Source: Branchiostoma lanceolatum
Taxonomy: Eukaryota > Chordata > Leptocardii > Amphioxiformes > Branchiostomatidae
Assembly (NCBI RefSeq): GCF_035083965.1
Contig: NC_089738.1
Span: 12,116,734 to 12,180,733 of the forward strand
Reading direction: 5' to 3'
DNA length: 64,000 bases
Below are positions 1 to 64,000 of this stretch, in pieces. Made by a program: the position numbers and the translations under genes. Every line of letters starts with the position of its first letter. Position 1 is the first letter of the stretch. A model generated the notes under the pieces. It saw only the letters and a list, made by a program, of their open reading frames with translations. It was not told the origin of the DNA and searched no databases.

Positions 1-595
1 TGGAAACGGATCACACACAGCCGACCATGGCCTCCCGTCCTTCTCCACACCATGGTTGGGAGTTAGTCGTGAGCTAGCAAGGTCATCTGTGATTGAGAGT
101 TGCCTAGTAGTCCTTAATAGTAATTTTTGGCAGCCGACTGTAAATTTTTACAAATTAAACTTGGAAAAGTAATATTCTTCTTAACTATTAGATGCGATCA
201 GAGAGACAAACTGGGGCAAGAATAGAACGGATTCCAGGCTACTCCAATCTCAGCGCCACTGCATGGAGTGGTATTTACCAAGATATGACAATAGATGTTA
301 GGTAGGTGTGGTGATGTTTGCTTTGGGCGATAATCGGTATCAATATAGCTTTCCTGTGTGTATTTATCTCTATTGGTAAATCCCGCTTTGTTTTTGTGGT
401 AAATCCTATTTAAACTCCAGGTGTCATTTAAACTATTTCGTTATCATGTCCCAGGTAGTTCTGATGATGTTTGCTTTGGCCGATAAACGGCACCTATATA
501 GTTTTTCTGTGTGTATTTATCGCTTTTGGCAAATACAACTTTTGGGGACAAATCCCAGGTGTCAGAGACACTGTTCTAGAGCATTAGCATACATA

Positions 596-700
596 CTATT
601 AGAGAGAGAGAACTTTATTGCACGACAATTGTACACGGTACAATGTATGGCAACAACATAATACAAAATAGAGGTATAGAATAAAATTTAACATCCTTAT
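596..700 (-). mobile_element. LINE 3'-end fragment
   Basis: About 90 bp here match, with scattered differences, the stretch at 29608-29700 (shared blocks include aactttattgc, tatggcaacaaca and gaataaaa). At 29.6 kb that stretch lies just beyond the stop codon of a non-LTR retrotransposon reading frame on the minus strand. I therefore read this as a severely 5'-truncated copy of the same LINE family, in the same orientation. No coding part is left. Confidence 0.5.
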
Positions 701-3700
701 TACTAATACAATAAGGGATAATGTAAGATAGATTGTCAGTGCACTGTTATTTATGAATTATAATCAGCTCTTTGAAATTGTTAGATATTAGCAATAGTTC
801 AACTGTCATGTATGTAAGTTGCTATACAGTTTACTAGCTACAATTGTCGCGCAGTAAAGTTCTTCTTATCCTTATGTAAACTATTACCTGGTTATGTCCC
901 AGTTACGTTACTGTTTGTCTAAAAAAATAGCGATAGCGATGGATCCCAAGTAAGTCTGATAATGGTTGCCTAAAACATCAAATGCCCAAATCAAACATTA
1001 CCAGACTTAACTAGCTTAATGTATATCCATGGGTTAATCCCACTTGTCATGCGGTGCTTCGATCTTGGTTGTGAAGTGGTCGGGAGCAAAGCTATGTAGC
1101 TTATCATTTAATGCTACAACTACTGTACATGTACACACACTGTCGCACACATCTTAGTTGCTAGGTTACTACAGTCGGTTTGCATCTGCTTCAGACCGTT
1201 TTTCAACTTTTCTATCTATTTATAACTAGTTATTTAGTTATTCAGTTATTTATTCATTTGTAAGTACATATACTGAATAAAAAAGAGTCCTCAATCAAAA
1301 GAACGTCTCTGAACAACTGTTATTATTATATTAATAATTATGGTAGCATTAGAACCTGCCCTTGCATGTTGCAACGCAATTTCCAAGTTTATGACTGGAG
1401 GGAGGATCACAAAAAGTCAGTTGCCGGGAAAAAATGGTATCCTTTCTATCAATATATGTTTGGATGTATTAAACGGCGAAAAGTCGTTTCAGCGCAAAAG
1501 AAATGACGTAAAACTACCCAGCCGGCCCGTTTATTCTTTAAACGTCGAGGCCGAAGTCAGAAGACCTTTATTAATTTGAGAGAGAGAAAAACATGAACAC
1601 TAAAGTCAAGAATCTTCTGCACTTATGCCAGTTTGTACTACAAATCGCCTTCTCTTTTGTATCATATTGAATCCAGAAACGGAATGGTCTTGATCTAAGA
1701 GTTCACTCGTTGGGCCCTCTTTTTAAAAAAAAATATTCAATACGTCTGTGCGCCCTGTTGCTTCATCTTACTTCAACTCCGGACCAAGATACACCTGCGC
1801 CCTTCTCACACGCATTCGTGTCGTTACCTGCAGCTTTGGTCATAGGCTCGATTTACACACAAGTTTTCGGAGTCGACTCGGGCGGCGTGTGTGGAGCTTT
1901 AGGATGCTCAAATGGAGTTTTCCTACTAGAAAACGCCACTTGAGTGGCCTAGGGTTGTCCATGCCCTGAGCCAACTCCAAGTCGACTCAAAAACGCGTGT
2001 GTAAACCCAGCCTATTGTTTTTTTCGTAATCTAATTGCTAATCCTTTCTGCAGCTGTGGGTGCCGGTGCGAATTACGTCAACCAACGTGTTTTATACAGA
2101 CTTGAAAATTCAATATTTCAACTCTAATACTGGTACTGAACATTTCCTACTCAAAGAATCCCCGTTGCTTTCCTATTAAGGTTATGCTCAAATTATGTCC
2201 ATAACGCAATTATATTTGTTAGAAACCAAATTGATGATAATCGAGACTTATTGTAAAGATTTCTGTCATCATCATCACTTTCACATAGGTACCTCTTTAC
2301 TCATTACTGACCCTTTGTTAGCATATTTTTCTTTATTCAAATCACCTCGGATGCATAATATTTATAAGACTATTCCGTTATCGTTTACAAATATTTATGT
2401 CATCGTATATGATTGTATTACTAAGTGGTGCCACAAACATAAGCAGTATGAAGAAAGACTTATCTCCACACCTAGCTTGCATGAAATAAGATCTAACCCA
2501 TACATCAAAAGCAATATTTCATACGTACGTACATATTACCAGTTACATTTATTTCGTCAAAAAAACAAGCCGTTTCGGAGAACCAAAATTCAAAATGTAC
2601 ATCAGTACAAGAAGAAACATCTACCATACCTTAGAGTACAGGTTGGTGTCGACGTGCGGGATTAGTTTGAGGCTGATGATGACTCCGGGAGTTCCTCAGG
2701 AAAGATTGACCACTGCTGATTTGTGGCCGAGCTTTTAATCGGTTTGAACGCCCACACTCCCAGCTAGTGTGCTCCCTGTGATGACGTCGGACGTACACTG
2801 GAAATGTCACATTGGAAATGTCACATGCGTATTTTAGTTCTTCAACGGACACTCAAGATCTGATGTACACTAGCTAAAGAAGAATGTTCATTTTCTAAAC
2901 TGACATAATGTTAAAATGTTGGACAGCAGACTAGGCTACGTACGATTTTTGCTACAATACGTATTAAGGCGTTTTTAGAATACTAGTAGTATTCTTATTA
3001 AACTTATTTACTAAAATCCATTTTCTGGTCGTCTCTTGAGGTCTGAAGGAGTGCTTGCAAAACGCAGGCTATTTTGATGATGTAGACTGATCCTGCGTCT
3101 GCTTAAAATTATCAAATGTCGAGTGTCGGTTGAGACTCGTAACCTACAAGGTTTTCTGGAAAGTGAACGTCACAAACGGCAGTCTGTACGTCTTCGACGT
3201 AACTTACATCCTCATTCACTTCTAAAACAAGCCCATTTTCTTCGCTTCAACTTTTATATGCGCACGTCTTGCCTCTTCCATCTCAACAATTGACGTTCGT
3301 CCGGCTCGCAGACTATCTTGAACTATTGGTTTATGGTACTCATCAGATGCCGAGATGTCGCGAGACTCTTGTCCTTTAAGTTTTCTCGGCGATGGACGGA
3401 AACACTTAAGACTGTCGTGACGTCTTTAGATCACTGAATGCAACAAGATGATGTCGAGTAGATGAATAGTGTTGTCTGGTCCAGTTTTTTTTCCTTCATT
3501 CGCAGACGCTGTGCTACAGCAGGCGCTCAAGTGAGTAATTCTACGGCACCATGGACATCTACAAAATCTTTTAGAACGAAGTTTCACAAACTTAGAATTT
3601 AGATGACAGAAAAACAACTGGTCATCGTAACAAGCAAATTTTTGTTCCCGAAGTGTTTGAAATTGTCATCACCACTCTTAGGATCACATTCTTAGCAGGT

Positions 3701-3865
3701 TCATCAACATCGTACGATCCTAATTGGGATAGTGGTGCATGTGTATTATAAAACTCAGCTGTCTTGATAAGGAAAAGGCTGTCTTATCTCTTTTTCAACG
3801 GTCTGCCCTGTAGTACTGTCAAGTTAAAGCTGGAAAATTCTACATCAAAATCGTATGACGGCGGC

Positions 3866-3920
3866 GTGATGTCCGGTCACATATAGGCCGTCTGACGGCC
3901 TATATGTGACCGGACATCAC
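3866..3920. repeat. Perfect 26-bp inverted repeat (hairpin)
   Basis: Bases 3866-3891 and 3895-3920 are exact reverse complements, separated by a 3-nt loop at 3892-3894. As RNA or single-stranded DNA this would form a 26-bp stem. No transcript unit around it is evident. It could be the core of a small foldback transposon or a small-RNA precursor; nothing in the sequence decides between these. Confidence 0.9.
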
Positions 3921-6129
3921 TTTACCTTAGACCTTAGATCTCCCCGCAACTTCGTTTCATAGGTCGACTTGGCGAACTGTTTTTCTCCAGAGGTTCCGGT
4001 TTGTGCCGCTACTGCCATTTCCTCCAATGGATGAGTTAATCCAATTTCTTTGCCATCAATTTGTTTTGTTTGTCTAGAGTGACTTTAGGTCTTCCTCTCG
4101 GTCGTGTGCGCCCGTGCCGTCAAGAAGACGGAAGGAAGGAAGTTAAAAGCTGGGCTGAGTATCTCATATCTAGGTTCTGTGATGCATATTTATTTACGTT
4201 ATTATAGTCACGTTGGGGTTTCTCCTAGAATTCAGAGCTGCTCAAAGCATTCTACTACAAAGTGGCACCCCCCTTATGTAAAACACACCCCAGCTCTAAG
4301 GCGATTTATGGCGTGTAACTGTAGTGGTGTATGCAACTGTAGTACTTAGTATAGAAATGCGATCCCTCCTTAACGTGCCTTCTCCGTTTCGTACGGATCA
4401 ACACGCCTTACGTCCAGTACGGTTCCGGTACCGAATGCCAAACGTTGTTTGGGATTAGAAGCTTCCTGTCCTTTAAATGTCGTGGTTACCATTTAATTTA
4501 CTTTCAACGGCCGGGTAAGGAGGGTGTTCGAAATTCTAAGAAATGACTTTCTTTTTTACCGTTTATATATTAACGTTTTGACCACACCGCTTTTATGATA
4601 GTTTCATTCTCGATAAAATGTAAAATTTAGGGATTTTAGGTTCAAAAAGTAGATAAGCACGTTTTTCAGGCACACGTACTTTATTTGTTAGGAAAATGTA
4701 TCCATTAATGATTGCCAAAATATGACAGCTTATTTTTCTTCGACGCATTGTTATGTATTATTGACGCATGTTACAGCACTACACTTTCGCTTTTTCTTCG
4801 AAAGAATTAACACCTTTGGCTACATTTCTAGAAGAGTGATGAGAGGACGTACCGCCGGATATCTAGAAACTGGGCAGGTCACGCAAGTAACATGGTGGAA
4901 CGCATCAAACGGTAACTAATGTTACAGTCAGTGTAAACATTTTTCTCAGCGAGTTGAGATACAGATGACAACAAACACTCATTTCCTGTTCCCTTAGAAA
5001 GCCAACAATGGTAAGACATAGCTAAAACGGCAATTTCCTGTCTTATGCGGAAAAGGGGGCCCCGCCGGGAAGTTAACGGGCTGGGTTTTTTATGCACTTT
5101 CGGGCGGGCCCCCTACGTGGCGTAACGCATGCTACTGAATTTGGCGACAGCCATAAACCACCTTACATACCGTACAAGAAAAGGAGCATGAGCGATCTTA
5201 CTTGATCTGTCAGGGGGCCTGAGTAGCTGGCTTCACCGGCCAACCCAGAAACCTCGCAACTGCTTTGTTATGTTTTGACAGCTTTATTAATTTGCCATCT
5301 CCTCTCAGGCGACAACCGTTTTTCAGGGATTGGAATCCCACCTGTGGCTCTAATTTCTTCCAAGCCATCAACCTATACTAATGTTGTGGTGCCTTGTGCG
5401 TAAAACATAATAAGTGTTGTGGGAATACAAAGAAAGCAATGGTGGTCATATCGACAGTCCTAAAGACAATGTTTGGCACACTTCCATGAGAACGAGCCAA
5501 TGTTTACGGGATATTAAGTCCACACAGTGATTGAAAACCAGCAGGTGTCATACAAACCATTAAATTTCCTCTTTAAAAGTTTGCGGCAAGCTCTAGTGGC
5601 ATCTGGACGATTGGCAAGTAATTATGAAAACCCGGAATCGTGTTTTGATACACAAAGGACCAACACCGCTGGGAATGACCACCTGTGGGTGTGCAGCTTT
5701 AGTGTGGGCGTAGGGGTTCTTACTGTATACGTCATAGGTGTCAGTCATCTGAAACAATCTGATTTTTTCTTTAAGCTACAAAGTTAACAGGGTGTGCCCG
5801 TTTTAAACCCCACCGAAAAGGTGATATTTCTGGATTGCAACAATTAAACACAATATACATAACGCTGCCATACGAGCACGCGATATGACTTATATCAACG
5901 GCACCCGACAAAAATATGATTTAAAAGCAACCAAAGCAATATTAGTGCCCAAAGAAAGGGAATAGAATAATGCTGACATCTTTATGGTAGTGACATTTAC
6001 TAACACTGTTTAGCACATTTGCGTAGTAACGTTAACTTCATACTTTAAATTTGAGCATTTCAAATCCGCGCATCGCTGTGCATTGGCAGAGGTCATAAAA
6101 TAATTTGTCTGGGTTGGAGATGGTGTCCT

Positions 6130-6670
6130 GATCTTGGAGCAATGAACACATGATGAAATTTTGGGAAAGGTTTGAATTTAATCAGGAATTTTGTTATTAT
6201 GTTTTTTGAAATTAAATACAAATTTTGGAAGTTATAAATCAGCTGCATCAAATTACAAGACTCTCAAACACTTGACATGACATATATAACTGAGAAAGAG
6301 AGGAATATCTATAATCTTGATTATGCGAATGGATACCTGATTTTCATGATTGATGGCAAAATAATTTAATTCCATTGTGGTAAATGATGGGGATTGCATT
6401 CTTTCAGCATTTGGAAGTAGTAAACCTGGCCCACATTATCAGACAAAAATCATCAAATGAGGGCCTCATTTACACAATTGATGAGGAATGCTACAATAGC
6501 CTTCTTTGATAAGATAAGACTTTCATACTTTAAGCAACTTGTGTTATTTGGGTAGAGAAGATAAGCAACTGGCATAATTCATGCAAATGAGATCCTTATT
6601 TGCATAATAAATTGAAAACATTAAAGACATGGCACTCGAAAAGGCCAACATCAGTCGGCGAAGGTATCAG
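6130..6670 (+). repeat. Dispersed repeat (family R1), diverged copy
   Basis: This AT-rich stretch shares ordered blocks with 20290-21150 and 22040-22400: a 'pulse' of atgcaaatgag, ttatttgcataat, an aaggccaacatc/aaggtcaacatc block and a closing gaaggtatgaggtcg-like block. The order is conserved but the spacing varies. It looks like an old non-autonomous element. I cannot define termini or target-site duplications by eye. Confidence 0.4.
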
Positions 6671-6684
6671 GTCGGGGAACTCTA

Positions 6685-6750
6685 GTTGATTGATTGATCG
6701 ATCGATTGATTAATTGATTCCTTCATTGATTCCTTCATTCAGTCAGTCAC
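6685..6750. repeat. TGAT/TTCA tetranucleotide microsatellite
   Basis: Imperfect tandem ttga/tgat units run into ttcattgattcc and cagtcagtc units. It is a simple-sequence tract upstream of the monoamine oxidase gene with no sign of function. Confidence 0.75.
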
Positions 6751-7084
6751 AGAGGTCCCCCAGACAAACCCACCGACACAGCGAATGGTTTATTCCAATG
6801 ACCCCCTTTTAGGATCTTGACTTTTGACCTCTTGTTGTAATGTTGTTGAGCGGGCACGAGAAAGTTTACATAGGACCTCACGCATGCCCCGTGACAGCCA
6901 GTTAAACATTATTAAACTATAGTAGACATTGAACACCGTGGTTCGGTCTACAAAAGTACAACGTGTACGTGTACGCGTCAGCAACATTTTTTGAGACTCA
7001 GGACAGTCTGCTCGTTTGGGTTGACCCCAAGTTGGCATGACCTAAAAAGCTGAAATTAGTTTTAGGCAACCCGACGTTACTAAA

Positions 7085-10000
7085 ATGACTACATGTGATG
7101 TGATTGTAGTTGGTGCTGGCATCAGTGGTGAGTGTGCATTATTTTCCTTCTGGACTGTTAATGATTGTTTATTGAAGATTTCTTTTCTCATTTGCATTTT
7201 GAATGTTGAAAAAAATTTATTAAGTTTTATACCTGGTATTGTACCCTGAGGAACACCAGAGATCCAGAGTCTCTCAGATCATACCAACATAAACTTCTCT
7301 GGTTGAGACTGGTCTGCCTTAAAGTCAAGGTCAATGACCTCAATTTGGGACACCCAGGTGGCTTGAGACTTGTTCAGCATATGTTACAGCACATGATATG
7401 TTTAAGGCTATGGAATTAAGAAATTCACCCAAACTTTGAGATCTTTGATTTCCTGTTTTGCATGTACAATTTTGTTCCACACAGGTCTGAGTGCAGCCAA
7501 GCTCCTCCATGAAAAAGGGCTGGATGTGTTGGTTCTGGAGGCCAGGGACAGGGTGGGAGGGCGCACCTGCACTGCATATGTGAGAAATACCATTGATGAT
7601 GATTGATCTTATTTATTACGACAGATTAAGTTACATGCAAATGTTACCAAGATCTAATGATGAACTTCATGTACTTTATTCGATTTTTTCTCCACTTGAT
7701 CATGCTGAATCCTTCAAAATTTCACATCTTATAATTACTGTACTAATTTTTTTGTAACAGTTGTAACATTTCTAGATCTCCTTTTCACGCATAAGAAGTT
7801 TTCCTTATTCAACACTATTGAACCATAACTTTCGATGATTTATCATAATGATTGACTATTGATAGTCATCATAACCCAATGACCATGCCTCAGGTGTTGA
7901 ATCTCGTTTAAACATCTAATTAAGTTCTTTGTGCAAAATGTGCAGGGAGAAGGATTCGGTTACTGTGACGTTGGTGGATCGTACGTCGGCCCCTCTCAGA
8001 ACAGACTCCTCCGTCTGTCCAAAGAGCTTGGGATAGAGACCTACAAGATGCACGATGAGGGGCAGTACATTTTCATGACTGGAGTGAGTATTAGAATATA
8101 TTGTTGATGTCTCAAAATGGCTTTTCTAAATTATAACAAAATGGACCAAATATGTTACACATAAATCCTTTTTTTATTTGATTCAACCATCAACACAAAG
8201 ACATAATAAAACATCCAGCAGAAATCGAAGCACATCATATAGTTATCATTTGTACATGATATAGATAAGGATCCACAAATCAACAGAAAAGTAATAAATT
8301 AATCAAATACATAATGCACATAAACCCTTAAGCTTAGCACACTGAAGAAGCTGTTTGGCTAAACCAATTCTCTACGTGTTACGTTGTTAGGAAGCAGGTA
8401 GAAGGTTACATGTACATGTCCGGTAGCACTCATGGCTTAATGTCAAGAAGTGCACATCCTGTGTAAAGCAATCTCGACTTGATCCTTGAGCGGCCATGAC
8501 AGATAGCTAGAATCATGCATGTTTTTGTCTGTCATGGCCGCTCAAGGATCAAGTCAGATTTCTTCTTGACGTATATAGACTCAAGTTGTGTAGAGGAGGA
8601 GCAAGATCCGGCCAATATTTTGCAATTTAGACATTTCTTCCGAAAATAAAATCTAGGTCTCAGACATGAAGACTTTCATTCTCACATTTGTTGCTGAAGA
8701 GATTTTATTCTTGCAGTATATAACTGTCAATTCTGTGAAAATGATTTAGATGATTATCATAGAGTATTATGCAGCCGACTTATAATTGATTAAGTTAAAT
8801 TTTAATTTTAAAAGATCAAGACATCATGCTCAGTTTTTCTACATGTTACTGTTACACATGTATTTGGTAATCTAATATAACCTTGTTGACACAGGGCAGA
8901 CCTACTCAGTACAAGCCCCTCCCTACCTTCTGGAACCCGTTCAAAACCATGGATCTCCTGCACATGCTCAGGCTTATTGATGAGTATGGGAGCAAAGTAA
9001 GTAAAAGGGTTAATTTTGTTTCATTTAAAAAACACTGTCACAGTTACTGTTACTACAGAATTGAAACAGTCTGTACTACAGAATTGTTTCAACTGTGCAA
9101 TCTTACCACAAATGAAATTCCCTGCAACGATAGATAAATTTACGGTACTTTTAAAAATCAGATATAATAGTAGCCAAGAAAATGTAGCATTGCTGCAATA
9201 AAGAAGCTTAGGAAAGTACTGCAAATGGCCATGATATTAATGACTAGCTGTGGCGATACTACAGAATTTCTTATCCTGTCAATGGCAATACTGTAAATTC
9301 ATTTATTTTCACTGGGACTCAGTTTTGCTGTAGAAGGTAAAGGAGATTTTAGCAGTGTTTTATGTTAAACTTTGAAGATGAAACCATTCTGTAGTACTGT
9401 AGTTATACACTGGAAATGCATGTTTGTGGGGTCATGCATTTGTAGTGGAGATCGTGCTCACCACGAAAACCATGAAAATAAAACCACCGCAAACATTTCA
9501 TATGTTTCAAGATTTACTGTACGTGTACTGCATGACAGATCCCAGCTGATGCACCCTGGGATTGCCCTCATGCTGCGGAGTGGGACAGGATGACGATGAA
9601 GGAATTCTGGGAAAAGCACTGCTGGACAAAGTGAGCGACAAAGAAGTCATGTCATGTAGAGGGAAAATCTTTATCTAACTCATTTACTTTTTTTGTAATA
9701 AATTTGCAATTATGCTTTTCTTTTGAGGTTATTGTTCCAACAACCTGTTGGAATAAAATTTATGGCCAATGGCACCGGCTCCTGCAGAAAGTCTCAATTT
9801 GAATTGGCCACTGCTGGGCTGGGTCCTGCTGTCAATTGCTGATGTTGGCTGTTGAATGGAGTTTTTATGCCCCCAGGGGACGGCAAAAAAGTAGTTGCTG
9901 GTTGGATAAGTCGGTTGGTTGCCAGAGGGTCGTAAACTCTTGATATTGTAAAATTGGACGAGACTCAGTTTTAATTGGAGGTTGATGTCTGTGTGAGGTT

Positions 10001-13000
10001 GTTTGACTGTGTTGTATTTTTCCTATAGAACTGCTATCACGTTTGGTGACTTGTTGGTGGAGTCATTTGTGACAGCAAAGTCCCACCAAGTGTCCATGCT
10101 GTGGTTCCTGTGGTACATTAAACAGTGCGGAGGTAAGCTCTTGATTTCTAACAGCTCAAGTTTTTGGTTACTTGAAAAGATCTTGTGGTTTTGCAGCGTA
10201 GCAGTTTCTCTGTCTCAGTATGTAGCAGTTCAAATCCCAGGCTTTGACTTGACCGTAGATCAAACCATAATCATCCGCCACTCATGAACGTCCGGGTCTG
10301 CTCAGATGATGTTCGACTCTGCCACTACATCATCTTGCCGTATCTCGTTCCGTCTCGCACATGTGATGTAACCTCGCGGTGTTCAATTCCCACATATGAT
10401 GCGCGTCATCATATTGTCGCAATGTGCATGCCAATAATACTATGTTGTATGTTGCATTCTTGATTATAATAAAGAGGGGATAAAGCAATAAAGTAAGTCC
10501 CACTGTTGCCCCCGTGTTGGGCAAATAGTCACAATAAGTTTTGATCATTTCTTTTTCTTATTGGTTGAGTTTGATTTTATGTCTCCTTTCAAAGCCAATT
10601 ATTATTCATTTCCCCAACAGGCTTTGACAGGTGCTGTTCAACAGGAAATGGTGGACAGGTAAGTCTGTCTTACAACAGGTGTGTTTTACATGACGTATAA
10701 CTTGTATTTTTTCATGCATTGATATAACAACAGTAGCATAAGAATATGTATATGGAATAAAGAATTAGATCTATGTGGCTAAATGCATCTTATTTTGGAT
10801 TAGCATAATATACAAAATATTATACATACATCTGTTTGTGTTGGAAGAAAGTTTAGCATTGTACTATGATAACTTCCGACACAGATGAGCTTCCATGATC
10901 CTCTGGTGTTAACAGTTGAATTCTGTCATGCCTCTAGGAAAGGAAATTTCTGGGTGGATCCCAGCAGATCAGCTTGAGGATGCAGGAGTTGTTGGGGGAC
11001 CGTGTGAAACTGAAACATCCGGTCATGAGGGTGGAGCAAGGGGAGGATGGAGTGACACTGTACACAGACACACAGGACAGGTTTCAGGTGAGTGATGAGG
11101 ATGGTGAGGGGGATGATGGAGTGACACTGTACACAGACACACAGGACAGGTTTCAGGTGAGTGATGAGGATGGTGAGGGGGAGGATGGAGTGACACTGTA
11201 CACAGACACACAGGACAGGTTTCAGGTGAGTGATGAGGATGGTGAGGGGGAGGATGGAGTGACACTGTACACAGACACACAGGACAGGTTTCAGGTGAGT
11301 GATGAGGATGGTGAGGGGGAGGATGGAGTGACACTGTACACAGACACGCAGGACAGGTTTCAGGTGAGTAGTGAGGGTGGTGAGGATGGGGGAGAAGAGT
11401 GAAGTGGTATTGCACACAAACACTCATGTTTGGGACACTGGTTTCATGTAAGATCTAGTACATTAAGAGTGGCAGGATCCCATAACAATGTAATGAGGAG
11501 GACATGCCAACAGTATTACACACCCTCTGGCAGAACACTGTTACAGAAACTGCATTGCTCCATCTGACTGAACATATATTTACAACTGTAGCATGGAAAC
11601 ACACAAACATAGACACACACAGGCAGATAGACACACATAGACACACACACATATATATACATACATAAACACACACACAAATACACAGTCACATACATAG
11701 TATTATATAAACACACACACACACATGCACCCACCCACCCACAAACACACTACTAGTAATCTTATATGATGCACACACATGCAGACAAGCTAAAACAATA
11801 GGTCCAATTCCTTTTGATCATTTAACATTTAACTTTCTCGCTACATAATTCCTGAGTTACTTTCCGATGATTTAAACTTGATTCCTCATTCATTTTCAGG
11901 CTCGTCACATGGTATTTTCCATTCCTGTGCCCTTGCAACTGAAAGTGACGTTTGACCCTCCGCTACCGACGCCGCGTTACCAGCTGATTCAGCGTGTTCC
12001 GATGGGCTCGGTTCTGAAGATAATGGTGTACTATGAGCGGGCATTCTGGAGAGAGAAAGGTTACTTTACATTCTTTAGACTTTGTCTGTTACAGTAATAT
12101 CTCTTTAAGGTTATACTGTTAATGCACTGCTACTTAATTTTGTGTTAGAGGGGGGAAGGAGTTTTTTGCGCTGTTTTAACATTAAATTTGCAGTAACAAG
12201 TTGAAACAGTAGTCATATCTTGGAATGGCATATTAATGGTGTCATGGATTCATGATGTTTCATACTTAACATTATTACCCCTAAGTGGTGACTAGTTAAG
12301 TCAAACCTGTACTAGCAACCACCTCTGCAAAAGGACCACCTGGCCATGGAGACCACTTTCTGGTGTTTGCTTAGATTAAATTTCCCAATAACCTAAGCAT
12401 TAAGAAGGTTTGACCATAGGCAAACAACCACTGTACATTTTGTTGAGTTTTATTCATGTTTCTGTAGGCTACTCTGGTCTGATAATTATAGAAGAAGAGG
12501 ATGCCCCTGTCTGTTTCACTTATGATGACACCAAACCGGATGGATCTTACCCTTGTATCATTGGGTAAAAAATCTCGTCTTAACCATATGAAGAAAGTGA
12601 AGAAGCTATGATAATCATACTCATAAGTACAATGATTATAATAATAAAGACCTGAAAATCTCTTATTAAGGATTCTCAGGACAGTTTAACATCATGGAAG
12701 AGGATGGCCCAGTCACCTTTACATTTGATGACACCAAGCCAGATGGATCCTACCCTTGCATTGTTGGGTAAAGTTGATCTGTTGCAAAACACTTGCACAG
12801 CTTGCCAAGCTTCTCCAATCACAGCTTGCCAAGCTTTATAGGGCTCCCTTGGAAATCAGTTTCAACGTTTATTGAAGGGACCACCCTAAAGATTGATAAA
12901 TAAATAAATCATATAGATAAATATAGCTTCTCCAATCACAGCTTGCCAAGCTTCTCCAATCACAGCTTGCCAAGCTTCTCCAATCACAGCTTGCCAAGCT

Positions 13001-16000
13001 TCTCCAATCCCCATGGAAACCAATCCTTGTCTTGCTGAAGATTGCCCTTCTCCTACACAGAGCCTCACCCATGGCCACTGAGTATGGATGGGTTTTACCC
13101 TAAGGCTAGTTGTATCATTGGGTAAAAATGTTGTCATGATAATCATATTCAACAACATGTAATAATCGTAAGAACAAAGGCATTATCATAATGATTATCA
13201 TGATGATAATAAAGACCTAAATATCTCTTAAGGCTTCTCAAGACTATTTAACATCATGGAAGAGGATGGCTCAATCACATAGGATGACACCAAGCCAGAT
13301 GGATCCTTATTATAATACCCTTGTATTGTTGGGTAAAGTAAAGACACTTGCTCTATTCCGCCATCTGAGGGCCACTTTTCATAATCATGGTGACTGGGCC
13401 CTCTTGCTCTGCATGCAATCTGCAAATATGCTACACATTGAAGTGTCCTCTCATGCCAGGCCTGCTGCCCCTTATGCACTGGCTTTCAGCTAGGGTTATA
13501 GGCCGCTTATCCCAAAATTGCACCAGAGCAAATGTTTGATAAGCAATTTCACAAATTCTGATCCACAATTAGCACATTGTAAAGCTGTAAATTAAAGTGT
13601 TTCACGATCAAATTTTAGATGTAAAAGATGTCGGTACAATATGCTTAAATCTTAAGATCCAATCTGAGTGCTTACTTACTAGTTTTCGTTACGTTCTAAA
13701 AGGTATGAAAAGGCTTTAGATTTTTCATCTTCATGGCAATTTCGTATCTTCCATTGAAGTTTTAGGCTGAACATGTATTTCTAATGTGACTTCATGATTA
13801 TGTTCTTCAATGTAGGTTTTGCCCAGCTGATAAAGCTGTGCACTTCTCGCAGCTTCCTGAAGAAGAGAGGTAATCCTGACTGTCCATCACAATTAACAGT
13901 AACCAATGATAGCATGACAATTAGTGGTTCAACCAATGAGTGGCTGCATGCCCACAAAATCGTTGCATTTTTATGTTTTCATTTTGCATGTCTATGTTTT
14001 GATGGAAATGGTGGGTAAGCTCAGAGTGCGGGATTCGTCTGTTGGTCTTTTATATCAATATGTCATTCATTTTTGTAAATTGATACTATGAACAAGGAGG
14101 TTGAATACTAGTACTGTATGTACTAACCTCCTTGCTCTGACCTGAACAATTTCTTGTTCTTAGTACATGTAGGTGTAACAACACATACTGACTGGTAATT
14201 AGATTTTTATGTTACAAAACTTTTTGCAGGAAGATGCTGATCTGCAAGAGTTATGCAAAGGCCCTTGGCACAGATGAAGCTTTGAAGGTGGGAATGCATG
14301 ATTGAAATAATGCAAAAAGCGTTTATATATGACGCTGTAACTGAAAATAAGATGATACCATATGAATAAGACATTAACATGGTAACTTGTTAACTTATAC
14401 CAAGCCTGGTATACATTCTCTTCTAATCGCTTCTCTGCAGAATAGTCTAGCCTCCATCCCTATTGAACTGTATGGTTCTTACATCTTACTATTTGAACCT
14501 TGCCACAGTCTAACTTATATCAGCTTTTGGTGTGTGCATGTTTTTGCGAGGCATCTTCTGGAGTTAATATAATTGGATGCAAAGTCAGTGGAAAATGATA
14601 AAAAGGGTCACCAATGCAACCAATTGTTATTGCACATTTCCTGTAATTATATTTCACTTAATACAATGTTGCCATGTGCTTGATGACAGTATTTTCTGTG
14701 CATGATTTTTTGGTTCAATACAATGTGTTAAACCATGATAACAAAATGCTGCCTCATCTGTTGTTATTCTAGCCAACAGCCTATGTGGAGAAAAACTGGA
14801 TGCAAGAGGAGTACTCAGGGGGCTGCTATACCATCTACTATCCACCAGGGGTCCTCAGTAACTTCGGAAAGTAAGTCATTGTTAAATGTTCCAAGCAGTT
14901 TCAAGAATGCTCTATGTAAGAAAAAAAATGTTCAATAGCTTTCATGTAAAAGCCTGAACCTTTGTCTACTCATGAGAAGCCTGCAGGCTGATTCTCATTG
15001 TGGTCATGAGGGAGGAGGTAAGGGTCAGGCAAGATATATAACAAAGATACAGTTGACATGATTTAACTTCCTTACTGCCATTAACAACAGAATCATATGA
15101 ATGTGTTGGAGATAGTGATGGTCAATCAGTGCCAAGGAAAGGGCTGAGGATAGCCAATCAGTACCAGGGAAAGGGCTGAGAATAGCCAATCAGAACTGAG
15201 GAAAGGGCTAACCAAAGCCAAACAGTACCAAGGAAAGGGCTCAGACGATGGCCAAAGAAGTTATGCAAGTGCGTCAACTGAAGCAACATTACCTGCAATG
15301 ATTTTCTTAATATCCGAGGGATTTCACTTTTATTTGTTAATCATCTCCAAAACAAAGGAGAAATATGATTGTTTGTGATCTCCCAGGATGAATGGCTGTA
15401 CTAGTTTTTTTTCATCCAATTTGGCTTGTAGACCAATGAGCTGCAGATAACTTGGTTCTATTCTACTATATTTTAAATTTAACATCATACAACACTTTGA
15501 AGTAAGAAAGTCGTTTTGTGTTGTGTTGTGTACAGGGTACTAAGGCAGCCGTTTGGACGTATCTACTTTGCTGGAACAGAGACGGCCACCCATTGGTCAG
15601 GTTACATGGAGGGGGCGGTACAGGCTGGGGAAAGGGCAGCGAGGGAGGTGAGTGGGAAGAATCTCTCTTAAACTAGCAGTTTTACAACTCAAATAGTCAC
15701 AATGTCGACCATTCATCATCTCAGCCTCTCTACAGATCCAAAATCTACCATTAAGGATCACAACCATAGCAAGTATGTCCATAACACTGATTTGAAAACC
15801 ATAAGTTCTGCTGCAGTACCATAGAAATCTGCTTGGAGGCTCATAATAGAATTTATGAACACTAGATTTTATCCTTTCTTTGGGGACACCTTATTATCAC
15901 AGATTCAATGACTTCTTTAGTTTTTGAGGTAAAAAAAAAATTCTCAACAGGATGCATTTCATGCAATTTTTAGAATATTTTCAGAGCAATGGCAGAAAAT

Positions 16001-17005
16001 ACCTTTGAGGCATTGGTACTGTGTTATTGTATTCACCTTCTGCTGTATTCAAAAGAGCGTTGAGGGGACTGTTAAAGCACTATATGTAAGACAGAGTAGT
16101 TAGAAATTCACTGGTTTATGCATTAAGACCCATTTCTGGTCTTTTCCAGACCTTAAATGCAATGGGTCGCATCCCTGCAGACCAGATATGGCAAGAGGAA
16201 CCTGAATCAAAGGTACAGTTTGTATCTTTTTTTGGTTCAATTTTAGTTGTTTGCAGAGTGTCCAAATGCTCTGCCCCAACATTTCCTTTCCGTCATCATT
16301 TCAGGAGGCTCGCCTGGATTAATTCCTATCACTTTCTCTCCCAAAGTCTCTATATCTTCCATAGTGTTTTTTAAGTCCATAACTTGTACGTGTACATATG
16401 GGGATGTCCCTGTAGCTCAACTGGTAGCAGCCTCACAATTTAGCTCCTGCAATAAGTAAAAGCATGGAAGACCCTGGGCAAGACATCTCAGTTGGGGCTG
16501 CATCCGTCTTTCGGAAGGGACATAAAATGGGGGTTTTGTGTTCAAGCATCGGAGGTGCCTCAATGAACACACAGAAGGGCTAGCATCCTCTCCCTGTAAA
16601 AAATACCATCCCTTACTAACTGAAACAGCAAGGAAACTATGTGCTACTAGGCACTAAAAGCCTTGGGGTCTGAACGTCGCTGGCAATTGGATTAAAGTTA
16701 AAGTCTGACAGAGTCGACCAACTCGTGGATAAATCTGTGTCTCCAAAGAAGCAGCTCACTCGACAGCTCACCCTCCTTACATACAATGCCTCCTCTACAT
16801 GTATTTTTGGTACAATGCTGTAATTCAGCAATCACAAGAAACACTATCCTTTTTTCAGGACTGTCCAGCGCTACCCTTTGAGTCGACGTTCTGGCAGCGT
16901 AACTCCCCGTCTGTCGGAGGGTTTCTGAAGTTCTTGGGTCTGTCCCCGGTTCTCGCGGCCGCAGGTGTGGGTGCGGCGTTCGTTCTGAAGAAGAGTAGCC
17001 TGTAG
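7085..17005 (+). CDS. MAO: Monoamine oxidase (flavin amine oxidase), 16 exons, complete
   Basis: Coding exons: 7085-7127, 7485-7579, 7946-8083, 8895-8996, 9539-9630, 10029-10132, 10621-10658, 10938-11087, 11900-12059, 12468-12564 (or 12671-12767), 13816-13869, 14230-14287, 14773-14870, 15536-15647, 16150-16212, 16859-17005. All junctions are phase-consistent and give 516 aa, close to vertebrate MAO (about 520). Seen: the N-terminal dinucleotide-binding motif VVGAGISG followed by [10 protein letters not shown]294, C395 in SGGCY and Y433 in SGYMEG, matching the active-site lysine, the cysteine that binds FAD covalently and the aromatic cage of MAO-A/B with a constant two-residue offset; a hydrophobic C-terminal segment (about 485-516) ending KKSSL, as in the outer-mitochondrial-membrane anchor. 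The family oxidatively deaminates biogenic amines. The donor of exon 9 (gttact) is weak. Exon 8 has tandem donors and exon 10 is duplicated (separate entries). A and B types cannot be distinguished; invertebrates usually have one unsplit MAO. Confidence 0.95.
8476..8555. repeat. Perfect 28-bp inverted repeat inside MAO intron 3
   Basis: Bases 8476-8503 and 8528-8555 are exact reverse complements around a 24-nt loop. The stem lies in the intron between MAO exons 3 and 4, so it would be present in the pre-mRNA as a long hairpin. Weaker pairing continues outward (a tgtcaagaag block near 8441 against cttcttgac near 8563), which suggests a small foldback transposon. Confidence 0.9.
11040..11390 (+). 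repeat. 69-bp tandem repeat carrying five in-frame 5' splice sites (MAO exon 8)
   Basis: The 3' end of MAO exon 8 and its donor site are repeated with a 69-bp (23-codon) period. Consensus donors CAG|GTGAGT occur at 11088, 11157, 11226, 11295 and 11364. The intervening sequence is open in the MAO frame and reads [15 protein letters not shown] then TDTQDRFQ per unit. Using donor 1 gives a product of the normal family length. Each later donor would add 23 acidic residues without shifting frame into exon 9. The long minus-strand frames over this block are repeat shadows. Confidence 0.9.
11590..11790. repeat. CA-rich simple sequence
   Basis: Intron 8 of the MAO gene holds a degenerate (CA)n and CACACATA tract with short ACCC units. 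It is a compound microsatellite; open frames on the minus strand here are artefacts of the repeat. Confidence 0.8.
12468..12564 (+). other. MAO: MAO exon 10a (first of two intact exon copies)
   Basis: A 97-nt exon with acceptor tctgtag and donor GG|gtaaaa. It encodes [17 protein letters not shown] and then [16 protein letters not shown]. By my alignment it covers human MAO-B residues of about 310-341, including positions 316 and 326 in the entrance and substrate cavities (here Ile314 and Phe324 of this protein). It enters after one nucleotide of a codon and leaves after two, exactly as exon 10b does. Confidence 0.9.
12671..12767 (+). other. MAO: MAO exon 10b (duplicate, candidate mutually exclusive exon)
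   Basis: A second 97-nt exon with acceptor tcttattaag and donor GG|gtaaag, 203 bp after exon 10a and in the same phases. It encodes [17 protein letters not shown] and then [16 protein letters not shown], with no stop. The two copies are identical over [12 protein letters not shown] but differ in the first half, where the residue aligned with MAO-B Ile316 is Asn instead of Ile. 97 nt is not a multiple of three, so including both exons would shift the frame; one or the other must be used for a full-length protein. Confidence 0.85.
12797..13012. repeat. 24-bp minisatellite in MAO intron 10
   Basis: The unit cacagcttgccaagcttctc + caat recurs, with two units near 12797-12838 and a run of about four at 12927-13008. 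The two blocks are separated by an inserted stretch (12840-12925). The tract sits between exon 10b and the degenerate exon-10 copies. Confidence 0.85.
13079..13126 (+). pseudogene. Relic of the 3' part of MAO exon 10a
   Basis: This stretch resembles the last 40 or so bases of exon 10a plus its donor: tatggatgg, ttaccct and tgtatcattggg|taaaa occur in the same order as at 12535-12570. The following intron sequence (gataatcata...aataataaagacct) also matches the intron between 10a and 10b. It is part of a larger duplication of the 12535-12770 segment. Confidence 0.7.
13233..13332 (+). pseudogene. Dead third copy of MAO exon 10 (10b-like)
   Basis: Acceptor (ctcttaag) and donor (GG|gtaaag) look intact and the exon resembles 10b, sharing ttaacatcatggaagaggatgg and acaccaagccagatggatcc. 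It carries an in-frame TAG after the codons for GSIT, a deletion after that point and an insertion near the end, so it measures 100 nt rather than 97. It cannot encode a working cassette. Confidence 0.8.
15114..15257. repeat. Tandem repeat of about 31-33 bp in MAO intron 13
   Basis: Four to five imperfect copies of a unit like atagccaatcagtaccaggg + aaagggctgag follow one another. It lies well away from the splice sites of the flanking exons. Confidence 0.8.
16399..16695 (+). mobile_element. tRNA-derived SINE (family S1) in MAO intron 15
   Basis: The 5' part (gtccctgtagctcaactggt) is a good tRNA-like RNA polymerase III A box. It is followed by a unique body and a simple end (ggattaaagttaaag). 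A second, truncated copy of the same head lies at 22516-22570. The second promoter box is not well preserved. Confidence 0.6.
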
Positions 17006-18350
17006 CCGCCACCTTGCAAGGCTGAGTTGGTGGATTCCAGGTCACATTCAAGAACGCGGACAATGTTAAGATTGTCACACAATCATGAATTCACTTAAAA
17101 ATAATATCAACAGGCGACACTTTGAATTCGGAGCAACACCCTAAATCTGGAAAACTGTGATTATTGTAGCATAGATTGAGAGAGATTCGTTAAACAGTCA
17201 TGAATTCACATTGCTAAGAATAATACAATTTCAAAGAAGAAGAAGGTTTGAAGACTAAAAAATGTAAACTAGAAGCCAACAATAGAAAAAAATTATAACA
17301 TTTTACAAGTTGAATGAATTTCAATATAAAGGATGCACAAAGGTTCCACTATTGCTATAACCTTAGATTGAAAAAAAGGTGTTGCTGCTATGGTTCTATG
17401 AGAAATCAAATTTTTTGTAATAGATTATTTTAAGATGAAACACAATTTTATTCCATGAAAGTATGGTGGGATTTCAAAATATTTTATGATAAGAGTCTTA
17501 AAAACAAAACTACAAAACAAAACTTATTCCTTGTTTCTTTTTAATTTACTGAAAAGATGGTTTATAGCTGCTGTAAATGTCAATGATAGTACCAAAAGAC
17601 TAAGTCTTAGAAATATCCTTAATAGTCATTCCTCATCGGATATGCCATGATAATTTTGAAATTAGATAATCATATATTAAGTATGTTAAACTTTGTTTCT
17701 AGAATTGAAGAAGCAAGGTTACTACGTATACATGTAATTTGCAGGTTATAATAAATGTATTATGAATTTTACAAATTTGAGTCTGATTTCTTCACCCAGT
17801 CCTTTTGTCAGACAGTTTTGTCTTTAGATAAATTAATTTCATCTCCTGCATGCAACGTTTTTTGGACGTGGTTTGCTCTGACATTATCATCAGTAAGTGG
17901 TGTCCAACTCCTGGTACCTGACTTTACGACAGTCACTGCTTCACATGATATTCTGAAGTGTTTTAGTGCTTAGTATACAATCTTATAGCAACTTCATTAA
18001 TGAACATATTGTGCAGAGATAAACTGGAAAAAACAAACTCATAGAAGCTGTCCGTATGCAAAAATTAGTTTTCTCTCATTATTGAAGCCAGAAATTCTCC
18101 ACTTTTTCACGTCCTACCAACGCTTTGAAGTTGTTTCTAATCGGTCTGGTGCAAGCCTATGCAATGAATAAATACCACCCTTCTCTTCCCAGGGAATGGC
18201 AGCAATTTCTTTTATTACACACGACACAAGAAATACCCTGCACAAATGCAGACAATTAGCAGCTGAATCTGCGTGGGGCAGGTAGCTTAGCTTGTTGTAA
18301 CCAACATCAGAATATATTTTCCGCAGACCCAGGCGGTGGTATAGACTGAG
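17006..18350. other. MAO 3' UTR and intergenic spacer
   Basis: AT-rich sequence without coding features. A polyadenylation hexamer for the MAO transcript is at 17750. The remainder up to 18350 should hold the promoter and 5' UTR of the NHL gene. Open frames here are short and unsupported. Confidence 0.6.
17750..17755 (+). terminator. Polyadenylation signal AATAAA (MAO)
   Basis: First canonical AATAAA after the MAO stop codon, about 745 bp downstream. Cleavage would be expected 10-30 bp later. Confidence 0.55.
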
Positions 18351-21300
18351 ATGGCAGATATTTACGAGACTTGGGGATCTGACATACAGATCCGAGTCAT
18401 AGATCCGGATCAGAACGTAGATCCGATGGGAGGGGTTTACGACCAGGCTTGGGAATGTACGTGTAACGTCCAGATCCAAGCCCGGGATCCAGATCAGAGA
18501 ATGGATCCGATGGCAGATGTTTATGAGCAGGCTTGCGATTGGGGATCTGACAACCAGATCCAAGCTCCGGATCCAGATCAGAATATGGATCCGGTGGAAG
18601 ATGTTTACGAGCTGGCTTGCGATTGGCGATCTGACATCAAGATCAAAGTGCCGTATCCAGATCAAAATATGGATCCAGTGGTAGGTGTTTACGAGCCGGC
18701 TTGGGGATCTGACATCCAGATCGAAGCCCCAGATCCATATCAGGATACAGATCCTATGGAAGAGCCGTTTTACGAGCAGTCTCGCAATTCGGGATCTGGA
18801 ATCCAGATCAAAGTGCCGTATCCAGATCAAAATCTGGATCCGGTGGCAGATGTTTACGAGCAGGCTTGGGGATCCAACATCCAGATCCAAGCCCCTGATC
18901 CAGATCAGAATATAGATCCGCGCCTTTGGATCCCACTGAGGGAACGTCGTGGTCGGGAAGGCTTCGAGACAACCGGGCGTGGCGAAAACGTGCGCGGTCG
19001 GTCTCCCAGGGACGACAGCCCGGCGTTGGTGCTTGAAGACATGCCTGGCGGGCGGGATGGAGGAACGAGCGACGCACCTGATGACCCAGGACCGGCCGGA
19101 CCCGACACTGCGCCAGGGGGAGCTCAACCCGTCGAGGTGCTCAACCCGTTATACGCCTCTGATCTCCCTCCAGGTACCCACTTTGAAATTGTGTACCGCT
19201 CTCCCTTATTCACTCACTCACTCACTCACTCACTCAATCTTTTTACTAATTCTTCTTCTCATAATCCATATTTTCATATGGTTATATTATCATGGTGCAT
19301 TAAATTTTGTTTCTGTCAGCTTTTTCCAGCAGAGTCCCAAAGCACTGCAAAATGAAAAGTTTTTGTTCAGAATTGATGTTAAAAGCAATTATTGGTGACC
19401 CTGTTTTAATGAGTGTGTTGATCATGTGTTAGCATAGAAGTTTACATGAATTTGAGCAAGTACACCTTTTTTTGCATCGTATATTTAGTACATTTGGTTT
19501 ATAACTTTCTGATATGCATGTGACTTGAAGGTTCAAAATTCAGTGCTAACTTCAAAATGATTAATGTATTGCCGTGATATTGACAAATATTTTGGATCCA
19601 TTTGTTTTGTCTGTAATATATATAGTTTGTTTTTCATATTGTCGGTAGTTGTTCAAGTTGCTTTTGATTAGCAAATGTATCAAAAGGTGTACAAGAAAGC
19701 CCCAGCACAGTGCCATATGATTATTCAAAGCTGTTGATATCTATAAATGTATAGTGTGTTTTAATCCTGCGTCTACAGCATAATAAACATGCATGCAATA
19801 AGGAAATCTCCAACATTTAGGGGTTTAGTTCTTTTTTGTGGCTAATATACAATTATTCGTAAATTTCACGCTATCGGTAGCAATGTGTTTCAGAGGAAAG
19901 GATTGACCGACAACATAATCTAAAATTCAAACAACGATTTCAATTTAGCACTTCCCTATATATAATATTATGATTCAATGTACACCAGAAATGCATTTTA
20001 AAAATCAAATATTTATGCTCCCAATATTTTTCACTCGTCTGTAGGCAATATCCGAAACAACGCCATCTGCGTTGATGGGTTGTCACTCTGTCGCCTGGTA
20101 TGCATCGCCATGACAACCATCGGCATAGCAACGCTGATGACATCAGTGCCTTTCGCTATGATGGATACGGGCATCCCGGATAATGCAGAGGTATGAGTTA
20201 TTATTTTTCCATTATTCATATTAGTATGCAGCATTGTGTCACAGTAAATATATCATTTTTTAATCTTCTGGCTTCTGCACAATCATGTTATGACTTTTTA
20301 TTTTCGGCAAGATGGTTGTGTTTTCAGGTGTGTGTTAGTCTGTCTGTCTGTGATCAGCATTACTTGAGAAGTCGTGGATGGATCTTTAAATTACTAGTTA
20401 CTGTAGTAGGTCACAGTTGAAAAAATGAGGAAACAATTAGATTATGGGCTCCCCTACTGGCTTTTCATCGTACTGTAGCAGGTCTTTGATATCTCATGTT
20501 CTAGACATGCTATGGTCATGATTATTAATGGTAGATATATAGCTCTTGAACTCATGAATAACTTCAGTGACATGGGCCCCCTAGCAGCTTTTTGAAACTG
20601 ATGTGGGGTGGACAGATCATTAAAACTTTTGGTATGAAAATAGTGATGATTGACATAATTAGATGAAAAGTATGCAAATTAGGAGTTAGTTTTTGTATTC
20701 TCTGTGAGTAAATTTTATAAATCTGCTGCTTTCCATGATGCCTTCAAACTTGACATTACATGTATGAAAAAGAGAGGAACATCTGATTCAATAGAAATCA
20801 GTCATGCAAGTCTTCATTTGAATCATGAATGAGAAATAGCATAATGCTGGGAATACTTTCGGTATGAGGAAGTTAACTAAACGTCAACGACTTTATACAT
20901 AGAGAAGCAATTTGCATGATTATTGAGAAAATAATACTGTAACTGTTACAATAGCCTTCTTTGCTGACATGAGACTTTCATACTTTGCACAACTTTTATT
21001 ATTTGGGTGTTAATTTGGGTAAAGAGGATTATTAAGTGATGAAAATTATGCAAACGAGTACCATATTTGCATAATCAACTATGTCTGACTCAGTAAAGGT
21101 CAACATCCATTTGGGGAAGGTATGAGGTCGCAGAACACTTGTATGTAGGAGTGACCTTTTATCCTAAATGGTCTTTCATTGATTACAAGATAATCTATTT
21201 ATTATTCAACAATTGTGTGATACCACCTATGGCAGCCTGTATAACAATGCTTGTAGTATATAAACTGAATGTATGTAGTATATGAGAATATATAACCCCC

Positions 21301-24074
21301 ATAAACATTAATCCACTGGGTTACATAAATCTGCCACTTTGAAAAACAGTGGGTTTAAGAGATGCAGCACCCCCCAGGTATGCACAGTTGATAAACAATG
21401 CATGTAGGAGTGTATTATACTGGGGGATGTTTGATTTTGGACGTATCTTTTCAGGGTGGCAGAATTATGAACCCTGGTGGAATTATAGCTTTAATAGTTG
21501 ATGTTACTTGTAACATAATTACAGTGTTTGGGGGAATTTCTAGATGCACTTTTGAGGTCCCCTGCTGGCGCCGAATGGCAGCCGCCAGACCCTTGCGACA
21601 GTTTCATAAAGTGCAAGTGTGCAAATATGACTATCATGTGTATTATTGTGTATTTATGATTGTAAACCCTGCATCAATTCAGCATTGGCTGCCATTGCAA
21701 GGGTAATTTCGGACCAATAAACCATTTATTATTGTTAGTATTATTATTATTATTAAACCACTCATACCGTCCATGTGATTGACATTTCTAATTATTGTAA
21801 TCCCACCAAGGCAGCGACGATCGTGCGCACTCCAGGACACCAGCCTGGCTGGCAAACCTCCCAACCTGTGATGAAGAACAACATGGCGGCAGCCCCACCT
21901 GTGACTGCGGTGAGTTAAGACAGGATTTTTCCCACTTCAAATTACACAAGTTTACATTTTGTATTTATGCAGTGCCACAAACCTCCTGCCACAGAACCAC
22001 TCTGTTCTTACATTTCCATGATTACAAATAAGCGCGTAATTGTGTATAGTGACCTTCAACAAGATGGTTATTTTTCAGTAGTGTTTGTGTCTGCGTGTGT
22101 GTCTATTTGTGTCAACATGATCACCCAAGAAGGCCTAGATGGATTTTTTGGACCCCCTAGCGACATGTTATGATACTGCAGGAGAAATTCATGATTAATG
22201 AAAACAATCTATAACTACAATTTGTGATAAAAAAATGCTAGTTTACAATCCTTTGACTTCATACTTAACGTGGAGGAGATGGTAAAGTTTATGCAAATGA
22301 GGAATTTATTTGCATGATCATTGAGAAACATTTATATGTCAGTTGTAAATGTTAACAATAACATCATTTGGGAAAGGTAATTTGAGGTCATGAAACTTGG
22401 TCTAGTTGTGTATTATGTAGCTATAGCATTTGTTAACTTTTAGTGACATGTACTTTAATAGCCCATTAATGGGCAACTATGTACAATATTATGGAGGGGG
22501 GAGGGAAGCCATTAGAGATGTCCCTGTAGCTCAATGGCCGGCAGCCTCACAGTTGAGCTCCTGGCTCCAATCTGTTGCTAACTTGCTTGCTGAGTCCATG
22601 TTTGACTGTATTACAGGCAAACCCCCTGCCTGGCCGCGAGAAAGACAAGCCAACCCCAGTGAACGGCCCCGTTCCTATGAAGACCGCAACTGGTGAAGGT
22701 ATGTTAAAGATTTGTGAGTCCATTTGTGGCTGTAATGGTTTTAACACACTTTATGCTAAGTCTTACTCTGTCACCTGAATTCTGTAGCATGACAAAGATC
22801 CTTTGCAATGGTTAGTATTAGTTTTTGGCGACGCCTCAGGCATTTACGTTCACCCCTGGGGTTCATCCTAACAGATTCCTTTATATTGAACTATCTGACG
22901 AGTGCACATGTATAGACTGTGGATCTGTAGTCTAAGGAGATTGACATTACAGTGGTTTGAAATATGAAGTCTGAAATGGAGATTTTGGCATGAAAGCTGC
23001 ATCTTCCCACAATGACATCATGTTCATCCTCTCTTTCTCTCCTTCTCCATATACAAGTGTGTGTATGTGAATTTGTGTTTGTATGTATTTGTGTGTCCTT
23101 ACTCTTAATATCATTTTCACAATCTTTTAGAAAAACAAACAGTTACAGTCTGCTGCAGTATTGTCACAGTGTTTCTTTTGTATTTATCTAGAGTTTGTTT
23201 TGTACCTAGCTTTTTGTGATTTTCTTTTGGTAACGTAGAAAAGGTTGATGGAGGCACCAGACGCGAGGTTGTGAAGATCCGTACGTATGGATCAGAGCCG
23301 CGCGAGTCCAGCCCCCGCGGCGTTGATGTGTCAATCGACAACGAGATCTACATCACCGACAGCATCAAGCGGCTGGTGCAGGTGTACAACATGCGTGGTG
23401 TTCACCTGCGCCAGTACCCGATGGTCCTGCCAGGGGGCGCAACGATGAAGCCTTGGGATGTGTCGGTCAACCCAGACGGCCACCTGTGGGTCGTGGGGTC
23501 GGATAACAGCCACGATGAGCACGTCGTGCAGTACGCAAGAAACGGCCGCCTGACATCCAGCTTTGGCATCGGCAACAGCCTGTACATCAACGGCATCGCG
23601 ACTGATCCCCGGAACAACCGTGTCATTGTCACCTGCTCTGACGGCTACAAGGGGCGCCTGGAGATCTACCATCCCAACGGGTACCTCCTGATGAGCCTCG
23701 GACCGGAGGAGAGGATGTCAGCGCCGCTCTACGTCGCTGTCAACGATGAAGGAACCATCCTGGCGTCCGACACCCGCTCCTACAACGTCTTCGCCTACGC
23801 CGAAACCGGGCAGTTCCTGTTCAAGTTTGGCGGGTACCAAGCCGGAGAGGGCTCCATGTATCGTCCCAAGGGCCTCTGCGTGACCGCGTACGGCGACATC
23901 GTCGTGGCCGACCAGGGAAACCAGCGCCTGGTGGTGTTCACAAGCCGCGGCGAGTACCTCCGCGAGATCCCGACCGGGATGCGCTCCATGCAGGGGGTCG
24001 CTGCTGGTCCCGGGGGGCAGCTGGTGGTGGTCGACCCCGACGAGCGGGTCGTCACCATCTTCCCCGGCTACTGA
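18351..24074 (+). CDS. Repeat-rich type II membrane protein with extracellular NHL propeller
   Basis: Exons 18351-19173, 20045-20190, 21811-21909, 22617-22698 and 23239-24074 join in phase to 661 aa. The start is supported by an in-frame TAG three codons upstream. Order: seven tandem repeats of 25-28 aa (residues about 3-193, core IQIQAPDPDQNMDP preceded by VYEQAW); a basic/acidic linker; LNPLY (NPLY at 19143-19154, an NPxY-type motif); one hydrophobic helix (about 292-314) with no signal peptide; a Pro-rich stalk; six NHL-type blades (about 384-661; for example GVDVSIDNEIYITDS and GLCVTAYGDIVVADQGNQR) encoded by one GC-rich exon. NHL propellers bind proteins or RNA; in TRIM proteins they follow RING, B-box and coiled-coil domains, which are all absent here. 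The topology (N-terminus inside) is inferred from the lone internal helix. I recognise no named orthologue and assign no function. Confidence 0.85.
18357..18929 (+). repeat. Seven tandem coding repeats (75-84 bp) in the NHL gene exon 1
   Basis: Units begin near VYEQAW and end near DPDQNMDPVAD; they differ by small in-frame length changes and substitutions. The DNA is dense in GATC and GGATCC words because the core reads gatccagatcagaatatgg + atccg. That makes the opposite strand open over 337 codons as well. Splicing into the transmembrane and NHL exons shows that the plus strand is the coding one. Confidence 0.85.
19211..19236. repeat. (CACT)n microsatellite
   Basis: About six tandem cact units just inside intron 1 of the NHL gene, 38 bp after the donor. 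Confidence 0.95.
20290..21150 (+). repeat. Dispersed repeat (family R1), long copy
   Basis: The longest copy seen of a repeat that recurs at 6130-6670, 22040-22400 and 48900-49190, with probable head fragments at 50310, 54105 and 55560. It has a gt-rich head (ggtgtgtgttagtctgtctg), a block near gatggatcttt, a cccctagcagctttttgaaact block, a middle with tatgcaaattag and cataattag, and an end block with aaaggtcaacatcc and gaaggtatgaggtcg. It lies in intron 2 of the NHL gene. Confidence 0.55.
21550..21755 (+). mobile_element. Short retroelement-like tail ending in (TTA)n
   Basis: A block starting near gaggtcccctgctggcgccg carries two similar gccattgcaaggg / ggcagccgcc motifs and ends in ccaataaaccatttattatt then a pure TTA run. 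A simple-repeat 3' end of this type is usual for SINEs and some LINEs. It sits just before exon 3 of the NHL gene. No coding sequence or clear promoter boxes are seen. Confidence 0.4.
22040..22400 (+). repeat. Dispersed repeat (family R1), internally deleted copy
   Basis: It shares the head (caagatggttatttttcagt, gtgtctatttgtgtcaac), the ggaccccctagcgacatg block, atgcaaatgagg and ttatttgcatgatc with the 20290-21150 copy in the same order, but is less than half as long. It lies in intron 3 of the NHL gene. Confidence 0.5.
22516..22570 (+). mobile_element. SINE S1 head fragment
   Basis: The sequence gatgtccctgtagctcaa and the following gcagcctcac match the tRNA-like head of the SINE at 16399. 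It is truncated about 50 bp before the acceptor of NHL exon 4. Confidence 0.55.
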
Positions 24075-24729
24075 TCGGAAGAGTTTGGCAGTTTCCGTCA
24101 GTCCGAGTGTCACGCCTCTTGCGTACTACGCATGGCCACATCCCCACCAGTAGAACTGAAGTCGCTGTGCATGCTGAATGTTTTTGAGGGTGTGGTTACT
24201 TCTTTTCTTTAGATCAGCTCTTTTCCTTTTGAGTGAGTTGTTTCATTTTTACTTTATGAGTGTTCATGTGAAAGAGAGAGTGAGACTAGAGCGAGATAGA
24301 GAAAGAATGAGCAATAATATTTAATGTATGTGTGTCAGGATGAGTGCATGTGTGTGTGTATTTGTACATGTGTGTGAGCATCGTCATATGAGAGTTTGTG
24401 TGTGTTTGTGTGTGTGTGAGTGAGTGAGAGGGCAAGAGTGAACCACATGCCCTTTTTATAACTTTAGCAATATTGTATGTAGATCTCATTCTTTAAAACC
24501 ATATTAGTGACTTAAGCTATTTGCCTTCCTGTAGACCCAAGAAATTGTCATTGATAACAGTCATTGTTGCTGGGTCTTGCATTGCATAACTATGCTTGAA
24601 GTGTTGTCTTTATTCTTAATGATTTGTTCATTTAGTACAACAAACAGCAGGTCTAATTTGCTTCATCATTCATGTACATTGTGTAAGTAAAAGTAAACTA
24701 TTTGCTTAAGGGCAGAACCCACTGCAAGC

Positions 24730-24735
24730 AATAAA
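24730..24735 (+). terminator. Polyadenylation signal AATAAA (NHL gene)
   Basis: First canonical hexamer after the NHL gene stop, about 655 bp downstream. Confidence 0.55.
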
Positions 24736-24769
24736 CATGTATCGCAGCATCTACAAATTATATAATTGT

Positions 24770-24775
24770 TTTATT
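24770..24775 (-). terminator. Polyadenylation signal AATAAA (TLC gene)
   Basis: TTTATT on the given strand reads AATAAA on the minus strand, about 310 bp after the TLC-gene stop at 25084. Confidence 0.5.
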
Positions 24776-25083
24776 GAAACACGCCGTTTGATGTATTACT
24801 TAATATACATAGCCAAAAATACCAAGTTGTAACCTCCTTGATATAAGAAAGAAATCCTCAAGGACGAGTTTGAAAATCTTGCTGTCAATAGAAAGAAAAT
24901 TGAGTCAACATTACGTTTGTGTGATTTCATTATTTCTGTCAGCTATCTTATGCAGTTTGTAAGTTTTGTTTTCAGAACTGCGCATGCATGCTTGCAAATA
25001 CACATATACACACACAGCGCACATGCACACATGCACACACATATTACCTGACTCTTATACATGCATATACTGCATGGCTCTTT

Positions 25084-27846
25084 TTACTTATGACTCTTTT
25101 TTGCACCATGGATGAGTTTTAACACACTTCTAACCATTTTTCCAAACCAATAGATGCTCATAATCTCGAACACAGTGTGTGTGCCGAGGGCAGTCACGAT
25201 GCTGAGCCAGTCAAACTCAAACATTTTACCCGAGAGGATCATGGGAAGGGTGTAGTACCAGTAGAGGGGAATGGTGGCGATTCTGCACAGGAAGAAGACG
25301 ACCACGAAACAGACGCCATTAATGAGATAGGCCTGTGACGTTTTTTGTCCGAGTTCGAGGAGGGCGACCCTGGAATTTCAGAAAACACAGTAAATAATTG
25401 CGTTACATTTCCATCATTAGGTTTTAGATGCGTAGTACTGAATTTGTGTCTGTGAAAATAAGTTGAATAATACACAAGTCAATATGGCGGCGCAATATGC
25501 CGGTGCCCTTTGCCACTGGCGAAACCAATACAGGCTTTTGCTATCACTAAACTTGTAATAAGACAAGACACACCTGATGCTTTGGAAGGGATTGGACAGC
25601 TCCATCATGATTCCCAGGTTCATCTGCCAGGGCAAGAGCCCTACAAACTGAATAATACAGAAGGAGGTCAACAAGAATAAAGTAAAAGTGCCGCATCATA
25701 GCCTCTAGTAGGATATTTGCAGTCACGTGACTATGAGGTTAAGTGATATTCTCCATGTTGGGTGGTTAAGGTCAGCAGGTCACAGTATTCATCCATAACC
25801 CCTGGGGGCTCCTTGAAGCGGGTACATAAAGTAGTACTGTATTTAATGAAGAAAATGCTTAAATACTGGGTAAAAAGGACATTTAGTTAGTACTTTAGTT
25901 AGTAAAATTTAAAGTCTTATGTGAGAGACATCCAAGTGTAAACTGTGCTGTAAGCTGTATGCATATGTCGGCATGGGGACCGTGTGATTTGGATTGTGAC
26001 GTTTTTCATACGGTCAATATGGCTGTTCAAACAGCCTATTTACATGTATGGTCTAGCTAAATTCATTTTTGCAGGTATTTTTTCATGAAATTTCTCACCA
26101 CTGCCTGGGATCCGGTTATCAGGCTCACCAGGTGATGAATGAGTAGGTCCACTCCGAACACCTGCTGTTGAAGCGACAGCACCAGTTCTGAAAAGATGAA
26201 TGCGTACTTAAGTTCTCCTTTTGTTGTTTTATTTATATTGGTCAAAGTCTTTCCGCACCAGACGGTGCATAGGGCAGCGCCCATCTCCATTTCAGTAGCC
26301 CTTGGGCCACACAACTTTGTGCAATCACTACAGCAGGGGGCTAGTCCACCAGTAGTGGTGTGTGTTTAACTACCATACTCTTTCCCAAATGCCGCCTCAG
26401 TGCTAAGCAGAGAAAACAGTATGTACCATTTTTAAAGTCTTTGGTATGACTCGGCCGGGGTTCGAACTCACGACCCAATGCAAGGTAAACACTCTACCCA
26501 GTAGGTCATTCCCTATTCCCAAAATCATATTAAACCTACATCTCAGTTGAGGAGGATTTCCATCAAAGAACATTCCAATGGACTATTCCGCTACGCCATT
26601 GCACCGGTTTTTCTAGGCCATTGCCCCGGTTAGACTAGGCATTTGTCCCGGTTACTGTTTCTTGAAAACGTCACGTGTCCACACCTCATACTCTACAAAC
26701 TAATCAAGAGGAAAGGTAGTAGTTTCGATCATACAAACCAGCCAATATTCTTCCGAGCCATATTCCTCCCAGCTGGCGAACGATTGAGTTTGGTCTGCAA
26801 AGAAGAAAAATAATACTTATTGTGGTACTTTTGTCTATAGTTTTTCGATATGTTTTTCGTCATATATTTTTGAAATTTATAACAAGCCTGTGTTAGTCGA
26901 GTGGGCCGCTAGGAGCGCGGTTTTTGTGAGGCTACTTGATAATCTGAGTGTGCATATTAGTTGGTTGCCACACTTACTCGTATCTGTGAGGTGAGACGTC
27001 AGACCTGAAGAGTAAGATGTACAAGGACAGGGCGTTCTCAACCACTGTAACTAGTATGGACGCAGGACTGAGGCAAAAACAGAAGTTACAAATTTCAAAA
27101 CATATAGAAAACATGTAACAACGCACACTTTCTCCCTATACGTGAATGCACAACGAAATGCTTTGTTAGTTAGATATATCAAAGATGAAGGCAACTAATT
27201 TGTAAACAGTTTTTATTTAGACCATGCAGACTTGTTTCTTCATGTCTCAGGGACCTTGAACGTTGACACATATTACCCACAATCGGGCCACAACTCATCT
27301 CGCTGCACATTCGCAGTTTAATCCTTGAATCGGCTTGTGTATTTCTTGAAGGCGAAAATCCTTCCTAGTCTTAACCCAGAATAACCTGCTACACGTTTAT
27401 ATCATTTTACATTTCATATTCACTCAGGGCTTAGAATGAGAAGTGACCACAATGTTGTAAGTAAAGAACTATTTCCAATGCAAATCATTATGCAATATTA
27501 GTGATTTGTTTGTGGCTTGCAAATATGACGTACTGTACGTCTCTCCTAGACAGAGAAAGGAAGATATGTTTGAAATACGATTCTTGCTACAAATTCAGTC
27601 TTTGCCGCGTACTTGGTTTGCAAATATGACGTACATCTCTAAATATCTATACTAGACAGAGAAAGAAAGATATGTCTGACATGATTCTTACTACAAATGC
27701 AGTCTCTGCTGCGTGCCTGGTTTTGCCGCCCTGTAAGACTGGAACTGCCGCATCACCAGCGGGGAGAACACTTTGGAGAGAAACAGTTCAGCCAGGAAAG
27801 TCACTAGAACGATGACATAAGGCAACATGTCCGCAGGCAAGGTCAT
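25084..27846 (-). CDS. TLC-domain membrane protein, TLCD4 (TMEM56)-like
   Basis: Exons in transcript order: 27846-27692, 27067-26978, 26794-26739, 26187-26099, 25647-25574, 25369-25084. They join in phase to 249 aa; human TLCD4 is slightly longer (about 263). The start ATG has an in-frame TAG 27 nt upstream. The protein is a chain of hydrophobic helices with family landmarks: QQRLHL before the second helix, GVDLLIHHLVS with the paired histidines typical of TLC domains, a MELSNPF segment, and LINGVCFVVVFFLCRI followed by a YWYY turn and a basic C-terminal tail KKSHK. TLC proteins are multi-pass membrane proteins of the ER or cell surface linked to lipid sensing or synthesis; TLCD4 itself has no firmly known reaction. 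The gene runs tail-to-tail with the NHL gene. A SINE sits in intron 4, and the 3' end of exon 1 is duplicated in intron 1. Confidence 0.88.
26235..26515 (-). mobile_element. tRNA-derived SINE (family S2), minus strand
   Basis: On the minus strand the head reads gacctactgggtagagtg (A box) and, about 40 bp later, gagttcgaaccccg (a near-perfect pol III B box). A body follows that includes gggcgctgccctatgcacc. It lies in a TLC-gene intron. The small open frame across it is an artefact. Confidence 0.75.
27517..27725 (-). repeat. Tandem duplication covering the exon-1 donor of the TLC gene
   Basis: Two direct copies of about 100 bp (27517-27620 and 27617-27725) share gcaaatatgacgtac, tagacagagaaag and the splice junction region. 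The second copy holds the working exon end and donor (minus strand GTAAGA at 27691-27686). In the first copy the corresponding donor reads GCAAGA, so it could act only as a rare GC donor. The copy is in intron 1. Confidence 0.7.
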
Positions 27847-29589
27847 CCTTGATCTTGTTCTTCTCAGCGTCTAAGCGCAAAACACAGCAGGTCACCAGTA
27901 CTAGCAGTAGTGAAAGATTTCACAAAAGAAAAATACAACGTTGAGAGACCAAATACCTCCACCACTATGGAATAGTAGTCTCCAACCGAAGTCAGATGCT
28001 CATTTTTACACCAGGGTGGGGTGAGGAAAGTCGTGAAAAGTGCCTTTCCCAAGGACACAACGGCTAATAATCCACGAAAAATCCGTGACCTCGATCTCGT
28101 GCCCGCTACTATGTCAGCCACTATACGTGTAAAACACATACCATGCATATCTTGATTCCTAGCACTGCCTGATTGTGGGCCCCGGAGAAAATTTACTCTC
28201 TCTACAGCTATGGCAAGATATACACATACACATTGACCATAGGTAAATAGGAGACATTTTGCTGATGTTACTTACCAAGGACCAGATCTTATTCTTCAGA
28301 CACTACTCAAAAATGCATTTCTGCACGTAGAGAGATTCAAACTAAAAACAGTAATTACGTTGACTTACCGCGGTACCAGTCGACTTTGGGAGAATGAATG
28401 AATGAAAATGTAAACTTCACAACTATGTGGTCCTACCGCAGGACAAGCTTGCAATGGCGCCGGTGTATACCGTTCATGGGGTGTTAAACGATGTTTCCCA
28501 GACACGGTGTTCTAACTGAAACTCGTTTTCGGGCATAAATAAATGAACTTGCAACCTTTAACCTATTCAAACATCTTAAACCAGTTGGACAGGTATCACA
28601 ACTGGGGTAAAATGAGGACAAGTTGTGATAAGAATCTATAGCACAATGATGAATTGGTATACATGTACATGTAGAGTGGACTCGCCGAACATTTTTTTCA
28701 GCCAGTCTACAGCTTAAATACTTGACAATTTTTAGACTGGTGATTTCCGTAGAGAGTTAGGTAACAGTTATTGGCCGTTTTGAATAGTGGCTCGTACCGT
28801 GTCAATCAATCCTCAGACGCCGGCGTCACACAGCAGGAATATAGCTCGCCCGACGAATCTGCGTAGCCTTTGGATTGCAACGTTAAGGCCCTGTCACTCT
28901 TGTGCGTAAATTCAAGTGCGTATGCGTTGCACATGAACATTTGTCTTTTGGTTTAGGTAGAGTTTCCAGGGAGGAAGTTGTTTTCTACTTTGACCTACCG
29001 TTGTGCAGCCTAGTTATCGAACCAAAGACATGACTTCTTTGGCTGCAAACTTAACCTGAAACAAAAAGTTGTTAATACGCAACTCATGCGGACTTGCATA
29101 TACGCACAAGTGTGACAGGGCCTTTAGTAGTAGATGTTCGTCAGATGACACAGGGTCACGGCGTACGCTTTACAGCTGAAGATACCCACCACTGAGACCA
29201 CACACACAAAAAACAGATTTGCAGTGATTGCTCCCATATGCGACATTTTTGCAATTGTGAAGTTGTTTGAATTTTTAAAAATATGCAGTTTCGGGCAACA
29301 AATTGACGCCGATTGGCACCGGTTTGTCCCACTCTAGCAATTAGGCACAGCCGAGTGAAATACCCTCTTTAGCCTATACCCATTATTGGACATACTATGG
29401 TTCAAAATCTGTTAATCTACGCGGCCTGATGGCCGTAATTTTACCCTCTGGCAAATCATTCCCCCAATATGTATGTATTTGGCCAATTTCTGCAGTTTTT
29501 CAGAAGAAAAAGGAGTCGCTATGATTGCCACATCCAACTGCTTAGCCCATCTGCTCAGTTTTGTTCTTACTCATCTAAACAGTTATCTT
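27847..29589. other. Upstream region of the TLC gene
   Basis: No coding sequence recognised. A strong minus-strand donor (GTAAGT, complement of 28363-28368) suggests a non-coding first exon ending at 28369, but its start and a matching acceptor before 27846 are not certain. The open frame at 27864-28148 has no recognisable motif. Confidence 0.4.
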
Positions 29590-30333
29590 ACATACAGCCG
29601 GAGGAGATATACAGAACTTTATTGCGCGACCATTGTAGCAGGTACAAAGTATGGCAACAACAGTAAACATAGAACAAGACATGAGTATGGAATAAAACCA
29701 TTCACTACATCAAAATGACTATCTTAGGTTTTACATGATTCAAGTTTTCTAATTTTGAGTATCATTATTTTTTCTAATAACAAAACAATCTTTTATATAT
29801 TTGCCTATTTTAACACTGTATGAGCTGTTGCATCTAAATATATAGTCAAATCTATCTGTGGCATTGAGTGTCTTAAAATCTGAAGTACTTGAATTGAGAA
29901 AGGTGAATAACTCAACTCGTAGGGCATCATATTTAGAGCATTCCATAATAAAGTGAAACTCATCTTCAATTCGATTAGGACAGAATGGGCAAAACCTTTG
30001 GTCGGGAGCTACATTAAAGTATCTACCTGTTTCTATATTCAATCTATGGCTACTAATTCTTAACTGTGTTATCGCTTTACGGATTTCAACACTATTCACA
30101 TCATAAAGATATTTTTCTTGTACATAATGATTTTTGGATTTGTGAAGAAGGGACAATTTTGAATTATTGCTTACACAACTAAACCACTCTTGTATATGTG
30201 CATCCTGTAGTCTGCAGTTGAGTTGATGTTCAATATAGTCTACTTTATTTATAACATTTAGGATATATACGATTTGATATCTTTTACCCGGAGCCCCACT
30301 GTGAAACCGGTCACCCCCGCTGAGTTTTGCCAC
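29590..30333 (-). mobile_element. Non-LTR retrotransposon (LINE), 3' fragment
   Basis: A 194-codon open frame (30333-29749) encodes the C-terminal end typical of LINE ORF2 proteins: RISSHRLNIETGRYF, then a Cys/His cluster CPFC-x8-H-x4-C within CPFCPNRIEDEFHFIMEC. The stop is followed by about 150 bp of 3' UTR ending near 29590, which matches the fragment at 596-700. The reverse transcriptase and endonuclease domains are absent, so this is a dead 5'-truncated insertion. It abuts the decayed GPCR exon at 30445. Confidence 0.85.
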
Positions 30334-30444
30334 ACCGGTTAAACGTTAAATATTCATCCAAATGAATCCATAGTAACGTTTTTCATCTCAAACCTCTTCA
30401 ACGTGTAATGACGTGACTACACAGCAGTATGTCTATTTTACAGA

Positions 30445-30610
30445 ACTAAGATCAAGACATTACCCAAGACAAGCCCAGGCCAATAAGGCTAACGATCGTC
30501 GCTTTTAGTTCGGCGGGAAGAACTGTTGACCAGCCGGCATCGGACGGAGAGGTACCGGTCGCACTGTTAGTGTCGCCTACGAGTCTGTTTCCGGTCACGA
30601 TCTCAGCCAT
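30445..30610 (-). pseudogene. Decayed first exon of a GPCR paralogue
   Basis: On the minus strand an ATG at 30610 opens a frame whose second half, VLPAELKATIVSLIGL, matches the intact receptor's LLPAELKATFVGLIDL at 38870-38935; nucleotide identity continues through the TM1 start (acattacccaagacaagcc versus gttacccaagacaagcc). Relative to the intact gene there is a 1-nt deletion after the codons for SLIGL, which shifts the frame into a stop. Homology ends after the GNVLI codons in the intact frame. No TM2-TM7 exons are seen nearby. It is a partial duplicate, not an alternative exon of the intact gene, which lies downstream in the other direction of transcription order. Confidence 0.75.
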
Positions 30611-31444
30611 CGTTTACTTACGCACCAAAACTTTCCAAACGTCCAACGATGGTTTAAAATACGCATCTAGTATATACTGTTTACCATCCCGTTATAACAG
30701 CTTTCGTTCCCGTGTTACACAATGTGTTTTATAATTATCGACATCGTTTGATGGGAAGTCCATTGAGAACCAATGCAACAGTTCAAAAAGAATAGTCACG
30801 AAAAAAATCCACCCTTCCAAACCGTAAATCTGATAAAGTCCACTGCTTTTTAGTGATAACTCAATCCCCCTTCACCCCACAGCAGTCTTTTTTCTGTCAC
30901 CGCAAATCATAATCCAATTTTTCTTCGCTTACAAAATAGGTTCAATGACCTTATGAAAGAACGGTCGTCCATTGACCCAAATTATGCAGTTCGTCCATCC
31001 GTTCGTTTCTTTGTTCCTTCAAACCCTTGAAGTAGCTAGTAGTAGCGCATAGGGCAACAAGGTACCTTGCTGTTTCAATAGCAGGGTATCTTTTTATCAG
31101 GGAGGGGTTACTCTACTAGCTCTTGGCTAGTTAGAGGAGGTGCTCAAGGCACCTCCTCGAACACTTTACACCCATGTTACGTCCCTTCCGAAAGATGGGT
31201 GCATCCCCAACCGAGCTGCCATTCCCAGGTTTGAAAATGAAAAAAGAAAGCCTTCTTATATTCGCGATGGCCTTATGTTCAACGTAGACCCACGAAAAAG
31301 ATTACACACCCTCATCGTATATCAAACTGATACTTTAGTTACCCATTACCATCCTCCCTATTGCCACCTTTATGTACACTCACCAGTACCACACGTATAC
31401 ACACTAGTATGATGATCTAGGCATTCATTTCACCGGCCGATTAG

Positions 31445-31830
31445 ACTGTATCTCCCAATATTTATGGTTTGAATCGGTGTGTGCTTTGGGGGAGACACTT
31501 GTAATAGTCACACTTGGTTGAAATTTGTTCCTCGGATAGGACGTTAAATGGAGGTCCCATGTTTGAGGAGAGCCATAGATCGAGCACGTTAAAGATCCCA
31601 CCACACTTATCGATCGAAAAGAGTAGCGGTCCTTCCCATTGTGAGTTGTAAATAATCATACAGTTCAATGGCCGCACCTGGGACAAGTGTGGTATTGAGG
31701 TCACCTTGACGCCAATAATGGCAGCCTCCAGACCGCTGCGATTCAGCCCCATCGGGTAGTAGTCGACCAACCCAACAACGCCCCCCTCAGTGCTGTGTGA
31801 CATCATCCCGTCAGGTAATAACTCACAGCC
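31445..31830 (+). mobile_element. SINE S3, 5'-truncated copy
   Basis: Shares with 40795-41150 the ordered blocks tcggataggacgttaaa, ggaggtccc, cgagcacgttaaagatccca, tcgaaaagagta and a ggccgcacctggg/ggccgccattgggg block. The tRNA-like head found in the 40.8-kb copy is missing here. Confidence 0.6.
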
Positions 31831-32281
31831 CAGCTGCTACGCTGGGAACTGGGGCTCATGCAAATAAACACGGTTTGAATCTTGTTTTTCTTCCACTTCA
31901 CCCAGCCTATTGGCCTTTATTCTATTTGGGACGATTGTTCCTTCATAGGTCGAAGTTTTTAGATAAAGGACTATTCTATCTAGTCATTGCAATTGTATAA
32001 TGACACAAGAAAAAAGTGGCATAAAATTACAAGAGGACAAATAATTTTATTTTTGAAAATGACATAAAATGTCATTGAGTTAGTGACAAGACAGTTTACT
32101 CTTTTAACGACAGTGCTAAGAAAGGATGGTTCAAAATACGTTGTCCTCTCAGATTGTCTATAGCAGATAATCTCGGGTCGTCACCAGGTTTACACAGATC
32201 ACGATACACACTATACATGTAGCTACATAAATTGGCTTATCATATAAATCAAAACGCCGTTGTATCATTCTCACTTGATAA

Positions 32282-32530
32282 CAAGAGTCATTGAATCACT
32301 GCACATAACGAGTGCTGTCATAAAAAATTAAATTCGGCCGTCTCTAGCTAAATGGAAGCTTTGGCTTTAGAGGGCAATACACAATAATTACAATACTTAT
32401 GATATGCATTTAAACGCTGTGCTACTTTTATAATTTCATATCAAGAGCCATCAAATCAGTGACGTTACACAAAACGAGTGTTGTCAGAAATTAAATTCGG
32501 CCATTCCTAAACGACGCTTTGGCCAAATAA
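32282..32530 (+). repeat. Direct tandem duplication, unit about 160 bp
   Basis: A block (aagagtcattgaatcactg, acgagtgctgtcat, attaaattcggccgt, gctttggctttag) at 32284-32372 recurs at 32440-32525 with substitutions. It is a simple local duplication in non-coding DNA. Confidence 0.7.
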
Positions 32531-33990
32531 GGTGATATCTCTTTGATATTAGACACCGTAAATAACAGCGCGCGAGTGCGCACTCAAAGATACTGACAAG
32601 TGATTGCCCTGTCCTTAGTGCTGAAGTAGAGGTTAACAAACCCAGTCTGTTACAACACTCATTTGCAGATTTGATGGCTCTACGCTGCGTTCCTTTCCGG
32701 TGTCGAGCCAAATTTCTGCTCCGCCAGATTTTTACTCAGTGGAGTAGTGCGCGTGTGTAGGGTTGTGGTTAGGGGTGGGGCGAGGGTTAGGGCCATAGCG
32801 CGACCCCTCCTCCCAAAATCGGACTTCTGGTTGAAAATAACCACGCCCAAGAAGTGTGACGCATTTCCCTCTCGTCCGGTATACTAGTGAAAACCCCCAA
32901 GCAGTGTTGGGGCAAGTATTTGGCAGGGGCAGAAATTTGACACAGGAAGGAACGGAAGACGCTACATCCTTGTATACTGGATATTAGATAAAAGCCTTTG
33001 CTTTGAAATTATAGCGCTGAGAGAAAATGTATGTACACACTTTGCCTTAGAAGCTGACAAAGTTCGGATATATTTCTGCTTCAGGCCACGCCACAATGAA
33101 TTAGTGCTGCTGATGTCTCTAATATTCAAATGATATTGGTCGATAATTGAATAAAGATAACGGGGAAAACAACATCTTATATAAATCCTAGTTACTCGGC
33201 GACAGATTGGACTGATATGAATGATATCACTGGTTAAAGGAACTCACATCTGGAATGATTCTGAATCTAAAAACAGATTCACCTGCCTAGTAGCAAATCT
33301 CAGTACTTGGGTAGCATTATATCTCAGTCCATAGAAATTTACGATTCACTAAAAACATAACAGAATTCATCATCACGAGACATTCAGTATGGCTGTATGC
33401 ACAGTCTGACCATTTAAGCAAATAAACGGGACGCAAACACAAACAGGCATATCTTTAACAAAGTAGGAACTGTGCTTCGTGGGTTGTAGTACTTCTACCA
33501 AGAAGATCAGAAATAGAAAAGTAATTTAGATATCACAAAGAATATCATAATCGCAACACAGTGGATTATTGATAGATGTGTGATGACCAATGTAGTAACT
33601 GCAACAAAAAGTATGAATGGGGGTGGACCTGGACGTGTGAAAAGAACAGGATAACTGAGTTATTAATGTCGGTAATACACATATCTACATATGTACAAAT
33701 GACGGGGGCAGCTAAATGCAGCAAAGCCTGTTCCAGCCTAGCTTTGAACTGGGACATGGACTCCGCCTCTGCCACACTATAGGCTCAAGTTTATTCCACT
33801 CTTTGATTGTGCAAGCGAAAAACGAGAGTCTGTGATAGATGTGTTTTGCAGGATTTTGAACATGGGACGGCAGTCTGGTCACTTTATTGCGTTTCGAAAG
33901 TGTCTGCCATCCCGGGACTCTGAGCGTTGCTTTACAGAGGCCGTGCGTTTGTAGCTGTTGCACGCGTGCCTGGCTGCTTTTAGCTGCACA

Positions 33991-34450
33991 GCCTCCACTA
34001 GTGCTGCGTACCGGCACTGTGTACCGGTACTGTACCGTAAAAATTTATTAGGTACAGGTCCAAAATACTATATCATGAAGTACCGGTACTGTACCGATAT
34101 AAATTTACACCAAGTATGTGCTTATTTTGTCCCTGAGCTCATGCGACACCAAACGTGACCAAAGTGATACCTTGGAACAGTGTAACTAACATGCAACAGA
34201 TCATTCAGGCAGGCTGGGACTTTTGACAGCAAGGCCAAGGGAGTTTGGCGGTAGGAAACCTAGTTATGTTCTTTGAATAAAGATACTGCCGTCGAAATTG
34301 AAAACAGCTTATTTATGTTTCTGTCATTATTGAAGAAGTTCAGAAGAACTCATGTTAATTTTTCAAATTGTTCAGGTGCAGGTACAGGTCCGGACCTGTA
34401 CCAGTACCTGTACCTGATGTTACGTTTAGGTACGCAGCACTAGCCTCCAC
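33991..34450. mobile_element. Non-autonomous hAT-like element with 8-bp target-site duplication
   Basis: The element runs from 33999 to 34442 (444 bp). Its ends are inverted repeats (TAGTGCTGCGTACC on the left, GGTACGCAGCACTA on the right). It is flanked by an exact 8-bp duplication GCCTCCAC at 33991-33998 and 34443-34450. The inside is rich in taccggtac/ggtacaggt words and has no transposase. Eight-bp duplications with short TIRs starting TAG are typical of the hAT superfamily. A related end fragment (ggtacacagcac) occurs near 62975. Confidence 0.85.
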
Positions 34451-34642
34451 CCCACTCACATGATTTGACTAGCGCCGTGTATGCATGTTCATTCGCCTCC
34501 ACACTGGCAATCTGCAAATTTCGTCGCAGCATTCTTAGATTCTATTGGTCTTGGTTGTGATGTTGTTTGCGGTGCTAGGTTATATTAATTCATAGTCTTG
34601 ATAAATGTATCTTACATATCAATTCATAGTTGTGTTCAGATA

Positions 34643-34745
34643 CCAGACTCTGTTCAGTCACTCACTGACGAAGACAGCGGATGCTGTCTGAAACGTCTGA
34701 CCGTTTACAAAACTTAATGACTTGCTTGAGTATCTCATTTCATGG
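34643..34745 (+). mobile_element. Foldback MITE fragment (same family as 45781)
   Basis: The sequence cactgacgaagacagcggat, then gatgctgtctgaaacgtctgaccgtttac..., then gcttgagta matches one arm of the element at 45781-45959. Only one arm is present. Confidence 0.7.
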
Positions 34746-34838
34746 CTGTCTAACCTTCATCGACGTAACTAGAAAATTTGTTTTGGTCAAACCCAGATAA
34801 CCCAGAAAGTGCAGGACTCTGCATAGTTGAATAGTAAA

Positions 34839-37800
34839 CTAGCAAGGTGACTCAAAGTCCTGTGCATTGTCAAGATCGCGTGTTCCAAGCTCTTTCAAGA
34901 GGATGTCTTCCGGGGCGTGTGTTGTACAGGCGCCTGTTCCTTTGTCGTTGGAAATGTTGATAGAAGAGACTTGTGGGGACAGCAATGTGACGTCCACTCT
35001 GCTGGGGCGAGTGGCCTCTTCCAGACACTGCAGGACGTACGTACGCCCGGACACGACCAGCCGTTTGGCCTGGTCGCGGAACGCCCGGTTCAACCCGCTG
35101 TAGATGAAGACATTGAGGATCCCGTGACAACCATGCAGCCAGTACACCGCGAACTCCACGTCAGGGTGGGTCGTGTACTTCAGCATCTGCTGACAAATAG
35201 CCAGGACGCTGTACGGCACCCATGTCAGGAAGAAAGTAAGCGTGATGGCTGCAGTTGTCTTGGCCCCTTGCAGCTTGTCTTCCGTAGCGTGTGGGTTGTA
35301 GTGGTAGATGTTATTCAGGTGACGCCGGGCGACTGCGTACACTTTACAGTGAAGGATGCCCACCAACAGGACCATCCCTGTGGCGAAGGCAATGCCAACA
35401 GCCAGCGGAGCCACGCCGCCGAAGTCGAAGGTACAGTGCGCAGCGCTAGGTAAGAAATGATATCTGCAAGAAAAATTGGAGAAATAAGAAAAGGCAAGTG
35501 CACTAAGGTCCTGTAAGGAAGGTCGAGATTTCTATGCATGTCCAGAATCCGTCTCCGATTTCCATGATAATGTTGGACTTGTTTTGTCTATGTCTCAGGG
35601 ACCTGGATCGTTGACCTTGCGCATGCGCATTTAGAATCGTGAACCTCCTTGTACAACAAACTTGATATTGTCGGTGAAACTTAAACCAGTAAACTCCTAT
35701 ATTGTATTGTAACTTTTCACGTAGTCGTATAAAAGAATATCATCTAAAACCATATCATTTCCTCTCCTCATCGCAAATGTGTGGGGTCATATCATACAAA
35801 TTTTAGTTGAGCCAGTTGATACCAATTTACTGCTGCCCTGTTAGATATCATTTCAGTACAGTTACTCCTCGGTGAGGTGACGCCAGTTTCCAAGATACAT
35901 GCCAATGGATCATCATAACATATCAAAATAGTCCATATTTCTATGGGAAAATATGCTACACTGTCGGTTGTAATGTAATTAGTACCCTGAAGGGGACTCA
36001 AATGCCTCAAAAGACAGAAGTATGAACTGTTCTTTAATTTGAAAGAAACTTCCAGAGATTTCCTGAAGGCAGAACGTATCTGCCAGAACTTCAATTCAAT
36101 TCGCTGTTCAAATTAGTGTATGTCCTCGGGTAACTTTCTTTTCCATCGGCATCGCTGTTTGTTCGTTCATTCAGTATATGAATCGCCCACTCACCTGATG
36201 GTACGCTGATAGTGCAGCGTGCAATTGCATTCGTCAGAGACAAAACAGAAAGCTGTACATGTTCTGTAAAATCTCACCTTTTATGATCAAAGATGTTGAT
36301 TGAGAAGCTCATGACAGGCAGTATCCAAGCCGCGGCAATCATAGAGGTGCACAGCTTTGGTCCTACGATACTCTGATACCTTTTTATGTTAAGGAAAATA
36401 CACAAGCGTTGAATGACATAGCCCAAGGGGCGTTAAGAATGTATAATTTCAAACGCAGACACTATAAAGGTAGCACTCGATGTAAGTACATCTTCATGAC
36501 AATTAGTACGAATGGTCTTTTCTACATGGTTTTTTAACGTCCTCGTTTTTCAGAGAAAGCTTTCAAGTTATAATCAAGTGAATATTTCATAAGGCCCTAA
36601 AATGCTGTTCTAGAAATGGCAGGACATTTTTACAGTCACGGTTTGAATAACTTGTCGTTATGAATATATGGATGCGACATATACCGGGTAAATTACTGAC
36701 ATTAGAACCTAAATGCTGAATCAAGCACTAGCGATGTAACCTAGAATTAAGAGGAAATGCAAGGCCGAGAAAAAATGTTGTGTTTCCGGTTGCGAAGGTG
36801 CGAATGAAAAAAAATCATAAATGTAAATTCATTATTACATTTAAGTTGTCAGGAAGGATACACAAAATTTAACACACAGCGTATGGTATACCGAAATATA
36901 GGTTCTTCATTTTTGTTCTTTCAAAACTTCTTATTTGACTTTGCAACTGACTTTCCATTCTACGACATTTTCCAAAACATTTATTTTGCAATTTACAGCA
37001 TGCGTTCTCTCATTTTGCAGCTGTTTCTTTTCACGATTTACAGTATGCCCGAAAACTTTTTTGTGTGGAAACGGACGAAAATTGATGCGCGCGTAGGGCA
37101 TGTAATCAAATCAGCATGGCCTTATCAGAGAAAACAACATTAATTTCCCAGGCCCAACGGATGTAAAGACTTAGAGATCTTACTTCAAAGCGTGGACGAT
37201 GAGGATGTACCGGTTGATGGCGAGACCGACAAGGGAAAATGTAGAGGCCATTGTAGAGACACAAGAGAAGAATGTCGTCAGCTGCAGCATTGAAAAGGAA
37301 AAAGAAAAGATAGAGCTGCTTAAAGAAGCCGCCCAAACTCAAAACTCGAAAAGAAAACTCTTATTGCACAGCACTCGAGCCTGTAGTGATTTGAACCAAG
37401 ACCCTTTAGATTCTAAGTCAACACATTGAACAACCATAACCACAAGACCGCCTCGGCACACTGACAACGATGCTGTGGTCAATATCAAATCATTAGCCGT
37501 GTCTAACATGCATATGTGGCTGTTAATGACCAGGAAACGTTGATTACACTCATATCTATACGCGTGGCGTCGGATGGTCAAATTACAACGAGCCTCTCTT
37601 CCCCTCTTTGCCTACATATCTCACAAGCAACGCCCTTATGTGTGTGACGTTTAGCGCCCAAAATTAAAAATATTTTCTGGGATAAGATATTAAGATGAAT
37701 AACGTGTATACAGCCCTTTTTTTGCATACAGTATTTGGATCTTTATTTAGTATTTCTAGTGTTTGTGACCAAATGTTTGTGACGATAAAGCACGTCGACT

Positions 37801-39007
37801 CAAAACAAATGGACACTCACGCCTATATATATGGAAATGAAAACATATCAACCCACACAACGTATTGATCACCAAGCCGTAGTCACTTACGCTGTACGAA
37901 TTTACAAATCCTGACCAAGAGTCCTTTGAAATGAGCCCAGGTTTGGCCTCATAGCAGATGGCAGATACTTTAGAAGTAACCCTAATACCAGCGTTATGGT
38001 TCCCGTTTACCTTTAAACACTAATCTCGAGAAAAAAGCACGGTATCTGAAAACGGTTTTCAGTTTACAAATTCGACCAAGAGACCTTAAAAATGAGTTCA
38101 TGTTTGGCCTCTTAGCAGATACGTTATACCATAACCCAAATCCTAACCTTTCAAGCGTGTGGCATTTCGGGCCCAAATTTGAAAATGTTATCTAGAACAA
38201 AACATTAAGTTACGTTTATGTAGGTTTAGACATCCAGGTTATAAGATGCACCAAATGTTGACTTTGGGCTGACTGTTTTAAAATGTTATCCAGTTGCTTG
38301 AGTAATTGTCATTTGGCGTAAAACAGTAAGTTAAATGACATGTACAACCATTTCGCATACAGTAGTTGGATCATTATTTAGTATATCTTGTTTTTGTGAC
38401 CAAGCATGTACGAATAACGAATATCTAATGTTACATGTTTTTTACGATTAATCACGTCGACTAAAAGCAAATGGACACCCACGCCTATATGAAAATGAAA
38501 ACATATCAACCCATACAACGTATTGACATTCACCTAAGTCGTACGATTCTCGTACAACCAGCCTATCAGACCCAATCGACAATCCTTTCCGTCACGAGAG
38601 AACTGAACTTTGTACGACGTATCCCCGACTGTCCCAAGAATATCCTTAATTTGTTGTGTCAAACATATCGTACGACGTCCAAATTACTTAGTGTGGACAC
38701 CTACCATACAGAGGGTATCGCCGTACGTCCAGTGTCCGGTCCATGCCGGCCGTACGCTGAAGGGCATGACCAGGAGACCCGGCAACATGTCGGCACACGC
38801 CAGGGAGACGGTCAGGTACCCCGTGTAGTTTCTCAGCGACGGCGACCTTAAGATTACCACGACAACGAAGATGTTACCCAAGACAAGCCACAGATCGATA
38901 AGACCGACGAACGTCGCCTTTAGTTCGGCGGGGAGAAGATGTTGCCATTCGGCCGCGGACACCGAAGTCGTCCCGTTGGGATCGTCTGCAAGTTCGGATC
39001 CGTTCAT
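34839..39007 (-). CDS. Class A (rhodopsin-family) G-protein-coupled receptor
   Basis: Exons in transcript order: 39007-38705, 37281-37184, 36379-36278, 35463-34839; phase-consistent, 375 aa. Seven hydrophobic helices are visible: TM1 WLVLGNIFVVVVIL, TM2 YLTVSLACADMLPGLLVMPF (LACAD replaces the usual LAxAD), TM3 in exon 2 ending INRY instead of DRY, TM4 MIAAAWILPVMSF, TM5 GIAFATGMVLLVGIL, TM6 FFLTWVPY, TM7 ending NVFIY instead of NPxxY. C100 and C178 fit the conserved TM3-ECL2 disulfide. N-glycosylation sequons (NGS, NGT) lie in the N-terminus. NRY plus a non-proline NxxxY recalls melatonin-type and some orphan receptors, but the ligand cannot be read from sequence. An upstream in-frame ATG at 39085 would add 26 residues. 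A decayed exon-1 copy is at 30445-30610. The ATG choice and ligand class are uncertain. Confidence 0.9.
37343..37445 (-). mobile_element. tRNA-derived SINE S3 head, minus strand
   Basis: Read on the minus strand it begins gtgccgaggcggtcttgtgg (A box) and has ggttcaaatcac about 55 bp later (B box). The order and spacing match the copies at 40268 and 40795. It lies in GPCR intron 1, just upstream of exon 2. Confidence 0.65.
37670..38545. repeat. Nested direct duplications in GPCR intron 1
   Basis: Two stretches of about 200 bp, 37685-37880 and 38335-38535, are close copies (gcatacagtatttggatc/gcatacagtagttggatc; cacgtcgactcaaaacaaat + ggacactcacgcctatat against its counterpart; aacgtattga). 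Between them a further block (tttacaaat, gaccaagag, gagttcatgtttggcctctta) at 38065-38125 repeats 37895-37975. At least two local duplication events are implied. Confidence 0.75.
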
Positions 39008-40267
39008 CCTTGCAACGAAAGCTGCTCCGGTGTCCGATAAATGAAGACGCGGAGATTGAACCAACCTTCCAGAAAATATGCCCAAGTACTACTGGTCCAC
39101 CTTGAAACATACAAGAAGTCTTGGAATTGCTTTTTAGGGTGCCAAGTCTGGATGGATGGCAAATTCTCCTAAGTCGCGTCATACGTACCTTGAAGCAACT
39201 GGGCAATAGGCTCTTTGATGAGAATTAGCCTGCGTCATAGGTTACACGATGAAGTTAGTCATAGCAACAAGCTTAAGTGCCTCGTCGTGTGAGCATGTGG
39301 CGAAACAATTTATTCCCCCAGTAACCGCCCTCAGTAAGTTTTAAAATTTTAAAAGTTCAAGTAAGTTCATGTTATCTTTCATTCTTCAATGTCCTGTCCA
39401 CGGTTTGATGTTACTGATGTGCTAATAGTCAGAACGTACCCCAAAATAGACATTTTAGTAAAAAATTGCCCAAAACGCAAAAAATTGCATTGTTTCTGAC
39501 CCATTATTCACACAACATATTATGAAGTGCTATAAGTTACATGTCTTTGCCAGCTTGTAGCATTTTAGAGTAAAGTATGATGGTACAGAAGCGAAAAATG
39601 TAGCTATTTTCAGGGAAAATTGTTTTCCTAGCAACCGTTGCTAAGAAACATGCTTTTCGAATTGGCTCAACCCTTAAAAGTACTAAGTACATACTCAGGG
39701 TTCACCATACCAAGTTTCATGCTTTTACCACAATTTGAACAATTTTAGCTATATTTTGCACCAATCGCCTAGACTAGTAGCGCATGGCCAAGATGAAATT
39801 TTCTCAATGTTTTCCACCGTCGCTTCCTTTTACGTGAAAGGTTGATAACATCTTTCATGTCCTCGAGTGCCGCCTTTACAGCTTCCTAATACCTTAAGAT
39901 TGGATTCAAAAAAGGTTGCTTGTGAAATCTACTTACCCAAGGATGAAGATACTATGGCAATTTGTTTTTTTTATTTCCTGTTGCCTCGGAGGTACATTTA
40001 CACACAAAGCTTTAGATCTTCATGTTTCCAAAATTTGATTATATCGTCTTCATTTCAAGAGAAGCCCTCAAAAGGACAAGCAACCAAATCTAAGTTTTGT
40101 ATTGTTTGATAGGTTATATCATGAGAAGCTGAAATATTAATTTTTCTAATCTTTATTGAATATCAAACTTCTGATCTTTATTGAATATCAAATACATGTA
40201 GTCATCTTTGAGTAAGGCTTTGAATATTCTTAATCTCAAAGTTACAGGTATGGTGTACCGGTACACA

Positions 40268-40480
40268 GCCCTAACCAATACAAGGCGGCAAGGTGGTCTT
40301 GAGGTTAGGGTTGATGACTTAGAATCTAAAGATTCTGTGTTCGAATCCCAGCAGACCCCAATGTTGTGCTCTTGAGAAACGAACCTTTTTCCTCAGTTGA
40401 AAAAAAACTATTTCCTCACTCGATTCAGGTGAAAATGAGTACCTAGCTCTGGCTAGGGACGTCCTCGTGGATCTATAAAA
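40268..40480 (+). mobile_element. tRNA-derived SINE S3
   Basis: A-box-like tggtcttgagg followed about 55 bp later by B-box tgttcgaatccc, then the shared body (agaccccaatgttgtgctct, ttcctcactcgattcaggtg, aatgagtacctag). The copy degenerates after about 40480. Confidence 0.7.
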
Positions 40481-40794
40481 TGAATGATAGATAGATAGGT
40501 AGAGCCTAACAAAACGTGTAGGAGACCATCCCTCTCTGTGCTGGACACGATACAGTCCCATCACCAGTCCTTGTCGTTCAGATCCGTCCCTTCTATCACC
40601 TCCCCGGCTCTGACGCCAACTCATCGGGGTCCATCGTCACATGGTCCCACAAGGCACCCGCCTACGTCACCTCATCCTCATCCACAAACATCTGTAAAAG
40701 ATAGAACCAACGTAAAGAGGATCCAACACACTTACTTAGTAGAGTTACATGGTGTGCTTGGCCAAAATGGGAACATGATAGGCTCGTATACCAA

Positions 40795-41150
40795 TGGTCA
40801 TCGTGGCACGGTGGCCTTGTGGCAAGGCCAGGGTTGTTGACTCTGAGCCTGTAGGTACTCGGTTTGAATCCCTAGCAGGCCCCAATGTTGTGCCCTTGGG
40901 AATGTATTCGACATCTATTTCCTCACTAGACTCAGGTGTAAATGAGTGTCTAGATTCGGATAGGGGCGTCCCTCGGGTAGGACGTTAAAGGGAGGTCCCG
41001 TGTATGAGAAGAACCACACCTCGAGCACAATAAAGAACCCAATACACTTTAATATCGAAAAGAGTAGGGCTTCATCCGGGTGTGAGCATGCGCAGTGACG
41101 GTTAACGGCCGCCATTGGGGACAACGCAGACGGACGGAGATGGTATTTGG
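40795..41150 (+). mobile_element. tRNA-derived SINE S3, longest copy
   Basis: Begins gtggcacggtggccttgtgg (A box) with gtttgaatccc as B box about 60 bp later. The body contains gccccaatgttgtgcccttg and gtaggacgttaaagggaggt, shared with 31445-31830 and 40268-40480. It ends near a gccgccattggggacaacgc block. Confidence 0.75.
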
Positions 41151-41219
41151 ATGATATTGATAATGATAATGTTTTTCTTTCTGTTCCGAGACTAAATCGT
41201 TTTGATCAAGTCAAGGTCT

Positions 41220-41410
41220 GGCAGGTGCGCATTCTTTAACCTAGGGCAAGTTTGTCACTGATTAATGATAATGACTGGAAACACGGAAAAACAAAACGCC
41301 GCAGTCAGCTGTGTTCCTGCATTTGGGCGAGAGATGTTGCAGGAACACAGCTGACGGCGGGATTTTGCTTTCCGTGTTTAGTGCCCTAATTGAAAGAATG
41401 TACACCTGCC
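41220..41410. mobile_element. Foldback MITE, 191 bp
   Basis: Outer arms (about 29 nt; ggcaggtg at both ends in inverted orientation) and inner arms (about 42 nt, from aaacacgg to gtgttcctgca) are inverted copies around a short centre at about 41324-41336. The left arm has an extra stretch of about 30 nt between outer and inner parts. I find no convincing target-site duplication. Confidence 0.8.
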
Positions 41411-41984
41411 ACAATAGTTAGAGGTATACGCCATCATTCTTACTGAACAGCGCCCAGCAACGAGGACACATGTGTGGAAAACATGTCCAAGGTGAAGGCC
41501 ACTGGCTTGTGTTAACAGTGCTCGTCTTGACTATCGTCTCGATTTGCATAACAACGCGCAGGCGAATTCTATAACATCTCAGGGGCCTTCACCTTTGACT
41601 TATTAAACACGATTCCTGTTGCCTCGCATGCGTACTCGGAAGTGTGAAAGAGCTTATTTGAGGATGTTACAAGCTTTTATTTGTTTCGTTTTGGGAGAAG
41701 TGATTCGCATATGTAACATGTTACTCAGATGGATTTAGACTCATTATAATAACATGGCATTTAGAAACTTTATTTTGCCAGCTTTAATTGTACAGGTTTA
41801 GGGAATAATTAAAAAAGAAGAGATACGTTTACATTTTGGAATGACAAACCCCACTCAATTTTTGTGTTTACAAGAAACTCACTCGACTGTCGATAATGAA
41901 AAACAATGGTTGGCAGAGTAGGAAGGTCAGATTGTGTTCAGCCATGGAAAAAGTAACAGCTGCGGTGTGCTTATTATATTTAAC

Positions 41985-42475
41985 TAGAAGGCCCATTATC
42001 GACCTTGACCTTCCTTTCTGTAAACCCTACCCATCCACTAAATATCGTGCAGAACCATCGACAGCTTCTCGAGTTATGTTGTCCACATACAAATACACAT
42101 GCACTCAAAGCCCGCTGCAGTACCGACGGAAAATGCCAGGGAAACCATTTTTGAACTTGACCTCCGTTCCTACTACATCTACACACCTACAAAAAATCAT
42201 GAAGATCCATCAACGTTTCCGTCACTTTTTTTGCCTACATACAAACACACAAAAATTAAAAGTCCGCCGCAATACTGTTGAAAAACGCAAGGTAAACCAT
42301 TTTCGAACTTGACATTTCTTTGCACAACCACTACACACCTACCGAAAATCATAAAGATTCATTGAAGCTTTCTTGAGTTATGATCTTGACATACATACAG
42401 ACCCACCCAACAGATGTCTCAACCGAAAACATAATCTTCTCCGTTGAGTGCTAGTACTCGGCGAAGATAATAATT
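41985..42475 (+). repeat. Dispersed element with about three 130-bp tandem monomers
   Basis: Each monomer contains, in order, cttgacctt-like, actacacacctac-like, aaaatcat(g/a)aagatccat, tcgagttatg-like, acatacaaacacac-like and cgccgcaatac-like blocks and ends gtaaaccatt-like. The array closes with ccgaaaacataatcttctcc and gaagataata. A partial copy with the same end lies at 46970-47075. Central tandem monomers are known in some Helitron-derived short elements, but the termini here do not prove that class. Confidence 0.6.
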
Positions 42476-42973
42476 TGTCATACCAGATATATGAATCTAG
42501 AAACGATGCAAGTGGCAGATACATTTTGCTCGATTTTGTTGTCGGCAAATAGTGCTAAGGATTATTTAAAAAATGTTAAGGTAAACTATTATTGATGTCT
42601 ATAATCTGTTAAACGTAGTGCAATTATATTGGTTATTTGCAATATCGCCATGTACTGTTTTACCTAGCGGTTTGCTGAGGAAGTGCAACTGGTTCCCCGA
42701 AGCAGAATAAACGTTTGACCCAAGTTAAACGACGGAAGGCTTTGCATGCAGCTTAACGTGCTTGACATTGTTTTATCGAAACTCGAGGCGTATTAAAATT
42801 TGTCCCTTCAGATATTGATATCTGGTTTACGATATTTTTAGTTGACGTTGACATTGAGTACAGCGTGTGGCACTGACCTGGGTTATGGGACAAGGCAAAG
42901 ATAACTTTGGCGTCCAAGCAGAGGTGAAGAGAAAGTCATATATCAGTCATATATCATTTTCTTTTTAATTGGG

Positions 42974-43082
42974 GCCGATTAGCTCCAACCCCGTACCACC
43001 GTGTGTTATAGTTTACCGGGCGGCGGAGAGCTCCTAGTGCCCCGAAGAGAGCCCATCCAATCCACGGTAGACTGGATACCAG
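42974..43082 (+). repeat. Dispersed element, copy A (inverted relative to 50572)
   Basis: About 110 bp (from gccgattagctccaacc to gtagactggatacc) are the reverse complement, with some differences, of 50572-50690. The shared core cggcggagagctcc + tagtgccccgaagagagccc is nearly identical. Confidence 0.75.
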
Positions 43083-43519
43083 GTTAACATATGGACCATT
43101 GTTTCACCAGCATTGGTGGATGAACTAAACCGAACTGGGGCTTTAACGGACTAAAAAGGGAAGCTATGTTATCCATATTCATTAATTCGAAATAGATCAA
43201 ATAACTGGATAAGGTCTCCAACAGAGACAAACGTTCAAGACATGCATATTTTTGATAACAATTGCTATGTGGTCTGTTTGCAAATGGATCTCTAATAGGT
43301 ATTGCATGCTCCCTTTTGACGATGTTTAGACCCTCCTTTACTACATGGAGAATTTGATAAATATTTATCAAGAAAAAATTTCTTCTGATTCAAACGTGAT
43401 CAACGGTAGATCAACATGTGTAACTACATGGTATTACATAGACCCTACAGAATGGATATTTTAATTGTGTGGTGTACGTAATAAAACATATTCCATTCTT
43501 AAGCACATTTAAGTGTATA

Positions 43520-43726
43520 TGACGTCATATGTTGACGTCATTTTGACGTCGATGCGGTTGTCATTGACTACAGAAGTCTCAGCAGACTTAGATATTAACA
43601 AGGCACCCTTTTTGTCAAAATGTTGTTGTGTTATTGAATATATTTGAGTTTTATGGGAATACCCTATGTAGATGGTATCCGCCAATAAAATCACCCATGT
43701 CATCATAAAGACGTCATATTACGTAA
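43520..43726. promoter_or_regulatory. Cluster of CRE/ATF-type sites
   Basis: Two perfect TGACGTCA palindromes (43520-43527, 43533-43540) and a one-mismatch TGACGTCG (43544-43551) lie within 32 bp. A GACGTCAT half-match (43710-43717) and a TTACGTAA palindrome (43719-43726) follow. The cluster is about 1.2-1.4 kb upstream of the SMYD start and could be an enhancer bound by CREB/ATF/bZIP factors. Function is inferred only from motifs. Confidence 0.45.
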
Positions 43727-44910
43727 TGACACAAATTTTTATCATAATTCTATGATCCATTTCTCTTTTACATAACTCCCTGCAAATTTGTTGGTCATGC
43801 AGCATGCCGAAACAGCTTCCCTTTCCCGAACCAGGAATCCGAAAAAAGCCCTGTCTAGGTAGGGTTAACTTAATATAATTTGTCATTTACAGAAGCTTTC
43901 TCTAAGTTTGAAAAGTTAAGATACACTGAGTCGTTAACTCGCCTGCGGTCAGAATATCTTCCCTTATATAGTTAGATCGCACCAATAATTGAAACCCCAC
44001 CAGTGCTTAGGACATACTCTTACCCAAAAGGGACCTGTGGCATCATAATCCGAGATATATCGAGCTTCTAACACTAAGCTGGGCCATATCTGTGACCTAG
44101 GATAAAGATATGAGTGCTTATGAAAATCCAAATCAGATTGATATCTATACCGCAATTATGAGCGATATCCCAATGTCGAGGGGGGAGGGGCGTTTATGTA
44201 ATTCTTATGAAAAGCGGTAAGATTTTGAAGATGTTCTTTTCAGAAGATTGCAACTGAAATTATATCTGAATTTTACATTTTGAATGGCACTCCATAAAGT
44301 TTTATTCATTCTCCAAAGGACAATTCTATCTTTTCATCATCTCAAGCGATATGAATATAGTATAATATGATAAAACTGTTCACAAACGTTTGGGTTTTAA
44401 ATAAAAAAAAATCTAGTAGTTAGAGGTCATTCTATAGACAGTATGGAGGGCAAAGATAATTTTAGGATCATAAATTAGCAAAAGAAGTAAATAATATGTC
44501 CTCTTTTAACGCAACCTTAAATCATCCTCGCTGCGCGGATCGCGGTATCACATAACCAGAGGCATGTTACTGGTCGGGTGGGCACTCAAATCGCTGTTTC
44601 ACGGAACTACGGCTGGCAAATTGACTTATTGACTGTAAAACCCCGGTATCAATTCAAGGTGGTGACATTTCAACAAATCTGTCGGCAAATTTGAACCACT
44701 TTAAGATTCTATTGGTAAGAAAATAGCTATAAGCGAATCGAGCAAAACACAAATTGATTGACGTGAAACAACATCATGCCTTTTCCCTGCCCCTCCCGAA
44801 TGTTCTAGTCGGTGGTGGTCCATAGAAGAGGCAGCTATTGGAAGCTGCTTAAGCTGAGAAAATACTTTAAAATTTATACTTTTAACGTTCCTCGTCGTTC
44901 TGTTTTCTAA

Positions 44911-47900
44911 ATGGTTCGCGAACACGCAGAGATTTTCTTGTCGCCGGACAAAGGACGGGGTCTGAGATGTAAGAAGAACGGGCCACCGATAAAGGCGGGG
45001 ACCCTGATCATCGAGGAAGACCCGTACTGTTTCACTCTACTCGAGGGGCAAGAGCAGGAACGCTGTCACTATTGTCTAGAAGAGCAAAGGTAACATCTCA
45101 TGACCTTATTGTCCAGAAGATATAGTAGTTTATGATAGTTATACATGTTTCGTTGTACTTTGTGTATTGCTCTAGTCGTTTGTAATCGACATTAATTGGC
45201 TAGTTGGGCAGCCCTGGCTGTATCTCTCACAACCATACCGGTGAATAGATAACTGAATAAACAAATATAGATAACAAAGGTGACGCATTGTAACAGTTTT
45301 CTACACTTCTTCATGGTAGGTTTTTCAAAGTTCATTTTGGAAGAATTTGTTGCTTAGGATTTGTGGTATTGGAAGCTATAGGCTTGCAGTCTCGAGCTAA
45401 AAATAACAAACATGACAAGATAAATGTAATATATATCTGACACTGCGTTGTCAGACGCAACCTACGTGACCAAATGCACGGCGAACTAAAATTGTGTAGA
45501 CACCTTCAAAAGAGAGGGACACGCCATTAGTAACTTCTTTCTTTGCTCTTTTGCCGTAAATTAAAGTGAGAGAAGTGCATAAAACCATTGTTAAGCAAAT
45601 AGACGTTCTAAATCATATTGTTAGAAACGATTTATCCAGAGGACAATCGGCCTCTGAAAATGTAACTTACACTGCCACGCGATAGTCAAACATCGTCTAC
45701 ATGTATACTATCAACTTTAAAAAAAGCCATATCTACACTGTGTACACAAATGCCAGCCTCTATCTGTGAATGCACAAGACAACAGTTACGCAAGCAACTG
45801 GATAATCTTGTAAATGGTCAGGCGTATCAGATAGCATCCTGTCTTTCGTCAGTGGCAGTACGTCACTGACGAAAGACAGAGGATGCTATCCGATACGTCT
45901 GACCGCTGTTTGAAACGTCCTACAGTTTACATAATCATTCGGTTGCTTGAGTAACTGTTATACTCCTTATCTTACTACATGGATGTTTACCCTTTATTGA
46001 TGTATCTGTAAATTTTTGTATGTTTTTGTGTATGTGTGATCTGTTCTTTCTTCTGAATCTTGGGATTATTTGGAGAATTGGGTTCAGAAATAAAGTGTTA
46101 AGAGTTTATCCCTTTTATGAAGGAGCTATTGTATCTAAAAAAAAACGATATTTACAGCATTTACCTTCCTGTCAAGTTCTCTTTGCTTGACTGTGTATGA
46201 TAGATATATCTAACCTCTAGTTTGTCCTTGCCGAGGCCTTCAGCCTAGCCCTCAAAAGTTTTTATTAGTAATTTAGATGCCCCTTTATGGCTGCAGTCTT
46301 CTGCATGACTTGGAATTATTTTGACAGAATTTAGATCAAACTCGTTTTATTACCCGTGCAGCATTAATCGTTTTAAACCCCTTTAGACAAAGGTTATGAC
46401 TTTGAATCCCCTTTAACGCGTGAGAAATAACAATATTTTACTTTGGAGTGTAAACACGACCCTGTGGCGTCCTCACCAGAAGCATGTTATTTTAATCTCC
46501 TGTTTCACGGGGGTAGGGATATCACGTTTCGTTCTACAGCGCGCTCAACTAAAAAGAGCGAAAGTCACGAAAAACATCCCGCTAAAAATATACACTAAAA
46601 AAACTCCAAGCTATGAAGGCGAGAAGAAAAATAGAATGCGAAGTTGTGACGGATGTTTTGAATCATTACATAATGATTGATAAGTCATCCATTAACCTGA
46701 GCTACATGTACTTTGATGTTTGAAGTCACTAGAAATGGAAGCGCCGACGGGAACGGCTTAACATAGACAAGATGTTTAGAATACCAACATAGATATTTAG
46801 ACTAGATGTGACGTGTAGTGTCCTTGTTATCAGTTACAGAACGGACAACCATTTATAAGTACATCGCTTCTCTTGATAAAGATACGAAAACCGGCCGTTC
46901 TGCTGCAGTATCACTAGAAAGTCGCTAGGGCACCTTTAATAAAAATTTTGCTGCATTTTGCCAACGCCTTCCAGTATACCGAATACTAGTATCACACTGA
47001 TCCATCCACAGCTTCGCGAGTTATGCTGTTCACAAAAGGCACCGAAAACATTATCTTCTTGGCTAAGATAATTACTTAAGAAGCAGCAATGTTGTCAAAA
47101 GAAAATGAAATCCAGCTCCCTGAAATGTTGATAAAAATACAATATGTGGTTATATTTTAAAACAATCTATTTCAGAGAGGACTCAACAATTTTCTTTACT
47201 TGTGTTTTCAGTCCAGAGGCACCACTAAAGACCTGTCCAAAGTGTAGCACCGCGAAATATTGTGACGAAGACTGCCAGGTAGGAAAGGTGTTCGAGTTGG
47301 ACCTCGGTATTTTCGTTAACGCGTTGTCTTTAGGGAGAATTTGCACGTTTGTCTGTTAAGTGTACTAACATAATTCCACCACCCTGGTTAACTGCGTTTT
47401 ACAATTGCAGAGCTCCAAAGCAACGTCCCATGGTATAATTCACTCCTTCATATCTAAACTATGCACTAAATATCTCTAAACCGCTTTGCATACATGTAAC
47501 CCGGCGGATGAGTTAATGGCGATTACAGGATTTCAGGCGTTTACGAGTCCCTTGGCCTGGTATGTTTATGGGGGCACCCTGCTGTTCTACACACTCCCTC
47601 TCACTCATCCTTGTTATGTGTTACTACCTGGGTAGAGTAAAAAAAAACAACAACAAAGAAACAGACCATATAGCAATGGATTACGTCATGGTCACATTCG
47701 TCATACGGTCGTCGTGCGGTCGTCGCAAACCGAAGGCAATCTTGGGACAGTCGCGCATGAGTCGTACAACATTGAGATGTATTTTTACCGGAAATGCTGT
47801 CTTGGGTTCCTGTCAGTCGGTAGTTACTTTGGTTCTGTCACAGTTAGCCTGCTTGAAAATTCTACGACATCAAAATCATATGACAATCTATTCTCCAAGA

Positions 47901-50900
47901 AGTCTATGTTTCGGTAGGGAGGTGTAGGAGGGGCCACAATTTTTGACGTTTCTCTACCCCCAGCTCTGGAGGGAGAGAAACGTTAAAAGTGGCGGCCACT
48001 CCTTGCCCTCCCGACCAAAACCTTAGATTGCTTGGAGAATACGACGACATAGACATATGACGAATGTGACCGCGCCGTATCACAAGATATCAAAGTACAA
48101 CGACAATCGAATGCAACGTTGAGGAGGGTAGTAGCTCTAGACCAAAATTCGTAAGAGACAAGCTTAAGGTAACGCCGTCAGGTCCATGCCCAGTCTGACT
48201 AGCGTGGCCGTACAGCACACTACTCATGCTGACATTTTGACACTTTCACTCGCCACTAGACCCCTGTTTCTAAATACGTGCCGGTGTGAAACTTGTCCCC
48301 GATTGACCGTGCAAAATCGTTTGAACATCATACAGAATATGTAGTGTTGACCTACTAAGTATTTCACTATAATTATGACATAATTATGACATAACGTTAT
48401 CTTTGGTGCATGTAAAATGTTTTCGCTTGTCTTTTTTGAAGCTGAACAATTTAAGTATATCTTCCGTCTATTTCAGGCTTCAGTACCATATGGGTTATTA
48501 TATTACATATTATAAAACTCAATAACAACGTATAATGATAACTCCTACAAATTATGTCACCTACGTGTAATTACAATTCTTCCCCTACATAGATTACGCT
48601 AAAACGGTATCCTGTCCGTGCTTGCTAGCACTTAGACACATTTGCGAAGAAATTTTCTCTGTTGTTGATGACTGAATTTGAACGCTTTGCGTTCCACAGA
48701 AAGCTGCCTACAAAGAACATCTCTCAGAATGTGACGGCTACCGGCGTCTCATGCAACTCCCCTTCCACTTGAGACTTCTGGGACGAATCTTGTACAGACA
48801 AGTACATTCCTTCATTCATTCGTTTTTCGTCGTGTGTGTGTGTGTGTGTGTGTCGGTGTTTGTGTCTGTAAACTCGAGAACCTGAGAATGCCAGGGTGAC
48901 TTGTCTTCATATTTCGTATGTCGGTACCTTGATGATACCTCGAAACAATTTGTTATGGGGTCCCCTAGCCCCTTGTTATGGCACTGCAGTAGAAATTTAG
49001 CTTTTTTTGGCCCCCTAGCAACTTGATTTGGAACTGCAGGGGTCGCATAGTTAAAGTCTTCGAAAGAAGATACCACAGAAGGGGTTAACGGATCGTCTTG
49101 ATTTTTTATTTGTACTGTAGTGATGATTAACATTGTAGATGGCAATTATGCAAATTAGGATCTAATTTGAATAGTTGATGAGAAAGATTTTTATATCTTT
49201 TTATATCCACAGAGCACCAGGGAATATGAACAAGGTGCCCTGGGCCCCATGTGCGACTTGTGTCCACGTGAGTCTACATAGCTCTATCATTGGATGCTTG
49301 GAGTCACATGACTATGACGTAATCTAGCGTCCGCCATATTTTCGGGTTAAAAACGTCTGAACTGATATGAATATAAAATAAAATACAAGATGAATGTAAT
49401 TTTTGATGTCGACAGATATACTTTCTTTTGAAGTAAAAACAACAACAACAACAACAACAACATCGAATTAGAAAATGCGAATAGTAAGTTATCAAGTCAT
49501 GTAACGCATGTGCACTTTTTAAATTGTTATCTGAAGATACTGAAGCACTAAAGAACAGCGCTGAGCTGAGGATCCAGCTGCAGAAGTTGCTTCTTTTCAT
49601 CAATAAGGACATTCTCCCAGACCGGCTCCAACTGGAGAGTCTATATGGCAAGGTAATAGGAAACAGTACTTTCCTCAATCAATTTCATTCGGACAATTTG
49701 TAAAAATATCTACAAGTCATTCAATTGCTAACAAAACTTTCCTCAATCTGTAAAAACATTCACATTTATTTATCTATGAATCTTTAGGGTGGTCCCTTCA
49801 GTGGATGACAAATTTATTTGAATGTACACAAGCAAGTGTTTTTACCCACCCGACGTTTCGGTGCATGGCCGTCTATCACCTTCCGCAGAGCAATGCTGAC
49901 TGATTCTACTTTGTACTGCAACTAGGTGCACGTGTCGCTGCTGCATTGTGACGAATGCGGTCCCAAACGTGACTGAGTCTATTTTCTCCCTCGTGCCGGT
50001 TCATGAAGAGATCTGATGTTCTGATCCATACAGCCCCCCTTAATCCAACCAATACTTCTCTTATCTTCTATGTCTATCACTTAGTCCTCCTGCAACTGTT
50101 TCGCCATCCACGACCTTGACTTAAAAGACATCGGAGTTGGACTATACCCTCAGTAAGTTGACCATCCGTATGTCGACACACATCATATGAGGTAATTTTA
50201 ATCTTACGCCACTGTAGAACCAGTTCACCAGAGAATGCTGATCATCTTCGGGTAGATAATATATCATTCGAACTGTACAAATTCATTGTTTACAAGCCGC
50301 GGAAAGGTTATTACCTCCGTGAAATCAGGTAATTTGGTCAGGGTGTGTGTTTGTTTGTCTTGGTGTGAGAACTAGTCTTTAGTTTGCAAGAAAAAAAGGT
50401 GGAAGTGGTGTAATAGGATACTTGAAGAATCGGAAGTAAGGTTTGGCTCGTTTTTCTTTGTTTTGGTCAACACAGGTTTAATTTTTTCTTCTTCATGACT
50501 TCTGCCGTCAAATGATTCATTTTCACTACAAGTATAAAGACGGTAGCTTTGTCCATATCTGGTCCATATAGCTGGTATCCAGTCTATCGTGGATTGGGCG
50601 GGCTCTCTTCGGGGCACTAGGGGCTCTCCGCCGCCCGAGTCAACTTTGGCACTCGGTACGTAGTATAGCTTTACGGTCTTGGAGTTGATTAGCCATCCAC
50701 CTAATATAGTAAATCAATTTCATTCAGCCGCATAAAACTACTACCGTGTGTATAGTTGACTAGGGCGGCGTAAGGCTTCTACAACCACGAAGAATGCTAG
50801 GTTATTAGGTCCATGTCACAGTGATGGTATGGTACAATGCATATCGTGTGTGGTTTCAGAGCCGCCATGATTAACCACAGCTGTAAGTCGAACTGTGTAT

Positions 50901-53900
50901 CGACGTTCCGGGGAACCAAGCTTCAGATCAGGGCTCTTGTGGATATTCAACCCGGAGAGGAGGTACCCTATTTATTCATTCATGCGCAGCTTAGTACATT
51001 TGAAAGAATAAATCTGGAATAACAATAAATGATCAAAAGAAGTACAAACAAAACCCACCAAAAAGTCATCAGTTTAATGCAAGAAATGATAATAATAGTC
51101 TTAATGTTGTATCGTACTAGCAAACGGTACAGAGTGAGTTTCACGTCGTGTGAAAGATTTACAGAGTGGGTTTCTTTTTTGGAAAGTACATGCAGATAAA
51201 ATACTCCAAATAAGGTTACTATGGAATGCTCAATAATTGACCGATGAAGCTTATGGTTTACAACCCTTCAAGTATAGTACTGTACTACAACACGTTAACA
51301 CGTTTATATTTGATTGATAAATACATCTAAGTGTTGAACACAAACGCTTTGACATAACTATAATGTTCTGCTCAGATCTGCTACTCCTACACTGAGAAAG
51401 GTAACGTCACTCGAGAAAGACAAGATGTGCTCAGCAAGTATTTCTTCGACTGTCAGTGTCCTTACTGCTTAGATGACGACAGGGTAAGTGAATATGGGGT
51501 CTTTTTCTTTGACACATTCATATAATAGCTGCATTCATGTCCTTTTTCTACTGAGACGACGACCAAAACATTAATTGCATGGATAAATAAGTGTATTTTG
51601 TGTGTATTGTTCTCTTTCATATCATACATGTACACCAAGAATCATAATCAATTTTGAAAGCCATATATCATCCAATCATACGATTCCAATTTTTGTCCCT
51701 CTCCGGTCTCTATCCAGTGGAAACTGTGCCCCAGCAGGCAAAGAAATGTTTCACCCCCTTTCCCTCCGGTGGCAATGAAACAGCACTGAATGCACACTTA
51801 TTTTCAATATGATGTATACTGCAAAGAAATTGACCTAATATTCTCCAGAATTGAATGTATACACACGGTAATGTTCGCATTATATAACACCGTCTCCCTT
51901 GATCAACAGTATGAGTGTTTGTTGGGAATGGCTTCTGCATCATTTAGGTATGCACGAGTTTGTTATGTCACTTTCTTAGATGACGTATATATATTTGATA
52001 ATTTGAATTATCACCAAGCAATTCTTTTATTTTACGACTGATGACGTGCACCCGTTTCCAGGGGTGCCAAAGAATACATACGAATTTTACGGAATACATA
52101 CGAATTTTACGGAATACATACGATCCGTACGGAATACATACGATCCATTACGCAGAAACATACGATCTGTACGGAATACATACGATCCATTACGCGGAAT
52201 ACATACGATCCTTACGGAATACATACGATCCTTACTAATTTGGATAAATGTACCTGGATCACGTGACACCGGCGGCAAATTCAAGATGGCTGACTCGGGA
52301 TAACCAGTTCTTCGTACGATATCTTGGCTTTTAAGAGCTTAATAATGGCGTATCCCATCCGGCTAAACTCTAAAAATCTCAAGCTGCACTAAATTAAGAC
52401 TGATGTAGGCTTAGACCAACTAGGAGGACCAGACAAAGCTAGATTCGGTGCTAGCGCGATGGCCAGCAAATTAGTAAGGATCGTATGTATTCCGCGTAAT
52501 GGATCGTATGTATTCCGTACGGATCGTATGTTTCTGCGTAATGGATCGTATGTATTCCGTACGGATCGTATGTTTCTAGTAATGGATCGTATGTACTCCG
52601 TAAAATTCGTATGTATTCCGTAAAATTCGTATGTATTCTTTGGCACCCCTGGTTTCAGGAAGCCGTCATGAAGTCAGTGAAGTGTCCGAGTTGCCAGGCT
52701 CAGGTGAAACCCAACAAAAGTAAGTCCCTCACACCATGTTCTGTTTGTCTTCAAGGACTGCTTAAATTTGTTATTAGACAAGATACTCAAACGATTAGCC
52801 CCCCCTGATTGTAACACGATATTACGGATTTACTCTTGATTGCTTGGTATATATAAGTAGAATTTTAAGATTTATGTTGCATTTCAATCTTGTAGTTTGT
52901 AGTTGACCGTACGTAAGTGGCTGTACTTTTCGTTGCGTCAATAAATGTTCTCTTATGATTCCTTTATGTTAATCTCGCAGAAGGAATATTACTTCAAGTA
53001 TTACTTTAAGTTATTGTATTGTATGATAATATGATAAAAGTCCTTAAGTGCACTGGTACTTGAAAGTTAGTAAAGAGATATTTCGTTTCAGTTTGTTAAG
53101 CTGCCTTTATACTAAGCACAGTAATTGTGACTGCACCAATAGGTCGGATAATCTATATCACCCCCGTCTATGATCAATGTCTGTCGGTGGGCTTGCATAT
53201 TTGCAATGTCTCTAAAGTCACATCCCAGTTCATTCTAACTAGTGTTTGGTTGGAACGTTTAGTCCTTCGTTCATGATATTTGTGTTGTTGCTTCAGATGA
53301 CCGTTACGAGAAGTGCAGCTCCTGTGGGTTTTCCGATTTTACCGCGGAGTTCTACGAAGATCTGAAGGATTACGTGCAGTACGCAGATGACGTCATGCAC
53401 AAGCCTAGAGTATGGGCCACTGATATCCTCTCAGTCTGTACTAATGCAGTGAAAATAAGAACACGGAGAATATAATATCTTTTGAAAGAGTAAATTGTAC
53501 AAATAAAGTCACCAGATAATGTTCACCTATATCTTTACTTTCTTTAGCCTTCTTCGGGTACCGACTTAACTAAGTCACTTTAAGCACGTGGCCTTTTGGA
53601 CACATGATTTGAGCAATGGATGTTAAGTGTCTATAACGTCAGATGAAATTTAGAAAAGAAAGTAAAATATGAAGAAGAAAGTGGATGTGAAAAAACAGAA
53701 AATGAAGAATTAACCTGGATTTAATCAGAATTTGACATCAACTTCCTTGAAAACTGGCTAGTGGAGTTAGACACTACCCCGCATCAACATGTAACACAAG
53801 TGACATCAATACAACATGATTGCCAAGAAGCAGGTAGCGAGATAAGCCGATATACCCTTGAAACATCGAACCTTCTACTGATTTGATTAACCTTGACTTT

Positions 53901-55134
53901 GTCTCAAGTGTGGAATGTGACCTGATTTTCCGTGAGAACTGCCTGGTTGAACTTGACAAGATTCTCCACCCCGATAACATCCACGTGGTGCGGATTCTGG
54001 TGGGCGCGTTCGCCGCGGCAGTGAAACTTCAGGAGTGGACCAAAGCTATCGAGTACGGCAAGAGACTGGACCGGGCATACGAGTAAGGCACAGCAAATGA
54101 TCAAAACCTTTTTTTTAATCCGTGAAAACGGAGGTATTGTAATCGGTTTGCATGTTTGTTTGGTTGTTGATTTGTCTTGGTGTGTATCCTCAGTTATGTG
54201 CAGCAGACATACATGAATAACTTTTGGAGTTGTGCTATTCACCAACTAATTAAAGCCAATTGCATCGAAAGTGTCTTTGGTGATAAGACATTAAAGTTGA
54301 CTTATACTTAGCTCTGAGATGGATGCTTAAAGCATTGTGTATGCATTTGACCGTCTTTACAGACTATACCTGCCACCAAACGAGCCCGACACGGGTCTTC
54401 TGTACTACAAGATGGGAAAGGCTTACTACCACCTGGGCGACAGTGAAAATGCCCTCATCAACTTAAGAAAGGTAAGCATTCTTTGACCCTGTTTAACTTT
54501 CATCCAAGCAGAAGGGGTGAAAGATCGTAATGTTTTCTGAGTGACGATCGGGCTTCTCTGACAGTCCTTACTCCATTAAGGCAGATGGACAGTTGTTTAG
54601 AAAGAACGTACGTTTTCAACATATATGCTTAACCGACTAATCACGTACAAGAAATGATGCGCACATGGACATACAATGTAGGTGGCGCTTCCACCAAATT
54701 TCGGTCTTTTTGGGAATGGGAAAATCGCAAAAGACTCGGGAAGGGTTTAAAGTGCTCAAGGAAGGACCTTCTCGCTACGTTAATGATTAATCAGATTCTC
54801 CACCCTCCTATTCTTGGACTGAGACTTACCAGCCAACCACGTCGCCGCTTATGGCCAAGAGGCAACGCGATTGGCTGGTAACTTTCCCTTCAACAACAGG
54901 ATGGTGGAGAATCTGATTGGCTTAATCTGGTCAGCGATACCACAGCGACAAGGACGGAACGCAGGTCGGTGCGCCAGGGTCGTTGCTTTAGACACACAAG
55001 CGACGGGCCTGGCATGAGAATGATATCAGCATTTCCCTATCTTGCAGGCCAAAAAGTTGTTGTGCGTTGCCTACGGACGTGACAGTCAGCTGGTTGATTA
55101 CGTCGAGGACTGGCTGGAGTTCTGCGAGGAATAG
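44911..55134 (+). CDS. SET and MYND domain protein (SMYD family lysine methyltransferase)
   Basis: Exons: 44911-45089, 47212-47278, 48700-48801, 49213-49267, 49537-49652, 50085-50152, 50860-50962, 51376-51483, 52659-52719, 53297-53409, 53909-54082, 54363-54471, 55048-55134; about 446 aa. The start has a TAA immediately upstream in frame. The MYND zinc cluster is complete (C52, C55, C68, C71, C77, C81, H89, C93) and splits the SET domain, as in all SMYDs. SET landmarks are SSCNCFAIHD, GVGLYPQAAMINHSC (NHSC at 201-204), PGEEICYSY, and post-SET CQCPYC (C256, C258, C261). Two more CxxC pairs (KCPSC, KCSSC) follow, resembling a zinc ribbon. The C-terminal helices (AIEYGKRLDRAYE, GKAYYHLGDSENALINLRKA) are the TPR-like CTD, ending in EDWLEFCEE as in SMYD3. 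SMYDs methylate lysines on histones and other proteins with S-adenosylmethionine. The 53409/53909 junction is one nucleotide out of phase; a microexon or an error is possible. Paralogue not assigned. Confidence 0.9.
45781..45959. mobile_element. Foldback MITE in SMYD intron 1
   Basis: The ends aacagtta.../...taactgtt are inverted, and most of the two halves pair with each other: the 45816-45858 arm (ggtcaggcgtatcagatagc to ctttcgtcagtg) is complementary to 45872-45912. A one-armed relative lies at 34643. Flanking duplication is not obvious. Confidence 0.8.
46970..47078 (+). repeat. Fragment of the tandem-monomer element
   Basis: Shares gatccatccacagcttcgcg + agttatg, ccgaaaacattatcttct and ctaagataat with the end of the array at 41985-42475. 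It lies in SMYD intron 1. Confidence 0.55.
47689..48073. mobile_element. Foldback element of about 385 bp in SMYD intron 2
   Basis: The ends (gtcacattcgtcata at 47691 and tatgacgaatgtgac at 48056) are perfect inverted repeats of 15 nt. Inner arms also pair: attctccaag...ggagg at 47889-47935 against 47985-48040. The centre has a gacgtttctct/agagaaacgtt hairpin around 47953-47985. The two arms differ in length because the left side holds extra sequence. No transposase is encoded. Confidence 0.75.
48831..48854. repeat. (TG)n microsatellite
   Basis: An uninterrupted GT run 30 bp after the donor of SMYD exon 3. Confidence 0.95.
48900..49195 (+). repeat. Dispersed repeat (family R1) copy in SMYD intron 3
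   Basis: Contains two ccccctagc + aacttg/cccttg blocks followed by a gcaggggtcgcat stretch, and an end with attatgcaaattaggatct and gaatagttgatgagaaag. These are the same ordered blocks as at 20290 and 22040. It ends only about 15 bp before the acceptor of SMYD exon 4. Confidence 0.5.
49437..49461. repeat. (AAC)n microsatellite
   Basis: Seven to eight tandem aac units in SMYD intron 4. Confidence 0.95.
50572..50690 (-). repeat. Dispersed element, copy B (inverted relative to 42974)
   Basis: Reverse complement of 42974-43082 (ggtatccagtctatcgtgga, ggctctcttcggggcactag, ctctccgccgcccg). It lies in SMYD intron 6. The two copies flank the 5' half of the gene in opposite orientation, 7.5 kb apart. 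Confidence 0.75.
52058..52652. mobile_element. Foldback transposon built of short tandem units, inserted next to SMYD exon 9
   Basis: Left arm 52058-52241 and right arm 52468-52652 are near-identical in inverted orientation, differing by single bases and a unit-length indel. Each arm is a run of about 18-20 bp units (ggaatacatacgatccntac and variants). The element starts ccaggggtgcc and ends ggcacccctgg. It is flanked by TTT on both sides (52055-52057, 52653-52655), a possible 3-bp target duplication. The unique centre is about 226 bp without coding sequence. The right end is 6 bp from the first base of exon 9. Confidence 0.85.
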
Positions 55135-57460
55135 GGCAGTAGTAGCGGAGAGGAAGAAGCGGATATCCATTCAGAAATCGACTGTCAAAGCTCCTGAGTT
55201 TGTTATTATGAGAACAGGATTGTACATGGTGCTTTCAAGTCGCCTGAGACCATATAAACGCACAAGACTCACTGGAATACACCCACAAGACACATTTGCT
55301 CCTTACTATATACATTTTATATGTAAATTTAAAATAAATATGCTAAAAATGGATTGAACTTAAGAATAGTGCTAGTGTATGGAAGACTGTAGTGTGCATG
55401 CTCAGGTTCTAAGTGCTGTAAATCTATGAGAAAATAAGCTACTAGCATCAACATCTTGAAGAACCCTGGTGAGATAAAGCATGTACTCAAGACGTTGCTG
55501 AAAAGATGAGTAAGAGGGAAGTAGAGGATGACATCAGGTCCTATTCCTTGACTAGGACTGGATTGTTACCTCCGTGGAAACGGAGGTATCATAATCAATT
55601 GGTGTGTTTGTTTGTCTTGGTGCGTGTCTGCAGTTATGTAAATACAGTATCACAAAGTGGCAACATTTAAGGCGGAAGTGGTGTAATAGGACATTTGGAG
55701 AATTGGCTTGGCTCGGGTCCAATGGTGCTGTAGCTGAGAACCAGGATGACTCGTGGCTACACCCACACAGTAATGTCAGGTTGTTTAAGCTTATGGTGCC
55801 AACTGACAGCTTGTCACAACGATGTTAAGCCAACTGCATCAGGCTGTTGTAATTTCATATAGCATCATAGTGAAGGAGTTGTGTTTAGTATTGTTTCTGA
55901 TTAAGGATGCATTTAAAACTCGTGTCAAATAAAAAGAAGGCAGTCTTTAGATGCATGTATTTTCCAAGTACTAATTTGTTTACTTTTCCGTGATTTTGCA
56001 ATACACCTTTTGCATTTAATACAAAATGTACACATCAAACAATCCATCATTTACAAGTGTGTTTCTTCATCGAAAACAAAATTTACAAAATCTTTAAATA
56101 CTACTACACTTAATGACAATATCCCTCTCACCAATGTATGGACAAATGTACATGTCGTTACATGAAGATACCAAAGAAGAATATAATATCACAACTAGAA
56201 CCATAATTTTAACAAAGATATTTTCATAAGTTTAAGTACGTCAAGGAGGAAACGAAAAAAAAACACAACCAAAAATGAACACTTTACAAAAGCTTTTGAG
56301 AAGGCAGTATTTGTTTGGTTTTGTCACCAAAGACCACGTCATGCTTTACTGGACGGTTGCACATCTTTTTAAGGCCTAGGAAAATTAATGTTGTGTTTCC
56401 AAGTCCGATCATGAAAAAATAGGTTTGGATTCTTGCTTTTTTCATGTGGCTAGGGTCGGCAGGTTTTCGCTAGCTGTAGTATCAGTTCGGTAACACAGAA
56501 ACACTACATTTTTTCCTAGGTCTAAGGCAACAAACCTTGACAATATCTTAAGTAGACTCTGACTTTGAGGAATAACAGTAGAAGAGGATTCATATCTTTC
56601 AAAATTTCATACTCACTCTATACAGTGCTCAAAGTAATATACACAAAATACAACGTTTAGAAAATAGTAGTTGCACATGAAAAATAGAGCACTTGTCTAT
56701 AGAATTACCTTTTTTTGCGATTTGTAAATTTTTACCACACAGATCAGATACAGAAATGACATGTACAGAAATATTGCTACTTTTCATAATACATACATGA
56801 CTCAAATGTATTGCATAGAGTATCAATTTTGATTTAACAAAATGTACAAAATGAATAGCATGGAATCTATAAGTACTGCTATTACATGACATGTACATGA
56901 ATGTCAGCCATTGGTGTGTAAGGTCCAAACTACTGTTAGTAGTTTCCAACACGATTATGTAACATTATAGCAGCATTTTCCTACAGTCAACCTCACCTCA
57001 AGTACACATATGTGTATACCCATCAATCTGCGTCCAAAAAGGAGATAAAGAAGGTACCATTTCTGCAACCTTTCAAACTGTCATGGAACTGAGAATAACC
57101 TTCACACTAACTGCCTCTAGCACTTTGGAAAACACTGAAAATAACAAAAAAGGTCAGATCATTTTCATCTACATGACATTGTCTAAAATCAACATCCATA
57201 TCTTAATTATTGAACATTACACCACCAAAAACCCATTCTTCTCAGAAGGTAATCAAATTATGAGTAAACTGCCTGTAACTGATGTCAGAGTGAATGTAGT
57301 AATGAGTTTGGAAACTTGCTCACCAGTTCACAAAAAACAACACTTTTGAGAAGCAGACAGTGCTTAATTTTCACGATTACATGTAATTGCAAGATATCAC
57401 AATATTTGCTTTGACAGTATTTCTTTTCTTTGAAACTTTGAATTTCTCTTTATGCTCCTG
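55135..57460. other. Convergent 3' ends of SMYD (+) and ABCC4-like (-) genes
   Basis: Plus-strand AATAAA hexamers for SMYD are at 55333 and 55928. An R1-like head fragment (acctccgtggaaacggaggt, gtttgtttgtcttggtgcgt) lies at 55560-55640; similar heads are at 50310 and 54105. From about 56000 to 57460 the sequence is AT-rich and most likely the 3' UTR of the transporter; ATTAAA on the minus strand (complement of 56015-56020) is a possible signal for it. No other gene is supported. Confidence 0.5.
55333..55338 (+). terminator. Polyadenylation signal AATAAA (SMYD)
   Basis: First canonical hexamer after the SMYD stop, about 200 bp downstream. Confidence 0.5.

Positions 57461-64000
<6,540 letters not shown>

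Follow-up and report, generated by a model that had tools for sequence, protein, structure and literature searches.

A probable mutually exclusive exon pair predicted to alter the entrance cavity of an amphioxus monoamine oxidase

Substitution of tandem duplicated exons is described from human, fly and worm: adjacent homologous exons are used one per transcript, the fold is kept and one region is altered (PMC9741552). Exon choice that sets the substrate route of an enzyme is a rare variant of this theme; the authors of PMC7434440 name human CYP4F3 and know few others. In coq-2 of C. elegans, the equal-length internal exons 6a and 6e (134 nt) remodel the core of the enzyme and switch its substrate, and in CYP4F3, also a metabolic enzyme, exon choice shifts substrate specificity by tissue (PMC7434440). 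Exons 4a and 4b of OGDH are mutually exclusive exons of another metabolic enzyme, and the size of the intervening intron is restricted (PMC7969005). A further likeness is found in the monoamine oxidases (MAO) themselves, since MAO-A and MAO-B are two oxidases with differing cavity residues, position 314 included (PMC6864482, Table 3); for mammals, PMC8082503 describes these two types.

Here we describe two adjacent versions of exon 10, 10a and 10b, in a MAO gene of the amphioxus Branchiostoma lanceolatum. The window, that is, the whole stretch of DNA analysed, comprises 64,000 nucleotides (NC_089738.1, positions 12,116,734 to 12,180,733); coordinates below are those of the window, on the + strand unless stated otherwise. 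Unlike in the events of PMC9741552, exclusive use is here predicted, and whereas most of the human changes described in that source are conservative, 10b would bring two polar residues, Gln and Asn, to a cavity that is hydrophobic. Similarly, coq-2 is backed by RNA, genetics and metabolites, while the MAO pair is known from sequence alone; CYP4F3 is a different enzyme and was reported from biochemistry (PMC7434440). Among the listed titles and abstract openings from a library that covers few subscription papers, none described alternative MAO exons or amphioxus MAO isoforms, and the excerpts of PMC12084633 mention monoamine oxidase in a reference only. Judged by title and abstract opening, the listed papers on mutually exclusive exons in amphioxus concern other genes, e.g., Fgfr (PMC5703972).

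The gene spans positions 7085..17005 and has 16 exon positions, with exon 10 in two versions. In the spliced model the coding sequence measures 1551 nt with either exon 10, is open from ATG to TAG and yields 516 amino acids plus stop. The protein is closest to solved MAO-B and MAO-A chains (E from about 1e-198 to 1e-190); with phmmer, the match to an MAO-B chain has an E value of 1.2e-198 and covers residues 3-506 of 516. Among these matches, 1gos is the human enzyme. Identity to MAO-B is 56%, and the Pfam Amino_oxidase domain is recognized in both isoforms with nearly the same score (270.4 bits with 10a, 268.7 bits with 10b). Cys397, Lys296, Tyr398 and Tyr435 are all kept, their equivalents being C395, K294, Y396 and Y433. 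Cys397 is the FAD-linking and Lys296 the catalytic residue. Tyr398 and Tyr435 form the tyrosine cage in literature passages on MAO. The gene is a complete animal-type monoamine oxidase. Its C-terminus, judged by eye, consists of a hydrophobic tail, a candidate membrane anchor, followed by KKSSL.

Several other elements of the gene and of its surroundings deserve mention. At other listed cavity positions, encoded outside exon 10 (exons 4, 6 and 7; 8895-10658), the residues of the window MAO and of MAO-B are, respectively, Leu/F at 103, Leu/W at 119, Phe/L at 164, Leu/F at 168, Ser/L at 171, Phe/C at 172, Cys/I at 198 and Cys/I at 199. The 3' end of exon 8 and its donor are repeated as a 69-bp tandem array (11025-11385; 5.2 copies, 96% match), which offers five identical donors (exon ends at 11087, 11156, 11225, 11294 and 11363), in frame and open; splicing from one of the later donors would lengthen MAO by 23, 46, 69 or 92 residues. 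No further MAO gene that could have donated 10b lies in the window: the tblastn hits of both isoforms are confined to the present gene, its copies of exon 10 and the repeats of exon 8, except for one match at E 8.5-8.9. Two scans of prokaryote genome contigs for MAO relatives, from which residue frequencies at 314 and 316 were to be taken, gave 4 and 32 pattern matches, none of which was confirmed. Similar stretches at 16399-16700 and 22518-22570 (GATGTCCCTGTAGCTCAA...GCAGCCTCACA) have the look of a dispersed repeat, perhaps headed by a tRNA (by eye, with approximate ends). Downstream of MAO lies an exon of an NHL-repeat protein (23238-24071; Pfam NHL, 3.4e-21), and the - strand carries a partial frame of a rhodopsin-type seven-transmembrane receptor (34839-35528; Pfam 7tm_1, 2.7e-07); the other nine of the ten open frames scanned alongside the latter gave no Pfam match.

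Exon 10a (12468..12564) and exon 10b (12671..12767) are both 97 nt long and are separated by an intron of 106 nt (12565..12670). Each is preceded by AG and trailed by GT, and both have the same phase and are open in the frame of exon 9 (11900..12059), the upstream constitutive partner; exon 11 (13816..13869) is the downstream constitutive partner in the spliced MAO model. In MAO-B numbering, 10a is the MAO-like version, with Leu314, Ile316, Phe326 and Tyr328, and 10b the divergent one, with Gln314, Phe315, Asn316, Phe326 and Phe328. The two are tandem homologous exons with compatible splice sites, and in spliced models either one alone gives an intact product: translation ends after 345 residues if both are included and after 328 if neither is. 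The equal length, shared phase, openness and joint breaking of the frame, all proposed in an earlier sequence-only reading, are thus borne out. The same reading had the second halves of the two exons as identical, but the last 13 codons differ at six nucleotides and one residue. Resemblance of 10b to 10a is not due to chance: when the 10a peptide is run ungapped against all six frames of the window, 10a itself reaches 184 and 10b 137, as opposed to 16 for the top unrelated stretch; a broken third copy with indels, described below, gets only 12. Altogether, the 27 nucleotide differences between 10a and 10b translate into no more than nine residue differences (NG86 dN 0.17; dS 1.95, which is saturated).

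Donors were scored on a consensus matrix. The splice sites of the pair had been described as good, but by this measure the donors of 10a and 10b rank last among the gene's 16; that of exon 9, GTTACT, is the fourth weakest. The weakness is not distinctive, with 13% of the GTs in the window scoring as high as the 10a donor or higher, and 10% in the case of 10b. Weak donors are common for regulated exons. As for the acceptors, that of 10a is among the pyrimidine-richest of the gene (13/16) and that of 10b is middling (10/16). In OGDH, exclusion is achieved by distant branch points, and the steric threshold is about 50 nt from the upstream donor to the branch point (PMC7969005). The MAO intron does not fit this scheme: counted from the donor of 10a, its best-placed branch-point-like A is some 91 nt away and the next candidate 59 nt, whereas the sole branch match closer than 50 nt, TTAAC at +19, lacks the AG-free run up to the 3' splice site that the design requires, being followed by six AGs before the AG of that site. 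Steric exclusion of the OGDH type is therefore unsupported. Exclusion by competing RNA structure was likewise rejected, the duplex energies of the flanking introns falling within those of shuffles for all three pairs (z 0.48, -0.51 and 0.44; 60 shuffles each, for a single sequence). Frame incongruity combined with nonsense-mediated decay (NMD) is a described route to mutual exclusion (PMC7969005), and we infer that exclusion of 10a and 10b would be left to frame incongruity cleared by NMD, together with unnamed regulators. The weakness of both donors, the stop after 345 residues in the joint product and the 106-nt intron, which poses no steric bar to 10a-10b splicing, would also suit a regulated poison exon, with 10b either included along with 10a or skipped owing to weak sites, and decay tuning the amount of MAO. 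However, a poison exon needs no kept protein frame, whereas 10b encodes a well-formed MAO segment and its differences from 10a are strongly biased towards silent ones, which makes such a role unlikely.

The intron after 10b holds further copies of this region. A 10a remnant from the 3' end of the exon (13086..13121; aligned over 36 columns that include an insertion of 9 nt, with the donor context kept), a duplicate of the 10a-10b intron (13122..13232; 76 of 103 ungapped positions identical) and a decayed third copy of the exon, 10c (13233..13332), follow one another in series. 10c is interrupted by two in-frame stops, has lost 6 nt at one point and gained 9 nt at another, and derives from 10b, to which it is identical at 82 of 91 ungapped positions versus 67 of 91 for 10a. 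Taken alone, the 10a remnant scores barely higher than the best of 500 shuffles (33 versus 32), but the whole duplicated block aligns at 233 versus a shuffle maximum of 49. A fuller copy of 10a upstream of the remnant was not detected, as 344 of 500 shuffles scored at or above the alignment of that upstream part. The serial arrangement indicates tandem duplication of a segment stretching from the end of 10a through 10b. By this evidence the event followed the 10a/10b split; afterwards the added copies degenerated, whereas 10b remained open and free of indels. Both 10c and the 10a remnant had escaped the sequence-only reading. Copies of a 24-bp satellite (AGCTTCTCCAATCACAGCTTGCCA) occupy 12796-13025 in the same intron, downstream of 10b and upstream of 10c.

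The dead 10c provides a built-in comparison in which 10b was kept and its sister copy lost. With 10a as outgroup, parsimony places four changes on the 10b branch after it parted from 10c; two are silent and two, L314Q and Y328F, replace residues. These four are too few to prove continuing constraint, and exchange between copies could mimic them. Asn316, common to 10b and 10c, is older than their split. One may ask whether 10b is a formerly working alternative exon that has since fallen out of use and is entering the same decay as 10c. Its acceptor is weaker than that of 10a, half of the changes on its own branch replace residues and 10c proves that copies can die here, yet 10b is without stops or indels and both of its splice sites are intact. 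Thus, recent abandonment of 10b also appears improbable.

The substitutions between 10a and 10b bear on whether 10b has been translated. Neutral simulations started from 10a and run to the same number of differences produced so few residue changes once in 20,000. In a fairer simulation, 10a took silent changes only and 10b was free since its birth, with equal mutation input to the two; runs with at least 27 nucleotide differences, at most nine residue differences and no stop were counted as matches. In each of the 11 settings, 0 or 1 of 3,000 runs matched. The openness of 10b alone proves little, because 43-79% of the neutral runs stayed free of stops over the length of exon 10. The flanks of 10a and 10b share no repeat beyond a few bases, suggesting that the duplication is old. 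That 10b was non-functional from its origin as a duplicate and is open by luck agrees with this frequency of stop-free runs at such short length but not with the silent bias or with the age of the duplication, and is very improbable. Coding constraint is seen on both copies over the whole history of the pair. According to this substitution pattern, 10b has, for the greater part of its existence, been translated and subject to coding constraint, and very probably is a selected coding exon.

In the ungapped alignment to MAO-B, the nine residue differences (10a/10b) are Y/F at 311, L/Q at 314, I/F at 315, I/N at 316, E/M at 318, A/G at 322, C/T at 325, Y/F at 328 and I/V at 341. It had been proposed that position 316 is Ile in 10a and Asn in 10b and that 326 is Phe in both, which the alignment confirms; the pocket changes at 314, 328 and 341 had been omitted. 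The pocket residues with computed energies in Table 3 of PMC6864482 include six positions within exon 10, namely, 314, 316, 326, 327, 328 and 341, with 327 and 341 making small contributions. The exon swap affects four of these six positions versus five of the 27 others (Fisher P = 0.034, a marginal and post hoc result). Ile316 packs against or interacts with ligands in modelling and docking work (PMC5840146, PMC12301006). Positions 314 and 316 are alternate residues and so should have the same orientation; through them, 10b would render one face of the entrance-cavity strand polar. It is plausible that the isoforms are functionally different, and through the choice of exon 10 a single gene could probably give rise to two oxidases that differ in substrate preference.

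Comparison with the human enzymes puts the exon swap in perspective. At the six pocket positions of exon 10, human MAO-A and MAO-B differ at 314 and 326, whereas 10a and 10b differ at 314, 316, 328 and 341; the human enzymes are products of two genes and also differ at 199, which, like 326, is unchanged by the swap (PMC6864482). The suggestion that a single gene does here the job of two vertebrate genes is thus a loose parallel, in which 314 changes in both pairs and 326 in the human pair only. Zebrafish have a single MAO gene.

These observations are best explained if the two versions of exon 10 in this animal MAO gene arose by tandem duplication and are mutually exclusive, a reading to which we assign a probability of roughly 0.7. 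The idea of exclusive exons yielding two oxidases stood as far as its sequence part is concerned: the frame logic, the intact product obtained either way and the constraint on 10b speak for it, as do the decay of 10c and the residue changes leaning to the pocket; its likening to the two vertebrate genes had to be loosened. Under mutually exclusive splicing, the spliceosome would link exon 9 to one of the two versions, and this in turn to exon 11; aberrant products, i.e., those including both exons or skipping both, would be out of frame and cleared by NMD. 10a is the probable default, given its better acceptor and more MAO-like residues, and 10b would probably be used in particular tissues or stages. 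Inclusion of 10b would replace Leu314 by Gln and Ile316 by Asn, making the strand polar, and Tyr328 by Phe, and may thereby alter substrate and inhibitor preference, while the FAD cysteine, the catalytic lysine and the aromatic cage would be left untouched. Both replacements that followed the split from 10c, at 314 and 328, fall at listed pocket positions. A more specific scenario, in which a hydrophobic-cavity enzyme with 10a and a polar-cavity enzyme with 10b oxidise different amines by tissue and 10b is, in keeping with these two replacements, under continuing adaptive change, is offered tentatively, its chances being somewhat short of even.

Exons 10a and 10b would thus represent a further case of a known type of exon swap, in a rare setting, the substrate route of an enzyme. 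If the prediction is true, the breakdown of amine neurotransmitters would be diversified by splicing within one gene, and the two natural isoforms would offer a ready-made comparison for working out which cavity residues set MAO preference.
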